Positions 1 through 39,996 of a DNA stretch of 39,996 nucleotides are shown here, in pieces. A program made the translations under genes and the position numbers. Location of the stretch: positions 1 to 39,996 of the forward strand of contig JAPPGP010000157.1 of NCBI GenBank assembly GCA_028821395.1. Reading direction: 5' to 3'. This stretch comes from Defluviicoccus sp. (GTDB lineage: Bacteria > Pseudomonadota > Alphaproteobacteria > MPNO01). Position 1 is the stretch's first letter. Every line of letters begins with the position of its first letter. The notes under the pieces were generated by a model. That model saw only the letters and a program-made list of their open reading frames with translations. It did no database searches and was not told the origin of the DNA.

Positions 1-90
<90 letters not shown>

Positions 91-609
91 TTCGGGTGGC
101 AGGATGAGGTGCTGCTGCGGGCGAGCGCCGCGTTGAACACCTCGACGGCGGAGCTCCCGGGGCGCATCGAGGCGCTGCTGGAGGAGCGCCGGCGGCTCGA
201 GCGCGAGCTGTCCGAGACCAGGCGAAGGCTGGCGACCGGCGGCCAGGCCGCGAGCCGGCCGGAGAAGCGGATCGACGGCATCGCCTTCGCCGGGCGCCGC
301 GTCGACGGGGTGCCGGCGAAGGAGCTGCGCGGCATGGCCGACGACCTCAAGCGGCAGATCGGCTCCGGCGTGGTCGCGCTGGTCGCGGTCGACGACGGCA
401 AGGCCTCGCTGGTGGTCGGCGTCACCGAGGACCTCACCGACCGCTTCGATGCGGTCGCCCTGGTGCGCCGGGGCGCCGCGGCGCTCGGCGGCAAGGGCGG
501 CGGCGGGCGGCCCGACATGGCGCAGGCCGGGGGTCCCGACCCGGGCGCGGCAGAGCAGGCGCTGGAGACCATCGAACGCGCGCTGTCGGCGGGCACGGAC
601 GACGGCTGA
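91..609 (+). CDS. alaS: Alanine--tRNA ligase, C-terminal part (5' truncated)
   Basis: This is the last ~172 codons of alanyl-tRNA synthetase, the enzyme that charges tRNA-Ala in the cytoplasm. What remains is a charged coiled-coil segment (LLEERRRLERELSETRRRL) followed by the C-terminal DHHA1/C-Ala domain. That domain ends in the family-typical glycine-rich signature GGKGGGGRPDMAQAGG near the C-terminus. The frame is open upstream to the artefactual homopolymer run, so the catalytic and editing domains are missing because the contig ends, not because the gene is broken. A GTG at 109 could be mistaken for a start but lies inside the family's coiled coil. The luciferase-like gene follows after 14 nt. 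Confidence 0.9.
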   Translation, partial: FGWQDEVLLRASAALNTSTAELPGRIEALLEERRRLERELSETRRRLATGGQAASRPEKRIDGIAFAGRRVDGVPAKELRGMADDLKRQIGSGVVALVAVDDGKASLVVGVTEDLTDRFDAVALVRRGAAALGGKGGGGRPDMAQAGGPDPGAAEQALETIERALSAGTDDG

Positions 610-623
610 ACCGGGACCGTCCG

Positions 624-1637
624 ATGCCAGCCCCGCCCGGTCTCGCGATCCGGCTCGACGGCACGATCGACCCGGGGCGCTCCGCCCGGCTTGCCGCCGC
701 CGCCGACGAGGCGGGCTTCCGCACGGTCTGGTTCGCCGAGAACCCGTTCCAGCGCGGCGTCCTGCCGGCGGCGAGCGCGAGCGCCCTCGCCACGCGCTCG
801 ATCGGCATCGGCATCGGGGTGTTCAACCCGTTCAACCGCCACCCCAGCCTGATGGCGATGGAGATCGCCGCCCTCGACGAGCTCGCCGGCGGGCGCGCGA
901 TACTCGGGATCGGCGTCGGCGTGCCGTCGGTAATCGCCCGCCTCGCCGGGTTCGAACGACCGGTCGCGGCGATGCGCGATGCGGTCGCCATCCTGCGCGG
1001 GATGCTCGCCGGCGAGACGGTGACCCATTCGGGCAAGGTGTTCTCCGCCGATGCGATCGCCCTCGGCTTCGCTCCGCCGCGGCGCGACATCCCGGTCCAT
1101 GTCGCCGCCATGGGGCCGCGCATGCTGCGCCTCGCGGGCGAGATCGGCGACGGGGTGCTGATCAGCAATATGTGCCCGCCGGGCTATACCGGCCACGCGG
1201 CGGCGCTGGCCGCGGAGGGGGCGGCCAGCGTCGGCCGGGCGCCGCCCGGAACGGTGGTGAAGTACATGCCCTGCGCCGTCGCCGCCGACCGGGCGTCCGC
1301 GCGCCGCGCGATCAAGCCGGAGATCGCGGCGAAGCTCCGCGGCTACGAGGATCTGTTCGCAGACGTGCCCGCCGCGCTGGCGGCGGTCCGCCACGGGGGC
1401 GCGATCGAGCCCGCGCTCCACGCCGCGACGCTCGCGCGGCTGCGGGCCGGCGAGGACCCGAATACGGCGCTCGACGAGGCGTTCGTCGACGCTTACGGGA
1501 TCGCCGGTACGGTCGGGGACTGCCTGCGGCGGATCGAGGAGCTCTGCTGCGGCGGAGCGACCGAGATCGCGCTCACCTTCGTCGGCGGCGATGCGGCGCG
1601 CGACATCGCGCTGATCGGCGAAGCCGCCGCCAGCTGA
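624..1637 (+). CDS. LLM-class flavin-dependent oxidoreductase (luciferase-like)
   Basis: This 337-residue protein is of the bacterial luciferase-like monooxygenase superfamily, a TIM-barrel family using FMN or F420. Supporting features are the N-terminal strand with ADEAGFRTVWFAENPF, the LDELAGGRAILGIGVG segment of the barrel, and the later VHVAAMGPRMLRLAGEIGDGVLIS, which is typical of F420/FMN LLM proteins. Its substrate cannot be read from the sequence. It lies 14 nt after alaS and 8 nt before an ABC ATPase of the SsuB/TauB type. Alkanesulfonate monooxygenase SsuD is also an LLM protein that sits with SsuB, so an organosulfur or organonitrogen role is possible. The family is broad, however, and the rest of a transporter is absent here. 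Confidence 0.8.
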   Translation: MPAPPGLAIRLDGTIDPGRSARLAAAADEAGFRTVWFAENPFQRGVLPAASASALATRSIGIGIGVFNPFNRHPSLMAMEIAALDELAGGRAILGIGVGVPSVIARLAGFERPVAAMRDAVAILRGMLAGETVTHSGKVFSADAIALGFAPPRRDIPVHVAAMGPRMLRLAGEIGDGVLISNMCPPGYTGHAAALAAEGAASVGRAPPGTVVKYMPCAVAADRASARRAIKPEIAAKLRGYEDLFADVPAALAAVRHGGAIEPALHAATLARLRAGEDPNTALDEAFVDAYGIAGTVGDCLRRIEELCCGGATEIALTFVGGDAARDIALIGEAAAS

Positions 1638-1645
1638 CGGGCGCC

Positions 1646-2407
1646 ATGCCGACCGCAACCGCCGTGGTCGAGATGACGGACGTCGCCAAGACCTTCGCCA
1701 ACGGCACGGTCGCGCTCGACGGCCTCACCCTCGCAATCCGGGCGGGGTCCTTCACCAGCCTCTTGGGCCCGTCGGGCTGCGGCAAGTCGACCGCGCTCCG
1801 GCTGATGGCGGGTCTCGGCGAGCCCAGCGGCGGCAGCATCCGGCTCGCCGCCGAAACCGCCCGGCGCGACATCGGCTTCGTCTTCCAGGAGCCGACGCTG
1901 ATGCCCTGGGCCACGGTTTTCGACAACGTCTTCCTGCCGCTCCGCCTCGCCGGAAGGTCGCGGCGGGAGGCGCGCGCCGGGATCGAACGCGCGCTCGACC
2001 TGGTCGGGCTCGCGGGCTTCGCCGACGCCTATCCGCGCGAGCTCTCGGGCGGGATGCGCATGCGCGCCTCGATCGCCCGCGCGCTGGTGACCGGGCCGCG
2101 GCTGCTGCTGATGGACGAGCCCTTCGCGGCGCTCGACGAGATCACCCGCTTCAGGCTCAACGACGACCTGCTGGCGCTGTGGCGAAGCGAGGGTTGGACG
2201 GTGGTGTTCGTCACCCACAGCGTGTTCGAATCGGTCTATCTCTCGGATCGCATCCTGGTGATGACGCCGCGCCCGGGGCGCATCGCGGTCGAGATCGCGG
2301 TCGATGCGCCCTACCCCCGCGGCGAAGCCGGCTTCCGCACCTCGGATGCCTATAACCGTCACTGCCGCGAGGTCTCGGCCCGGCTCGCGGAGGCGATGGG
2401 TGGCTGA
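1646..2407 (+). CDS. ABC transporter ATP-binding protein, nitrate/sulfonate/taurine type
   Basis: This is a 253-residue cytoplasmic ATPase subunit of an importer of the SsuB/TauB/NrtD family. Visible motifs are Walker A GPSGCGKST, the Q-loop region FVFQEPTLMPW, the signature LSGGMRMRASIARAL, Walker B LLLMDEPFAALDE and the H-loop FVTHS. The ATG at 1646 follows the upstream stop by 8 nt. The frame is also open far upstream, but that stretch is antisense or shadow translation. The 3' end overlaps the next gene by 8 nt. No permease or periplasmic binding protein is encoded next to it, which is unusual. Either the partners are elsewhere in the genome or the gene is a leftover of a dispersed operon. 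Confidence 0.88.
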   Translation: MPTATAVVEMTDVAKTFANGTVALDGLTLAIRAGSFTSLLGPSGCGKSTALRLMAGLGEPSGGSIRLAAETARRDIGFVFQEPTLMPWATVFDNVFLPLRLAGRSRREARAGIERALDLVGLAGFADAYPRELSGGMRMRASIARALVTGPRLLLMDEPFAALDEITRFRLNDDLLALWRSEGWTVVFVTHSVFESVYLSDRILVMTPRPGRIAVEIAVDAPYPRGEAGFRTSDAYNRHCREVSARLAEAMGG

Positions 2408-3707
2408 GCACGCGGGTCTCGCCCGCGCGGCGGCGCTGCACCGCGACGGGCGGCTGGCGGACGCCGTCGCCGCCTACCGGGCGCTGCTCGCGGACGATCC
2501 GGAGAACGCGGGTATCTGGCACAATATGGGGGTCGCGCTCGCCGGCACCGGCGATGCGGAAGCCGCGCTCGCGGCCTTCGACCGCGCGCTCGCGCTCAGG
2601 CCCGACTACCTCCACGCCCGGGTCAACCGGGGCGGGGCGTTGCAATCGCTCGGGCGCCACGCGGCGGCGGCGGCGGCCTACGCGGCGGCGCTGGAACGCG
2701 ACCCCGGGCTCTACGAGGTCCGCCTGCGCGAGGGGCTGATGCGGCTCGCCGCGGGCGACCGGAGGGGCGCGATGGCGGCGTTCCGCAAGACCCGGGCGGT
2801 GAGGCGCGACCCCGCCGCGATGGGGGGGGACCATCCCTCCTTCACCCGTTCTTCGCGCCTCAAGCTCGCCCATGACGCGGCTCAGCTCCGCCTTCTCGCC
2901 GACGCCGGGCGGGAGGGCGCCGACTTCGCCGCGCTCGCCGCGCTCTACGAACGGGCGGTGGCGGAGCTGCCCGCCGGGGCGGGGTCGGCGCCGCTGCCGG
3001 AAGAGCTGGCCGGGACCCATAACCGCGCGCTCCACACCGCCGAGGCCGACGAGATCCCGGGCGGCGCGCTCGATCGGTCGCTCGACGGCGCGGAGATCGA
3101 GACGCGCTACCGGGAACGGCAACCCGGCATTGCCGTCGTCGACCGCCTGTTGAGCCGGCCGGCGCTCGCCGCGCTCCGCCGGCACCTGCTGGAAAGCACC
3201 ATCTGGCACGACGGCGAACACATCCCGGGCTTCCTTGCGGCCTATCTGGAAGACGGCCTCGCCTCGCCGCTCCTGTTGCAGATCGCCGACGAGCTCCGCG
3301 CCGCGCTCCCCGCCATCCTCGCCCCCCACCCGCTCTACCAGGCCTGGGCCTTCAAATGCCTGACCGGCTCGCAGGGGATCGATATCCACGCCGATTCGGG
3401 GGCGGTCAGCGTCAATTTCTGGCTCACCCCCGATGCGGCCAATTTGGAGCCGGACGCGGGCGGGCTCACGGTCCACCGCGCGCCGCCGCCTGAAAGCTGG
3501 AAGATCGCCGACTACAAGCGGGACAAGGAGCGCATCCGCGCCTTGCTGAAGGCGAGCGATGCCGGTGCGCTCACAATCCCCTATGCCGCGAACCGGGCCG
3601 TCCTGTTCCGCTCCGACCTGTTCCACGAATCGGGGCGGGTGCGCTTTCGCCCGGGCTATGCCAACCACCGGATCAACATCACCCTGCTGTTCGGCGAGAG
3701 GCGCTGA
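2400..3707 (+). CDS. TPR-repeat protein fused to a 2OG-Fe(II) oxygenase-like domain
   Basis: This 435-residue protein has two parts. Residues 1-190 form about three to four tetratricopeptide repeats (for example IWHNMGVALAGTGDAEAALAAF and the next two similar helix pairs). Residues ~245-435 look like a 2-oxoglutarate/Fe(II) dioxygenase fold: H330 and D332 in GIDIHADSGAVSVNFW, a distal H409 in LFHESGRV, and R424 in ANHRINITLLFG form the expected HxD...H...R set. The TPR domain probably binds a protein partner or substrate. The GTG at 2400 overlaps the ATPase stop codon and was chosen because upstream in-frame codons are antisense-like. The substrate is unknown. The C-terminal domain is assigned from motifs, not from overall similarity. 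Confidence 0.75.
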   Translation: MAEHAGLARAAALHRDGRLADAVAAYRALLADDPENAGIWHNMGVALAGTGDAEAALAAFDRALALRPDYLHARVNRGGALQSLGRHAAAAAAYAAALERDPGLYEVRLREGLMRLAAGDRRGAMAAFRKTRAVRRDPAAMGGDHPSFTRSSRLKLAHDAAQLRLLADAGREGADFAALAALYERAVAELPAGAGSAPLPEELAGTHNRALHTAEADEIPGGALDRSLDGAEIETRYRERQPGIAVVDRLLSRPALAALRRHLLESTIWHDGEHIPGFLAAYLEDGLASPLLLQIADELRAALPAILAPHPLYQAWAFKCLTGSQGIDIHADSGAVSVNFWLTPDAANLEPDAGGLTVHRAPPPESWKIADYKRDKERIRALLKASDAGALTIPYAANRAVLFRSDLFHESGRVRFRPGYANHRINITLLFGERR

Positions 3708-3711
3708 GCGT

Positions 3712-3766
3712 ACCAATTTTGGGATTTTTCTTTATTTTTGTACAACCCAGGTGTAAGCTGCGGGCA
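3712..3766 (+). promoter_or_regulatory. AT-rich promoter region of pyrK
   Basis: This is a strikingly AT-rich tract in an otherwise ~69% GC neighbourhood, directly upstream of pyrK. TTGGGA at 3719-3724 and TACAAC at 3741-3746 are spaced 16 nt and resemble -35 and -10 boxes (4 of 6 matches each). TTGTACAA at 3738-3745 is a perfect 8-bp palindrome. No clear Shine-Dalgarno sequence precedes the ATG, so a very short leader is possible. Confidence 0.45.
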
Positions 3767-4639
3767 ATGCAGGACCTCACCGCATCGGACAAGTACACCG
3801 CGAGGCCGGTGCGCCTCGGCGAGCCCGACCCCTATCCCGACCGGGTGGCGGGCGAGTTCGTGTGCCGCGTGGTGTCCAACGACCTGGTGAACGAGTCCAA
3901 CCGGCTGCTGGTGCTCGACGCGCCGGAACGCGCGCTCGGCGCCCGGGCGGGGCAGTTCTTCCATTTGCTCTGCCCGACGCCCGACGGCGCCGAGGTGTGG
4001 ATGCGCCGGCCGATGAGCATCTACCGCATCGACCGGCCCGGCGGGCGGCTCGAATTCCTTTACAAATGCGAGGGGCGCGGCACGCTCGGCATGTCGATGC
4101 TGCAACCGGGCGGCGCGTTCAACATCGCCGGCCCGCTCGGCATCGGCTTCAGCCTGGAGCCCGGCTGGAAGCATATCGTGGTGCTCGGCCGCGGCGTCGG
4201 CCTGGCGACGCTGGCGCCGCTCTCCCAGCTCGCCGCCGAGCACGATGTCAGGATCACAGCCATCCTGAGCGCGCGCACGCCGGAGCTCCTGATGTCGCGC
4301 GATTTCTTCGCCGATCTCGGCGCCGCGGTGATCGAGGTCGTCGACAGCGACGGCTCCAGCGCAGTGGAGAATGTCGAGGCCATCGTCGAGGGGCTGATCG
4401 CCGGCGGCCGGGCGGACGCCTTCTTCACCTGCGGCTCGAACCGCCTGCTGATGCTGATGAAGCGGCTCGGCGCGGCGCACGGCATTCCGGGCCAGGTGGC
4501 GATGGAGCAGCTGATGTGCTGCGCGCTCGGCGCCTGCTACATCTGCGTGCGCACCTTCGAGGTCGACGGCAAGCGCGTGCTCAAGCGGGTGTGCCGCGAA
4601 GGGCCGGTATTCGACATCCAGGAGGCAGTCGGATGGTAG
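3767..4639 (+). CDS. pyrK: Dihydroorotate dehydrogenase electron-transfer subunit (PyrK-like, FAD/2Fe-2S)
   Basis: This 290-residue iron-sulfur flavoprotein passes electrons between NAD(H) and a partner dehydrogenase. The FAD-binding motif RRPMSIYRI is at ~80-88. The nucleotide-binding segment VVLGRGVGLATLAPL is at ~138-152. A C-terminal 2Fe-2S cluster motif is formed by C252, C257, C260 and C276 (CALGACYIC ... VCREGPVF), the PyrK arrangement. The ATG at 3767 is used because the codons before it lie in an AT-rich promoter tract. pyrD overlaps its 3' end by 7 nt, so the two are translationally coupled. The third motif position differs from the usual GGGxGxAP, but the fold signature is clear. 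Confidence 0.85.
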   Translation: MQDLTASDKYTARPVRLGEPDPYPDRVAGEFVCRVVSNDLVNESNRLLVLDAPERALGARAGQFFHLLCPTPDGAEVWMRRPMSIYRIDRPGGRLEFLYKCEGRGTLGMSMLQPGGAFNIAGPLGIGFSLEPGWKHIVVLGRGVGLATLAPLSQLAAEHDVRITAILSARTPELLMSRDFFADLGAAVIEVVDSDGSSAVENVEAIVEGLIAGGRADAFFTCGSNRLLMLMKRLGAAHGIPGQVAMEQLMCCALGACYICVRTFEVDGKRVLKRVCREGPVFDIQEAVGW

Positions 4640-5580
4640 ACCTCTCGATCCAGATCGGCGACGTCGACCTCGCCAACCCGGTGATGCCCGCCTCGGGCGC
4701 GTTCTCCTGGGAATACGCCGACGTGATCGATCTCAACCGGCTGGGCGGGCTGGTCGCCAAGACAATCTGCAAGGAGCCGCGCAACGGCAACCCGACGCCG
4801 CGCATGGCGGAGACCGAGGCCGGGATCATCCAGTCGATCGGCCTGCCGGGCAAGGGCGTGTACTACTTTCTCGACCACATCGTCCCCGAATACAAGAAGT
4901 TCACCCCGCCGTTCATCGCCAGCATCTCGGCCGAGACCGCGGACGAGTTCGCCGAGATGTGCTCCATCCTCAGCGTCCCCGAGATCGACGTGCTGGAGGT
5001 CAACATCTCGTGCCCGACGCGCAACGCGACGGGCGGCAATTTCTCGCTGCACGAAGAGCACACGGCGAAGGTAATGCGCGACATCCGCGCTGCCACCGAC
5101 CACCCGGTGTGGGCCAAGCTGTCGCCCAATGCCGGCGACATCGTCTCCATCGCCGTCGCTGCCGAGGAGGCGGGCGCCGATGCGCTGGTGATCGCCAACA
5201 CCTTCCTGTCGCTCAAGATCCGCACCGACAATTTCCGCCCGGCGCTCGGCAACAAGTTCGGCGGGCTGGTCTCGCCGGCGCTCAAGCCGATCGTGCTCAG
5301 GATGGTCTACCAGGTGGCCAAGGAGGTCACCGTGCCGGTGATCGGCATCGGCGGCGTCACCAAGGCGGAGGACGTGGTCGAGTACATGCTGGCCGGCGCG
5401 CACGGCGTCGGCATCGGCTATGCCGGGTTCCGCAACCCGACCGCGCTGACCGCGATCATCGACGACCTCGAGGCGTGGTGCGAGGCGCGCGGGATCGCCC
5501 GCGTCACCGACCTGATTGGCGCGGTGCGCGACGACGACATGGAGACCGACACCCTGGTCGCCGCCTCGGCCGGGATCTGA
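4633..5580 (+). CDS. pyrD: Dihydroorotate dehydrogenase catalytic subunit, class 1B-like
   Basis: This 315-residue FMN-binding TIM-barrel enzyme converts dihydroorotate to orotate in pyrimidine synthesis. The catalytic base is a cysteine, C127 in VNISCPTRN, as in class 1 enzymes; class 2 membrane enzymes use serine. The FMN phosphate site VPVIGIGGVTKAEDVVEYMLAGAHGVGIG is present near the end. A good ribosome site (GGAGG, 7 nt) precedes the ATG at 4633. The pairing with PyrK supports class 1B, an NAD-linked heterotetramer. Many alphaproteobacteria rely on class 2 PyrD, so this may be either the main enzyme or a specialised paralogue, for example one acting on another dihydropyrimidine. Confidence 0.85.
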   Translation: MVDLSIQIGDVDLANPVMPASGAFSWEYADVIDLNRLGGLVAKTICKEPRNGNPTPRMAETEAGIIQSIGLPGKGVYYFLDHIVPEYKKFTPPFIASISAETADEFAEMCSILSVPEIDVLEVNISCPTRNATGGNFSLHEEHTAKVMRDIRAATDHPVWAKLSPNAGDIVSIAVAAEEAGADALVIANTFLSLKIRTDNFRPALGNKFGGLVSPALKPIVLRMVYQVAKEVTVPVIGIGGVTKAEDVVEYMLAGAHGVGIGYAGFRNPTALTAIIDDLEAWCEARGIARVTDLIGAVRDDDMETDTLVAASAGI

Positions 5581-5586
5581 GCGAGG

Positions 5587-5763
5587 TCAGTTGGTCGACT
5601 GGATGTCCTGCTCCTGCGCCTCGTAGGCCCTGAGCCGCCTTTCCCGCTCGCCCGACGCCTCGCCGACGATGCGTTCCAGCACCTGGTCGTCGGTGATCTC
5701 GCCCGGTCGCCTGAGCGCGCGGAGCTTCTTCAGCACGTCTTCCGAGACCGTGATATCCGGCAA
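5587..5763 (-). CDS. Small ribbon-helix-helix-like protein (58 aa)
   Basis: This short reading frame starts at TTG (5763) with a GGGGAGGG ribosome-binding sequence just upstream and ends at TGA 5587-5589. Nearly every codon ends in G or C, like neighbouring real genes. The product begins PDITVSEDVLKKLRALRR, followed by GEITDDQVLERIVGEA and a highly charged tail. The opening beta strand plus two helices resembles small ribbon-helix-helix antitoxin or DNA-binding proteins. No toxin gene is adjacent. It follows the deiodinase-like gene by 22 nt on the same strand and may be co-transcribed with it. Existence is well supported by codon use; function is inferred. Confidence 0.6.
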   Translation of the reverse strand: MPDITVSEDVLKKLRALRRPGEITDDQVLERIVGEASGERERRLRAYEAQEQDIQSTN

Positions 5764-5785
5764 TCCGCCCTCCCCGGCGGCGGCG

Positions 5786-6463
5786 CTACAAGAGCGCCTT
5801 CAGCGCTTCCTCGAAGGCCTCGTCGTCCCAGCCGAACGGCCCCTTGGCGCCGGCATAGGCGATCCTGCCCGCGGCGTCGATCAGGAACTGGCGCATCGGC
5901 AGGCCGACATATTTCTCCTCGACGTCGTTGTCGATGCGGTCGACGAGCATCGGCATCTCGATGTCGAGCGCGAGCTGGCAGGCCGCAGCGATTCCGGTGC
6001 GCTCTGCGTCGGTGACGGGCTCGTCGTAGATCACGTCCTCGATCAGATTGTTGGGCACCTGCCAGCCATTGGCGGGGTGCGCCTCGCGGATGTAGATCAG
6101 GAAGAACTCCACCCGGTCCCTGTAGGTCTCGTAGAGCTCGTCAAGGCGCACGGCCTTGCCGCGGAAGGGGGGTCAGGTGAACGAGCCGAAGGCGATCGCG
6201 ACCGGCCTCCCCCGGTAGTCGGAGAGCCGCACCTGCTCGCCGGTCCGCCTGCGGTTGCGGTCGAGCCGGTCGGCGACGAAATCGGGCGCCATCGAGCCGA
6301 CCCGCGGCACCCTCCCCTCGCGCGCCTTCTGCTCGGCCATGTGGGCGTCGAACTGGGCCTCGGTGATGTCGGAGATCTGGAGCCAGACGTCGCGGCGCTG
6401 CGCCATGTCCATGGCGCGGTATTCGTCGAGGGTAACCGGGCTTTCCATCGCTGCGTTCGCCAT
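5786..6463 (-). CDS. Iodothyronine-deiodinase-like selenoprotein (in-frame TGA as selenocysteine)
   Basis: This is one 226-codon frame interrupted only by TGA at 6173-6175 (codon 97). Residues before it (GRPVAIAFGSFT) and after it (PPFRGKAVRLDEL, then EFFLIYIREAHPANGW) match the thioredoxin-fold deiodinase active site, in which selenocysteine sits in FGSxTUPPF and is followed by IYIxEAHxxxGW. The N-terminal ~60 residues are a helical extension (YRAMDMAQRRDVWLQI). The C-terminal part is a redoxin-like fold (PMRQFLIDAAGRIAYAG). The start ATG at 6463 has AGGGAG 11 nt upstream. GC3 bias is the same on both sides of the TGA, and no other interruption exists. The likely role is a thiol/selenol redox enzyme or dehalogenase; the substrate is unknown. 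The alternative is two broken halves, which is unlikely. Confidence 0.85.
6142..6158 (-). promoter_or_regulatory. Candidate bacterial SECIS hairpin
   Basis: In the mRNA, 14 nt after the UGA, CAAGGC pairs perfectly with GCCUUG around the 5-nt loop CGUGC (loop at +21 to +25 from the UGA). Bacterial SECIS elements have a short upper stem with a small G/U-containing loop about 16-25 nt after the UGA, as in E. coli fdhF. The hairpin lies within coding sequence, which is where bacterial SECIS elements occur. It would be read by SelB. Confidence 0.6.
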
Positions 6464-6541
6464 CGGCGCGCTTCTCCCTGCGCTTCCCACCGCCCCAAAT
6501 TAGGCGAGGCGGCCGAGGTCTTCAACGCCCGGCGCCACCCC

Positions 6542-6934
6542 TCAGATCACCTCGCGGGAGCCGTCGGAGTAGCGGATCTTCACGGTGACCGTGCCCTCGT
6601 TCATCAGCCACGGGCGGATTGTGAACGACCGTGCGCCGGAGGCATGCATCGGGTCGGCGGCGGCGATCTCCTTCGCCTCGTCGAGACTGGCGGCGCGGAC
6701 GATCACCATCCCCTCGCCCAGCCACTCGGTCTCGTCGTCGTTCCAGAACGGGCCGGCGCCGAACATGATGCCGCGCGCCTCCAGCGAGACCTGGTATTCG
6801 AGATGCGGCCCGATATTCTCCATCACCGGGCCGAGCCCGTTCGTCGGCGTGGTGAAGACGACGTAGAGCTGCTTCTGCAGCATGCCCTCGCAGGCATTCA
6901 TAACGTCTTCCTTCATCACCTTCGGTCCAGCCAT
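6542..6934 (-). CDS. YCII-related domain protein
   Basis: This 130-residue protein is of the YCII/DGPF-like ferredoxin-fold group. Indicators are QLYVVFTTPTNGLGPVMENIGPHLEYQVSLEARGIMFGAGPF (strand, helix, strand), MVIVRAASLDEAKEIAAADPMHASGARSFTIRPW (the family's characteristic 'DP...' end of the second half), and a short tail. An excellent ribosome site (GGAGG, 5 nt) precedes ATG 6934, although the frame stays open further upstream as a shadow. Proteins of this fold are small dimeric enzymes or binding proteins of mostly unknown role. It lies between a cyclotransferase-like gene and the deiodinase-like selenoprotein on the same strand. Confidence 0.75.
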   Translation of the reverse strand: MAGPKVMKEDVMNACEGMLQKQLYVVFTTPTNGLGPVMENIGPHLEYQVSLEARGIMFGAGPFWNDDETEWLGEGMVIVRAASLDEAKEIAAADPMHASGARSFTIRPWLMNEGTVTVKIRYSDGSREVI

Positions 6935-6957
6935 CAGCTCCTCCCTCGGCCCGGCGT

Positions 6958-7368
6958 TCAGCGGAACGGAACGCCGTGACGGCGCATGAACGCGCCCTTG
7001 TGTCGACGCCGCCAGACCTCGACGGTCCAGGGCGTATCGCTCGGATGGGCGAGCGGGCCGGCAACGAACACCCGCGCCCTGAGCGCCCGGCCGCCATCGA
7101 CCAGGACGGTGCGCTCGGCGTCTACATATTCGTCGCTCTCGAAGCGCGCAAGGCGGAGCGCGGCGCCGCGGTCGAGCCCGGCGGCCAGTACGCCCTCGAC
7201 CGACTCCCCGGCCGAAGGCACCACGACCGGGTAGTGCCGGCCGCGGATGTAGACCCGCCGGTAGCCAGGAAGCCGCGCCGCGGGCAGGTCCCGCCGGTTT
7301 ATCCACGCTCCCAGGATGTGCGTCCGCACGTCCGGGTCGAGCAGCGTGCCGTAGAAGAAGTACCGCAA
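6958..7368 (-). CDS. Gamma-glutamylcyclotransferase/AIG2-like protein
   Basis: This 136-residue protein has the family-opening motif FFYGTLLDPDVR (residues 4-15), in which YGTL binds the gamma-glutamyl group. The core LRLARFESDEYVDAERTVL contains the likely catalytic glutamate (E77). Proteins of this fold release 5-oxoproline from gamma-glutamyl amines or peptides; the exact substrate here is unknown. The start codon is TTG at 7368, since no ATG or GTG lies in frame close upstream. The gene begins 13 nt after the nicotinamidase-like hydrolase and ends 23 nt before the YCII gene, suggesting one operon. Confidence 0.8.
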   Translation of the reverse strand: MRYFFYGTLLDPDVRTHILGAWINRRDLPAARLPGYRRVYIRGRHYPVVVPSAGESVEGVLAAGLDRGAALRLARFESDEYVDAERTVLVDGGRALRARVFVAGPLAHPSDTPWTVEVWRRRHKGAFMRRHGVPFR

Positions 7369-7381
7369 GCCGGAAGCCGCC

Positions 7382-8113
7382 TCAGTGGACCTCCGACGCC
7401 AGCCGGGCTCCGCGCGAGGCCATGAAGTAGAGACCGAGATGGTGGGCGAGCGGCTGCGGGTGCGATGCCGTCTCGGGCAGGCCCAGCGCTTCGGCGACGT
7501 CGCGGTCGAGCCCGTAGGTAGCGCAGCCCGGCTCGTAGACCACCAGGTCGACGAGGTCCGGCATCAGCCCGTGATTGCGCGCCGACAGCATGGTCAGCAC
7601 GAAGTCCATCACGCAGATATCGGTGCAGATGCCGACCACCAGCGCGCACTCGATCCGCCCGGCGCGCGCCCAGTCGACGATCCGGTTGCCTCCGCCCCCG
7701 GTGTCGATGGCGCCGACGAAACCGTTGATGCAGTCCTTCTCGATCAGCGTCGCCCGCTCGCAGCCATGCAGCCAGGCGAGCTCCGGCACCAGCTCCTCCT
7801 GCCCGGTGCCGCGCTCGCAGTGCGGCGGGTAGGGCGGCTCGGGCTTGCCCGGGATGTGGGTGTCGAGGAAGGCCGCGATCGGCCAGCCTTCGGCGGCGAA
7901 GCGGCGCGCGAGACGGTCGGTCTCCGCCACCATGCGGCTGACCTGCGGGTTGGGCTCCGGCGGGGCGAGCGGCCCCGCGCCGACGGTGGCGAAGCCGTTC
8001 ACCTCGTCGACGATCACCAGCCCGGTGCGCCGCGCCGCCGCATCGAAGGGCGCCAGCGCGACCGGCATGTGCGTCTTGAGCCCCTGCAGCAGGGCTTCGA
8101 CTTCGGCGTTCAT
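7382..8113 (-). CDS. Cysteine hydrolase, nicotinamidase/isochorismatase-like
   Basis: This 243-residue protein is of the isochorismatase-like hydrolase superfamily. The expected triad is visible: D36 (VIVDEVNGF), K126 (IEKDCINGF) and the nucleophile C163 (VVGICTDICV). A metal-site segment DTHIPG ... PYPPHCERGTG (84-103) is typical of nicotinamidases, which turn nicotinamide into nicotinate in NAD salvage. The insertion after K126 (GAIDTGGGGNRIVDW) and the C-terminal tail are unusual, so other amide substrates are possible. It sits upstream of the cyclotransferase-like gene and is the first gene of a probable minus-strand operon that includes the selenoprotein. Confidence 0.82.
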   Translation of the reverse strand: MNAEVEALLQGLKTHMPVALAPFDAAARRTGLVIVDEVNGFATVGAGPLAPPEPNPQVSRMVAETDRLARRFAAEGWPIAAFLDTHIPGKPEPPYPPHCERGTGQEELVPELAWLHGCERATLIEKDCINGFVGAIDTGGGGNRIVDWARAGRIECALVVGICTDICVMDFVLTMLSARNHGLMPDLVDLVVYEPGCATYGLDRDVAEALGLPETASHPQPLAHHLGLYFMASRGARLASEVH

Positions 8114-8149
8114 CCCCGGCCTCCGCGATCCGCTTGCGAGGGGCGGAGT

Positions 8150-9547
8150 CTACACCTCCCCCGCATCGATGCCAGATCCGTCGAGCAACCGGGTCAGCGA
8201 CGCCCTGAGCCGGGCGAGCCCGTCCCCGTCCGCCGCCTCGCAGCGCGCGACCAGCGCGTCCTCGGTGTTCGACGCCCGCAGCAGCCACCACCCGTCATCC
8301 GTTCGCACCCGGACGCCGTCCACCTCGCTCATCTCGGCGCCCTCGCCGCGGAGCCGGCGGCGGATCTCCTCGACGACGGCGAACTTGCGTGCATCCGGGC
8401 AGCGGAAGCGAAGCTCGGGCGTGGCGACCGTCGCCGGCAGGCGGTCACGGAGCTCGGTCAGCGTCTGCTCCGACCGCGACAGGACTCCGAGCAGCCTGAC
8501 CGCGGCATAGAGCGCGTCATCGTAGCCGTAATAGCCGTCCGCGATGAAGATGTGGCCGCTCATCTCTCCCGCCAGCGCCGCGCCGGTCTCGGCCATCTTG
8601 TCCTTGATCAGCGAATGCCCGGTGCGCCACATCAGCGGCACCCCGCCGAGCCGGGCGATTTCGTCGAACAGGGTCTGGCTCGCCTTCACGTCGGCGATCA
8701 CGGTCGCGCCGGGAAGCCGGCCCAGGATGTCGCGCGCCAGCAGCATCAGGATCTGGTCGCCCCACAGGATGCGGCCCTTCCGGTCCACAACGCCGAGCCG
8801 GTCGCCGTCGCCGTCGAAGGCGATGCCGAGCTCGCAGCCCCGCTCGGCGACGCAGCGAACGAGCTGGCGCAGATTGTCCTCGACCGCGGGGTCGGGGTGA
8901 TGCGCGGGGAAGGTCCCGTCGATCTCCTCGTTCAGCAGCACGTGGCTGCCCGGCAGCCGGCCGCACAGCATCCGCATCGCTTCGCCGGCCGCGCCGTTAC
9001 CAGCATCCCAGGCGACTTTGAGCGGCCGTGCGCCGTCGAAGTCCGCGGCGATCCGCTCGACATAGGGCTCGAGCGCCGGCCGGTCCTCGCTGGTCCCGGC
9101 GCCCGAGGCGAACGCGCCCCCGGCGGCGATGCGCCCGAGGCGCTGGATGTCCTCGCCGTGGAACGCCCCGGCCGCGGTCAGCAGCTTGAAGCCGTTGTAG
9201 TCGGGCGGGTTGTGCGAGCCCGACACCATGACGCCGGCGTCCGCGCCGAACGACCGGACAGCGAAGTAGAGCATCGGCGTCGGGCCGAGCCCGACGCGGA
9301 TGACTGCCGTCCCGGCGCATTCGAGCCCGTCGACCAGGGCGGCTTCGAGCGCCGGGGAATGCAGCCGTCCGTCATAGCCGACGCAGACACTCCGCCCGCC
9401 GCCCTCGCGGACCGCGGTGCCGAAGGCGCGGCCGATCGCCGTCGCATCGGCCTCCGACAGCGTCTTCCCGACGATGCCCCTGATGTCGTAGGCGCGCAGG
9501 ATCGTCGGGTCGAGCGCCCGCGCCGCGCCGCTCCGCCGGGCGCTCAT
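8150..9547 (-). CDS. Phosphomannomutase/phosphoglucomutase
   Basis: This 465-residue enzyme is of the alpha-D-phosphohexomutase family and interconverts hexose 1- and 6-phosphates for sugar-nucleotide and exopolysaccharide synthesis. Motifs seen are the N-terminal AYDIRGIVG, the phosphoserine loop VMVSGSHNPPDYNG (S111), the metal loop FDGDGDRLGVVD (~245-256), the sugar-binding loop GEMSGHIF and the C-terminal phosphate-binding RASNTEDALVARCEA. The start ATG at 9547 overlaps the TGA of the UDP-glucose dehydrogenase gene (ATGA), so the pair is translationally coupled. The sequence cannot separate mannose from glucose preference; algC/manB-type dual activity is likely. Confidence 0.9.
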   Translation of the reverse strand: MSARRSGAARALDPTILRAYDIRGIVGKTLSEADATAIGRAFGTAVREGGGRSVCVGYDGRLHSPALEAALVDGLECAGTAVIRVGLGPTPMLYFAVRSFGADAGVMVSGSHNPPDYNGFKLLTAAGAFHGEDIQRLGRIAAGGAFASGAGTSEDRPALEPYVERIAADFDGARPLKVAWDAGNGAAGEAMRMLCGRLPGSHVLLNEEIDGTFPAHHPDPAVEDNLRQLVRCVAERGCELGIAFDGDGDRLGVVDRKGRILWGDQILMLLARDILGRLPGATVIADVKASQTLFDEIARLGGVPLMWRTGHSLIKDKMAETGAALAGEMSGHIFIADGYYGYDDALYAAVRLLGVLSRSEQTLTELRDRLPATVATPELRFRCPDARKFAVVEEIRRRLRGEGAEMSEVDGVRVRTDDGWWLLRASNTEDALVARCEAADGDGLARLRASLTRLLDGSGIDAGEV

Positions 9548-10869
9548 GCGGCGCCTTCGATCCGCCTGCGCCCGACGCTCAGATAGTCGAACGCGGCGTC
9601 CTCCATGTTGTCGAGCTCGTAGATGTTGCGCATGTCGACCATCGCCGGCGTCTTCATCAGGCGCCTGATCCGCCCGATGTCGAGGGCGCGGAACTCGTTC
9701 CATTCGGTGACGATGGCGAGGCAGTCCGCCTCCTCCATCGCGGCATAGGCGTCGTCGCACCAGGCGATGCCCTCGAACAGACCCTGCGCCGCGCCCATCC
9801 CCTGGGGATCGAAGGCGCGGATTTCCGCCCCGCGTTGGAGCAGGCCGGAGAAGATGGCGAGGCTCGGGCTCTCGCGGATATCGTCGGTATTGGGCTTGAA
9901 GGTGACCCCGAGCACCGCCACGCGCCTGCCCGCGACCGACCCGCCGCAGGCGGCCTCGATCTTGCCGATCATGCGCCCCGCGCGGCTCTCATTGGCGGCG
10001 ATGACCGCCTCGACGATGCGCACCGGCGCGCCGGCCCGCCTGGCGGTGGACACCAAAGCGCGCGTGTCCTTCGGCAGGCAAGACCCGCCGTAACCCGGCC
10101 CGGCATGCAGGAACTTGGACCCGATGCGCCCGTCGAGCCCGATCCCGCGGGCCACGTCCTGCACGTCCGCGCCCAGCTTCTCGCACAGATCGGCGATCTC
10201 GTTGATGAAGGTGATCTTGGTCGCGAGAAACGCGTTGGCGGCATATTTGATCATCTCCGCGGTCTCCAGCGCGGTGAGCACGACCGGCGTCTCGAGCAGA
10301 TAGAGCGGGCGATAGATTGCCTGCAGCACCCGGGCGGCGCGCTCGCTGTCGACCCCGATCACCACCCGGTCGGGGCGCATGAAATCGCCGATCGCCGAGC
10401 CCTCGCGCAGGAACTCGGGGTTGGAGGCGATGTCGAAGCTGCCGGGCGTGCAATGGCGCGCGATCAGGCCTGCGATGTCGCGCCCGGTGCCGACCGGCAC
10501 CGTCGACTTCATCACCACGACCGTGTAGCTGCCGTCGAGGCAGCGGGCGACATCGATGGCGGCCTGGCGGACATTGTCGAGATCGGCCTCGTCGTCGCCG
10601 TGGCGGCCGGGGGTCCCGACGGCGATGAACACGGCGTCCGAACCCGCGACGGCCCGCCCGGTGTCGGTGGTGAAGGACAGCCGGCCCGCCTTCGCGTTCG
10701 ACTCCACGAGCGCCGCCAGGCCAGGCTCGTAGATCGGCAACTCGCCGGCCCGCAGCTTCGCGACCTTCGAGTCGTCCCGGTCGACGACGACGACTTCGAT
10801 TCCGAATTCCGAGAAGCAGGCGCCGGATACGAGACCGACATAGCCCGCGCCGACCATTCCGATGCGCAC
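9544..10869 (-). CDS. ugd: UDP-glucose 6-dehydrogenase
   Basis: This 441-residue enzyme oxidises UDP-glucose to UDP-glucuronate with two NAD+, feeding surface polysaccharide synthesis. It shows an N-terminal Rossmann motif GMVGAGYVGLVSG, the domain-linking SNPEFLREGSAIGDF, K208 (EMIKYAANAF) and catalytic C264 in GYGGSCLPKDTRAL. A C-terminal nucleotide-binding half contains VLGVTFKPNTDDIRESP. Length is normal for the family. It is coupled to the phosphohexomutase gene by a 4-nt overlap, an arrangement that supplies UDP-sugars in two steps. A GDP-mannose dehydrogenase is the nearest alternative and is less likely. Confidence 0.92.
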   Translation of the reverse strand: MRIGMVGAGYVGLVSGACFSEFGIEVVVVDRDDSKVAKLRAGELPIYEPGLAALVESNAKAGRLSFTTDTGRAVAGSDAVFIAVGTPGRHGDDEADLDNVRQAAIDVARCLDGSYTVVVMKSTVPVGTGRDIAGLIARHCTPGSFDIASNPEFLREGSAIGDFMRPDRVVIGVDSERAARVLQAIYRPLYLLETPVVLTALETAEMIKYAANAFLATKITFINEIADLCEKLGADVQDVARGIGLDGRIGSKFLHAGPGYGGSCLPKDTRALVSTARRAGAPVRIVEAVIAANESRAGRMIGKIEAACGGSVAGRRVAVLGVTFKPNTDDIRESPSLAIFSGLLQRGAEIRAFDPQGMGAAQGLFEGIAWCDDAYAAMEEADCLAIVTEWNEFRALDIGRIRRLMKTPAMVDMRNIYELDNMEDAAFDYLSVGRRRIEGAA

Positions 10870-10912
10870 GGCGTCACCTCTACTGCTGAACCGCTTGCCG
10901 CCCCGTCGCCGG

Positions 10913-10935
10913 CCGCGCGCTTGTACGGCGCGCGG
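10913..10935 (-). terminator. Strong palindrome after the dnaJ-like stop codon
   Basis: CCGCGCGC and GCGCGCGG form a perfect 8-bp stem around a 7-nt loop. The structure begins at the base after the TGA of the DnaJ-like gene. It has no following T-run, so it may be an atypical terminator or an mRNA-stabilising hairpin between that gene and ugd. Confidence 0.4.
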
Positions 10936-11646
10936 TCAGCTTCCGAGCAGCACCTCCTTGGCCTGGTTGATCTTGGCGGCGAGATAGGTCGAGCCGCCCT
11001 GGTCGGGATGGATCTTGAGCATGAGCCGGCGGTGGGCGTCGCGGATCTCGTCCGCATCGGCGCCACGGCGGACGCCGAGGATCTCATAGGCTTCGTCGAC
11101 CGTCATCGGCCGCCCGTCGGACTGTCCCGCGCCGCCGCCGGCCTGCGCTCCGCCGTCGCCGCCGCGCCATTCGGCGCCGTGCACGCGGTCGAGATAGGAT
11201 TCGAGCAGCTCGGCCGATTGCGCATCGTTGACCCGGCAGTCGCGCAGCAGCGCAAGCAGCTCCTCGAGGCTGAGCTCCTCGACCAGCCGACCGCGGAACG
11301 GACCCTCCAGCACCGTGCCCTGGAGCTCCCCGGTATCGTGGTCGAGCGTCATGCGGAGATAGGCGGTCTCGACATCCGAGGACTGGCCGGGGGACGGCCC
11401 GCCGAAACTCCGCACCGTCTGGGCGATGCGCCGCGCGCGGAACAGCATGGGCAGCAGGCCAGCGGCGATCATCGCCGCATAGGCGATCCGTCCCGTCACC
11501 GTCAAATAGGTCGCGAGCGCGATCCCGACGATCCCAAAAGTCCATTTCAGGATGCGCAGCAGCACCTTGGGGTCGATGCCCTGGATCCCGCGGGCCAGGA
11601 GGTAGAGGCCGACGGCGACCGCGATGACGAGGATCAGATAGGACAT
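10936..11646 (-). CDS. Membrane-anchored DnaJ-domain protein
   Basis: This 236-residue protein has an N-terminal membrane segment (YLILVIAVAVGLYLLARG), one or two further hydrophobic helices (~33-68), a middle region of unknown fold, and a J domain at the C-terminus (~181-236). The J domain contains the HPD motif at 213-215 (KIHPDQGG). It probably recruits DnaK to the membrane. The C-terminal J-domain layout resembles the mitochondrial Tim14/Pam18 group and is common in alphaproteobacteria. It lies 19 nt after the VWA gene on the same strand. Confidence 0.85.
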   Translation of the reverse strand: MSYLILVIAVAVGLYLLARGIQGIDPKVLLRILKWTFGIVGIALATYLTVTGRIAYAAMIAAGLLPMLFRARRIAQTVRSFGGPSPGQSSDVETAYLRMTLDHDTGELQGTVLEGPFRGRLVEELSLEELLALLRDCRVNDAQSAELLESYLDRVHGAEWRGGDGGAQAGGGAGQSDGRPMTVDEAYEILGVRRGADADEIRDAHRRLMLKIHPDQGGSTYLAAKINQAKEVLLGS

Positions 11647-11665
11647 GGGCGGGCGTCGAGGGCGC

Positions 11666-12385
11666 TCAGCCGATCTGCTTGGTGATCTGCAAGGCCGCCC
11701 CTCCGGTACGCTTGCCGTAGTCGCTGAGCGCCAGCCGGCCGCCGGCGGCGAAGACCGCCACCGCGCCCAGCAGCTCGCGGAGCTGGCGGGCGGAGGACGA
11801 ATCGAAGCTGCAATAGGCGCCGCCGGTAAGCCTCGCGATCTGCCGGAAGGCGCGCGTGGCGATCGGCTCGCCCCCTTCCTGGAACATGAAGGCGGGCATG
11901 CCGAGCACGCCGAGGCGCCCCGCGTGATGGCACAGCCGGTCCACGTCCTCCTCCATGCAGTCGCCGACGAAGACCAGCGCGTTGACCTTCTTCTTCTCGG
12001 TCTCCTTGAGGGCGTGCCGGAGGACCTTGCCGATCTGGGTCTGTCCGCCGAGGCAGCGGACGGCGGTCATGCGGCGCACCAGATCGCCCGAGGAATCGAC
12101 CCACGGGCTCGCCCTGCATTCGCCGAAGCCCCGGTAGAAGACGAGCTGCACCTCGAGCCCGCCCAGAACCTCGGTCTCGCGGAACATCTCGGCCTGGATG
12201 TGGCAGGCCCGGTCCCAGCTCGGCTCGCGGCTCGCCGTCGCGTCCATCGCGAAGATCAGCCGCCCCTTGCCCCCCGGGGTCTTCAGCTTGGGCGTTTGCG
12301 CGAGCCGGTCGAGGAACTTGCCGACGTCGCCGCCGGTCGATCTGGCGGCACCGCTGCCCGGTCTGCGGGTCACATCCCTGGCCAT
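11666..12385 (-). CDS. VWA-domain protein
   Basis: This 239-residue protein is a von Willebrand factor A-like domain without signal peptide or membrane segment. The metal-ion-dependent adhesion site appears as D48-x-T50-x-S52 (FAMDATASREP), a threonine in GGQTQIGKVL, and an aspartate in VFVGDCMEED. The typical alternating strands and helices are present. Such proteins often work with chaperones or AAA ATPases. Its pairing with the membrane DnaJ gene (19-nt gap) hints at a shared role, which is inference. ATG 12385 is preceded by a modest AGGTAGG site. Confidence 0.8.
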   Translation of the reverse strand: MARDVTRRPGSGAARSTGGDVGKFLDRLAQTPKLKTPGGKGRLIFAMDATASREPSWDRACHIQAEMFRETEVLGGLEVQLVFYRGFGECRASPWVDSSGDLVRRMTAVRCLGGQTQIGKVLRHALKETEKKKVNALVFVGDCMEEDVDRLCHHAGRLGVLGMPAFMFQEGGEPIATRAFRQIARLTGGAYCSFDSSSARQLRELLGAVAVFAAGGRLALSDYGKRTGGAALQITKQIG

Positions 12386-12413
12386 GGCGCCTACCTGCTT
12401 CCTCGTCGCGGGC

Positions 12414-14516
12414 TCATGCAGCTCCCCCGCCCCGCCCCGGCGCTTCGCCGGCCGGCTCGATCCACACCGCGGTATCGTGGAACACCGCGCCGCCCGATGG
12501 CGGGCCCGGATCGGCGCTGACCAGGAGGTTGATGCCGATCTTCTCCTCGAACGCGCTGCCGGGCCAGATCCCCTCGACGATCGTCACGCCCTCCTGAAGC
12601 CCGTCGAAAGGCTCGGCGGCGACGGTGACCGCCCCCCTGTCATTGCCGATCCGAACCCGGTCCCCCGCGGCGACGCCGAGCCGGCGGCAATCCTCGGGGT
12701 GGATCTTCGCGCGCGGCCGGCCTTCCTGCCTATTCCCGGTCGGCGTCTCGGTGAAGCTCGAATTGAGAAAGCTCCGCGACGGCGCGGTGACCAGCCGAAA
12801 CGGGTGGCGCGCATCCGCCGCGTCGATGATCGCGTGGTGATCGGGAAGCGCCGGCATCCCTTCATGGAGGGGACCGAGCGCCGCCCAGTCGGGGGCGAAG
12901 CGGAAGCGGCCGTCCGTATTCGGGAACCCGTCGGTGAAATGGCCCTTTCCGAAGGGGGGGTTGCAGTCGATCCAGCGTCGCTCGCGCAGCTCGCCGGCGC
13001 CGCAAAAGCCCGAGGCCAGCAATGTCCGGTCGATCATCTCCCAGGCGTCGATGCCGAAGCCCTCGTGCTCCGCGCCGAGACGCCGGGCGAGCGCGCTGAG
13101 CACCTCGTGGTTGGACCGCGCCTCGCCGAGCGGTTCGATGGCGCGCGGCCCGATCTGGAGATGGGTGTGGCCGAGCGAGAGATAGAGGTCGTCATGTTCG
13201 AGAAACGTCGTCGCCGGCAGGACGATGTCCGCCATGAGCGCGGTCTCGGTCATGAACTGCTCGTGCACGCAGACGAACAGATTCTCGCGGGAGAAGCCCT
13301 GTTTCACCTTTCCGAGCTCGGGCGCCACCGACATCGGGTTGGTGTTCTGGATCAGCATGGCGGTCACCGGCGGGCCGTCGCCGATATCCCGCGGATCGCC
13401 GGTCAGCACCGCGCCGATCCGCGACATGTCGAGCACCCGCGTATCCCGGTCGATGGCGTCGGTGCCATCGATCAGCCGCATGTCGATGCCGAACAGCCCA
13501 CTATTGGCGTAGAGCGCGCCGCCGCCCTCATGCGCCCAGGCGCCGGTGACCGTGGGCAGGCAGGTCACGGCGTGGTAGTTGACCGCCCCGTTGCGCGAGC
13601 GCGAGAAGCCGTAGCCGGCGCGGATCATCGCCCGCCTGTTGGCGCCGTAGAGCGCGGCGAAGTCCTCGATCTCCGCGGCGTCGAGCCCGGTGATGCGGGC
13701 CGCCCATTCGGGCGTCCGTTCCGCCAGATGGGCCTCCAGCCGGTCGGGGTCGTCGGCGTAGCGCGCCATGTAGTCCCGGTCGGCCCAACCGTCGCGGAAC
13801 AGGACGTGCATCGCCGCGCAGGCGAGCGCCCCGTCGGTGCCAGGCCGCAGGGCGAGATGCATATCGGCGATCTTCGCGGTCCCCGTCCGGTAGGGGTCGA
13901 TCACCGCCAGCTTGGCCCCGCGCGTCTTTCTGGCGACCGCGATGTGGTGCATCAGGTTGACCTGGGTGTGGACCGGGTTCGAGCCCCAGACCACGATCAG
14001 GTCGCTGAGCGCCACCTCGCAGCTGTCGGGGCCGTACCTGGCGCCCACACCGGCCAACCAGCCCGCGTCGGTCAGCGCGGAACAGATGGTCCTCAGCTGC
14101 CGCGAGTAGCGCATGACGTGGCGCAGACGATTGATGCCCTCGCGCTGCACCAGCCCCATGGTGCCGGCGTAGTAGTAGGGCCAGACGGTCTCGCTGCCGC
14201 ACCGTCGGGCGCGCTCGACGAAGCCGTCGGCCACCCGGTCGAGCGCCTCGTCCCAGGAGATCTCGGCGAAATCGCCCGATCCCTTGGGACCGGTCCGGAG
14301 CAAGGGCCGGGTCAGGCGGTCCGGGTGATGCACCCGCTCGGCGTAGCGGGCGACCTTGGCGCACACCACGCCCGCCGTGTAGCGGTTGTCCTCCGCGCCG
14401 CGCACGGCGCCGATCCGGTCTGGCGCCAGGCGCTCGACGTCGAGCGCGCAGGCGCTCGGGCAGTCATGCGGGCAAACCGAGAAGGCGATGTCGGGATATG
14501 CTGCGTCCAGGGGCAT
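12414..14516 (-). CDS. Molybdopterin-dependent oxidoreductase
   Basis: This 700-residue protein is of the DMSO-reductase family. The N-terminal 4Fe-4S site is C15, C19, C23 and C52 (CPHDCPSAC ... VCAK). The pterin-binding segments VVWGSNPVHTQ, LIQNTNPMSVAP and EQFMTETALMADIVLPATTFLE follow, with the C-terminal molydopterin-dinucleotide-binding domain (SFLNSSFTETP, IHPEDCRRLGVAAGDRVRI). The likely Mo ligand is C145 or S146 in TICSALTDAGW; no selenocysteine codon is present. There is no Tat signal, so it is probably cytoplasmic. The substrate is unknown; formate dehydrogenase-like and biotin-sulfoxide-reductase-like annotations are both common for such proteins. No adjacent FeS or membrane subunit is present. 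Confidence 0.85.
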   Translation of the reverse strand: MPLDAAYPDIAFSVCPHDCPSACALDVERLAPDRIGAVRGAEDNRYTAGVVCAKVARYAERVHHPDRLTRPLLRTGPKGSGDFAEISWDEALDRVADGFVERARRCGSETVWPYYYAGTMGLVQREGINRLRHVMRYSRQLRTICSALTDAGWLAGVGARYGPDSCEVALSDLIVVWGSNPVHTQVNLMHHIAVARKTRGAKLAVIDPYRTGTAKIADMHLALRPGTDGALACAAMHVLFRDGWADRDYMARYADDPDRLEAHLAERTPEWAARITGLDAAEIEDFAALYGANRRAMIRAGYGFSRSRNGAVNYHAVTCLPTVTGAWAHEGGGALYANSGLFGIDMRLIDGTDAIDRDTRVLDMSRIGAVLTGDPRDIGDGPPVTAMLIQNTNPMSVAPELGKVKQGFSRENLFVCVHEQFMTETALMADIVLPATTFLEHDDLYLSLGHTHLQIGPRAIEPLGEARSNHEVLSALARRLGAEHEGFGIDAWEMIDRTLLASGFCGAGELRERRWIDCNPPFGKGHFTDGFPNTDGRFRFAPDWAALGPLHEGMPALPDHHAIIDAADARHPFRLVTAPSRSFLNSSFTETPTGNRQEGRPRAKIHPEDCRRLGVAAGDRVRIGNDRGAVTVAAEPFDGLQEGVTIVEGIWPGSAFEEKIGINLLVSADPGPPSGGAVFHDTAVWIEPAGEAPGRGGGAA

Positions 14517-14562
14517 CTAGGTGCCGAGACCCTCGCAAATCCGCCTCGTTCCGACCGATCCG

Positions 14563-14591
14563 AATATAGGCCGAGCCCGGTTTGTCGACAA
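14563..14591 (-). promoter_or_regulatory. Candidate promoter of the molybdopterin oxidoreductase
   Basis: On the minus strand, TTGTCG (14586-14591) and TATATT (14563-14568) are separated by exactly 17 nt, close to the sigma-70 consensus (4/6 and 5/6). The start codon lies ~47 nt downstream. The region is non-coding and AT-richer than its surroundings. Confidence 0.5.
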
Positions 14592-14607
14592 TGGCCGGAA
14601 CCGCCCC

Positions 14608-15606
14608 TCACCCGCCCCTGTGAAGCGTGCCGCCGGGCACGAAGGCGTGGAACACGAAGGCGAAGGTCAGATCGTGCACCTCGTCCCGCCACGTGTCGCC
14701 GTCGCGGCGCTCGACGATCACGTTGCCGATATCGCGGCCTTCCGGGATCGCGCCCGAATCCAGGGCGGAGTTCTGCCCCGGCAGCCAACGCAGGCGCAGA
14801 TCGCCGGCGGTCAGCTCCTTGCGCTCCCGGAGCAGCTTCAGCGGCCAGGCCTCGTTGCCCACCTTGACCACATAGGCCATCGGTGCGATGCCCTCGGGCA
14901 GGTCGCCGCGATAGAGGAAGGGGCGCGCGGCGCTGTCGTAGCCGGTATAGGGGTTCATGCCGTAGGGCCGCATGGCGGAGCTGTTGGGCACCAGGACCCG
15001 CCCGTCCGCGTGGCGCTCCTTGAACAGGGCGAACGACTCGACCCGGGCCGGCAGGATCTCGAGCATCCTGCCGTTCAGCTCGCCGACGATCCCGGTACCG
15101 GTGAATTGCTGCCACCAGCTCTCGGTCTGGCGGTCGTACATGACGAGGTCGCTGTTGCGCAGCTTGCCGGTGGTGCCGAAATCGAGCACCCGCCCGTCGA
15201 GGCGGCGGTCGAACACGATCGCCGAGTTGCAGAGCGGGCAATAGGTCACCGAGACCGGCGTGCCGCCCACGGTGTCGTTGACGATCTCGTGCCAGATCAG
15301 CACGCGCAGCGGGTAGGCGCGCGCGTCCTCGCCGATCTTCACCGTGATCACCGGCTCGGTATCGGCGAGGTCGGCCGCCTCTGCCAGGGGCACGAATTTC
15401 GGATCGTCGATCGAGGGGATGCCGTCCTTCGGCGGGCCGCCCGACATGATCTCCTCGAACGGGACCGAATGCTTCGAGAAGTCGGTCTTCGGCCAGAACG
15501 GCTTCCAGGAGGCCGGGCTGGCGGAAGCGGTCGCGGCGACGAGTAGAAGCGCGAGCGCGCTCCCCGCTCCGAGCGCTCGGACGACGGACTTGGATGCAAT
15601 CGACAT
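14608..15606 (-). CDS. DUF3179 domain-containing secreted protein
   Basis: This 332-residue protein has an N-terminal signal peptide (residues ~1-30, VVRALGAGSALALLLVAATASASP), so it is probably periplasmic. The DUF3179 signature includes ARAYPLRVLIWHEIVND, VTYCPLCNSAIVFDR with two cysteines resembling a metal or heme site, LRNSDLVMYDRQTESWW and NPYTGYD. The function of the family is unknown. ATG 15606 was chosen because it places the signal peptide correctly and has GGGAGG upstream; an in-frame ATG at 15633 would add nine residues. Transcribed toward the molybdopterin gene but probably separate. Confidence 0.85.
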   Translation of the reverse strand: MSIASKSVVRALGAGSALALLLVAATASASPASWKPFWPKTDFSKHSVPFEEIMSGGPPKDGIPSIDDPKFVPLAEAADLADTEPVITVKIGEDARAYPLRVLIWHEIVNDTVGGTPVSVTYCPLCNSAIVFDRRLDGRVLDFGTTGKLRNSDLVMYDRQTESWWQQFTGTGIVGELNGRMLEILPARVESFALFKERHADGRVLVPNSSAMRPYGMNPYTGYDSAARPFLYRGDLPEGIAPMAYVVKVGNEAWPLKLLRERKELTAGDLRLRWLPGQNSALDSGAIPEGRDIGNVIVERRDGDTWRDEVHDLTFAFVFHAFVPGGTLHRGG

Positions 15607-15679
15607 GGCCTCAAATCCTCCCAAAAGAATCATTTGCCTTTACTTTGGGCGGCGGGCGGCAACCGCAAGCAAGCCGAAC

Positions 15680-15695
15680 CTCACAATTCCGTGAG
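15680..15695. promoter_or_regulatory. Candidate operator palindrome CTCAC-N6-GTGAG
   Basis: A perfect 5+5 inverted repeat with 6-nt spacer lies in the 250-nt divergent region between the DUF3179 gene and the EamA transporter. Its size suits a dimeric regulator. No regulator is encoded beside it. Confidence 0.3.
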
Positions 15696-15801
15696 CATAG
15701 TGCCCCGGTTGCGAAGTTTCATGCATTTCGACGCCCTGCCTCTTCACCCGTCATGCCCGGGGCGAAGGGAACGGCGGCGATCCGGCTGGATGCGAATTTT
15801 G

Positions 15802-15847
15802 CCTACAGGACACTGGCCTATCGGCGCGACCGCGCGGGGGCTGTAGG
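15802..15847 (+). promoter_or_regulatory. Possible 5'-UTR hairpin covering the EamA ribosome site
   Basis: CCTACAG (15802-15808) and CTGTAGG (15841-15847) are perfectly complementary, with a GC-rich loop that itself contains GCGC repeats. The AGG of the likely Shine-Dalgarno AGGA is in the right arm, so folding could block translation. The pair could also be coincidental. The remainder of 15607-15801 shows no gene. Confidence 0.3.
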
Positions 15848-15856
15848 ATCGCTGCC

Positions 15857-16801
15857 GTGCCCGGCCCCTCCCTCCTCGCGCGGATCGAGGGCGCGCTGCC
15901 CGGACGGACGGCCGCCTTCGCGATCCTGCTCTTCGTCGCGCTGTGCTGGGCGGGAACCATCATCGCCGGGCGGGCGGCGACGCCCGACGTGCCGCCGCTG
16001 ACGATCAATTTCTGGCGCTGGTCGATCGCCCTGCTTGCCGTCCTCCCGTTCACCGGGCGGGCGCTGATCGCCAAGCGGTCGGCGATCCGGGCGCATTGGC
16101 GCGATCTGCTGCTGCTGGGCTGCCTCAACATGACCGCCTTCGGCGGCCTGTTCTTCCTCGGGCTGGAGCACACCCAGGCGATCAACGGCTCGATCCTGCT
16201 GGCCACGATGACGATCAACATCGTGCTGGTGTCGTGGCTGTTCTTCGGGGTCGGCATCTCGCGGGTGCAGATCTGCGGCGTGGCGATCGGCTTCCTCGGG
16301 ATCCTCACGATCATCGTGCGCGGCGAGCCTGCGGTTCTGCTGACGCTGTCGGTCGGGATCGGCGACCCGCTCCTGTGGGCGAGCACGCTCTGCTACGCCT
16401 TCTACTCGACCAGCCTCAGGCGGGCGCCGCAGGCGTTGAGCCCGACCGAGCTGATGGCGGTGCTCTGCGCGGTCGGCGCGATCACCTGCCTGCCGCTGTT
16501 CCTGCTGGAAGCCGTCGTGCTGGGCCGGGTGGCGGACTGGACCCCGGGCGCGATGGCGGCGGTCGGGTTCATCGCGCTGTTCCCGTCGCTGATCGCCCAG
16601 ATCCTCTGGGTCGGGGCCATCGCCCGGGTGGGCGCCAACACGGCGGGCTATTTCATCTACACCGTGCCGATCTTCGGGACCGCGATGGCGATCGCCTTCT
16701 TCGGGGAAGAGCCGCGCTGGTACCACGCGGCCGGGATCGTGCTGGTCTTCGCCGGGGTCTACGCGGCGACGTCGCGCGCCGAACGCGCTCAGACCGGCTG
16801 A
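15857..16801 (+). CDS. EamA/DMT-family transporter
   Basis: This 314-residue integral membrane protein has ten predicted hydrophobic helices arranged as two EamA repeats (first ~20-155, second ~165-305). Examples are AILLFVALCWAGTIIAGRA at the start and YFIYTVPIFGTAMAIAFFGEEP in the second repeat; the latter is the conserved penultimate EamA segment. It is a drug/metabolite exporter or importer, and the substrate is not readable. Start is GTG 15857 with AGGA 8 nt upstream. Its 3' end overlaps the convergent Gfo/Idh gene by 13 nt. Confidence 0.88.
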   Translation: MPGPSLLARIEGALPGRTAAFAILLFVALCWAGTIIAGRAATPDVPPLTINFWRWSIALLAVLPFTGRALIAKRSAIRAHWRDLLLLGCLNMTAFGGLFFLGLEHTQAINGSILLATMTINIVLVSWLFFGVGISRVQICGVAIGFLGILTIIVRGEPAVLLTLSVGIGDPLLWASTLCYAFYSTSLRRAPQALSPTELMAVLCAVGAITCLPLFLLEAVVLGRVADWTPGAMAAVGFIALFPSLIAQILWVGAIARVGANTAGYFIYTVPIFGTAMAIAFFGEEPRWYHAAGIVLVFAGVYAATSRAERAQTG

Positions 16802-17769
16802 GCCTCGCCGGTCCCGGCGGAGCGGACGATCGCTTCCAGCACGCCCGTCGCGTGGCCGATCTCGCCAGGCGGGATGGGGAACGGCGCGCCGCCCGAGGCG
16901 GCGGCCGCGAAGGCCTCCAGGCACTCCCGGATCGTCCGATAGCCGGGGTAGTCGTAGCCATCCCAGCTTCGGTCCTCGCGGCCGCCGTCGACGAATTCCG
17001 CCTCCAGCCGGTGGAGGGCGTGGATCTGGGCCCAGCCGCCGGTGCCGATGACGCGAAGCTGGTAGAGATGGGCGGTCGCGGCGACGGTGCCGAGATAGCC
17101 GGTGCAGCCGGACTCGAAGTCGATCAGCACCGAGGTCGCATCGTCGACCCCGAAGGGCAGCGCGATCCGCTTGCTCCGGGTCCGGACGGCAGTCATCGGT
17201 CCGGCGAGCCCGACGAAGGCGTCGACCACATGGATGCCGAGCGAGGTCATCCCGCCCGCCGGGCTCTCCGCCGCATCGGCGCGCCAGGTCTCCGCCGCGC
17301 GCCGGAGATCGGCCGAGAAATTGCCTTCGATGTGCAGGATGTCGCCCAGCCGGCCCTCGTCGAGGATCGAGCGGAGCGCGCGGAAGTTGGGCGCGAAGCG
17401 CCGGTTGTGGCCAACCGCCAGCACGACCCCGGCCTTGTCCGCCGCCTCGATCGCCGCCGCCGCGTCGGCCGCGGTCAGGGTGAGCGGCTTCTCGCAGAAG
17501 ACGTGCTTGCCCGCCTTCGCCGCGGCGACGATCTGGCCGCAATGCAGCGAGTGCGGCGTCGCCAGGACCACCGCACCGACCCCCGGGTCGGCGAGCGCGG
17601 CATCGTAATCCGCGCCCAGCGCCAGCCCCTTCGCCGCCGCGTAATCCTCGACCTTCGACGGGGTCCGGGTGACGGCGCGCGTGAAGCGGATCGCGTCGGA
17701 CCCCTCGCCGAGCGAATCGACCAGCGTCTGGCCCCAGCGGCCGAGGCCGACGATGGCGGCGTCGATCAC
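16789..17769 (-). CDS. Gfo/Idh/MocA-family oxidoreductase
   Basis: This 326-residue NAD(P)-dependent dehydrogenase starts at GTG 17769. It has an N-terminal Rossmann motif AAIVGLGRWGQ, the family marker HVFCEKPLTLTAADA (with the conserved EKP lysine), the helix AVGHNRRFAPNFRAL, and a C-terminal domain with GGMTSLGIHVVDAFVGLAGP, typical of sugar or inositol-like dehydrogenases. The substrate is unknown. It starts 2 nt after the aldehyde dehydrogenase stop codon, on the same strand, so the two are probably one transcript. Confidence 0.88.
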   Translation of the reverse strand: MIDAAIVGLGRWGQTLVDSLGEGSDAIRFTRAVTRTPSKVEDYAAAKGLALGADYDAALADPGVGAVVLATPHSLHCGQIVAAAKAGKHVFCEKPLTLTAADAAAAIEAADKAGVVLAVGHNRRFAPNFRALRSILDEGRLGDILHIEGNFSADLRRAAETWRADAAESPAGGMTSLGIHVVDAFVGLAGPMTAVRTRSKRIALPFGVDDATSVLIDFESGCTGYLGTVAATAHLYQLRVIGTGGWAQIHALHRLEAEFVDGGREDRSWDGYDYPGYRTIRECLEAFAAAASGGAPFPIPPGEIGHATGVLEAIVRSAGTGEAQPV

Positions 17770-17771
17770 GC

Positions 17772-19292
17772 TCAGGCGTCCGTCTTCTCGCGCGGCACCA
17801 GCATGTCGTACCACGGCTTGTTGTCGCGCGTCCGCGTGTCGTCGACATGCAGCGCCTTGACCTCGGTGTATTCGTTCAGCCCCTCCTCGCCGAACTCGCG
17901 GCCGATCCCCGACTGCTTGTAGCCGCCGAACGGCATGCGTTCGCTCAGCAAATGCCAGTCGTTGATCCACACCGTGCCGGTGCGCAACCGGGCGGCGATC
18001 TCGCGCGCGTGGTCGAGGTCCTCGCTCCAGACGCCGCCGCCGAGTCCGAAGATCGAGTCGTTGGCGATCGAGACCGCCTCCTCCTCGCTGTCGTATCTGA
18101 GCACGCACAGCACCGGGCCGAAGATCTCCTCCTGGGCGATCCGCATGTCGTTGGTGACGTCGGTGAACACGGTGGGCTGGATGAAATACCCCTTGCCGAG
18201 CGGCCCCTCGGTCGCCCGCGCCCCGCCACAGGCGAGCGTCGCCCCCTCCTTCTTGCCGAGCTCGATATAGTCGAGCACGGTCGCCATGTGACGCTCGGAG
18301 ACGACCGGCCCGAGCCGGGTCGCCGGGTCGAGCGGGTCGCCCATCGGCAGCGCTTCCAGCTTGGCAACCATCTGCCCGACGAATTCGTCGTGCTGGTCCT
18401 TGGGCAGCAGCAGCCTGGTGCCGGACTCGCAGACCTGGCCCTGGTGGTAGAACGAGGCGAAGATCGAGCCGTCGACCGCGATGTCCCAGTTGGCGTCGTG
18501 CAGCACGATATTGGCCGACTTGCCGCCGCATTCGAGGGTGACCTTCTTCAGCGTGCCCGCGGCCTTGGCCATGATGTCGCGGCCGACCTCGGTGGAGCCG
18601 GTGAACGCCACCTTGTCGACCAGAGGGCTGGTGGTCATCGCCTCGCCGATGGACCCGCCGGGGCCGGCGATGATGTTGATCACGCCGGGCGGGAAGCCGA
18701 TTTCGTCGACGATGCGGGCGAGCTCCAGCGCATTGAGCGGTGTGTCGCTGGCCGGTTTGAGCACGACGGTGTTGCCGGTGGCGAGCGCCGGGCCGAGCTT
18801 CCATACCGCCATCAGCAGGGGAAAGTTCCACGGGATGATCGAGGCGCAGACGCCGATCGGCTCGCGGATGGTGTAGTTGAAGGACCGCCCGGGGCGGGAC
18901 ATGCCCTCGATCTCGCGGGCCTCGGCGTTGTAGCGTTTGGCCATCTCGCCGAACCAGGCCATCTGGCGCTGGGCGAGATAGGCATCGGCGCCGCATTTGG
19001 CGATGGTGCCGCCGGAATCGCGCGCTTCGTTGGCCGCGAGCTCCTTCTGGCGCTCCTTCATCCGGGCGGCGAGCGCGCCGATCAGGGCGGAGCGCTCCTC
19101 GCCGCTCATGCCTGGCCACGGCCCCTCGTCGAAGGCCCTGCGCGCGGCGGCGATCGCCTTCTCCGCATCGCCCGGGCTGGCGACCGGGATGTCGGCGATC
19201 GCCTCGCCGTCGAACGGGTTGATGCTGGGCTTCGTCCTGCCGCCCTCGGCATCGACGAAGTGGCCGTCGATATAGAGTCGATAGGTCTCCAT
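17772..19292 (-). CDS. NAD(P)-dependent aldehyde dehydrogenase
   Basis: This 506-residue enzyme of the ALDH superfamily oxidises an aldehyde to a carboxylate. Motifs visible are IIPWNFPLLMAVWKLGPAL, the glutamate motif LECGGKSAN (E254), the nucleophile C288 in GQVCESGTRLL, and EEIFGPVL and PFGGYKQSGIGRE near the end. The length is normal. It heads a two-gene unit with the Gfo/Idh dehydrogenase and faces away from the enoyl-CoA hydratase gene. Betaine-aldehyde-like and phenylacetaldehyde-like enzymes share this pattern, so substrate is open. Confidence 0.93.
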   Translation of the reverse strand: METYRLYIDGHFVDAEGGRTKPSINPFDGEAIADIPVASPGDAEKAIAAARRAFDEGPWPGMSGEERSALIGALAARMKERQKELAANEARDSGGTIAKCGADAYLAQRQMAWFGEMAKRYNAEAREIEGMSRPGRSFNYTIREPIGVCASIIPWNFPLLMAVWKLGPALATGNTVVLKPASDTPLNALELARIVDEIGFPPGVINIIAGPGGSIGEAMTTSPLVDKVAFTGSTEVGRDIMAKAAGTLKKVTLECGGKSANIVLHDANWDIAVDGSIFASFYHQGQVCESGTRLLLPKDQHDEFVGQMVAKLEALPMGDPLDPATRLGPVVSERHMATVLDYIELGKKEGATLACGGARATEGPLGKGYFIQPTVFTDVTNDMRIAQEEIFGPVLCVLRYDSEEEAVSIANDSIFGLGGGVWSEDLDHAREIAARLRTGTVWINDWHLLSERMPFGGYKQSGIGREFGEEGLNEYTEVKALHVDDTRTRDNKPWYDMLVPREKTDA

Positions 19293-19388
19293 GGTCCCCG
19301 TTCTCCCTTGCAATGCGATCCGCGCCGGGCGGGCGGAGATATAGCCGGCGCGCAAAGGCCGGTCCATAGCACCGCCCTGCCCCGCCGC

Positions 19389-19394
19389 TATAAT
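19389..19394 (+). promoter_or_regulatory. TATAAT -10 element upstream of the enoyl-CoA hydratase gene
   Basis: An exact TATAAT hexamer occurs 33 nt before the chosen GTG start, in the divergent region 19293-19426. No good -35 box is visible at the proper distance, so the call is tentative. Confidence 0.35.
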
Positions 19395-19426
19395 GCCAGC
19401 CTTTGCATGACTGGCTGGAGGCGGGC

Positions 19427-20236
19427 GTGGCGACCGAGAACGGCGATTACGAGAACATCAAGACCGAGCGGCGCGACGGCGCGCTTGAGGTCACGCTCGA
19501 CCGGCCGGAGGTGATGAACGCGATCAACGAGCCCATGGCCGACGAGATCATGGACGCGCTGGCCGCCGTCGAGCTCGACCGCGAGATCCTCGCCGTCATC
19601 CTCCAGGGCGACGAGCGGGCGTTCTGCTCCGGCGCCGACCTCGGCGGGTTCAAGGACGAGATCCACGAGCGCTACGACAACTACCGCGCGCGCTACAACG
19701 TGCGCCGCAACCGGGTGCTCTACAAGTTCATGCAGGCCTATACCAAGCCGGTGCTCTCGGCGGTCGAAGGCTATTGCCTCGGCGGCGGGTTCGAGCTCGC
19801 GATGTTCGGCGACCTCATCGTCGCCGGCGAGGACGCCCAGTTCGGCCTGCCGGAATCCCGCCACGGCCTGATCCCGGGCGCCGGCGGCACCCAGAACCTG
19901 CCCCGCATGATCGGCGCCGCGCTCGCCAAGGAGCTGATCTGGACGGCGCGCCGGATCGGCGCCGAGGAAGCCCGATCCTACCGCATCGTCAACCACGTCA
20001 CGCCGAAAGGCGAGGCGCTCGCCAAGGCGCGCGAGATCGTCCAGGCGATGGCGCGGAACGGCCCGCTCGCCATCATGATGACCAAGCAGGCGATCGACCG
20101 CGGCATGGACCTGCCGCTGATGCACGGCTTCATGCAGGAGGCGGATCTCGCCTACATGCTGGCCTGGTCGGAGGACCGCGCCGAGGGGCTCAAAGCCTTC
20201 GCCGAGCGCCGCCGTCCCACCTTCAAGGGGCAGTAG
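19427..20236 (+). CDS. Enoyl-CoA hydratase/isomerase family protein
   Basis: This 269-residue crotonase-fold protein acts on acyl-CoA thioesters. The CoA/oxyanion-hole features are FCSGADLGGF and the segment KPVLSAVEGYCLGGGFELAMFGD. The catalytic glutamate region is FGLPESRHGLIPGAGGTQNLPRMIG. GTG 19427 has GGAGG 5 nt upstream; a TTG at 19403 would add 8 residues and lacks such a site. It is followed after 82 nt by the UbiD-like decarboxylase gene, so both may act in degradation of an aromatic or branched compound. Confidence 0.9.
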   Translation: MATENGDYENIKTERRDGALEVTLDRPEVMNAINEPMADEIMDALAAVELDREILAVILQGDERAFCSGADLGGFKDEIHERYDNYRARYNVRRNRVLYKFMQAYTKPVLSAVEGYCLGGGFELAMFGDLIVAGEDAQFGLPESRHGLIPGAGGTQNLPRMIGAALAKELIWTARRIGAEEARSYRIVNHVTPKGEALAKAREIVQAMARNGPLAIMMTKQAIDRGMDLPLMHGFMQEADLAYMLAWSEDRAEGLKAFAERRRPTFKGQ

Positions 20237-20318
20237 CGCCCGCCCCGCCCGACCTCTAAAACCACGCCGAAGCCCGATTCGACAGCCGTTCGGGCGCGCG
20301 TTTTCCGGAGTCCGGCCG

Positions 20319-21722
20319 ATGCCCGATCAATCCTACCGCACCTTCCTCGCCAATCTGCAGCAGCAGGGCGAGATGATCCACTTCACCAAGGAGGTCGACC
20401 CGCTCTCCAACATGTCGGCGGTCGAGTGGAAGACCTATAACGATCTCGGCAAGTCCAGCCTGTTCGGCAACATCAAGGGCCATGCGGGCTGGCAGGCCTG
20501 CAGCCAGATCCTAGCCGACCGCAGGAAATGGTCGATCGGGCTCGGCATCCCGGAGGACGAGATGCTGGAGACCATGTCGCTCCGGCTGCGCGAGCCGATC
20601 CCGACCGAGGACGTCGATGCCGACCGCGCGCCGGTCAAGGAGGTGATCCTCAGGGGCGGCGACGCCGACCTCAACGACATCCCGTCGATGATCGTCTCGG
20701 AGAAGGACGGCGGGCGCTTCCTCGCATCGGGCATGGCGATCATCAAGGATCCGGAGACCGGCATCCGCAATATGTCGATTCACCGCCAGCAGATCATGGG
20801 GCGCGACAAGACCGGGTTCCTGATGCTGCACCGCCAGGCGCGGCGGATCTACGACATGTACTCGGCGCGCAACGAACCGACCCCGGTGGCGATGGTGTTC
20901 GGCGTGCACCCGGCGATCTTCTTCGGCTCGGCCTATACGACCCGGTTCGGCGTGGACGAGCTAGAACTCTCCGGCGGGCTGATGGGCGAGGCGGTGCGCA
21001 TGGTCAAGTGCGAGACCATCGACGTGGAGGTCCCGGCCGAGGCCGAGCTGGTGATCGAGGGCGAGGTGCTGCCCAACCATCTGGAGCCGGAGGGGCCGTT
21101 CGGCGAGGTCCCCGGCACCTACGCCATGCAGGGCCATTCGGAGATCTTCAGGGTCAAGGCGATCACCCGGCGCAAGGACCCGATCTTCTACGCCATCCAT
21201 TGCGGCTTCCCGGTCACCGACACGCAGCAGACCACCGCGCTCGGCATCGAGATCGCGACCCGCGAGCATTTGCGCAATGTCGAGGGCGGGCTCGACCTGC
21301 GCGATATCCGCTGCGTTACCGCGGCCGGGCTGATGATGCTGGTGCTGAAAATCCGCCCCCGGGTGGAGGGCCAGGCCAAGACCGCGCTGATGGCGGCGCT
21401 GTCGGGCCCCTATCTCCACCCCAAGGTGGCGATCGCCGTCGACGAGGACATCGACGCCGCCGATCTGCGCCAGGTGATGTGGTCGATGACCACCAGGGTC
21501 CATGCCGAGAAGGACGTGGTCCTGATCCCCAACACCAGGGTGTTCCCGCTCGACAACATCTCGCCCATCGTCGAGGGGATGGACAGCCTGCACCGGATCG
21601 GCACCAAGTGGATGATCGACGCCACCATGCCGGCGCCGACCCAGGTCGAGGCGCGCGCCCGCTTCGAGCGCGCGATCCCCAAAAACTTCGACAGCGTGGA
21701 GCTGGACGACTTCCTGCCGTAA
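20319..21722 (+). CDS. UbiD-family (prenyl-FMN-dependent) decarboxylase
   Basis: This 467-residue protein is of the UbiD decarboxylase family, whose members use prenylated FMN made by UbiX to decarboxylate aromatic or unsaturated acids. Family features are DLNDIPSMIVSEKDGGRFL, the nucleotide-binding NMSIHRQQIMGRDKTGF, LELSGGLMGEAVRMVKCETIDVEVPAEAELVIEGEV, and the catalytic EPEGPFGEVPGTYA with its two glutamates. GGAG is found upstream of ATG 20319. Ubiquinone UbiD and catabolic relatives look alike; the neighbouring enoyl-CoA hydratase argues for a catabolic paralogue. No ubiX is nearby. Confidence 0.88.
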   Translation: MPDQSYRTFLANLQQQGEMIHFTKEVDPLSNMSAVEWKTYNDLGKSSLFGNIKGHAGWQACSQILADRRKWSIGLGIPEDEMLETMSLRLREPIPTEDVDADRAPVKEVILRGGDADLNDIPSMIVSEKDGGRFLASGMAIIKDPETGIRNMSIHRQQIMGRDKTGFLMLHRQARRIYDMYSARNEPTPVAMVFGVHPAIFFGSAYTTRFGVDELELSGGLMGEAVRMVKCETIDVEVPAEAELVIEGEVLPNHLEPEGPFGEVPGTYAMQGHSEIFRVKAITRRKDPIFYAIHCGFPVTDTQQTTALGIEIATREHLRNVEGGLDLRDIRCVTAAGLMMLVLKIRPRVEGQAKTALMAALSGPYLHPKVAIAVDEDIDAADLRQVMWSMTTRVHAEKDVVLIPNTRVFPLDNISPIVEGMDSLHRIGTKWMIDATMPAPTQVEARARFERAIPKNFDSVELDDFLP

Positions 21723-21732
21723 GCCAGTGGCG

Positions 21733-21761
21733 GATGGGGCCGGAGACCAGGGCTCCCCATC
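21733..21761 (+). terminator. Possible terminator hairpin between convergent genes
   Basis: GATGGGG and CCCCATC pair perfectly across a 15-nt loop, 11 nt after the UbiD-like stop codon and before the convergent amidohydrolase end. There is no T-run, so efficiency is uncertain. Confidence 0.35.
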
Positions 21762-21819
21762 GTCAGGGTCGGCGCCGATCCGATTCGCAAGGCCCGACCC
21801 GGGCCGGCGCCCGTCGCGG

Positions 21820-23316
21820 TCAGTTGGCAAGCGGGAACGACCACGGGCTCGCCTCCTCGGCGCTCCGTTCGGCGACATCCCAGCTGCGCCATCCGCCCCA
21901 CAGCCGCTCGGCATCCTGTTGGCCGAACCGGTGGACCGCCGCCATGTCGACGCCGGCGACCCTGCCGCCCTCGACGCGGGTGATCCCGTCGACGATGACG
22001 GTGTCGACGTCGTCGCCGACGCCCACGTCGACCAGGCTCTTGATCGGGTCGCGCACCGGGCCGTAGCGCAGCGTGCCGCCCCCGGAGATGTCGACGATCG
22101 CGATATCGGCCTTGGCGCCCGGCGCGAGCCGGCCGAGATCGTCGCGCCCGAGCACGCTTGTGGCGGCGAGCGTGGCGGCCTCGAACACCTGGGCCGCCGT
22201 CGCCTCGAGGAAGCTGCCGCTCACGATCTTGCCGACCAGCGAGGCGCAGCGCATGTTCATGATCATGTCGCGCGGAAAGGTGTCGCTGCCGAGCGCGACG
22301 TTGACGCCGGCTTTCCGATAGCTCGCCCAGCTATCGAGGCAGCGGCCGCGCCGGGCGAGGTTGATCGGGCAGTGCGACACCGTGGCCCCGCCTCTCGCCA
22401 TCAGCTCGAGGTCGCGCCCGGCCGGGTAGTTCATGCGCGGGTTCTCGGCGACGAAATTGCCGTGCCCGATCAGCACGTCGGAGGCGCAAAGCCCGACCGA
22501 ATCCAGCAGCTCGATCGGCGTCATGCCGTGCTCGGTCACGATCTGGTAGAACTCGACCACGTTGTACGCCGCGTGGATCGAGACCGGCACGCCGAGCGAG
22601 TCCGCCGCCTTGCGGGTCTCGCGCAGCAGCTCGAGCGACATCAGCTCGGTGGTGAACGGGATCAGGATCCCGCGGATGCGCCCGTCGGCCGCGCCGTCGT
22701 GCTCGCCGATGAAGTCGATCGCCGCCCGCAGCCCGCGCCGCCCTTTCTCCTCGTCCCAATCGCGCACCAGACGGCCGTCCTCGCCGCCCACCCAGTCGGC
22801 CGACGCGTAGGACGGCGCCAGATAGGCGCGGATGCCGAGCCGCTCCGCTTCGCCGAGCAGCGCCTGCTGCATCGGCAGCTGCGCGCCGAAATCCATGAAC
22901 GTCGTCGTGCCGTTGCGCAGCAGCTCGGCGATGGTATAGGTCGCCGCGTCGATGCGTCGCCGGGCGGCCGCCGCGTCCTCGTCCGCCCGCTTGACCCAGT
23001 CGCCGGCATCGCCGCCATGCGGGCGGCCGCGGCGCGCCGGCAGGGTCTCGAAGAAGGGCTGGCCGAAATACTCCGGCCGCCCGGCATCGGTGATCAGCCG
23101 ATGGGCGGCGCGGTGGCCGGAATGGATGTGCGTGTCGATGAAGCCGGGCGAGACCAGCTTGCCGGCCGCGTCGATCTCTCGGTCGACGCGGCCGTCGAAC
23201 GCCGCGCCGACATGGACGATCCTGTCGTCCTCGTAGACCACCACCCCGTCACGGATCAGCGTATGCGTGGCACCGGAATACCCGACCACCCAACCGCCGC
23301 GAATGAGCGTCCGCAT
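21820..23316 (-). CDS. Amidohydrolase (chlorohydrolase/guanine-deaminase-like)
   Basis: This 498-residue metal-dependent hydrolase has the metal site DTHIHSGH near residues 64-71, further ligands in SIHAAYN and HGNFVAEN, and the catalytic aspartate in ALGSDTFPRD. The composite beta-sandwich (TLIRGGWVVGY at the start, ADIAIVDISGG and VIVDG late) is the amidohydrolase superfamily pattern. An excellent ribosome site (GGGGAGG, 5 nt) precedes ATG 23316. Substrates of this subgroup include triazines, guanine, cytosine and related deaminations; which one applies cannot be told from the sequence. Confidence 0.9.
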   Translation of the reverse strand: MRTLIRGGWVVGYSGATHTLIRDGVVVYEDDRIVHVGAAFDGRVDREIDAAGKLVSPGFIDTHIHSGHRAAHRLITDAGRPEYFGQPFFETLPARRGRPHGGDAGDWVKRADEDAAAARRRIDAATYTIAELLRNGTTTFMDFGAQLPMQQALLGEAERLGIRAYLAPSYASADWVGGEDGRLVRDWDEEKGRRGLRAAIDFIGEHDGAADGRIRGILIPFTTELMSLELLRETRKAADSLGVPVSIHAAYNVVEFYQIVTEHGMTPIELLDSVGLCASDVLIGHGNFVAENPRMNYPAGRDLELMARGGATVSHCPINLARRGRCLDSWASYRKAGVNVALGSDTFPRDMIMNMRCASLVGKIVSGSFLEATAAQVFEAATLAATSVLGRDDLGRLAPGAKADIAIVDISGGGTLRYGPVRDPIKSLVDVGVGDDVDTVIVDGITRVEGGRVAGVDMAAVHRFGQQDAERLWGGWRSWDVAERSAEEASPWSFPLAN

Positions 23317-23402
23317 TCGAGCCTCCCCTGGCTGTCGCGTTCGCGTAGGAAGTCTAGCGAGACGGCAATCCCCTGACAGTTCGAGAGGCTGCAAAGACAC
23401 GG

Positions 23403-23426
23403 CATGCTCGGCCTGCGCCGAGCATG
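23403..23426. repeat. REP-like palindrome
   Basis: CATGCTCGGC and GCCGAGCATG form a perfect 10-bp stem with a 4-nt CTGC loop, in the 144-nt gap between the amidohydrolase start and the end of the TenA-like gene. Hairpins with this sort of core (a CGTCATGC... arm pair) are common extragenic repeats in alphaproteobacterial genomes. It could act as mRNA end protection for the TenA-like transcript. Confidence 0.55.
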
Positions 23427-23460
23427 ACGAGCGGGGGTGGGGTCTCGCCTTCGGCGGGGT

Positions 23461-24204
23461 TCAAGCGGCGACGCCGGGGGGCAGGATCTCGGCCTCGTTC
23501 AGCACGTGCTCGCGGTAGATCTCGGTGATCGACGCCCAGCGCAGCCGGACCGCCTCCTCGCAGACCTCGAGCGTGCGCGCCTCCAGCTCGGGGGTGACGT
23601 ATTTCTCGCAGAGTGCCATCTGGCGGTTGGAATGCTCGAGGTCGGCCTCGGCGTGCTCGACGAAGAAGGCGATCTCCCTGGCGTCCGCTCCGTAGCCGTA
23701 ATGCTTCGCGAAGGAAGGGATGGTGATCTCGGTGTTGAGCGCGACCTGCTGGCCCTCCTGGGTCGACTGCATGGCGAGCGCCACGCCCACCGGCTCGTCG
23801 CGCAGGCAGTGGACGTAGTGCAGCGTGCGCGCCCACCAGGCGGGACCCATCTTCAGCGTCCTGACCTCTTCGGTCGTGAGCCCGGCGGCGTTGCAGAAGT
23901 CGAAGATCATCTCGGTGTGGTCGTGCGGCTGCTTGTCCTCGCCGGGCGAGGCGATCAGCCCCTCTTCCTCGGCCAGGTTCTCGACCAGCGACTGGACGAC
24001 GTCCTTGGGCGCGCGGTAGAGCAGCAGGCCGAAGGAAGGCAGCGCCTGTTCGACGAACTTGTAGTGGTGCGCCATGTAGATCCCGAGCGCCTTGAGCGGC
24101 AGCGACCCGTCGGTCATCGCCTGGAAAAACGGGTGCTTCTTGGTGTGCCAGGTCTCCCGGAGGGCGACGACTCTCGCGCCGATCCCGGTGGTGGTGCCGT
24201 CCAT
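23461..24204 (-). CDS. TenA/PqqC-like (heme-oxygenase-fold) protein
   Basis: This 247-residue all-helical protein is of the TENA/THI-4/PqqC superfamily. Candidate metal ligands are E79/E80 (NLAEEEG), H96 (DHTEM), E150 (STQEGQQ) and the cluster H184-x3-D188-x2-H191 (EHAEADLEHS). This is a His/Asp/Glu set like that of heme-oxygenase-like diiron oxygenases, not of thiaminases, which use a cysteine. It has a good ribosome site, GGAGGGAGAGAC, before ATG 24204. It may carry out an oxidative tailoring step. No biosynthetic cluster is evident beside it, although an ABC-2 exporter is transcribed just upstream on the same strand (70-nt gap). Confidence 0.75.
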   Translation of the reverse strand: MDGTTTGIGARVVALRETWHTKKHPFFQAMTDGSLPLKALGIYMAHHYKFVEQALPSFGLLLYRAPKDVVQSLVENLAEEEGLIASPGEDKQPHDHTEMIFDFCNAAGLTTEEVRTLKMGPAWWARTLHYVHCLRDEPVGVALAMQSTQEGQQVALNTEITIPSFAKHYGYGADAREIAFFVEHAEADLEHSNRQMALCEKYVTPELEARTLEVCEEAVRLRWASITEIYREHVLNEAEILPPGVAA

Positions 24205-24274
24205 GTCTCTCCCTCCGCGTTGAGGCCGGGCGATGCTACACGCCGCTTGTGTACCCGGCAATCGGCCCGCCGGG

Positions 24275-25042
24275 TCAGCTCATCAGGCGCTTCGCCACCC
24301 CGCGGCGGGCGAATTCGAGCAGCAGCGCGGAGACCGCCAGGATGTAGCCCAAATCCCACAGCGCGACCCAGCCCCACTCGCCCTGGAAGGCCGAGCGGGC
24401 GAGCCGCACCGGGTGGAGCAGCGGCAGCGCCTCGGCCACGATCAGCCACGCCCCGGGCAGGCGTTCGCGGATCGGGAAGAAGACGTCCGAGAACAGGAAG
24501 AGCGGCGTGAGGAACAGGGTGAAGTAGAAGCTGAACAAATCGATGAACGGGATCCGCATGGTGAAGGCGAGGCCGATCGCGGCGAACAGGAGACCGGCCA
24601 GCGGGATCACGACCAGCGCCCCGAGCCCGCCCGGGAACGGCACCAGACCGAACAGCGCCGCCACCACGAAGAACCCGCCGCCATAGATCAGCGAGCGGGT
24701 CATCGACCACAGCACCTCGCCGATCAGGATGTCGTCCGGCCCGACCGGGGTGGTCAGCATGCCGTCATAGGCCTTCTCGAAATGGATCCGGACATAGACG
24801 TTGTAGGTCACCTCGAAGCTCGCGCCGTGCATCGCCGCGACCGCCAGCAACCCGGGCGTCAGGAACTCGATATAGCGCATCCCGCCGATCTCGGAGATAT
24901 AGGCGCCGACGCCGATGCCGATCGCCGTCAGGTAGAACACCGGCTCGAAGAAATTCGGCAGGATGTTGAACTTCCAGGTGCGCCGGTAGAGCGTCGCGTT
25001 GCGGCGCCAGACCGACCAGGCGTGGCGCGGGGAGATGTCCAA
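24275..25042 (-). CDS. ABC-2 type transporter permease (NodJ-like)
   Basis: This 255-residue membrane protein has six hydrophobic helices, including FEPVFYLTAIGIGVGAYI, GALVVIPLAGLLFAAIGL and WDLGYILAVSALLLEFA, plus PAW/LP motifs usual in ABC-2 permeases. The TTG start at 25042 lies 1 nt after the ATPase stop codon and is preceded by GAGGAGG, so the ATPase and permease are tightly coupled. It exports a lipid-linked, polysaccharide or drug-like substrate; NodI/NodJ and DrrA/DrrB are similar pairs. Which of these applies is unknown. Confidence 0.85.
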   Translation of the reverse strand: MDISPRHAWSVWRRNATLYRRTWKFNILPNFFEPVFYLTAIGIGVGAYISEIGGMRYIEFLTPGLLAVAAMHGASFEVTYNVYVRIHFEKAYDGMLTTPVGPDDILIGEVLWSMTRSLIYGGGFFVVAALFGLVPFPGGLGALVVIPLAGLLFAAIGLAFTMRIPFIDLFSFYFTLFLTPLFLFSDVFFPIRERLPGAWLIVAEALPLLHPVRLARSAFQGEWGWVALWDLGYILAVSALLLEFARRGVAKRLMS

Positions 25043-25043
25043 C

Positions 25044-25985
25044 TCAGCCCTCCTCGTCCAGCCTTGTGCCGCTGAGCGAGAGGAACACGTCCTCCAGATT
25101 GGCCGGTCGGAGGACGATGGGTCTCCTGTCGCCGCCGTCGAGCGCTCGCAGCGCATCCTGCAGCCGCCCGGCGTCGTCGGCGAAGGCCATCAGCCGGTTG
25201 CCGGTTCGAAGATACGGCACGGCATCGGCGAGGCCGGCGAGAAACCGCTCCGCCTGCGCCTCGTCGCAGTCGAACTCGATAGCCTCGCTCGCGAGATGCG
25301 TGGCGATCAGCGCGGCCGGGGCGTCGTCGGCGATCGCCCTTCCGGCGGCCATGATCACCACCCGGTCGCAGAGCCGCTCCGCCTCGTCCATGTAATGGGT
25401 GGTCAGCAGCACCGTGGTGCCGGCCGCCCTGAGCGCGCGGACGCGCGACCACAGCCCCTGGCGGACATTGGGGTCGAGCCCGGTGGTGGGCTCGTCTAGA
25501 ATCAGCAGCTCGGGCATATTCATCAGCGAGAGCGCGACCGCGAGGCGCCGCTTGAACCCGCCGGAGAGGCGCCGCACGACCATGTCGGCGTGGGCGCCGA
25601 GCTGGAGGAACTCGACCAGCGTGCCGACGCGCCGCGCGACGGTCTCGGCGTCCAGCAGATAGTGGCGCCCGAAGATCTCCATGTTCTCGCGCGCGGTTGC
25701 GGTCTCGATCAGCACATTGTCCTGCAGCGTCACGCCGAGCTTCGCGCGCACCGCGCGGCCGTGCCGCGCCACGTCGCGGCCGAACACCGCGACCGTGCCG
25801 GCGCTCGGCCGGGCGGCGCCGTAGATCATCCTCAGCGTCGTCGTCTTGCCGGCGCCGTTCGGGCCGAGCAGGCCGAAGCACTGCCCGGCGGGAACGTCGA
25901 GGTCGAGCCCGTCGACCGCCAGACGCCGGCCGTAGCGCTTGCTCACGCCGCGCATGGAGACGACGGGGGGCTTGGGCTCGGGCAT
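25044..25985 (-). CDS. ABC-2 transporter ATP-binding protein (NodI/DrrA-like)
   Basis: This 313-residue ATPase pairs with the permease just downstream. It shows Walker A GLLGPNGAGKTTTLRM, the Q-loop VTLQDNVL, the signature RRLSGGFKRRLAVALSLM, Walker B LLILDEPTTGLDP and the H-loop LTTHYMDEAERL. The C-terminal ~90 residues are a regulatory domain (LRPANLEDVFLSLSG). Two starts are possible. ATG 26036 has GAGG upstream, but its first 17 codons have many A/T third bases, unlike the rest. ATG 25985 gives the family-typical short N-terminus and is preferred. Confidence 0.85.
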   Translation of the reverse strand: MPEPKPPVVSMRGVSKRYGRRLAVDGLDLDVPAGQCFGLLGPNGAGKTTTLRMIYGAARPSAGTVAVFGRDVARHGRAVRAKLGVTLQDNVLIETATARENMEIFGRHYLLDAETVARRVGTLVEFLQLGAHADMVVRRLSGGFKRRLAVALSLMNMPELLILDEPTTGLDPNVRQGLWSRVRALRAAGTTVLLTTHYMDEAERLCDRVVIMAAGRAIADDAPAALIATHLASEAIEFDCDEAQAERFLAGLADAVPYLRTGNRLMAFADDAGRLQDALRALDGGDRRPIVLRPANLEDVFLSLSGTRLDEEG

Positions 25986-25987
25986 CG

Positions 25988-26000
25988 GTACCGTCGGTAC
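25988..26000. promoter_or_regulatory. 13-bp palindrome between the ABC ATPase and VOC genes
   Basis: GTACCG-T-CGGTAC is a perfect 6+6 inverted repeat around one base, immediately upstream of the preferred ATPase start, in the divergent region with the VOC gene. It may be an operator; this is inferred from symmetry alone. Confidence 0.3.
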
Positions 26001-26066
26001 AACCGCTTTGTTGGATGGCGGGAACTGTCCTACCATCCCGGCCTCGAAAACCGAAGGGAGGGTCGA

Positions 26067-26591
26067 ATGGCCGAGATCTCAGTCACCGAGCGGAGCGCCG
26101 GCGTTGTCGGCCCGCCCCGCTTCGGCGGGATCGACCATGTCAGCGTTCCGTGCCGCGACCTCGACGAGGGGATCCGTTTCTACCGCGACGTGCTGGGCGG
26201 CGAGATGCTGGTCAGGGAAGACGCCTTCGCGTTGTTCGACATCTCCGGCGCGCGTATCGGGATCGGGTCGGCAGGCTGCACCTTCATCGAGCCGGGCGCC
26301 GAATACCCCCATTTCGGGTTCGCCTGCAATGCGGACTCGCTGATCGCGATGCAGGGCTGGCTCGCCGCCTGCGGCATTCCGACCACGAATCTGTGGACGC
26401 GCCAGGGCATCGAGGCCCTGATGTTCTTCCGCGATCCCTCGGGCAACGTGATCGAGCTGTTCTGCCACGAGGGCTACGGCGGCGCGGCCGACCTGCCGCG
26501 GGGTCCCGCCCGCGGCCATGGCATCACGGTCGATATCGACGCGATCGCCTATTCCGAGTGGCACCTGCCGGAGGGCTTCGAACCGGCCTAG
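26067..26591 (+). CDS. VOC-family protein (glyoxalase/bleomycin-resistance fold)
   Basis: This 174-residue protein of the vicinal oxygen chelate superfamily has two beta-alpha-beta-beta-beta modules. The first is GGIDHVSVPCRDLDEGIRFYRDVLGGE with a metal-binding His (H24); the second contains EALMFFRDPSGNVIELF, with its typical DPxGN-x-xE-L. The His...Glu pattern suggests a metal site. The ~30-residue tail after the second module is longer than usual. ATG 26067 has GGGAGG 5 nt before it. Function (isomerase, dioxygenase or binding protein) is not determined by the motifs. Confidence 0.85.
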   Translation: MAEISVTERSAGVVGPPRFGGIDHVSVPCRDLDEGIRFYRDVLGGEMLVREDAFALFDISGARIGIGSAGCTFIEPGAEYPHFGFACNADSLIAMQGWLAACGIPTTNLWTRQGIEALMFFRDPSGNVIELFCHEGYGGAADLPRGPARGHGITVDIDAIAYSEWHLPEGFEPA

Positions 26592-26693
26592 CGGTCTGCG
26601 CTTAGCCGTGCAACGGATCGCGGTTGCCTGCCACGACCCGGCCCGACCGGCACCCGGCCACGTGTTGTCCTCCCGTGGCCACCGTAGCCCGCT

Positions 26694-26807
26694 CCGGTAT
26701 CCCCGGGTCTCGCCGCGCAGCACCGCTTGGGCGAGCAGGGCTTCGCGCCACAGCGCCACCAGCCCCCGCGAATCGAGGTGCTCCGGATGGACGCTCCAGA
26801 GGCGCAC
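26694..26807 (-). pseudogene. Truncated pyrimidine-dimer DNA glycosylase (endonuclease V-like) remnant
   Basis: From ATG 26807, 38 codons read RLWSVHPEHLDSRGLVALW and then REALLAQAVLRGETRGYR, which is the N-terminal block of the bacterial pyrimidine-dimer glycosylase/endonuclease V family. In intact members it is followed by HPQL and a further ~100 residues. Here the next residues (SGLRWPREDNTW...) match nothing of that family in any frame, so the gene is cut after 'GYR'. The frame stays open only by chance, antisense to the VOC gene. The rest of the gap (26592-26693) shows no further gene. Confidence 0.6.
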
Positions 26808-26810
26808 GCG

Positions 26811-28124
26811 TCAACCCACGGGCGCGGCCTCTCGCGCGGGCGGGGTCTCCTGCGCCCCGGCATCGGCGCGCGAGACGCGGATCTGGGTGAGCTGGTTGCG
26901 CTCGCGCCGCATGACCTCGAAGCGGAAGCCATGGAACACGAAGATCTGGCCGATCTCGGGGATGATCCTGGCCTCGTGGATGACGAGGCCCGCGATGGTC
27001 GCCGCCTCCTGGTCGGGCAGCTCCCAGTCGAAACGCCGGTTGAGGTCGCGCACGGTCACCGCCCCGTCGATCAGATAGGCGCCGTCGCGCTGCCGCCGGA
27101 CGCCGATCGGAACGACGTCGTGTTCGTCGGAGATCTCGCCCACGATCTCCTCGATGATGTCCTCCAGCGTGATGATCCCCATCAGGGCGCCGTACTCGTC
27201 GACCACCAGCGCGAAATGCTCGTGCCGCCGCCGGAAGGCCTGGAGCTGGTCGAGCAGCGTGGTGGTCTCCGGCACGAACCAGGGCTTTGCGCAGATACCG
27301 TCGATTTCGAGCAAATCGAGGTCGCCGGCTTGGGCGCGCACGGCGCGGGCGAGCTCCCTTGCGTGCAGCACGCCGACCACGTTGTCGGGGTTGCCGCGCC
27401 ACAGCGGGATGCGGGTATGCGGGCTGCCGAGCGCCTGGTCGACGATGTCGGATGCCGGCTGGTCGGCATCGAGGGCGACGACGTCCTTGCGATGGCGCAT
27501 CACCATCTCGACCTCGACGTCGTTGAGGTCGAGGATGCTGCGCAGCATCGCCCGTTCCTGGTCGGCGGAGCTGCCGCTGCCCGGGTGGAGCTCGATCGCG
27601 CCGCGCAGCTCCTCCAACGCCCGGGCGCGCTCTTCGCCGCCGCGGGAGTAGACCCTGAACAGGCCGAGCAGCCCGCGGACGACGATCTGGAAGCCGTCGG
27701 CGATCGGACCGAGCACCGCCACCAGCACCCGGAATACCGGCGCGATCAGGATCGCCACGCGGTCCGGGTTCTGAAACGCGAAGGTCTTGGGAAGGATCTC
27801 GCCGAAGATCAGCACCAGCAGCGTCATCGCGATCGTGGCGTAGACCACCCCGGTCTCGCCGACCGCCGAGATCAGCACGCTTGTGGCGAGCGCCGAGGCG
27901 AGGATGTTGACCAGGTTGTTGCCGAGCAGGATGGCGCCGATCATCCGCTCCTTGCGCTGGCGCAGCCGGTTGACGATGCCCGCCCGCCGGTTGCCCTTGC
28001 GCTCGAGCTGGTGCATGCGCGGGTGCGAGGCGGCGGTGAGCGCCGTCTCGGAGCCGGAGAAGAAGGCGGACAGCAGGATCAGGACGGCGATGCCCGCGAG
28101 CGTCGCGACCAGCGCGATGGTCAT
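26811..28124 (-). CDS. Hemolysin family protein (CNNM/CorC-HlyC type membrane protein)
   Basis: This 437-residue protein has an N-terminal DUF21/CNNM transmembrane domain (~1-140, ALVATLAGIAVLILLSAFFSGSETALT through IFGEILPKTFAFQN), two CBS domains (~185-330, including HTRIPLW and FALVVDEYGALMGIITLEDIIEEIVGEI) and a C-terminal transporter-associated CorC_HlyC domain with GFRFEVMRRERNQLTQIRV. The family is linked to magnesium or cobalt efflux. ATG 28124 overlaps the aroB stop (ATGA), so it is co-translated in the aroK-aroB unit, an arrangement common in alphaproteobacteria. Confidence 0.92.
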   Translation of the reverse strand: MTIALVATLAGIAVLILLSAFFSGSETALTAASHPRMHQLERKGNRRAGIVNRLRQRKERMIGAILLGNNLVNILASALATSVLISAVGETGVVYATIAMTLLVLIFGEILPKTFAFQNPDRVAILIAPVFRVLVAVLGPIADGFQIVVRGLLGLFRVYSRGGEERARALEELRGAIELHPGSGSSADQERAMLRSILDLNDVEVEMVMRHRKDVVALDADQPASDIVDQALGSPHTRIPLWRGNPDNVVGVLHARELARAVRAQAGDLDLLEIDGICAKPWFVPETTTLLDQLQAFRRRHEHFALVVDEYGALMGIITLEDIIEEIVGEISDEHDVVPIGVRRQRDGAYLIDGAVTVRDLNRRFDWELPDQEAATIAGLVIHEARIIPEIGQIFVFHGFRFEVMRRERNQLTQIRVSRADAGAQETPPAREAAPVG

Positions 28125-29230
28125 GCGGAGAGCTCGTGCGCGAGGACGCACTCCAGCGCCGAACGGTCGATCCCGGAGGCGATGAACGCGTCGCCGATCC
28201 CGCGTGCCAGGATGAAGTTGAGCTCGCCGGAACGAACCTTCTTGTCGCGCCCCATCGCGGCGATGAGGTCGTCCGTTCCGCCGAGCTCGGCGCTGAGATC
28301 GGCCACCGACACGGGCAGCCCCACCGCCCGCAGATGGCGCCGCACCCGCGCCGCGTCCTCGCGCGCGCAGAGCCCGAGCTCGGCCGACAGGGCGAAGGCG
28401 AGGACCAGACCGACGGCGACCGCCTCGCCGTGCAGCACCGCCCCGTCATAGCGCGCCCGCGCCTCGATCGCGTGGCCGAAGGTGTGGCCGAGATTGAGCA
28501 GCGCGCGCACCCCCTGCTCGGTCTCGTCGGCGGCGACGATGGCGGCCTTGGCGGCGCAGCTCTTGCGCACCGCATGGTCGCGGGCCTCGCCGCCGCCGTC
28601 GATCACCGCGTTACCCTTGTCCTCCAGCCACTCGAAGAAGACACGGTCGCCGAGCAGCCCGTACTTCACCACCTCGGCGTAGCCGGCGAGGCGCTCGCGC
28701 CTGGGCAGCGTGTCGAGCGTTCCGGTGTCGGAGAGCACCAGCTTCGGCTGGTAGAACGCGCCGACGAGGTTCTTGCCGTAGCCGCTGTTGATCGCCGTCT
28801 TGCCGCCGACGGCGCTGTCCACCTGGGCGAGCAGCGTGGTGGGGATCTGGACGAAGCCGAGGCCGCGCAGCGCGAGGCTCGCGGCGACGCCGGCGAGGTC
28901 GCCGACCACGCCGCCGCCGAGCGCCACCACGACCGACGACCGTTCGGGCTCGGTCTCCAGGATTCCTTCGAGCAGAGCCTGGAGCTGCGCGAAGCTCTTG
29001 CTCGCCTCGCCGTCGGGCAGCACGAATCGATGGCAGGCGAGACCGGCGGCATCGAGCGACGCTTCGAGCCGGCCGAGATGGAGGGAGGCAACGGTCTCGT
29101 CGGTAACCACGAGCAGCGGACGCGGTCCGGCGAGCGGCGCGAGATGCGCGCCGGCGCGGTCGATCAACCCGTCGCCGACGACGATGTCATAGGAGCGCTC
29201 GCCGAGATCGACTCGAAGGATCTGGCTCAT
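28121..29230 (-). CDS. aroB: 3-dehydroquinate synthase
   Basis: This 369-residue enzyme performs step two of the shikimate pathway, converting DAHP to 3-dehydroquinate with NAD+ and a divalent metal. Markers are SSVVVALGGGVVGDLAGVAASLALRG, the substrate region FVQIPTTLLAQVDSAVGGKTAIN, the metal ligands around GYAEVVKYGLL and the histidines of LNLGHTFGHAIEA and VLHGEAVAVGL. Length is normal. ATG 29230 overlaps the aroK stop by 4 nt (ATGA), and its own stop overlaps the next start. Confidence 0.97.
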   Translation of the reverse strand: MSQILRVDLGERSYDIVVGDGLIDRAGAHLAPLAGPRPLLVVTDETVASLHLGRLEASLDAAGLACHRFVLPDGEASKSFAQLQALLEGILETEPERSSVVVALGGGVVGDLAGVAASLALRGLGFVQIPTTLLAQVDSAVGGKTAINSGYGKNLVGAFYQPKLVLSDTGTLDTLPRRERLAGYAEVVKYGLLGDRVFFEWLEDKGNAVIDGGGEARDHAVRKSCAAKAAIVAADETEQGVRALLNLGHTFGHAIEARARYDGAVLHGEAVAVGLVLAFALSAELGLCAREDAARVRRHLRAVGLPVSVADLSAELGGTDDLIAAMGRDKKVRSGELNFILARGIGDAFIASGIDRSALECVLAHELSA

Positions 29231-29793
29231 ATCGCCGGTTGCGCCGTCCGTTCTCCGGCCAGGAATGCGTCGACCGTCGCGGCCACGCGGGCTGCGGTCG
29301 CCCGCGGCTTTTCCTCCGTCGTGTCGACCACCAGGTCGGCTTGTGCATAGACGGGGTAGCGTTCCGCCATCAAACGCTCGAGAACCCGGCGCGGGTCGTC
29401 CTGCTTTAGCAGCGGGCGATTGTCGCGCCGCGCCACCCGGCCCAGCAGCAGATCGACGTCCGCGCGCAGCCAGACCGAGACCGCCTTGGCGCGTATCGCC
29501 GCCCTCGTGTCGGAGTCCATGAACGCGCCGCCGCCGGTCGCCAGCACCTGGGTCGGCCGGTCGAGCAGCCGCGCGATCACCCGGCGCTCGCCGCTGCGGA
29601 ATTCCGCTTCGCCGTAGACGGCGAATATGTCCTCGATCGCGCAGCCGGCGGCGGCCTCGATCTCGTCGTCGGCGTCGACGAACGGCAGCTCGTAGAGTTT
29701 GGCGAGCTCGCGGCCGATGCACGTCTTGCCCGCCCCCATCAGACCGACGAGCACGATGGAGCGCGAGATCTCGGGGGTTTCTCGCTCGCTCAA
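29227..29793 (-). CDS. aroK: Shikimate kinase
   Basis: This 188-residue kinase phosphorylates shikimate. Walker A is GLMGAGKT (17-24). The shikimate site includes FVDADDEIEAAAG (DxD) and RSGERRVIARLL, the GGGAF loop, and the lid RRDNRPLL. It is the first gene of the minus-strand unit aroK-aroB-hemolysin-like. The upstream intergenic region has a TATAAT hexamer on this strand (29890-29895). Confidence 0.96.
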   Translation of the reverse strand: MSERETPEISRSIVLVGLMGAGKTCIGRELAKLYELPFVDADDEIEAAAGCAIEDIFAVYGEAEFRSGERRVIARLLDRPTQVLATGGGAFMDSDTRAAIRAKAVSVWLRADVDLLLGRVARRDNRPLLKQDDPRRVLERLMAERYPVYAQADLVVDTTEEKPRATAARVAATVDAFLAGERTAQPAI

Positions 29794-29889
29794 GGCGACC
29801 GCCCTTGGGCAAACCCGGCTGCACGGCAGGATTTCCCGCCGCGAAGGCGACCCGCCGCAAATTTGCCACAGTCATACATTAGCCGGCGG

Positions 29890-29897
29890 ATTATAGT
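29890..29897. promoter_or_regulatory. Overlapping -10-like elements in divergent aroK region
   Basis: ATTATAGT gives TATAAT reading toward aroK (minus strand) and TATAGT reading toward the small membrane protein gene (plus strand). Neither has a clear -35 at proper spacing. The stretch lies in a 182-nt intergenic region that is otherwise without genes. Confidence 0.35.
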
Positions 29898-29910
29898 ATG
29901 GATGGTACCC

Positions 29911-29925
29911 GATGTCGCCGACATC
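29911..29925. promoter_or_regulatory. 15-bp palindrome, possible operator
   Basis: GATGTCG-C-CGACATC is a perfect 7+7 inverted repeat around one base, between the -10-like elements and the small membrane gene. Its position suits regulation of the plus-strand transcript, but no regulator is known. Confidence 0.3.
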
Positions 29926-29975
29926 TGCGGCGGAAGGGGTTTCCGCCGGGATCGCTTCTGGGGTCGAGTCGCCGA

Positions 29976-30116
29976 ATGCACAGGCTGTCCCGCGTATTGC
30001 TTGTCATCGTCGTGCTGGCGGTCGTCGTGGGCGCCGTCTATTTCGCGGTCTCCGATATCCCGCCTCCGACGGCCAAGGTCGAGAAGGTCATCCCCGATGC
30101 GCGGTTGCCACGCTAG
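29976..30116 (+). CDS. Small single-pass membrane protein (46 aa)
   Basis: This 46-residue product begins MHRLSRVLLVIVVLAVVV, continues as a single hydrophobic helix (~6-25), and ends in a short periplasmic tail DIPPPTAKVEKVIPDARLPR. The PPPT.KVEKVIPD pattern recurs, as I recall, in small proteins next to this region in Rhodospirillales, which supports a real gene. Length is too short for most gene finders. The frame also extends upstream of the ATG but with poor codon use. Function is unknown. The stop TAG is in the left arm of the inverted-repeat element that follows. Confidence 0.65.
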   Translation: MHRLSRVLLVIVVLAVVVGAVYFAVSDIPPPTAKVEKVIPDARLPR

Positions 30117-30291
30117 CCCGTATTTCCCGCCCCTGTCACGGCCTGCGTCGCACCCGGGCGTTCGTCCCGCCAGGAGCGGGCCGAAGGGCGTAGCGGGCAA
30201 TACGGCCGAGGCCCGCGACGCCGCGGGCGGGCGCCCGGGCGCGACCCTTCGGGCGGCGCTGTCCATGACAGGGGCGGGAAATGCGGGCTAG
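30113..30291. repeat. 179-bp element with 26-nt terminal inverted repeats (MITE-like)
   Basis: The left arm 30113-30138 and the right arm 30266-30291 are inverse complements at 25 of 26 positions. They start and end with CTAG. Internal sequence is extremely GC-rich and partly self-complementary (for example CCCGGGCG blocks). No reading frame for a transposase fits inside. It fills the gap between the small membrane protein (its stop TAG is at 30114-30116) and the large secreted protein (its ATG is at 30281-30283). It may be a MITE-like insertion or a transcript-end hairpin. Confidence 0.6.
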
Positions 30292-32137
30292 ACCGTTCGC
30301 ACTGCTCGCCGCCGCCACGGCGGTCGCAACCCTCGCCCTCGCGGCAATCGCGCTCGGCGCCGAGGCGCGGGACGGGGATACGCCGCTCCGCCTCGCCCAG
30401 ACCGACTCGCCGGATCGCCCGAGCGCGCCCGTCCGCCTGATCCCGCCGGGAAGCGCCGAGGAGCCCTCCGCCGAGCCGGACAAGCCGCCCGAGACCGATA
30501 CGCCGTCGGCCGCTGCGCCGGAGGCGGAACCGCCGGACGGCGAGTCGGTAACGGCGACCTCGCTCGAGGTTCTGGATACGGCATCGGTCGGACTCATCGA
30601 TTCGAACGAAGGCGGGCTCGGCGTCGCATTGTGGCAAGGATCGAAGCGCGCCCTCATCGAGAGGCTCCTCGCCCGCCTGCCCGCGAAAACGCGCTCCGCC
30701 TCGGCCCGCAAGCTCGCCATCCGGCTGCTGTCGACCCGCGCCCAGGCGCCACGGGGGGAATCGAACGGGCCCGACATGCTGACCTCGCGCGTCGCGCGGC
30801 TGGTGGAGCTCGGCGCGGCCGAAGCGGCAAGCCGTCTGGCGAACCAGGTTCCGCTCGACCGGGCCGGGGAGAGCCTGTCCCGCAGCGCCGTGGAGGCGCT
30901 GTTCCTGCAGCACGACAATTCCGGCGCCTGCCAGCGCGTGCGCGACGTCGCCCGCCGTTCCGAGGACTCCTATTGGCAGCGGGCGTTCGCGTTTTGCCTG
31001 CTGCTCTCGAACGAAGGCGCGCGGGCCGACATCATCGTGGATGTCCTTGCCGAGCGCGGCGACGAGGGCGCGCCGTTCTTCCCGGAGCTGGTCGAGACGC
31101 TCAACGGCGGCGAAACGGCGGTCGTCGAGAGCCTTCCCGACCCCGCCGGGCTCGACCTGGCGATGATGCGGGCGGCCAATGTGCGCCTTCCGGCCGACGT
31201 GCTGGGCTCGGACCGCCCGGCGGTGCTGCGCAGCGTCGCCGCCAGCCCGAACGCCGAGCTCGAGCTCCGGCTCGCGGCGGGCGAGCGCGCGCTGGTCTAT
31301 GGCGCGATCGACGGGGACCGGCTGAACGAGCTCTACGCCGCGGTGCAGTGGGACGACGACGCGCACGCCGATCCGGCAAAGACCGCGGAAGGCGTTTGGG
31401 GACCGCGGGGCCGCGCCCTGCTGCTGCTCAGCGCGGCGGCCGCGGACGGTGCGGAAGCAAAGGCCCGGATGCTGACACACGCCTTCGAGCTTGCCCGGGA
31501 GAACGGCGGCTACGACGTGGTGGCCGCGGCGAGCGTGCCGGTCCTCGCGGCGCTGCCGCAGGACCCCGCCCTGGCCTGGTTCGCCCCCGAGGCGGTGTCG
31601 GCCCTGTTGACGGCAGGCCGTGTGGAGCAGGCACAGGCCTGGCTGGGGCTCGCCGAGAGCGAAGCGGAGCCCGGCACGGTGGCCGGGGAAGCTTCGTCCC
31701 GCCTCTGGGCGATCGGCCTCCTGGCCGCACCGGACACCACGGCGGCGGTGGACGAGACCGCCCTGGCGGCATGGCGACGCAGCGCCTATGGCGGCAACGC
31801 GGAGACCGCACGCACGGCGGAGGTGGTCGCTCTCTCCCTGCTCGAGGCGCTCGGCGCGAAGCCGAGCCCGGGGCGCTGGGCGGATTTGCTGGCGGAGGGA
31901 ACGCCGACCCGCGTGGCGGCGCCCGACATCGCATGGGGGCGCGCCCTCCAGGAAGCCTCGGCGGCCGGGCGGGTGGGAGAGACCGTTCTGATCGCCCTGC
32001 TCGGCCTCAACGGCGCCAACGGCGAATCGCCGGGTGCGGCGGCGATGCGGCTGGTGGTCGAGAGCCTGAGGCGGGTCGGCCTCGACTCGGAGGCCAGGTC
32101 GCTGGCGCTCGAGACCGCCGTGGCGCACAGGTTGTGA
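30281..32137 (+). CDS. Secreted alpha-helical protein of unknown function
   Basis: This 618-residue protein has a signal peptide (RPFALLAAATAVATLALAAIALGA, cleavage near A25-A29), then a proline/acid-rich linker (30-90), and then long alpha-helical repeats that look like degenerate TPR/solenoid units with no cysteine or metal motif. It is not recognised beyond that. It ends 5 nt before xerD and is probably co-transcribed with it; proteins of this type occur upstream of xerD in relatives, as far as I recall. The start ATG is within the right arm of the inverted-repeat element; without it no good signal peptide start is available. Confidence 0.75.
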   Translation: MRARPFALLAAATAVATLALAAIALGAEARDGDTPLRLAQTDSPDRPSAPVRLIPPGSAEEPSAEPDKPPETDTPSAAAPEAEPPDGESVTATSLEVLDTASVGLIDSNEGGLGVALWQGSKRALIERLLARLPAKTRSASARKLAIRLLSTRAQAPRGESNGPDMLTSRVARLVELGAAEAASRLANQVPLDRAGESLSRSAVEALFLQHDNSGACQRVRDVARRSEDSYWQRAFAFCLLLSNEGARADIIVDVLAERGDEGAPFFPELVETLNGGETAVVESLPDPAGLDLAMMRAANVRLPADVLGSDRPAVLRSVAASPNAELELRLAAGERALVYGAIDGDRLNELYAAVQWDDDAHADPAKTAEGVWGPRGRALLLLSAAAADGAEAKARMLTHAFELARENGGYDVVAAASVPVLAALPQDPALAWFAPEAVSALLTAGRVEQAQAWLGLAESEAEPGTVAGEASSRLWAIGLLAAPDTTAAVDETALAAWRRSAYGGNAETARTAEVVALSLLEALGAKPSPGRWADLLAEGTPTRVAAPDIAWGRALQEASAAGRVGETVLIALLGLNGANGESPGAAAMRLVVESLRRVGLDSEARSLALETAVAHRL

Positions 32138-32142
32138 CGGCC

Positions 32143-33060
32143 ATGGCCGGAGACGCCCGCCACATCGATTCCTTCCTCGAGATGATGGCCGCCGAACGGG
32201 GCGCGGCGCACAACACGATCGCCGCCTACCGCAGGGATGCCGAGGATCTGCGTCGGTTCCTCTCCACCCTGCCTTCCCGGCCGACGCTGGCCGATGTCGC
32301 AGACCGGCATCTCAGGATCTATCTCGCATCCCTTTCCGCGAGGGGGCTCGCGGCGCGGACCGCGTCCCGGCGCGTCGCGGCGCTTCGCCAGCTCTTCGGG
32401 TTCCTGATCGCGGAAGGGGTGCGCGGGGACGACCCGATGTCGCGGATCGACCCGCCGCGGCGGGGCCGGCCGCTCCCGAAGCTGCTGAACGAGGACGAGG
32501 TCGGGCGCCTGATCGCCGCCGCGAAGCAGCGCCCGGGCATTCGCGGGCTGCGGCTGCACGCCTTGCTGGAGCTGCTCTATGCGAGCGGGCTACGGGTCAG
32601 CGAGCTGGTCTCCCTGCCGGTCGGCGCGCTGCTCGGCGAGGACGCGCTGATCTCGGTGCGCGGCAAGGGGGCCAGGGAACGGCTGGTGCCGATCGGCGAG
32701 CCGGCCCGGACGGCGCTCAAGGCCTATCTCCCCCATCGCCTGAAATTCGCGCCGGACGCCGGGACGTCCAAATTCCTGTTCCCCTCGAAGTCCCGCGCGG
32801 GGCACCTCACCCGTTCGCATTTCGCCCGCGAACTCAAGGCCTTGGCCGGAAGCTGCGGCCTTGACGCGAATCGTGTCTCGCCGCATGTACTGCGCCATGC
32901 GTTCGCCACCCATCTGGTTGCCAACGAGGCCGACCTCAGGAGCGTGCAGCGCATGCTGGGCCATGCCGACCTCGCCACCACGGAGATCTACACCCATCTG
33001 GCGGACGACCGGCTGCAACGCCTGGTCGAGGCGCACCACCCGCTGGCAAATCGCGACTGA
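32143..33060 (+). CDS. xerD: Tyrosine recombinase XerD
   Basis: This 305-residue site-specific recombinase resolves chromosome dimers at dif together with XerC. The N-terminal SAM-like domain (IDSFLEMMAAERGAAHNTIAAYRRD) is followed by a catalytic domain with R151 (YASGLRVSEL), K175 (VRGKGARERLVPI), H248 and R251 (HVLRHAFATHL), H274 (LGHADLATTEIYTH) and the nucleophile Y283. All six residues are intact. The nearest alternative is XerC; position next to accA favours XerD. It starts 5 nt after the upstream gene. Confidence 0.92.
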   Translation: MAGDARHIDSFLEMMAAERGAAHNTIAAYRRDAEDLRRFLSTLPSRPTLADVADRHLRIYLASLSARGLAARTASRRVAALRQLFGFLIAEGVRGDDPMSRIDPPRRGRPLPKLLNEDEVGRLIAAAKQRPGIRGLRLHALLELLYASGLRVSELVSLPVGALLGEDALISVRGKGARERLVPIGEPARTALKAYLPHRLKFAPDAGTSKFLFPSKSRAGHLTRSHFARELKALAGSCGLDANRVSPHVLRHAFATHLVANEADLRSVQRMLGHADLATTEIYTHLADDRLQRLVEAHHPLANRD

Positions 33061-33078
33061 GCCGTGACCGAACGTGGC

Positions 33079-34035
<957 letters not shown>

Positions 34036-34044
34036 GACTCCCGG

Positions 34045-36861
<2,817 letters not shown>

Positions 36862-36922
36862 CGGGATTCCTCGGACTGAGCTGTCGGGTGTATCGGGGCG
36901 AGCGCGATCCCGGGGTTCTTCA

Positions 36923-36951
36923 CAGATAAGAGTACCTCATTGCGCTGTCAA
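36923..36951 (-). promoter_or_regulatory. secA promoter (sigma-70 type)
   Basis: On the minus strand, TTGACA (36946-36951) is an exact -35 consensus and TATCTG (36923-36928) is a -10-like box 17 nt away. Transcription would begin around 36916, about 55 nt before the secA ATG. Confidence 0.65.
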
Positions 36952-37017
36952 CGAGGCGCCAAGGGCACGGGCTGCGGGTGTGACGATCGGTCCGCCGCCG
37001 CACCGCCATGGACATCG

Positions 37018-37065
37018 CCGATGCGGCGCGGCATAAGCCTTCGATCCGACAACCCTCCGCATCGG
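37018..37065 (+). promoter_or_regulatory. 9-bp inverted repeat upstream of argJ
   Basis: CCGATGCGG (37018-37026) and CCGCATCGG (37057-37065) are exact inverse complements 30 nt apart, ending 12 nt before the argJ GTG. It could be a 5'-UTR hairpin or a two-site operator. Nothing else in 36952-37077 looks like a gene. Confidence 0.35.
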
Positions 37066-37077
37066 GAATCCTTGGCC

Positions 37078-38307
37078 GTGGCGAATATTTCCCCCTTGGC
37101 GCCGGACCGCTTTCCGGCGCTGGACCCGGTTCCGGGCGTCCGGCTCGCTTCCGGGGCCAGCGGCGAACGCTACGCCGGGCGCGACGATCTGCTGCTGGTC
37201 GAGCTCGCCCCGGGGACGACCGTGGCCGGCGTGACGACGCGCTCCAGGACGGCCGCACCGCCGGTTCTGTGGACGCGCGCGATGCTGGCCGAGGGCCGCG
37301 CCTCGGCGCTGGTGGTCAATGCCGGCAACGCCAACGCCTTCACCGGGCCGGCTGGTGCGGAGTGCGTCGCCGCCACCGCGGGCGCCACCGCCGCGGCGCT
37401 CGGCTGCGGCGAACGCGCGGTCGCGGTGGCCTCCACCGGGGTGATCGGGGTGCGGCCGAACATAGAGCGCATCACCGGGGCGATCCCGACGCTCGCCGAG
37501 TCGCTTGCCGACGGCGGCTGGGAGCGGGGGGCGGGTGCGATCCGCACCACCGATACCTTCGCCAAGGGCGCCGGCGCGACGGCCCGGATCGGCGATAAGC
37601 CGGTCACGGTCGCCGGAATCGCCAAGGGATCGGGCATGATCGCGCCCGACATGGCGACCATGCTCGCTTTCCTGTTCACCGATGCCCGGCTCCCGGCGCC
37701 GGTTCTGGACCGGCTGCTGCGCCAGGCGGTGAACCGCTCGTTCAATTCGATCACCGTGGACGGCGACACCTCGACCAGCGATATGGCGCTCCTGTTCGCG
37801 ACCGGGCGGGCGGGCAACCGGTCGATCGACGACTGGCGCGATTCCCGCCTCGCCCCGTTCCGCGAAGCGCTCGGCGCGGTCTGCGGTGACCTCGCCCGGC
37901 AGATCGTCCGCGACGGCGAGGGGGCGACCAAGCTCGTCACCATCCGCGTCACCGGCGCGACCTCGGAGACCGCGGCGCGGCGCATCGGTCTCACCGTCGC
38001 CAACTCCCCCCTGGTCAAGACCGCGATCGCCGGCAGCGACGCCAACTGGGGCCGGATCGTCGCCGCGCTCGGCAAGACGCGCGAGCGCATCGACGTGGGC
38101 GCGCTCGCCATCTCCATGGGCGGCGTGCAGATCACCGACGGCGAGGCGCTGGTCGAGGGCTATGACGAGACGCCGGTAGCGGCGCATCTCGCCGGGTCGG
38201 AGGTGGAGATCGGCATCGATGTCGGGGTGGGGCGCGGCCGGGCCACGGTTTGGACCTGCGACCTCACGCACGGCTATATCGACATCAATGCCGACTACCG
38301 AAGTTGA
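37078..38307 (+). CDS. argJ: Bifunctional glutamate N-acetyltransferase/ornithine acetyltransferase
   Basis: This 409-residue arginine-biosynthesis enzyme recycles the acetyl group between N-acetylornithine and glutamate. It is made as a precursor that cleaves itself at A193-T194, within GIAKGSGMIAPDMATML; the threonine becomes the nucleophile. Other markers are VVNAGNANAFTG, VASTGVIGVRPNI, FNSITVDGDTSTSD and VKTAIAGSDANWGRI. Start is GTG 37078; an ATG at 37021 in frame would add codons with poor third-base use. Its end overlaps mutT by 20 nt. Confidence 0.95.
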   Translation: MANISPLAPDRFPALDPVPGVRLASGASGERYAGRDDLLLVELAPGTTVAGVTTRSRTAAPPVLWTRAMLAEGRASALVVNAGNANAFTGPAGAECVAATAGATAAALGCGERAVAVASTGVIGVRPNIERITGAIPTLAESLADGGWERGAGAIRTTDTFAKGAGATARIGDKPVTVAGIAKGSGMIAPDMATMLAFLFTDARLPAPVLDRLLRQAVNRSFNSITVDGDTSTSDMALLFATGRAGNRSIDDWRDSRLAPFREALGAVCGDLARQIVRDGEGATKLVTIRVTGATSETAARRIGLTVANSPLVKTAIAGSDANWGRIVAALGKTRERIDVGALAISMGGVQITDGEALVEGYDETPVAAHLAGSEVEIGIDVGVGRGRATVWTCDLTHGYIDINADYRS

Positions 38308-38707
38308 CCTCCCTGTCGTCCTGGTCGCCGCCGCCGCGCTGGTCGACGCCGACGGGCGGGTGCTGATCGCGCAGCGCCCCGAAGGCAAGACCATGGCGGG
38401 GCTGTGGGAGTTCCCGGGCGGCAAGGTCGGCCCGGGCGAGACTCCGGAGCAGGCGCTGATCCGCGAGCTCGGCGAGGAGCTCGGAATCGACGTTGCCGCG
38501 AACTGCCTCGCCCCGTTCACCTTCGCGTCTCACCGCTACGAAGGCTTCCATCTGCTGATGCCCCTCTTCGTCTGCCGGGTGTGGAACGGGTCGGTGCGTC
38601 CGCTCGAGGGCCAGGCCCTCAAATGGGTCCGGCCCGTGCGGCTCGGCGACTACCCGATGCCGCCCGCCGACCGGCCGCTGGTCGCGATGTTGCGGGATTT
38701 GCTGTGA
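38288..38707 (+). CDS. mutT: NUDIX hydrolase, 8-oxo-dGTP diphosphatase (MutT)
   Basis: This 139-residue NUDIX protein hydrolyses 8-oxo-dGTP to prevent mutagenesis. The Nudix box GKVGPGETPEQALIRELG then EELGI (45-67) is complete: Gx5Ex7RExxEExG. The C-terminal RPLEGQALKWVRPVRL is typical of MutT. ATG 38288 overlaps argJ by 20 nt, and its stop overlaps the GTG of the MFS gene (GTGA), suggesting an argJ-mutT-MFS transcript. Confidence 0.92.
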   Translation: MPTTEVDLPVVLVAAAALVDADGRVLIAQRPEGKTMAGLWEFPGGKVGPGETPEQALIRELGEELGIDVAANCLAPFTFASHRYEGFHLLMPLFVCRVWNGSVRPLEGQALKWVRPVRLGDYPMPPADRPLVAMLRDLL

Positions 38708-39948
38708 CCGGACCCTCGGCGCTCCGCGTCTGGGCGATCGTCGCGCTCTGCTTCTGCGCGCTCGGCCTCACCTTCGCGTCGCGCTCGTCGGTCGGCGTGC
38801 TGATGCCGATCTGGGAGGTCGAGCTCGGCTGGTCGCGCGGCCTCAGCTCGACCGGCAGCTCGCTGGTGCTGGTGATCATGGGACTGATCTCGCCGATCGC
38901 CGGCGACATCATCGACCGCGTCGGGCCGCGCCACGTCTTCGCCGGCGGGCTGGTCTTCATGGGCGGAGCCATCGCGGCGAGCTCGCAGATCTCCCACGAG
39001 TGGCAATTCCTGCTCCTGTTCGGCGTGATCGGCGGCGTCGGCCACGGCGCGATCTCCCTGCCGCTGGTCACCGCCATGATGGCACAGCTGCTGAGACGGC
39101 ATAGCGGGGTGTTGACGGGTTTCGCGCTGTCGGGCTCGACCGCGGGCCAGCTCCCGGTGCTGACGCTGCTGGCGCTGCTGGTGGTCGCGCTGGGCTGGCG
39201 CGGCGCCTATCTGAGTTTCGGGCTCGGGCTGCTCGCGCTGATCCCGCTCGCCTGGCTGTTGCTCAAGGGGGTGGGGCGCGAGCCGCGCGGACGCGCGCAA
39301 GGCGATGCGGATGCGGCGACCTTCGTTGCCCGGCTGGGCATCCTGACGCGCAACCGGAGCTTCGTGCTGCTGTCCTGCTCCTTCGTGCTCTGCGGCTTCA
39401 CCACGGCGGGGGTGTTCGACGTCCATTTCGTTCCCTATGCGGTGAGCTGCGGCTTCGCCCTGGTCGATTCGACCGCGGCGCATGGCGCGCACGGCGCCGG
39501 CAACATGATCGGGCTGATCCTGTTCGGCTGGCTGTCCGACCGGCTCCACCGGGCTCGTTTGCTGGCCGCGATGTACGCGGCGCGCGCGCTGCTCTTCGTG
39601 CTGCTGCTCAACACGACGGGGAGCCTGACGCTCCTGTTCGTCTTCACCGTCGCCTTCGGCATCCTCAACTTCGCGACTCTCGCCCCGATTGCGAGCCTGA
39701 TCGCCTCCCATGTCGGGATCCGCATGATGGGTTTGTCGATGGGGCTGATCTTCGGCGTGCATTCGATCGGCGCCGCGCTCGGCGCGGCCTTTGGCGGCTA
39801 CTTCTACGACCTCACGGCGCGTTACGAGGGGGTATGGCTGATCTCGCTCGGCCTCGCGCTGCTCGCCGCCGCGCTCGCCCTCCTGGTCCGCGAGGAGCCG
39901 GACGAGAACCGTCCCCGGATGGGCGTGCCCCTGCCCGCCCCGGCCTAG
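38704..39948 (+). CDS. MFS transporter
   Basis: This 414-residue membrane protein has twelve hydrophobic helices in two halves, with the MFS motif A-like loop DIIDRVGPRHVFAGG between TM2 and TM3 and LSDRLHRARLLAAMYAARALL in the second half. It is similar to the monocarboxylate/oxalate-formate type of transporter (for example GLTFASRSSVGVLMPIWEVELGWSRGLSS in TM1), but the substrate is not determined. GTG 38704 overlaps the mutT stop. It ends 48 nt before the window edge. Confidence 0.88.
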   Translation: MTGPSALRVWAIVALCFCALGLTFASRSSVGVLMPIWEVELGWSRGLSSTGSSLVLVIMGLISPIAGDIIDRVGPRHVFAGGLVFMGGAIAASSQISHEWQFLLLFGVIGGVGHGAISLPLVTAMMAQLLRRHSGVLTGFALSGSTAGQLPVLTLLALLVVALGWRGAYLSFGLGLLALIPLAWLLLKGVGREPRGRAQGDADAATFVARLGILTRNRSFVLLSCSFVLCGFTTAGVFDVHFVPYAVSCGFALVDSTAAHGAHGAGNMIGLILFGWLSDRLHRARLLAAMYAARALLFVLLLNTTGSLTLLFVFTVAFGILNFATLAPIASLIASHVGIRMMGLSMGLIFGVHSIGAALGAAFGGYFYDLTARYEGVWLISLGLALLAAALALLVREEPDENRPRMGVPLPAPA

Positions 39949-39996
39949 CCCCAATACTGTTCACTTTATGACCTTGATGTTGTTGATTGGATTGAC
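39949..39996. other. AT-rich end of window
   Basis: The last 48 bases are clearly AT-richer than the rest and carry no recognised frame. A promoter for a gene beyond the window, or a change in composition, is possible. Confidence 0.3.

Follow-up and report, generated by a model that had tools for sequence, protein, structure and literature searches.

The question raised by this locus is whether a gene that appears to be broken by an internal stop codon is in fact intact and, if so, what kind of protein it specifies. In the window, by which is meant the whole stretch of 39,996 nucleotides that was analysed, the list of open reading frames contains two fragments only, 5786..6151 and 6173..6490, and a sequence-only reading had proposed that these belong to one continuous gene in which a TGA is read as selenocysteine. 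The coordinates proposed were correct and the strand, which is the minus strand, had been left unstated; the gene starts with an ATG at 6463, which aligns with the ATG of three same-genus relatives (L017-L019), and ends with a TAG at 5788..5786 (Table 1). The accompanying claims, that codon bias is the same on both sides of the TGA and that there is no further disruption, held as well: GC content by codon position is 0.68/0.48/0.95 before the TGA and 0.68/0.37/0.92 after it, and the TGA at 6175..6173 (codon 97) is the sole in-frame stop. The product of read-through contains AIAFGSFT-U-PPFRGKAVRLDELY and, further on, LIYIREAHPANGW. The gene is most likely intact, with the UGA read as selenocysteine, and what ordinary open reading frame calling splits in two would be a full selenoprotein; that it is both a member of the deiodinase family and decoded in this way is very likely on the sequence evidence set out below.

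Table 1. Coordinates of features at and around the interrupted gene
Feature	Position	Strand	Remarks
Deiodinase-like selenoprotein gene (probable)	5786..6463	minus	225 codons and a TAG stop; a single TGA in frame
TGA codon 97, probably read as selenocysteine (FGSFT-U-PPFR)	6173..6175	minus	opposite the catalytic residue of Dio2 and Dio3 in the alignment (Sec, replaced by Cys in the crystals)
Bacterial SECIS hairpin (probable) CAAGGC-CGUGC-GCCUUG	6142..6158	minus	14 nt after the TGA; covariation in relatives
Codons 124-129 (Y-I-R-E-A-H): Tyr124, Glu127, His129	6077..6094	minus	aligned with Dio2 Tyr157, Glu160, His162
Cys162 codon, candidate resolving cysteine for Sec97	5978..5980	minus	from the residue table
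GGGAG, presumably ribosome-binding-like	6474..6478	minus	10 nt before the ATG
YciI-like (YCII domain) neighbour, start codon uncertain, own stop TGA	6542..6934	minus	78 bp upstream of the selenoprotein gene

The read-through product scores 86.1 bits (3e-24) against the Pfam family T4_deiodinase (PF00837), whose gathering cut-off is 27, and 37.1 bits (3.4e-9) against AhpC-TSA, whose cut-off is 26; Redoxin falls under its cut-off. The part beyond the TGA matches T4_deiodinase by itself (8.2e-17), so that continuity beyond the codon is more than chance, and the part before it gives only a sub-threshold match to AhpC-TSA. The best NCBIfam match is NF038285 (deiodinase_rel), with 175.4 bits over residues 62-231 of a 234-residue query, below the curated cut-off of 250; that model has 347 positions, of which only 176-341 were matched. 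Mouse Dio2 (1.6e-18) and Dio3 (2.3e-14) headed a sequence search of the PDB, and the predicted structure is a thioredoxin fold for which Dio2 and Dio3 are the best solved matches. The flanks FGSFT-U-PPF had been likened to the vertebrate active site, and codon 97 is indeed aligned with the Sec/Cys of both enzymes. To judge from these comparisons the protein in all likelihood belongs to the deiodinase family, 'deiodinase' being a family name here and not a demonstrated activity.

Comparison with the solved structures 9h48 and 4tr3, with residue roles as given in PMC11592359, shows what is shared with vertebrate Dio1-3, the enzymes by which iodine is taken off thyroid hormones: the fold, the position of Sec, the TUPPF motif, the EAHP..GW segment and a Ser/Thr/Tyr/Glu/His network, in which all of Dio2 Ser127, Thr129, Tyr157, Glu160 and His162 are matched (Ser94/Thr96/Tyr124/Glu127/His129 here). 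A lysine also stands at the position of Dio2 Lys241. A residue table was compiled for 107 distinct proteins with an active-site motif matching a pattern, identical rows being merged (e.g. L064 = L053) and those in which the motif was unmatched (L056-L059, L061, L063, L065, L089 and L116) left out. The network residues are kept in nearly all 107, with Tyr124, Glu127 and His129 each present in 94/94 UPP-type, 3/3 UPYC-type and 10/10 Cys-type proteins. Unlike the vertebrate enzymes, the protein has a probable bacterial SECIS inside its coding sequence, and no N-terminal membrane anchor is seen in the first helices of its model. The position of the Dio2 proton-relay residue His182 is occupied by Pro (Pro in 87 of the 94 UPP-type proteins and His in 7), the shielding Phe of Dio2 and Dio3 is replaced by Pro, as in Dio1 according to PMC11592359, and the proximal and distal cysteines of the vertebrate enzymes lie at other places. 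The counterpart of Dio2 Cys205 is a Met, which places Cys162 away from the vertebrate distal position; Cys162 is itself present in 94/94 UPP-type proteins, 0/3 of the UPYC type and 2/10 of the Cys type. A second selenocysteine type, FGSFT-U-PYC, occurs at three loci (L043, L054, L055); its partner Cys follows three residues later, and the distal Cys that marks the UPP type is absent. Among the proteins compared the UPP type always has the second Cys and UPYC lacks it, a less expected pattern that offers a sharp test of the role of bacterial deiodinase-like proteins.

That bacterial deiodinase-like proteins are known, as had been stated, is borne out by the literature, and since they have been in print since 2005 the present gene adds to a known family. 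Zhang, Fomenko and Gladyshev (PMC1088965) described Sec and Cys forms with a bacterial SECIS from the Sargasso Sea data, for which they proposed a redox role because thyroid hormones are not expected in bacteria. A study of the GOS data listed 22 bacterial deiodinase-like selenoproteins (PMC2398784), a paper of 2021 reported a fusion to an EF-hand domain (PMC9402790), and two reviews, of 2022 and 2026 (PMC9312934, PMC13188914), list the family with the motif UxxC, the later one describing the functions of such proteins as largely unknown. An assayed bacterial deiodinase is not reported in the titles or abstract openings of the literature searched. The present protein resembles the published ones in its PF00837 domain, in-frame UGA, putative SECIS directly downstream and Cys homologues, but differs from the UxxC of the reviews in that it and 93 others have UPP[F/Y] with a separate conserved Cys; the UxxC type is represented here by the three UPYC proteins.

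The UGA, the SECIS, the machinery and the family can be read from sequence, and beyond these we infer a catalytic cycle. The Sec97 selenolate, held within the Ser94/Thr96/Tyr124/Glu127/His129 network, would attack a soft electrophile (a peroxide, or the halogen of an activated ring) and take it up as Se-X. With the conserved Cys162 as resolving residue, Se-X would give way to a selenylsulfide, to be opened in turn by a reductant of the thioredoxin or glutathione type. Such a Sec/Cys162 cycle is proposed tentatively, at a little below an even chance; the Pro in place of Dio2 His182 and the Met in place of Dio2 Cys205 speak against it. The strongest competitor to a dehalogenating function is that the same selenoprotein is a peroxiredoxin- or thiol-peroxidase-like antioxidant, in which Sec97 would reduce peroxides, Cys162 would resolve and the deiodinase-like loop would serve another substrate; this competes with dehalogenation and not with selenocysteine decoding. 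The AhpC-TSA match over its cut-off, the presence of AhpE, Tpx and Prx1-4 among the top 50 fold matches and the redox role proposed in the 2005 paper all favour it. Against it, Dio2 and Dio3 stand above the peroxidases in Pfam, in the PDB sequence search and in fold, where atypical two-cysteine thiol peroxidases (Tpx) and AhpE score below the deiodinases and, to judge from aligned lengths, appear to be without the deiodinase segment; the Dio network is also kept in nearly all of the 107 proteins, although evidence of this kind speaks for kinship and not for substrate. A peroxide-type role is a real possibility falling a little short of an even chance, what is left after halide and peroxide being some other thiol-redox role.

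Dehalogenation is plausible as a putative activity, and a halogenated substrate is rather unlikely. In its most specific form, that of a selenium-dependent bacterial enzyme that dehalogenates small aromatic halides such as iodo- or bromotyrosine-like compounds reductively and without corrinoid or flavin, the proposal is improbable; Sec97 would here strip the halogen as a selenenyl halide, with Cys162, which vertebrate deiodinases lack at that place, closing the cycle through the selenylsulfide, and the protein would be one of two bacterial selenocysteine solutions of the fold, the other being the UPYC type. A halogenated substrate would bear on how the thyroid-hormone enzymes of vertebrates arose and on the turnover of organohalogens in the sea, and if the substrate is not halogenated a new two-residue Sec/Cys redox couple would still have been named. 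A link to sponge hosts and halogenated tyrosines, prompted by the same-genus bin RHO2_bin_2, was dropped, as habitat is stated nowhere among the records and papers listed.

The distribution of the TGA bears directly on decoding. It had been suggested that relatives be examined for Cys or TGA at this position, and both occur, with homologous sequence continuing beyond. In the family the gene is present in 5/6 genomes including this one, each with exactly one TGA, and the four others, 71-88% identical, have it at the same codon; in G002 (same genus, 89% complete) no homologue was found, though selA is present. In the order 19/27 genomes have a match, all 19 with at least one TGA form, and a draw of 385 genomes from the class yielded 20 with a match, of which 12 have a TGA form and the other 8 none (G139, among the 8, being marginal). 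The closest named relatives among the matches listed are MAGs titled Defluviicoccus sp. (L070, L071, L080; 87-89% identical). In the best 80 of at least 586 confirmed relatives in named genomes the active-site codon is TGA in 78, TGC in one (L136) and masked bases in one (L089); by title or by label in a quick, midpoint-rooted tree with long branches flagged, these 80 cover Alpha-, Beta- and Gammaproteobacteria, Chloroflexota, Acidobacteriota and Myxococcota, many of the loci L070-L149 being the same contigs as L016-L069. The titles of L089 (Flavobacteriales TMED123) and L075 (Devosia equisanguinis) do not match the close kinship of their genes to the Rhodospirillales type, and these two are possibly mis-binned or mislabelled. 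A DNA-level search of plasmid records with 1101 bases found nothing similar.

Sequencing error is very unlikely, since assemblies from other species and genera show the TGA too. The view that the TGA is a real stop, leaving a pseudogene or two separate short proteins, draws on the two fragments of the standard list and on the use of TGA as an ordinary stop elsewhere, the YciI-like neighbour being an example; it is extremely improbable in the face of the recurrence of TGA at one codon in the family and in the named genomes, the predominance of third-position changes on both sides of it in comparison with three same-genus relatives (TGA kept in 3/3), and its coincidence with the catalytic residue, where other homologues have Cys. 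Reading the UGA as selenocysteine also calls on the presence of selA, selB, selD and selC (tRNA-Sec), and all four were found. The window corresponds to contig C73 in an assembly of 4.94 Mb that is 100% complete and 5.3% contaminated, so that the sel contigs could be foreign; selA is also present in all five other family genomes. The genes selA and selB adjoin on C71 and selD lies on C62, all over cut-off, and the tRNA-Sec on C236 (76.7 bits) is called tRNA-SeC, anticodon tca, by ARAGORN. A second match over the cut-off of the tRNA-Sec family (C198, 48.1 bits) is a tRNA-Ser according to ARAGORN.

The bacterial SECIS has been described in terms of its position and a G-containing apical loop (PMC1088965), and a hairpin of this description, close behind the UGA and with a G in its small apical loop, was found here. 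Single-sequence foldings gave no significant hairpin: it is in the centroid and not in the minimum-energy fold of a 66-nt stretch, which folds no better than its own shuffles (z 0.35). The case for a SECIS rests on covariation among related sequences, in which 66 of 91 distinct stretches have the loop CGTGC. In the 84 stretches with at least 4 pairs, one pair of opposite codons is CAG/CTG in 29, AAG/CTT in 15, GAG/CTC in 12 and GGG/CTC in 7, and the second is GCC/CGC in 51, GCC/CGT in 8, TCC/CGA in 6 and ACC/CGT in 2; where Lys, Gln and Glu replace one another, the Leu codon opposite changes silently to keep the pairing, and the Arg codon does likewise opposite Ala, Ser and Thr. All six pairs form in 48/91 stretches, where a synonymous null drawn from pooled codon use and uncorrected for relatedness gave a mean of 3.4 and a maximum of 10 in 1000, and at least 5 pairs form in 77/91 (null mean 21, maximum 34). 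Over the 70 stretches with a GTG loop pairing is 93.3%, against a shuffle mean of 75.8% and 24-47% in slid registers, with the outermost stem pair standard in only 45/70. Coding alone is no explanation of this unusually clear two-sided covariation.

In the 21 stretches without a GTG loop, from loci titled Chloroflexi, Dehalococcoidia, SAR202, Acidobacteria, Bryobacterales/-aceae, Myxococcota and Deltaproteobacteria, 71% of cells are paired at this register and the hairpin that forms in most of them is offset by some bases, so that the SECIS seems to have moved between lineages. The hairpin is seemingly nearer the UGA at L133, L134, L137, L139-L141 and L143, and at the Chloroflexota loci, than in Proteobacteria. 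The Cys forms comparable at this register (L052 and the identical L053/L064) have not kept the hairpin sequence. In the present gene SelB with Sec-tRNA-Sec would bind the hairpin at 6158..6142 and selenocysteine would be inserted at the UGA.

The occurrence of the TGA form follows that of selA, which is over cut-off in 56/385 genomes of the class draw and in 25/27 of the order. Every class-draw genome with a TGA form has selA (12/12; hypergeometric 3e-11, kinship uncorrected), as has every one outside the own order (8/8; 6e-8, kinship uncorrected), and it is found in 4/8 of those with only non-TGA forms (G128, G233, G322, G399). Within the order the figure is 18/19, G008 (a MAG, 93% complete) having TGA-form genes but no selA match. 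With these data the proposal that the TGA at 6173-6175 specifies selenocysteine is supported by sel genes, tRNA-Sec, relatives and a covarying hairpin, and such decoding is, as far as sequences can tell, hardly to be doubted. Insertion of Cys or Trp independently of SelB, for which the Cys of other homologues at this position might be cited, is scarcely credible in a genome with tRNA-Sec, selA, selB and selD, when TGA forms co-occur with selA and the usual bacterial SECIS place is taken by a covarying hairpin, G-containing in its apical loop, whose sequence is not kept in the three comparable Cys forms.

A less expected observation is that a selenocysteine-type homologue lies next to selA in a sister genus. 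In all nine of its genomes (G009-G017; L024-L032) the TGA-form gene immediately precedes selA in the same orientation, with less than about 80 bp between the two matches, and selB comes next after selA where the locus is long enough (L092 and L093, the contigs of L031 and L032). The order is the same at L089, and at L075 selA-selB lies about 1.4 kb further on, with an oppositely oriented DUF3179 gene between. The gene of the present genome shows no such adjacency to selA within the limits of the contigs, C71 ending just before selA. Linkage of such proteins to a sel operon is not reported in the titles or abstract openings of the literature searched.

One betaproteobacterial MAG carries two TGA-form copies in head-to-tail arrangement (L104, 5893-7337), and L063 and L065 are stop-free homologous stretches that start past the active site, perhaps remnants or fragments; their genomes contain full TGA-form copies as well. 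The neighbourhoods of L016-L149 showed no shared pathway outside the own genus, as only same-genus loci among them had the YciI-like gene, the small downstream gene and DHO_dh as neighbours; the YciI-like gene, which might conceivably be a dehydrochlorinase, stands beside the homologue in the same order in L017-L019. A paralogous UPP-type gene at L096, L108, L110, L113, L125 and L148 (one locus of each family scanned) lies in a conserved run with a PhyH dioxygenase just downstream, a glyoxalase-fold gene just upstream and a RidA-like (L-PSP) gene, which looks like a catabolic cluster. The remainder of the window, judged from 30 chosen open reading frames between 449 and 39948, looks like ordinary chromosome, with genes for DHO_dh, phosphomannomutase, UDP-sugar dehydrogenase, a molybdopterin oxidoreductase, UbiD, 3-dehydroquinate synthase, a tyrosine recombinase, SecA and an MFS protein.
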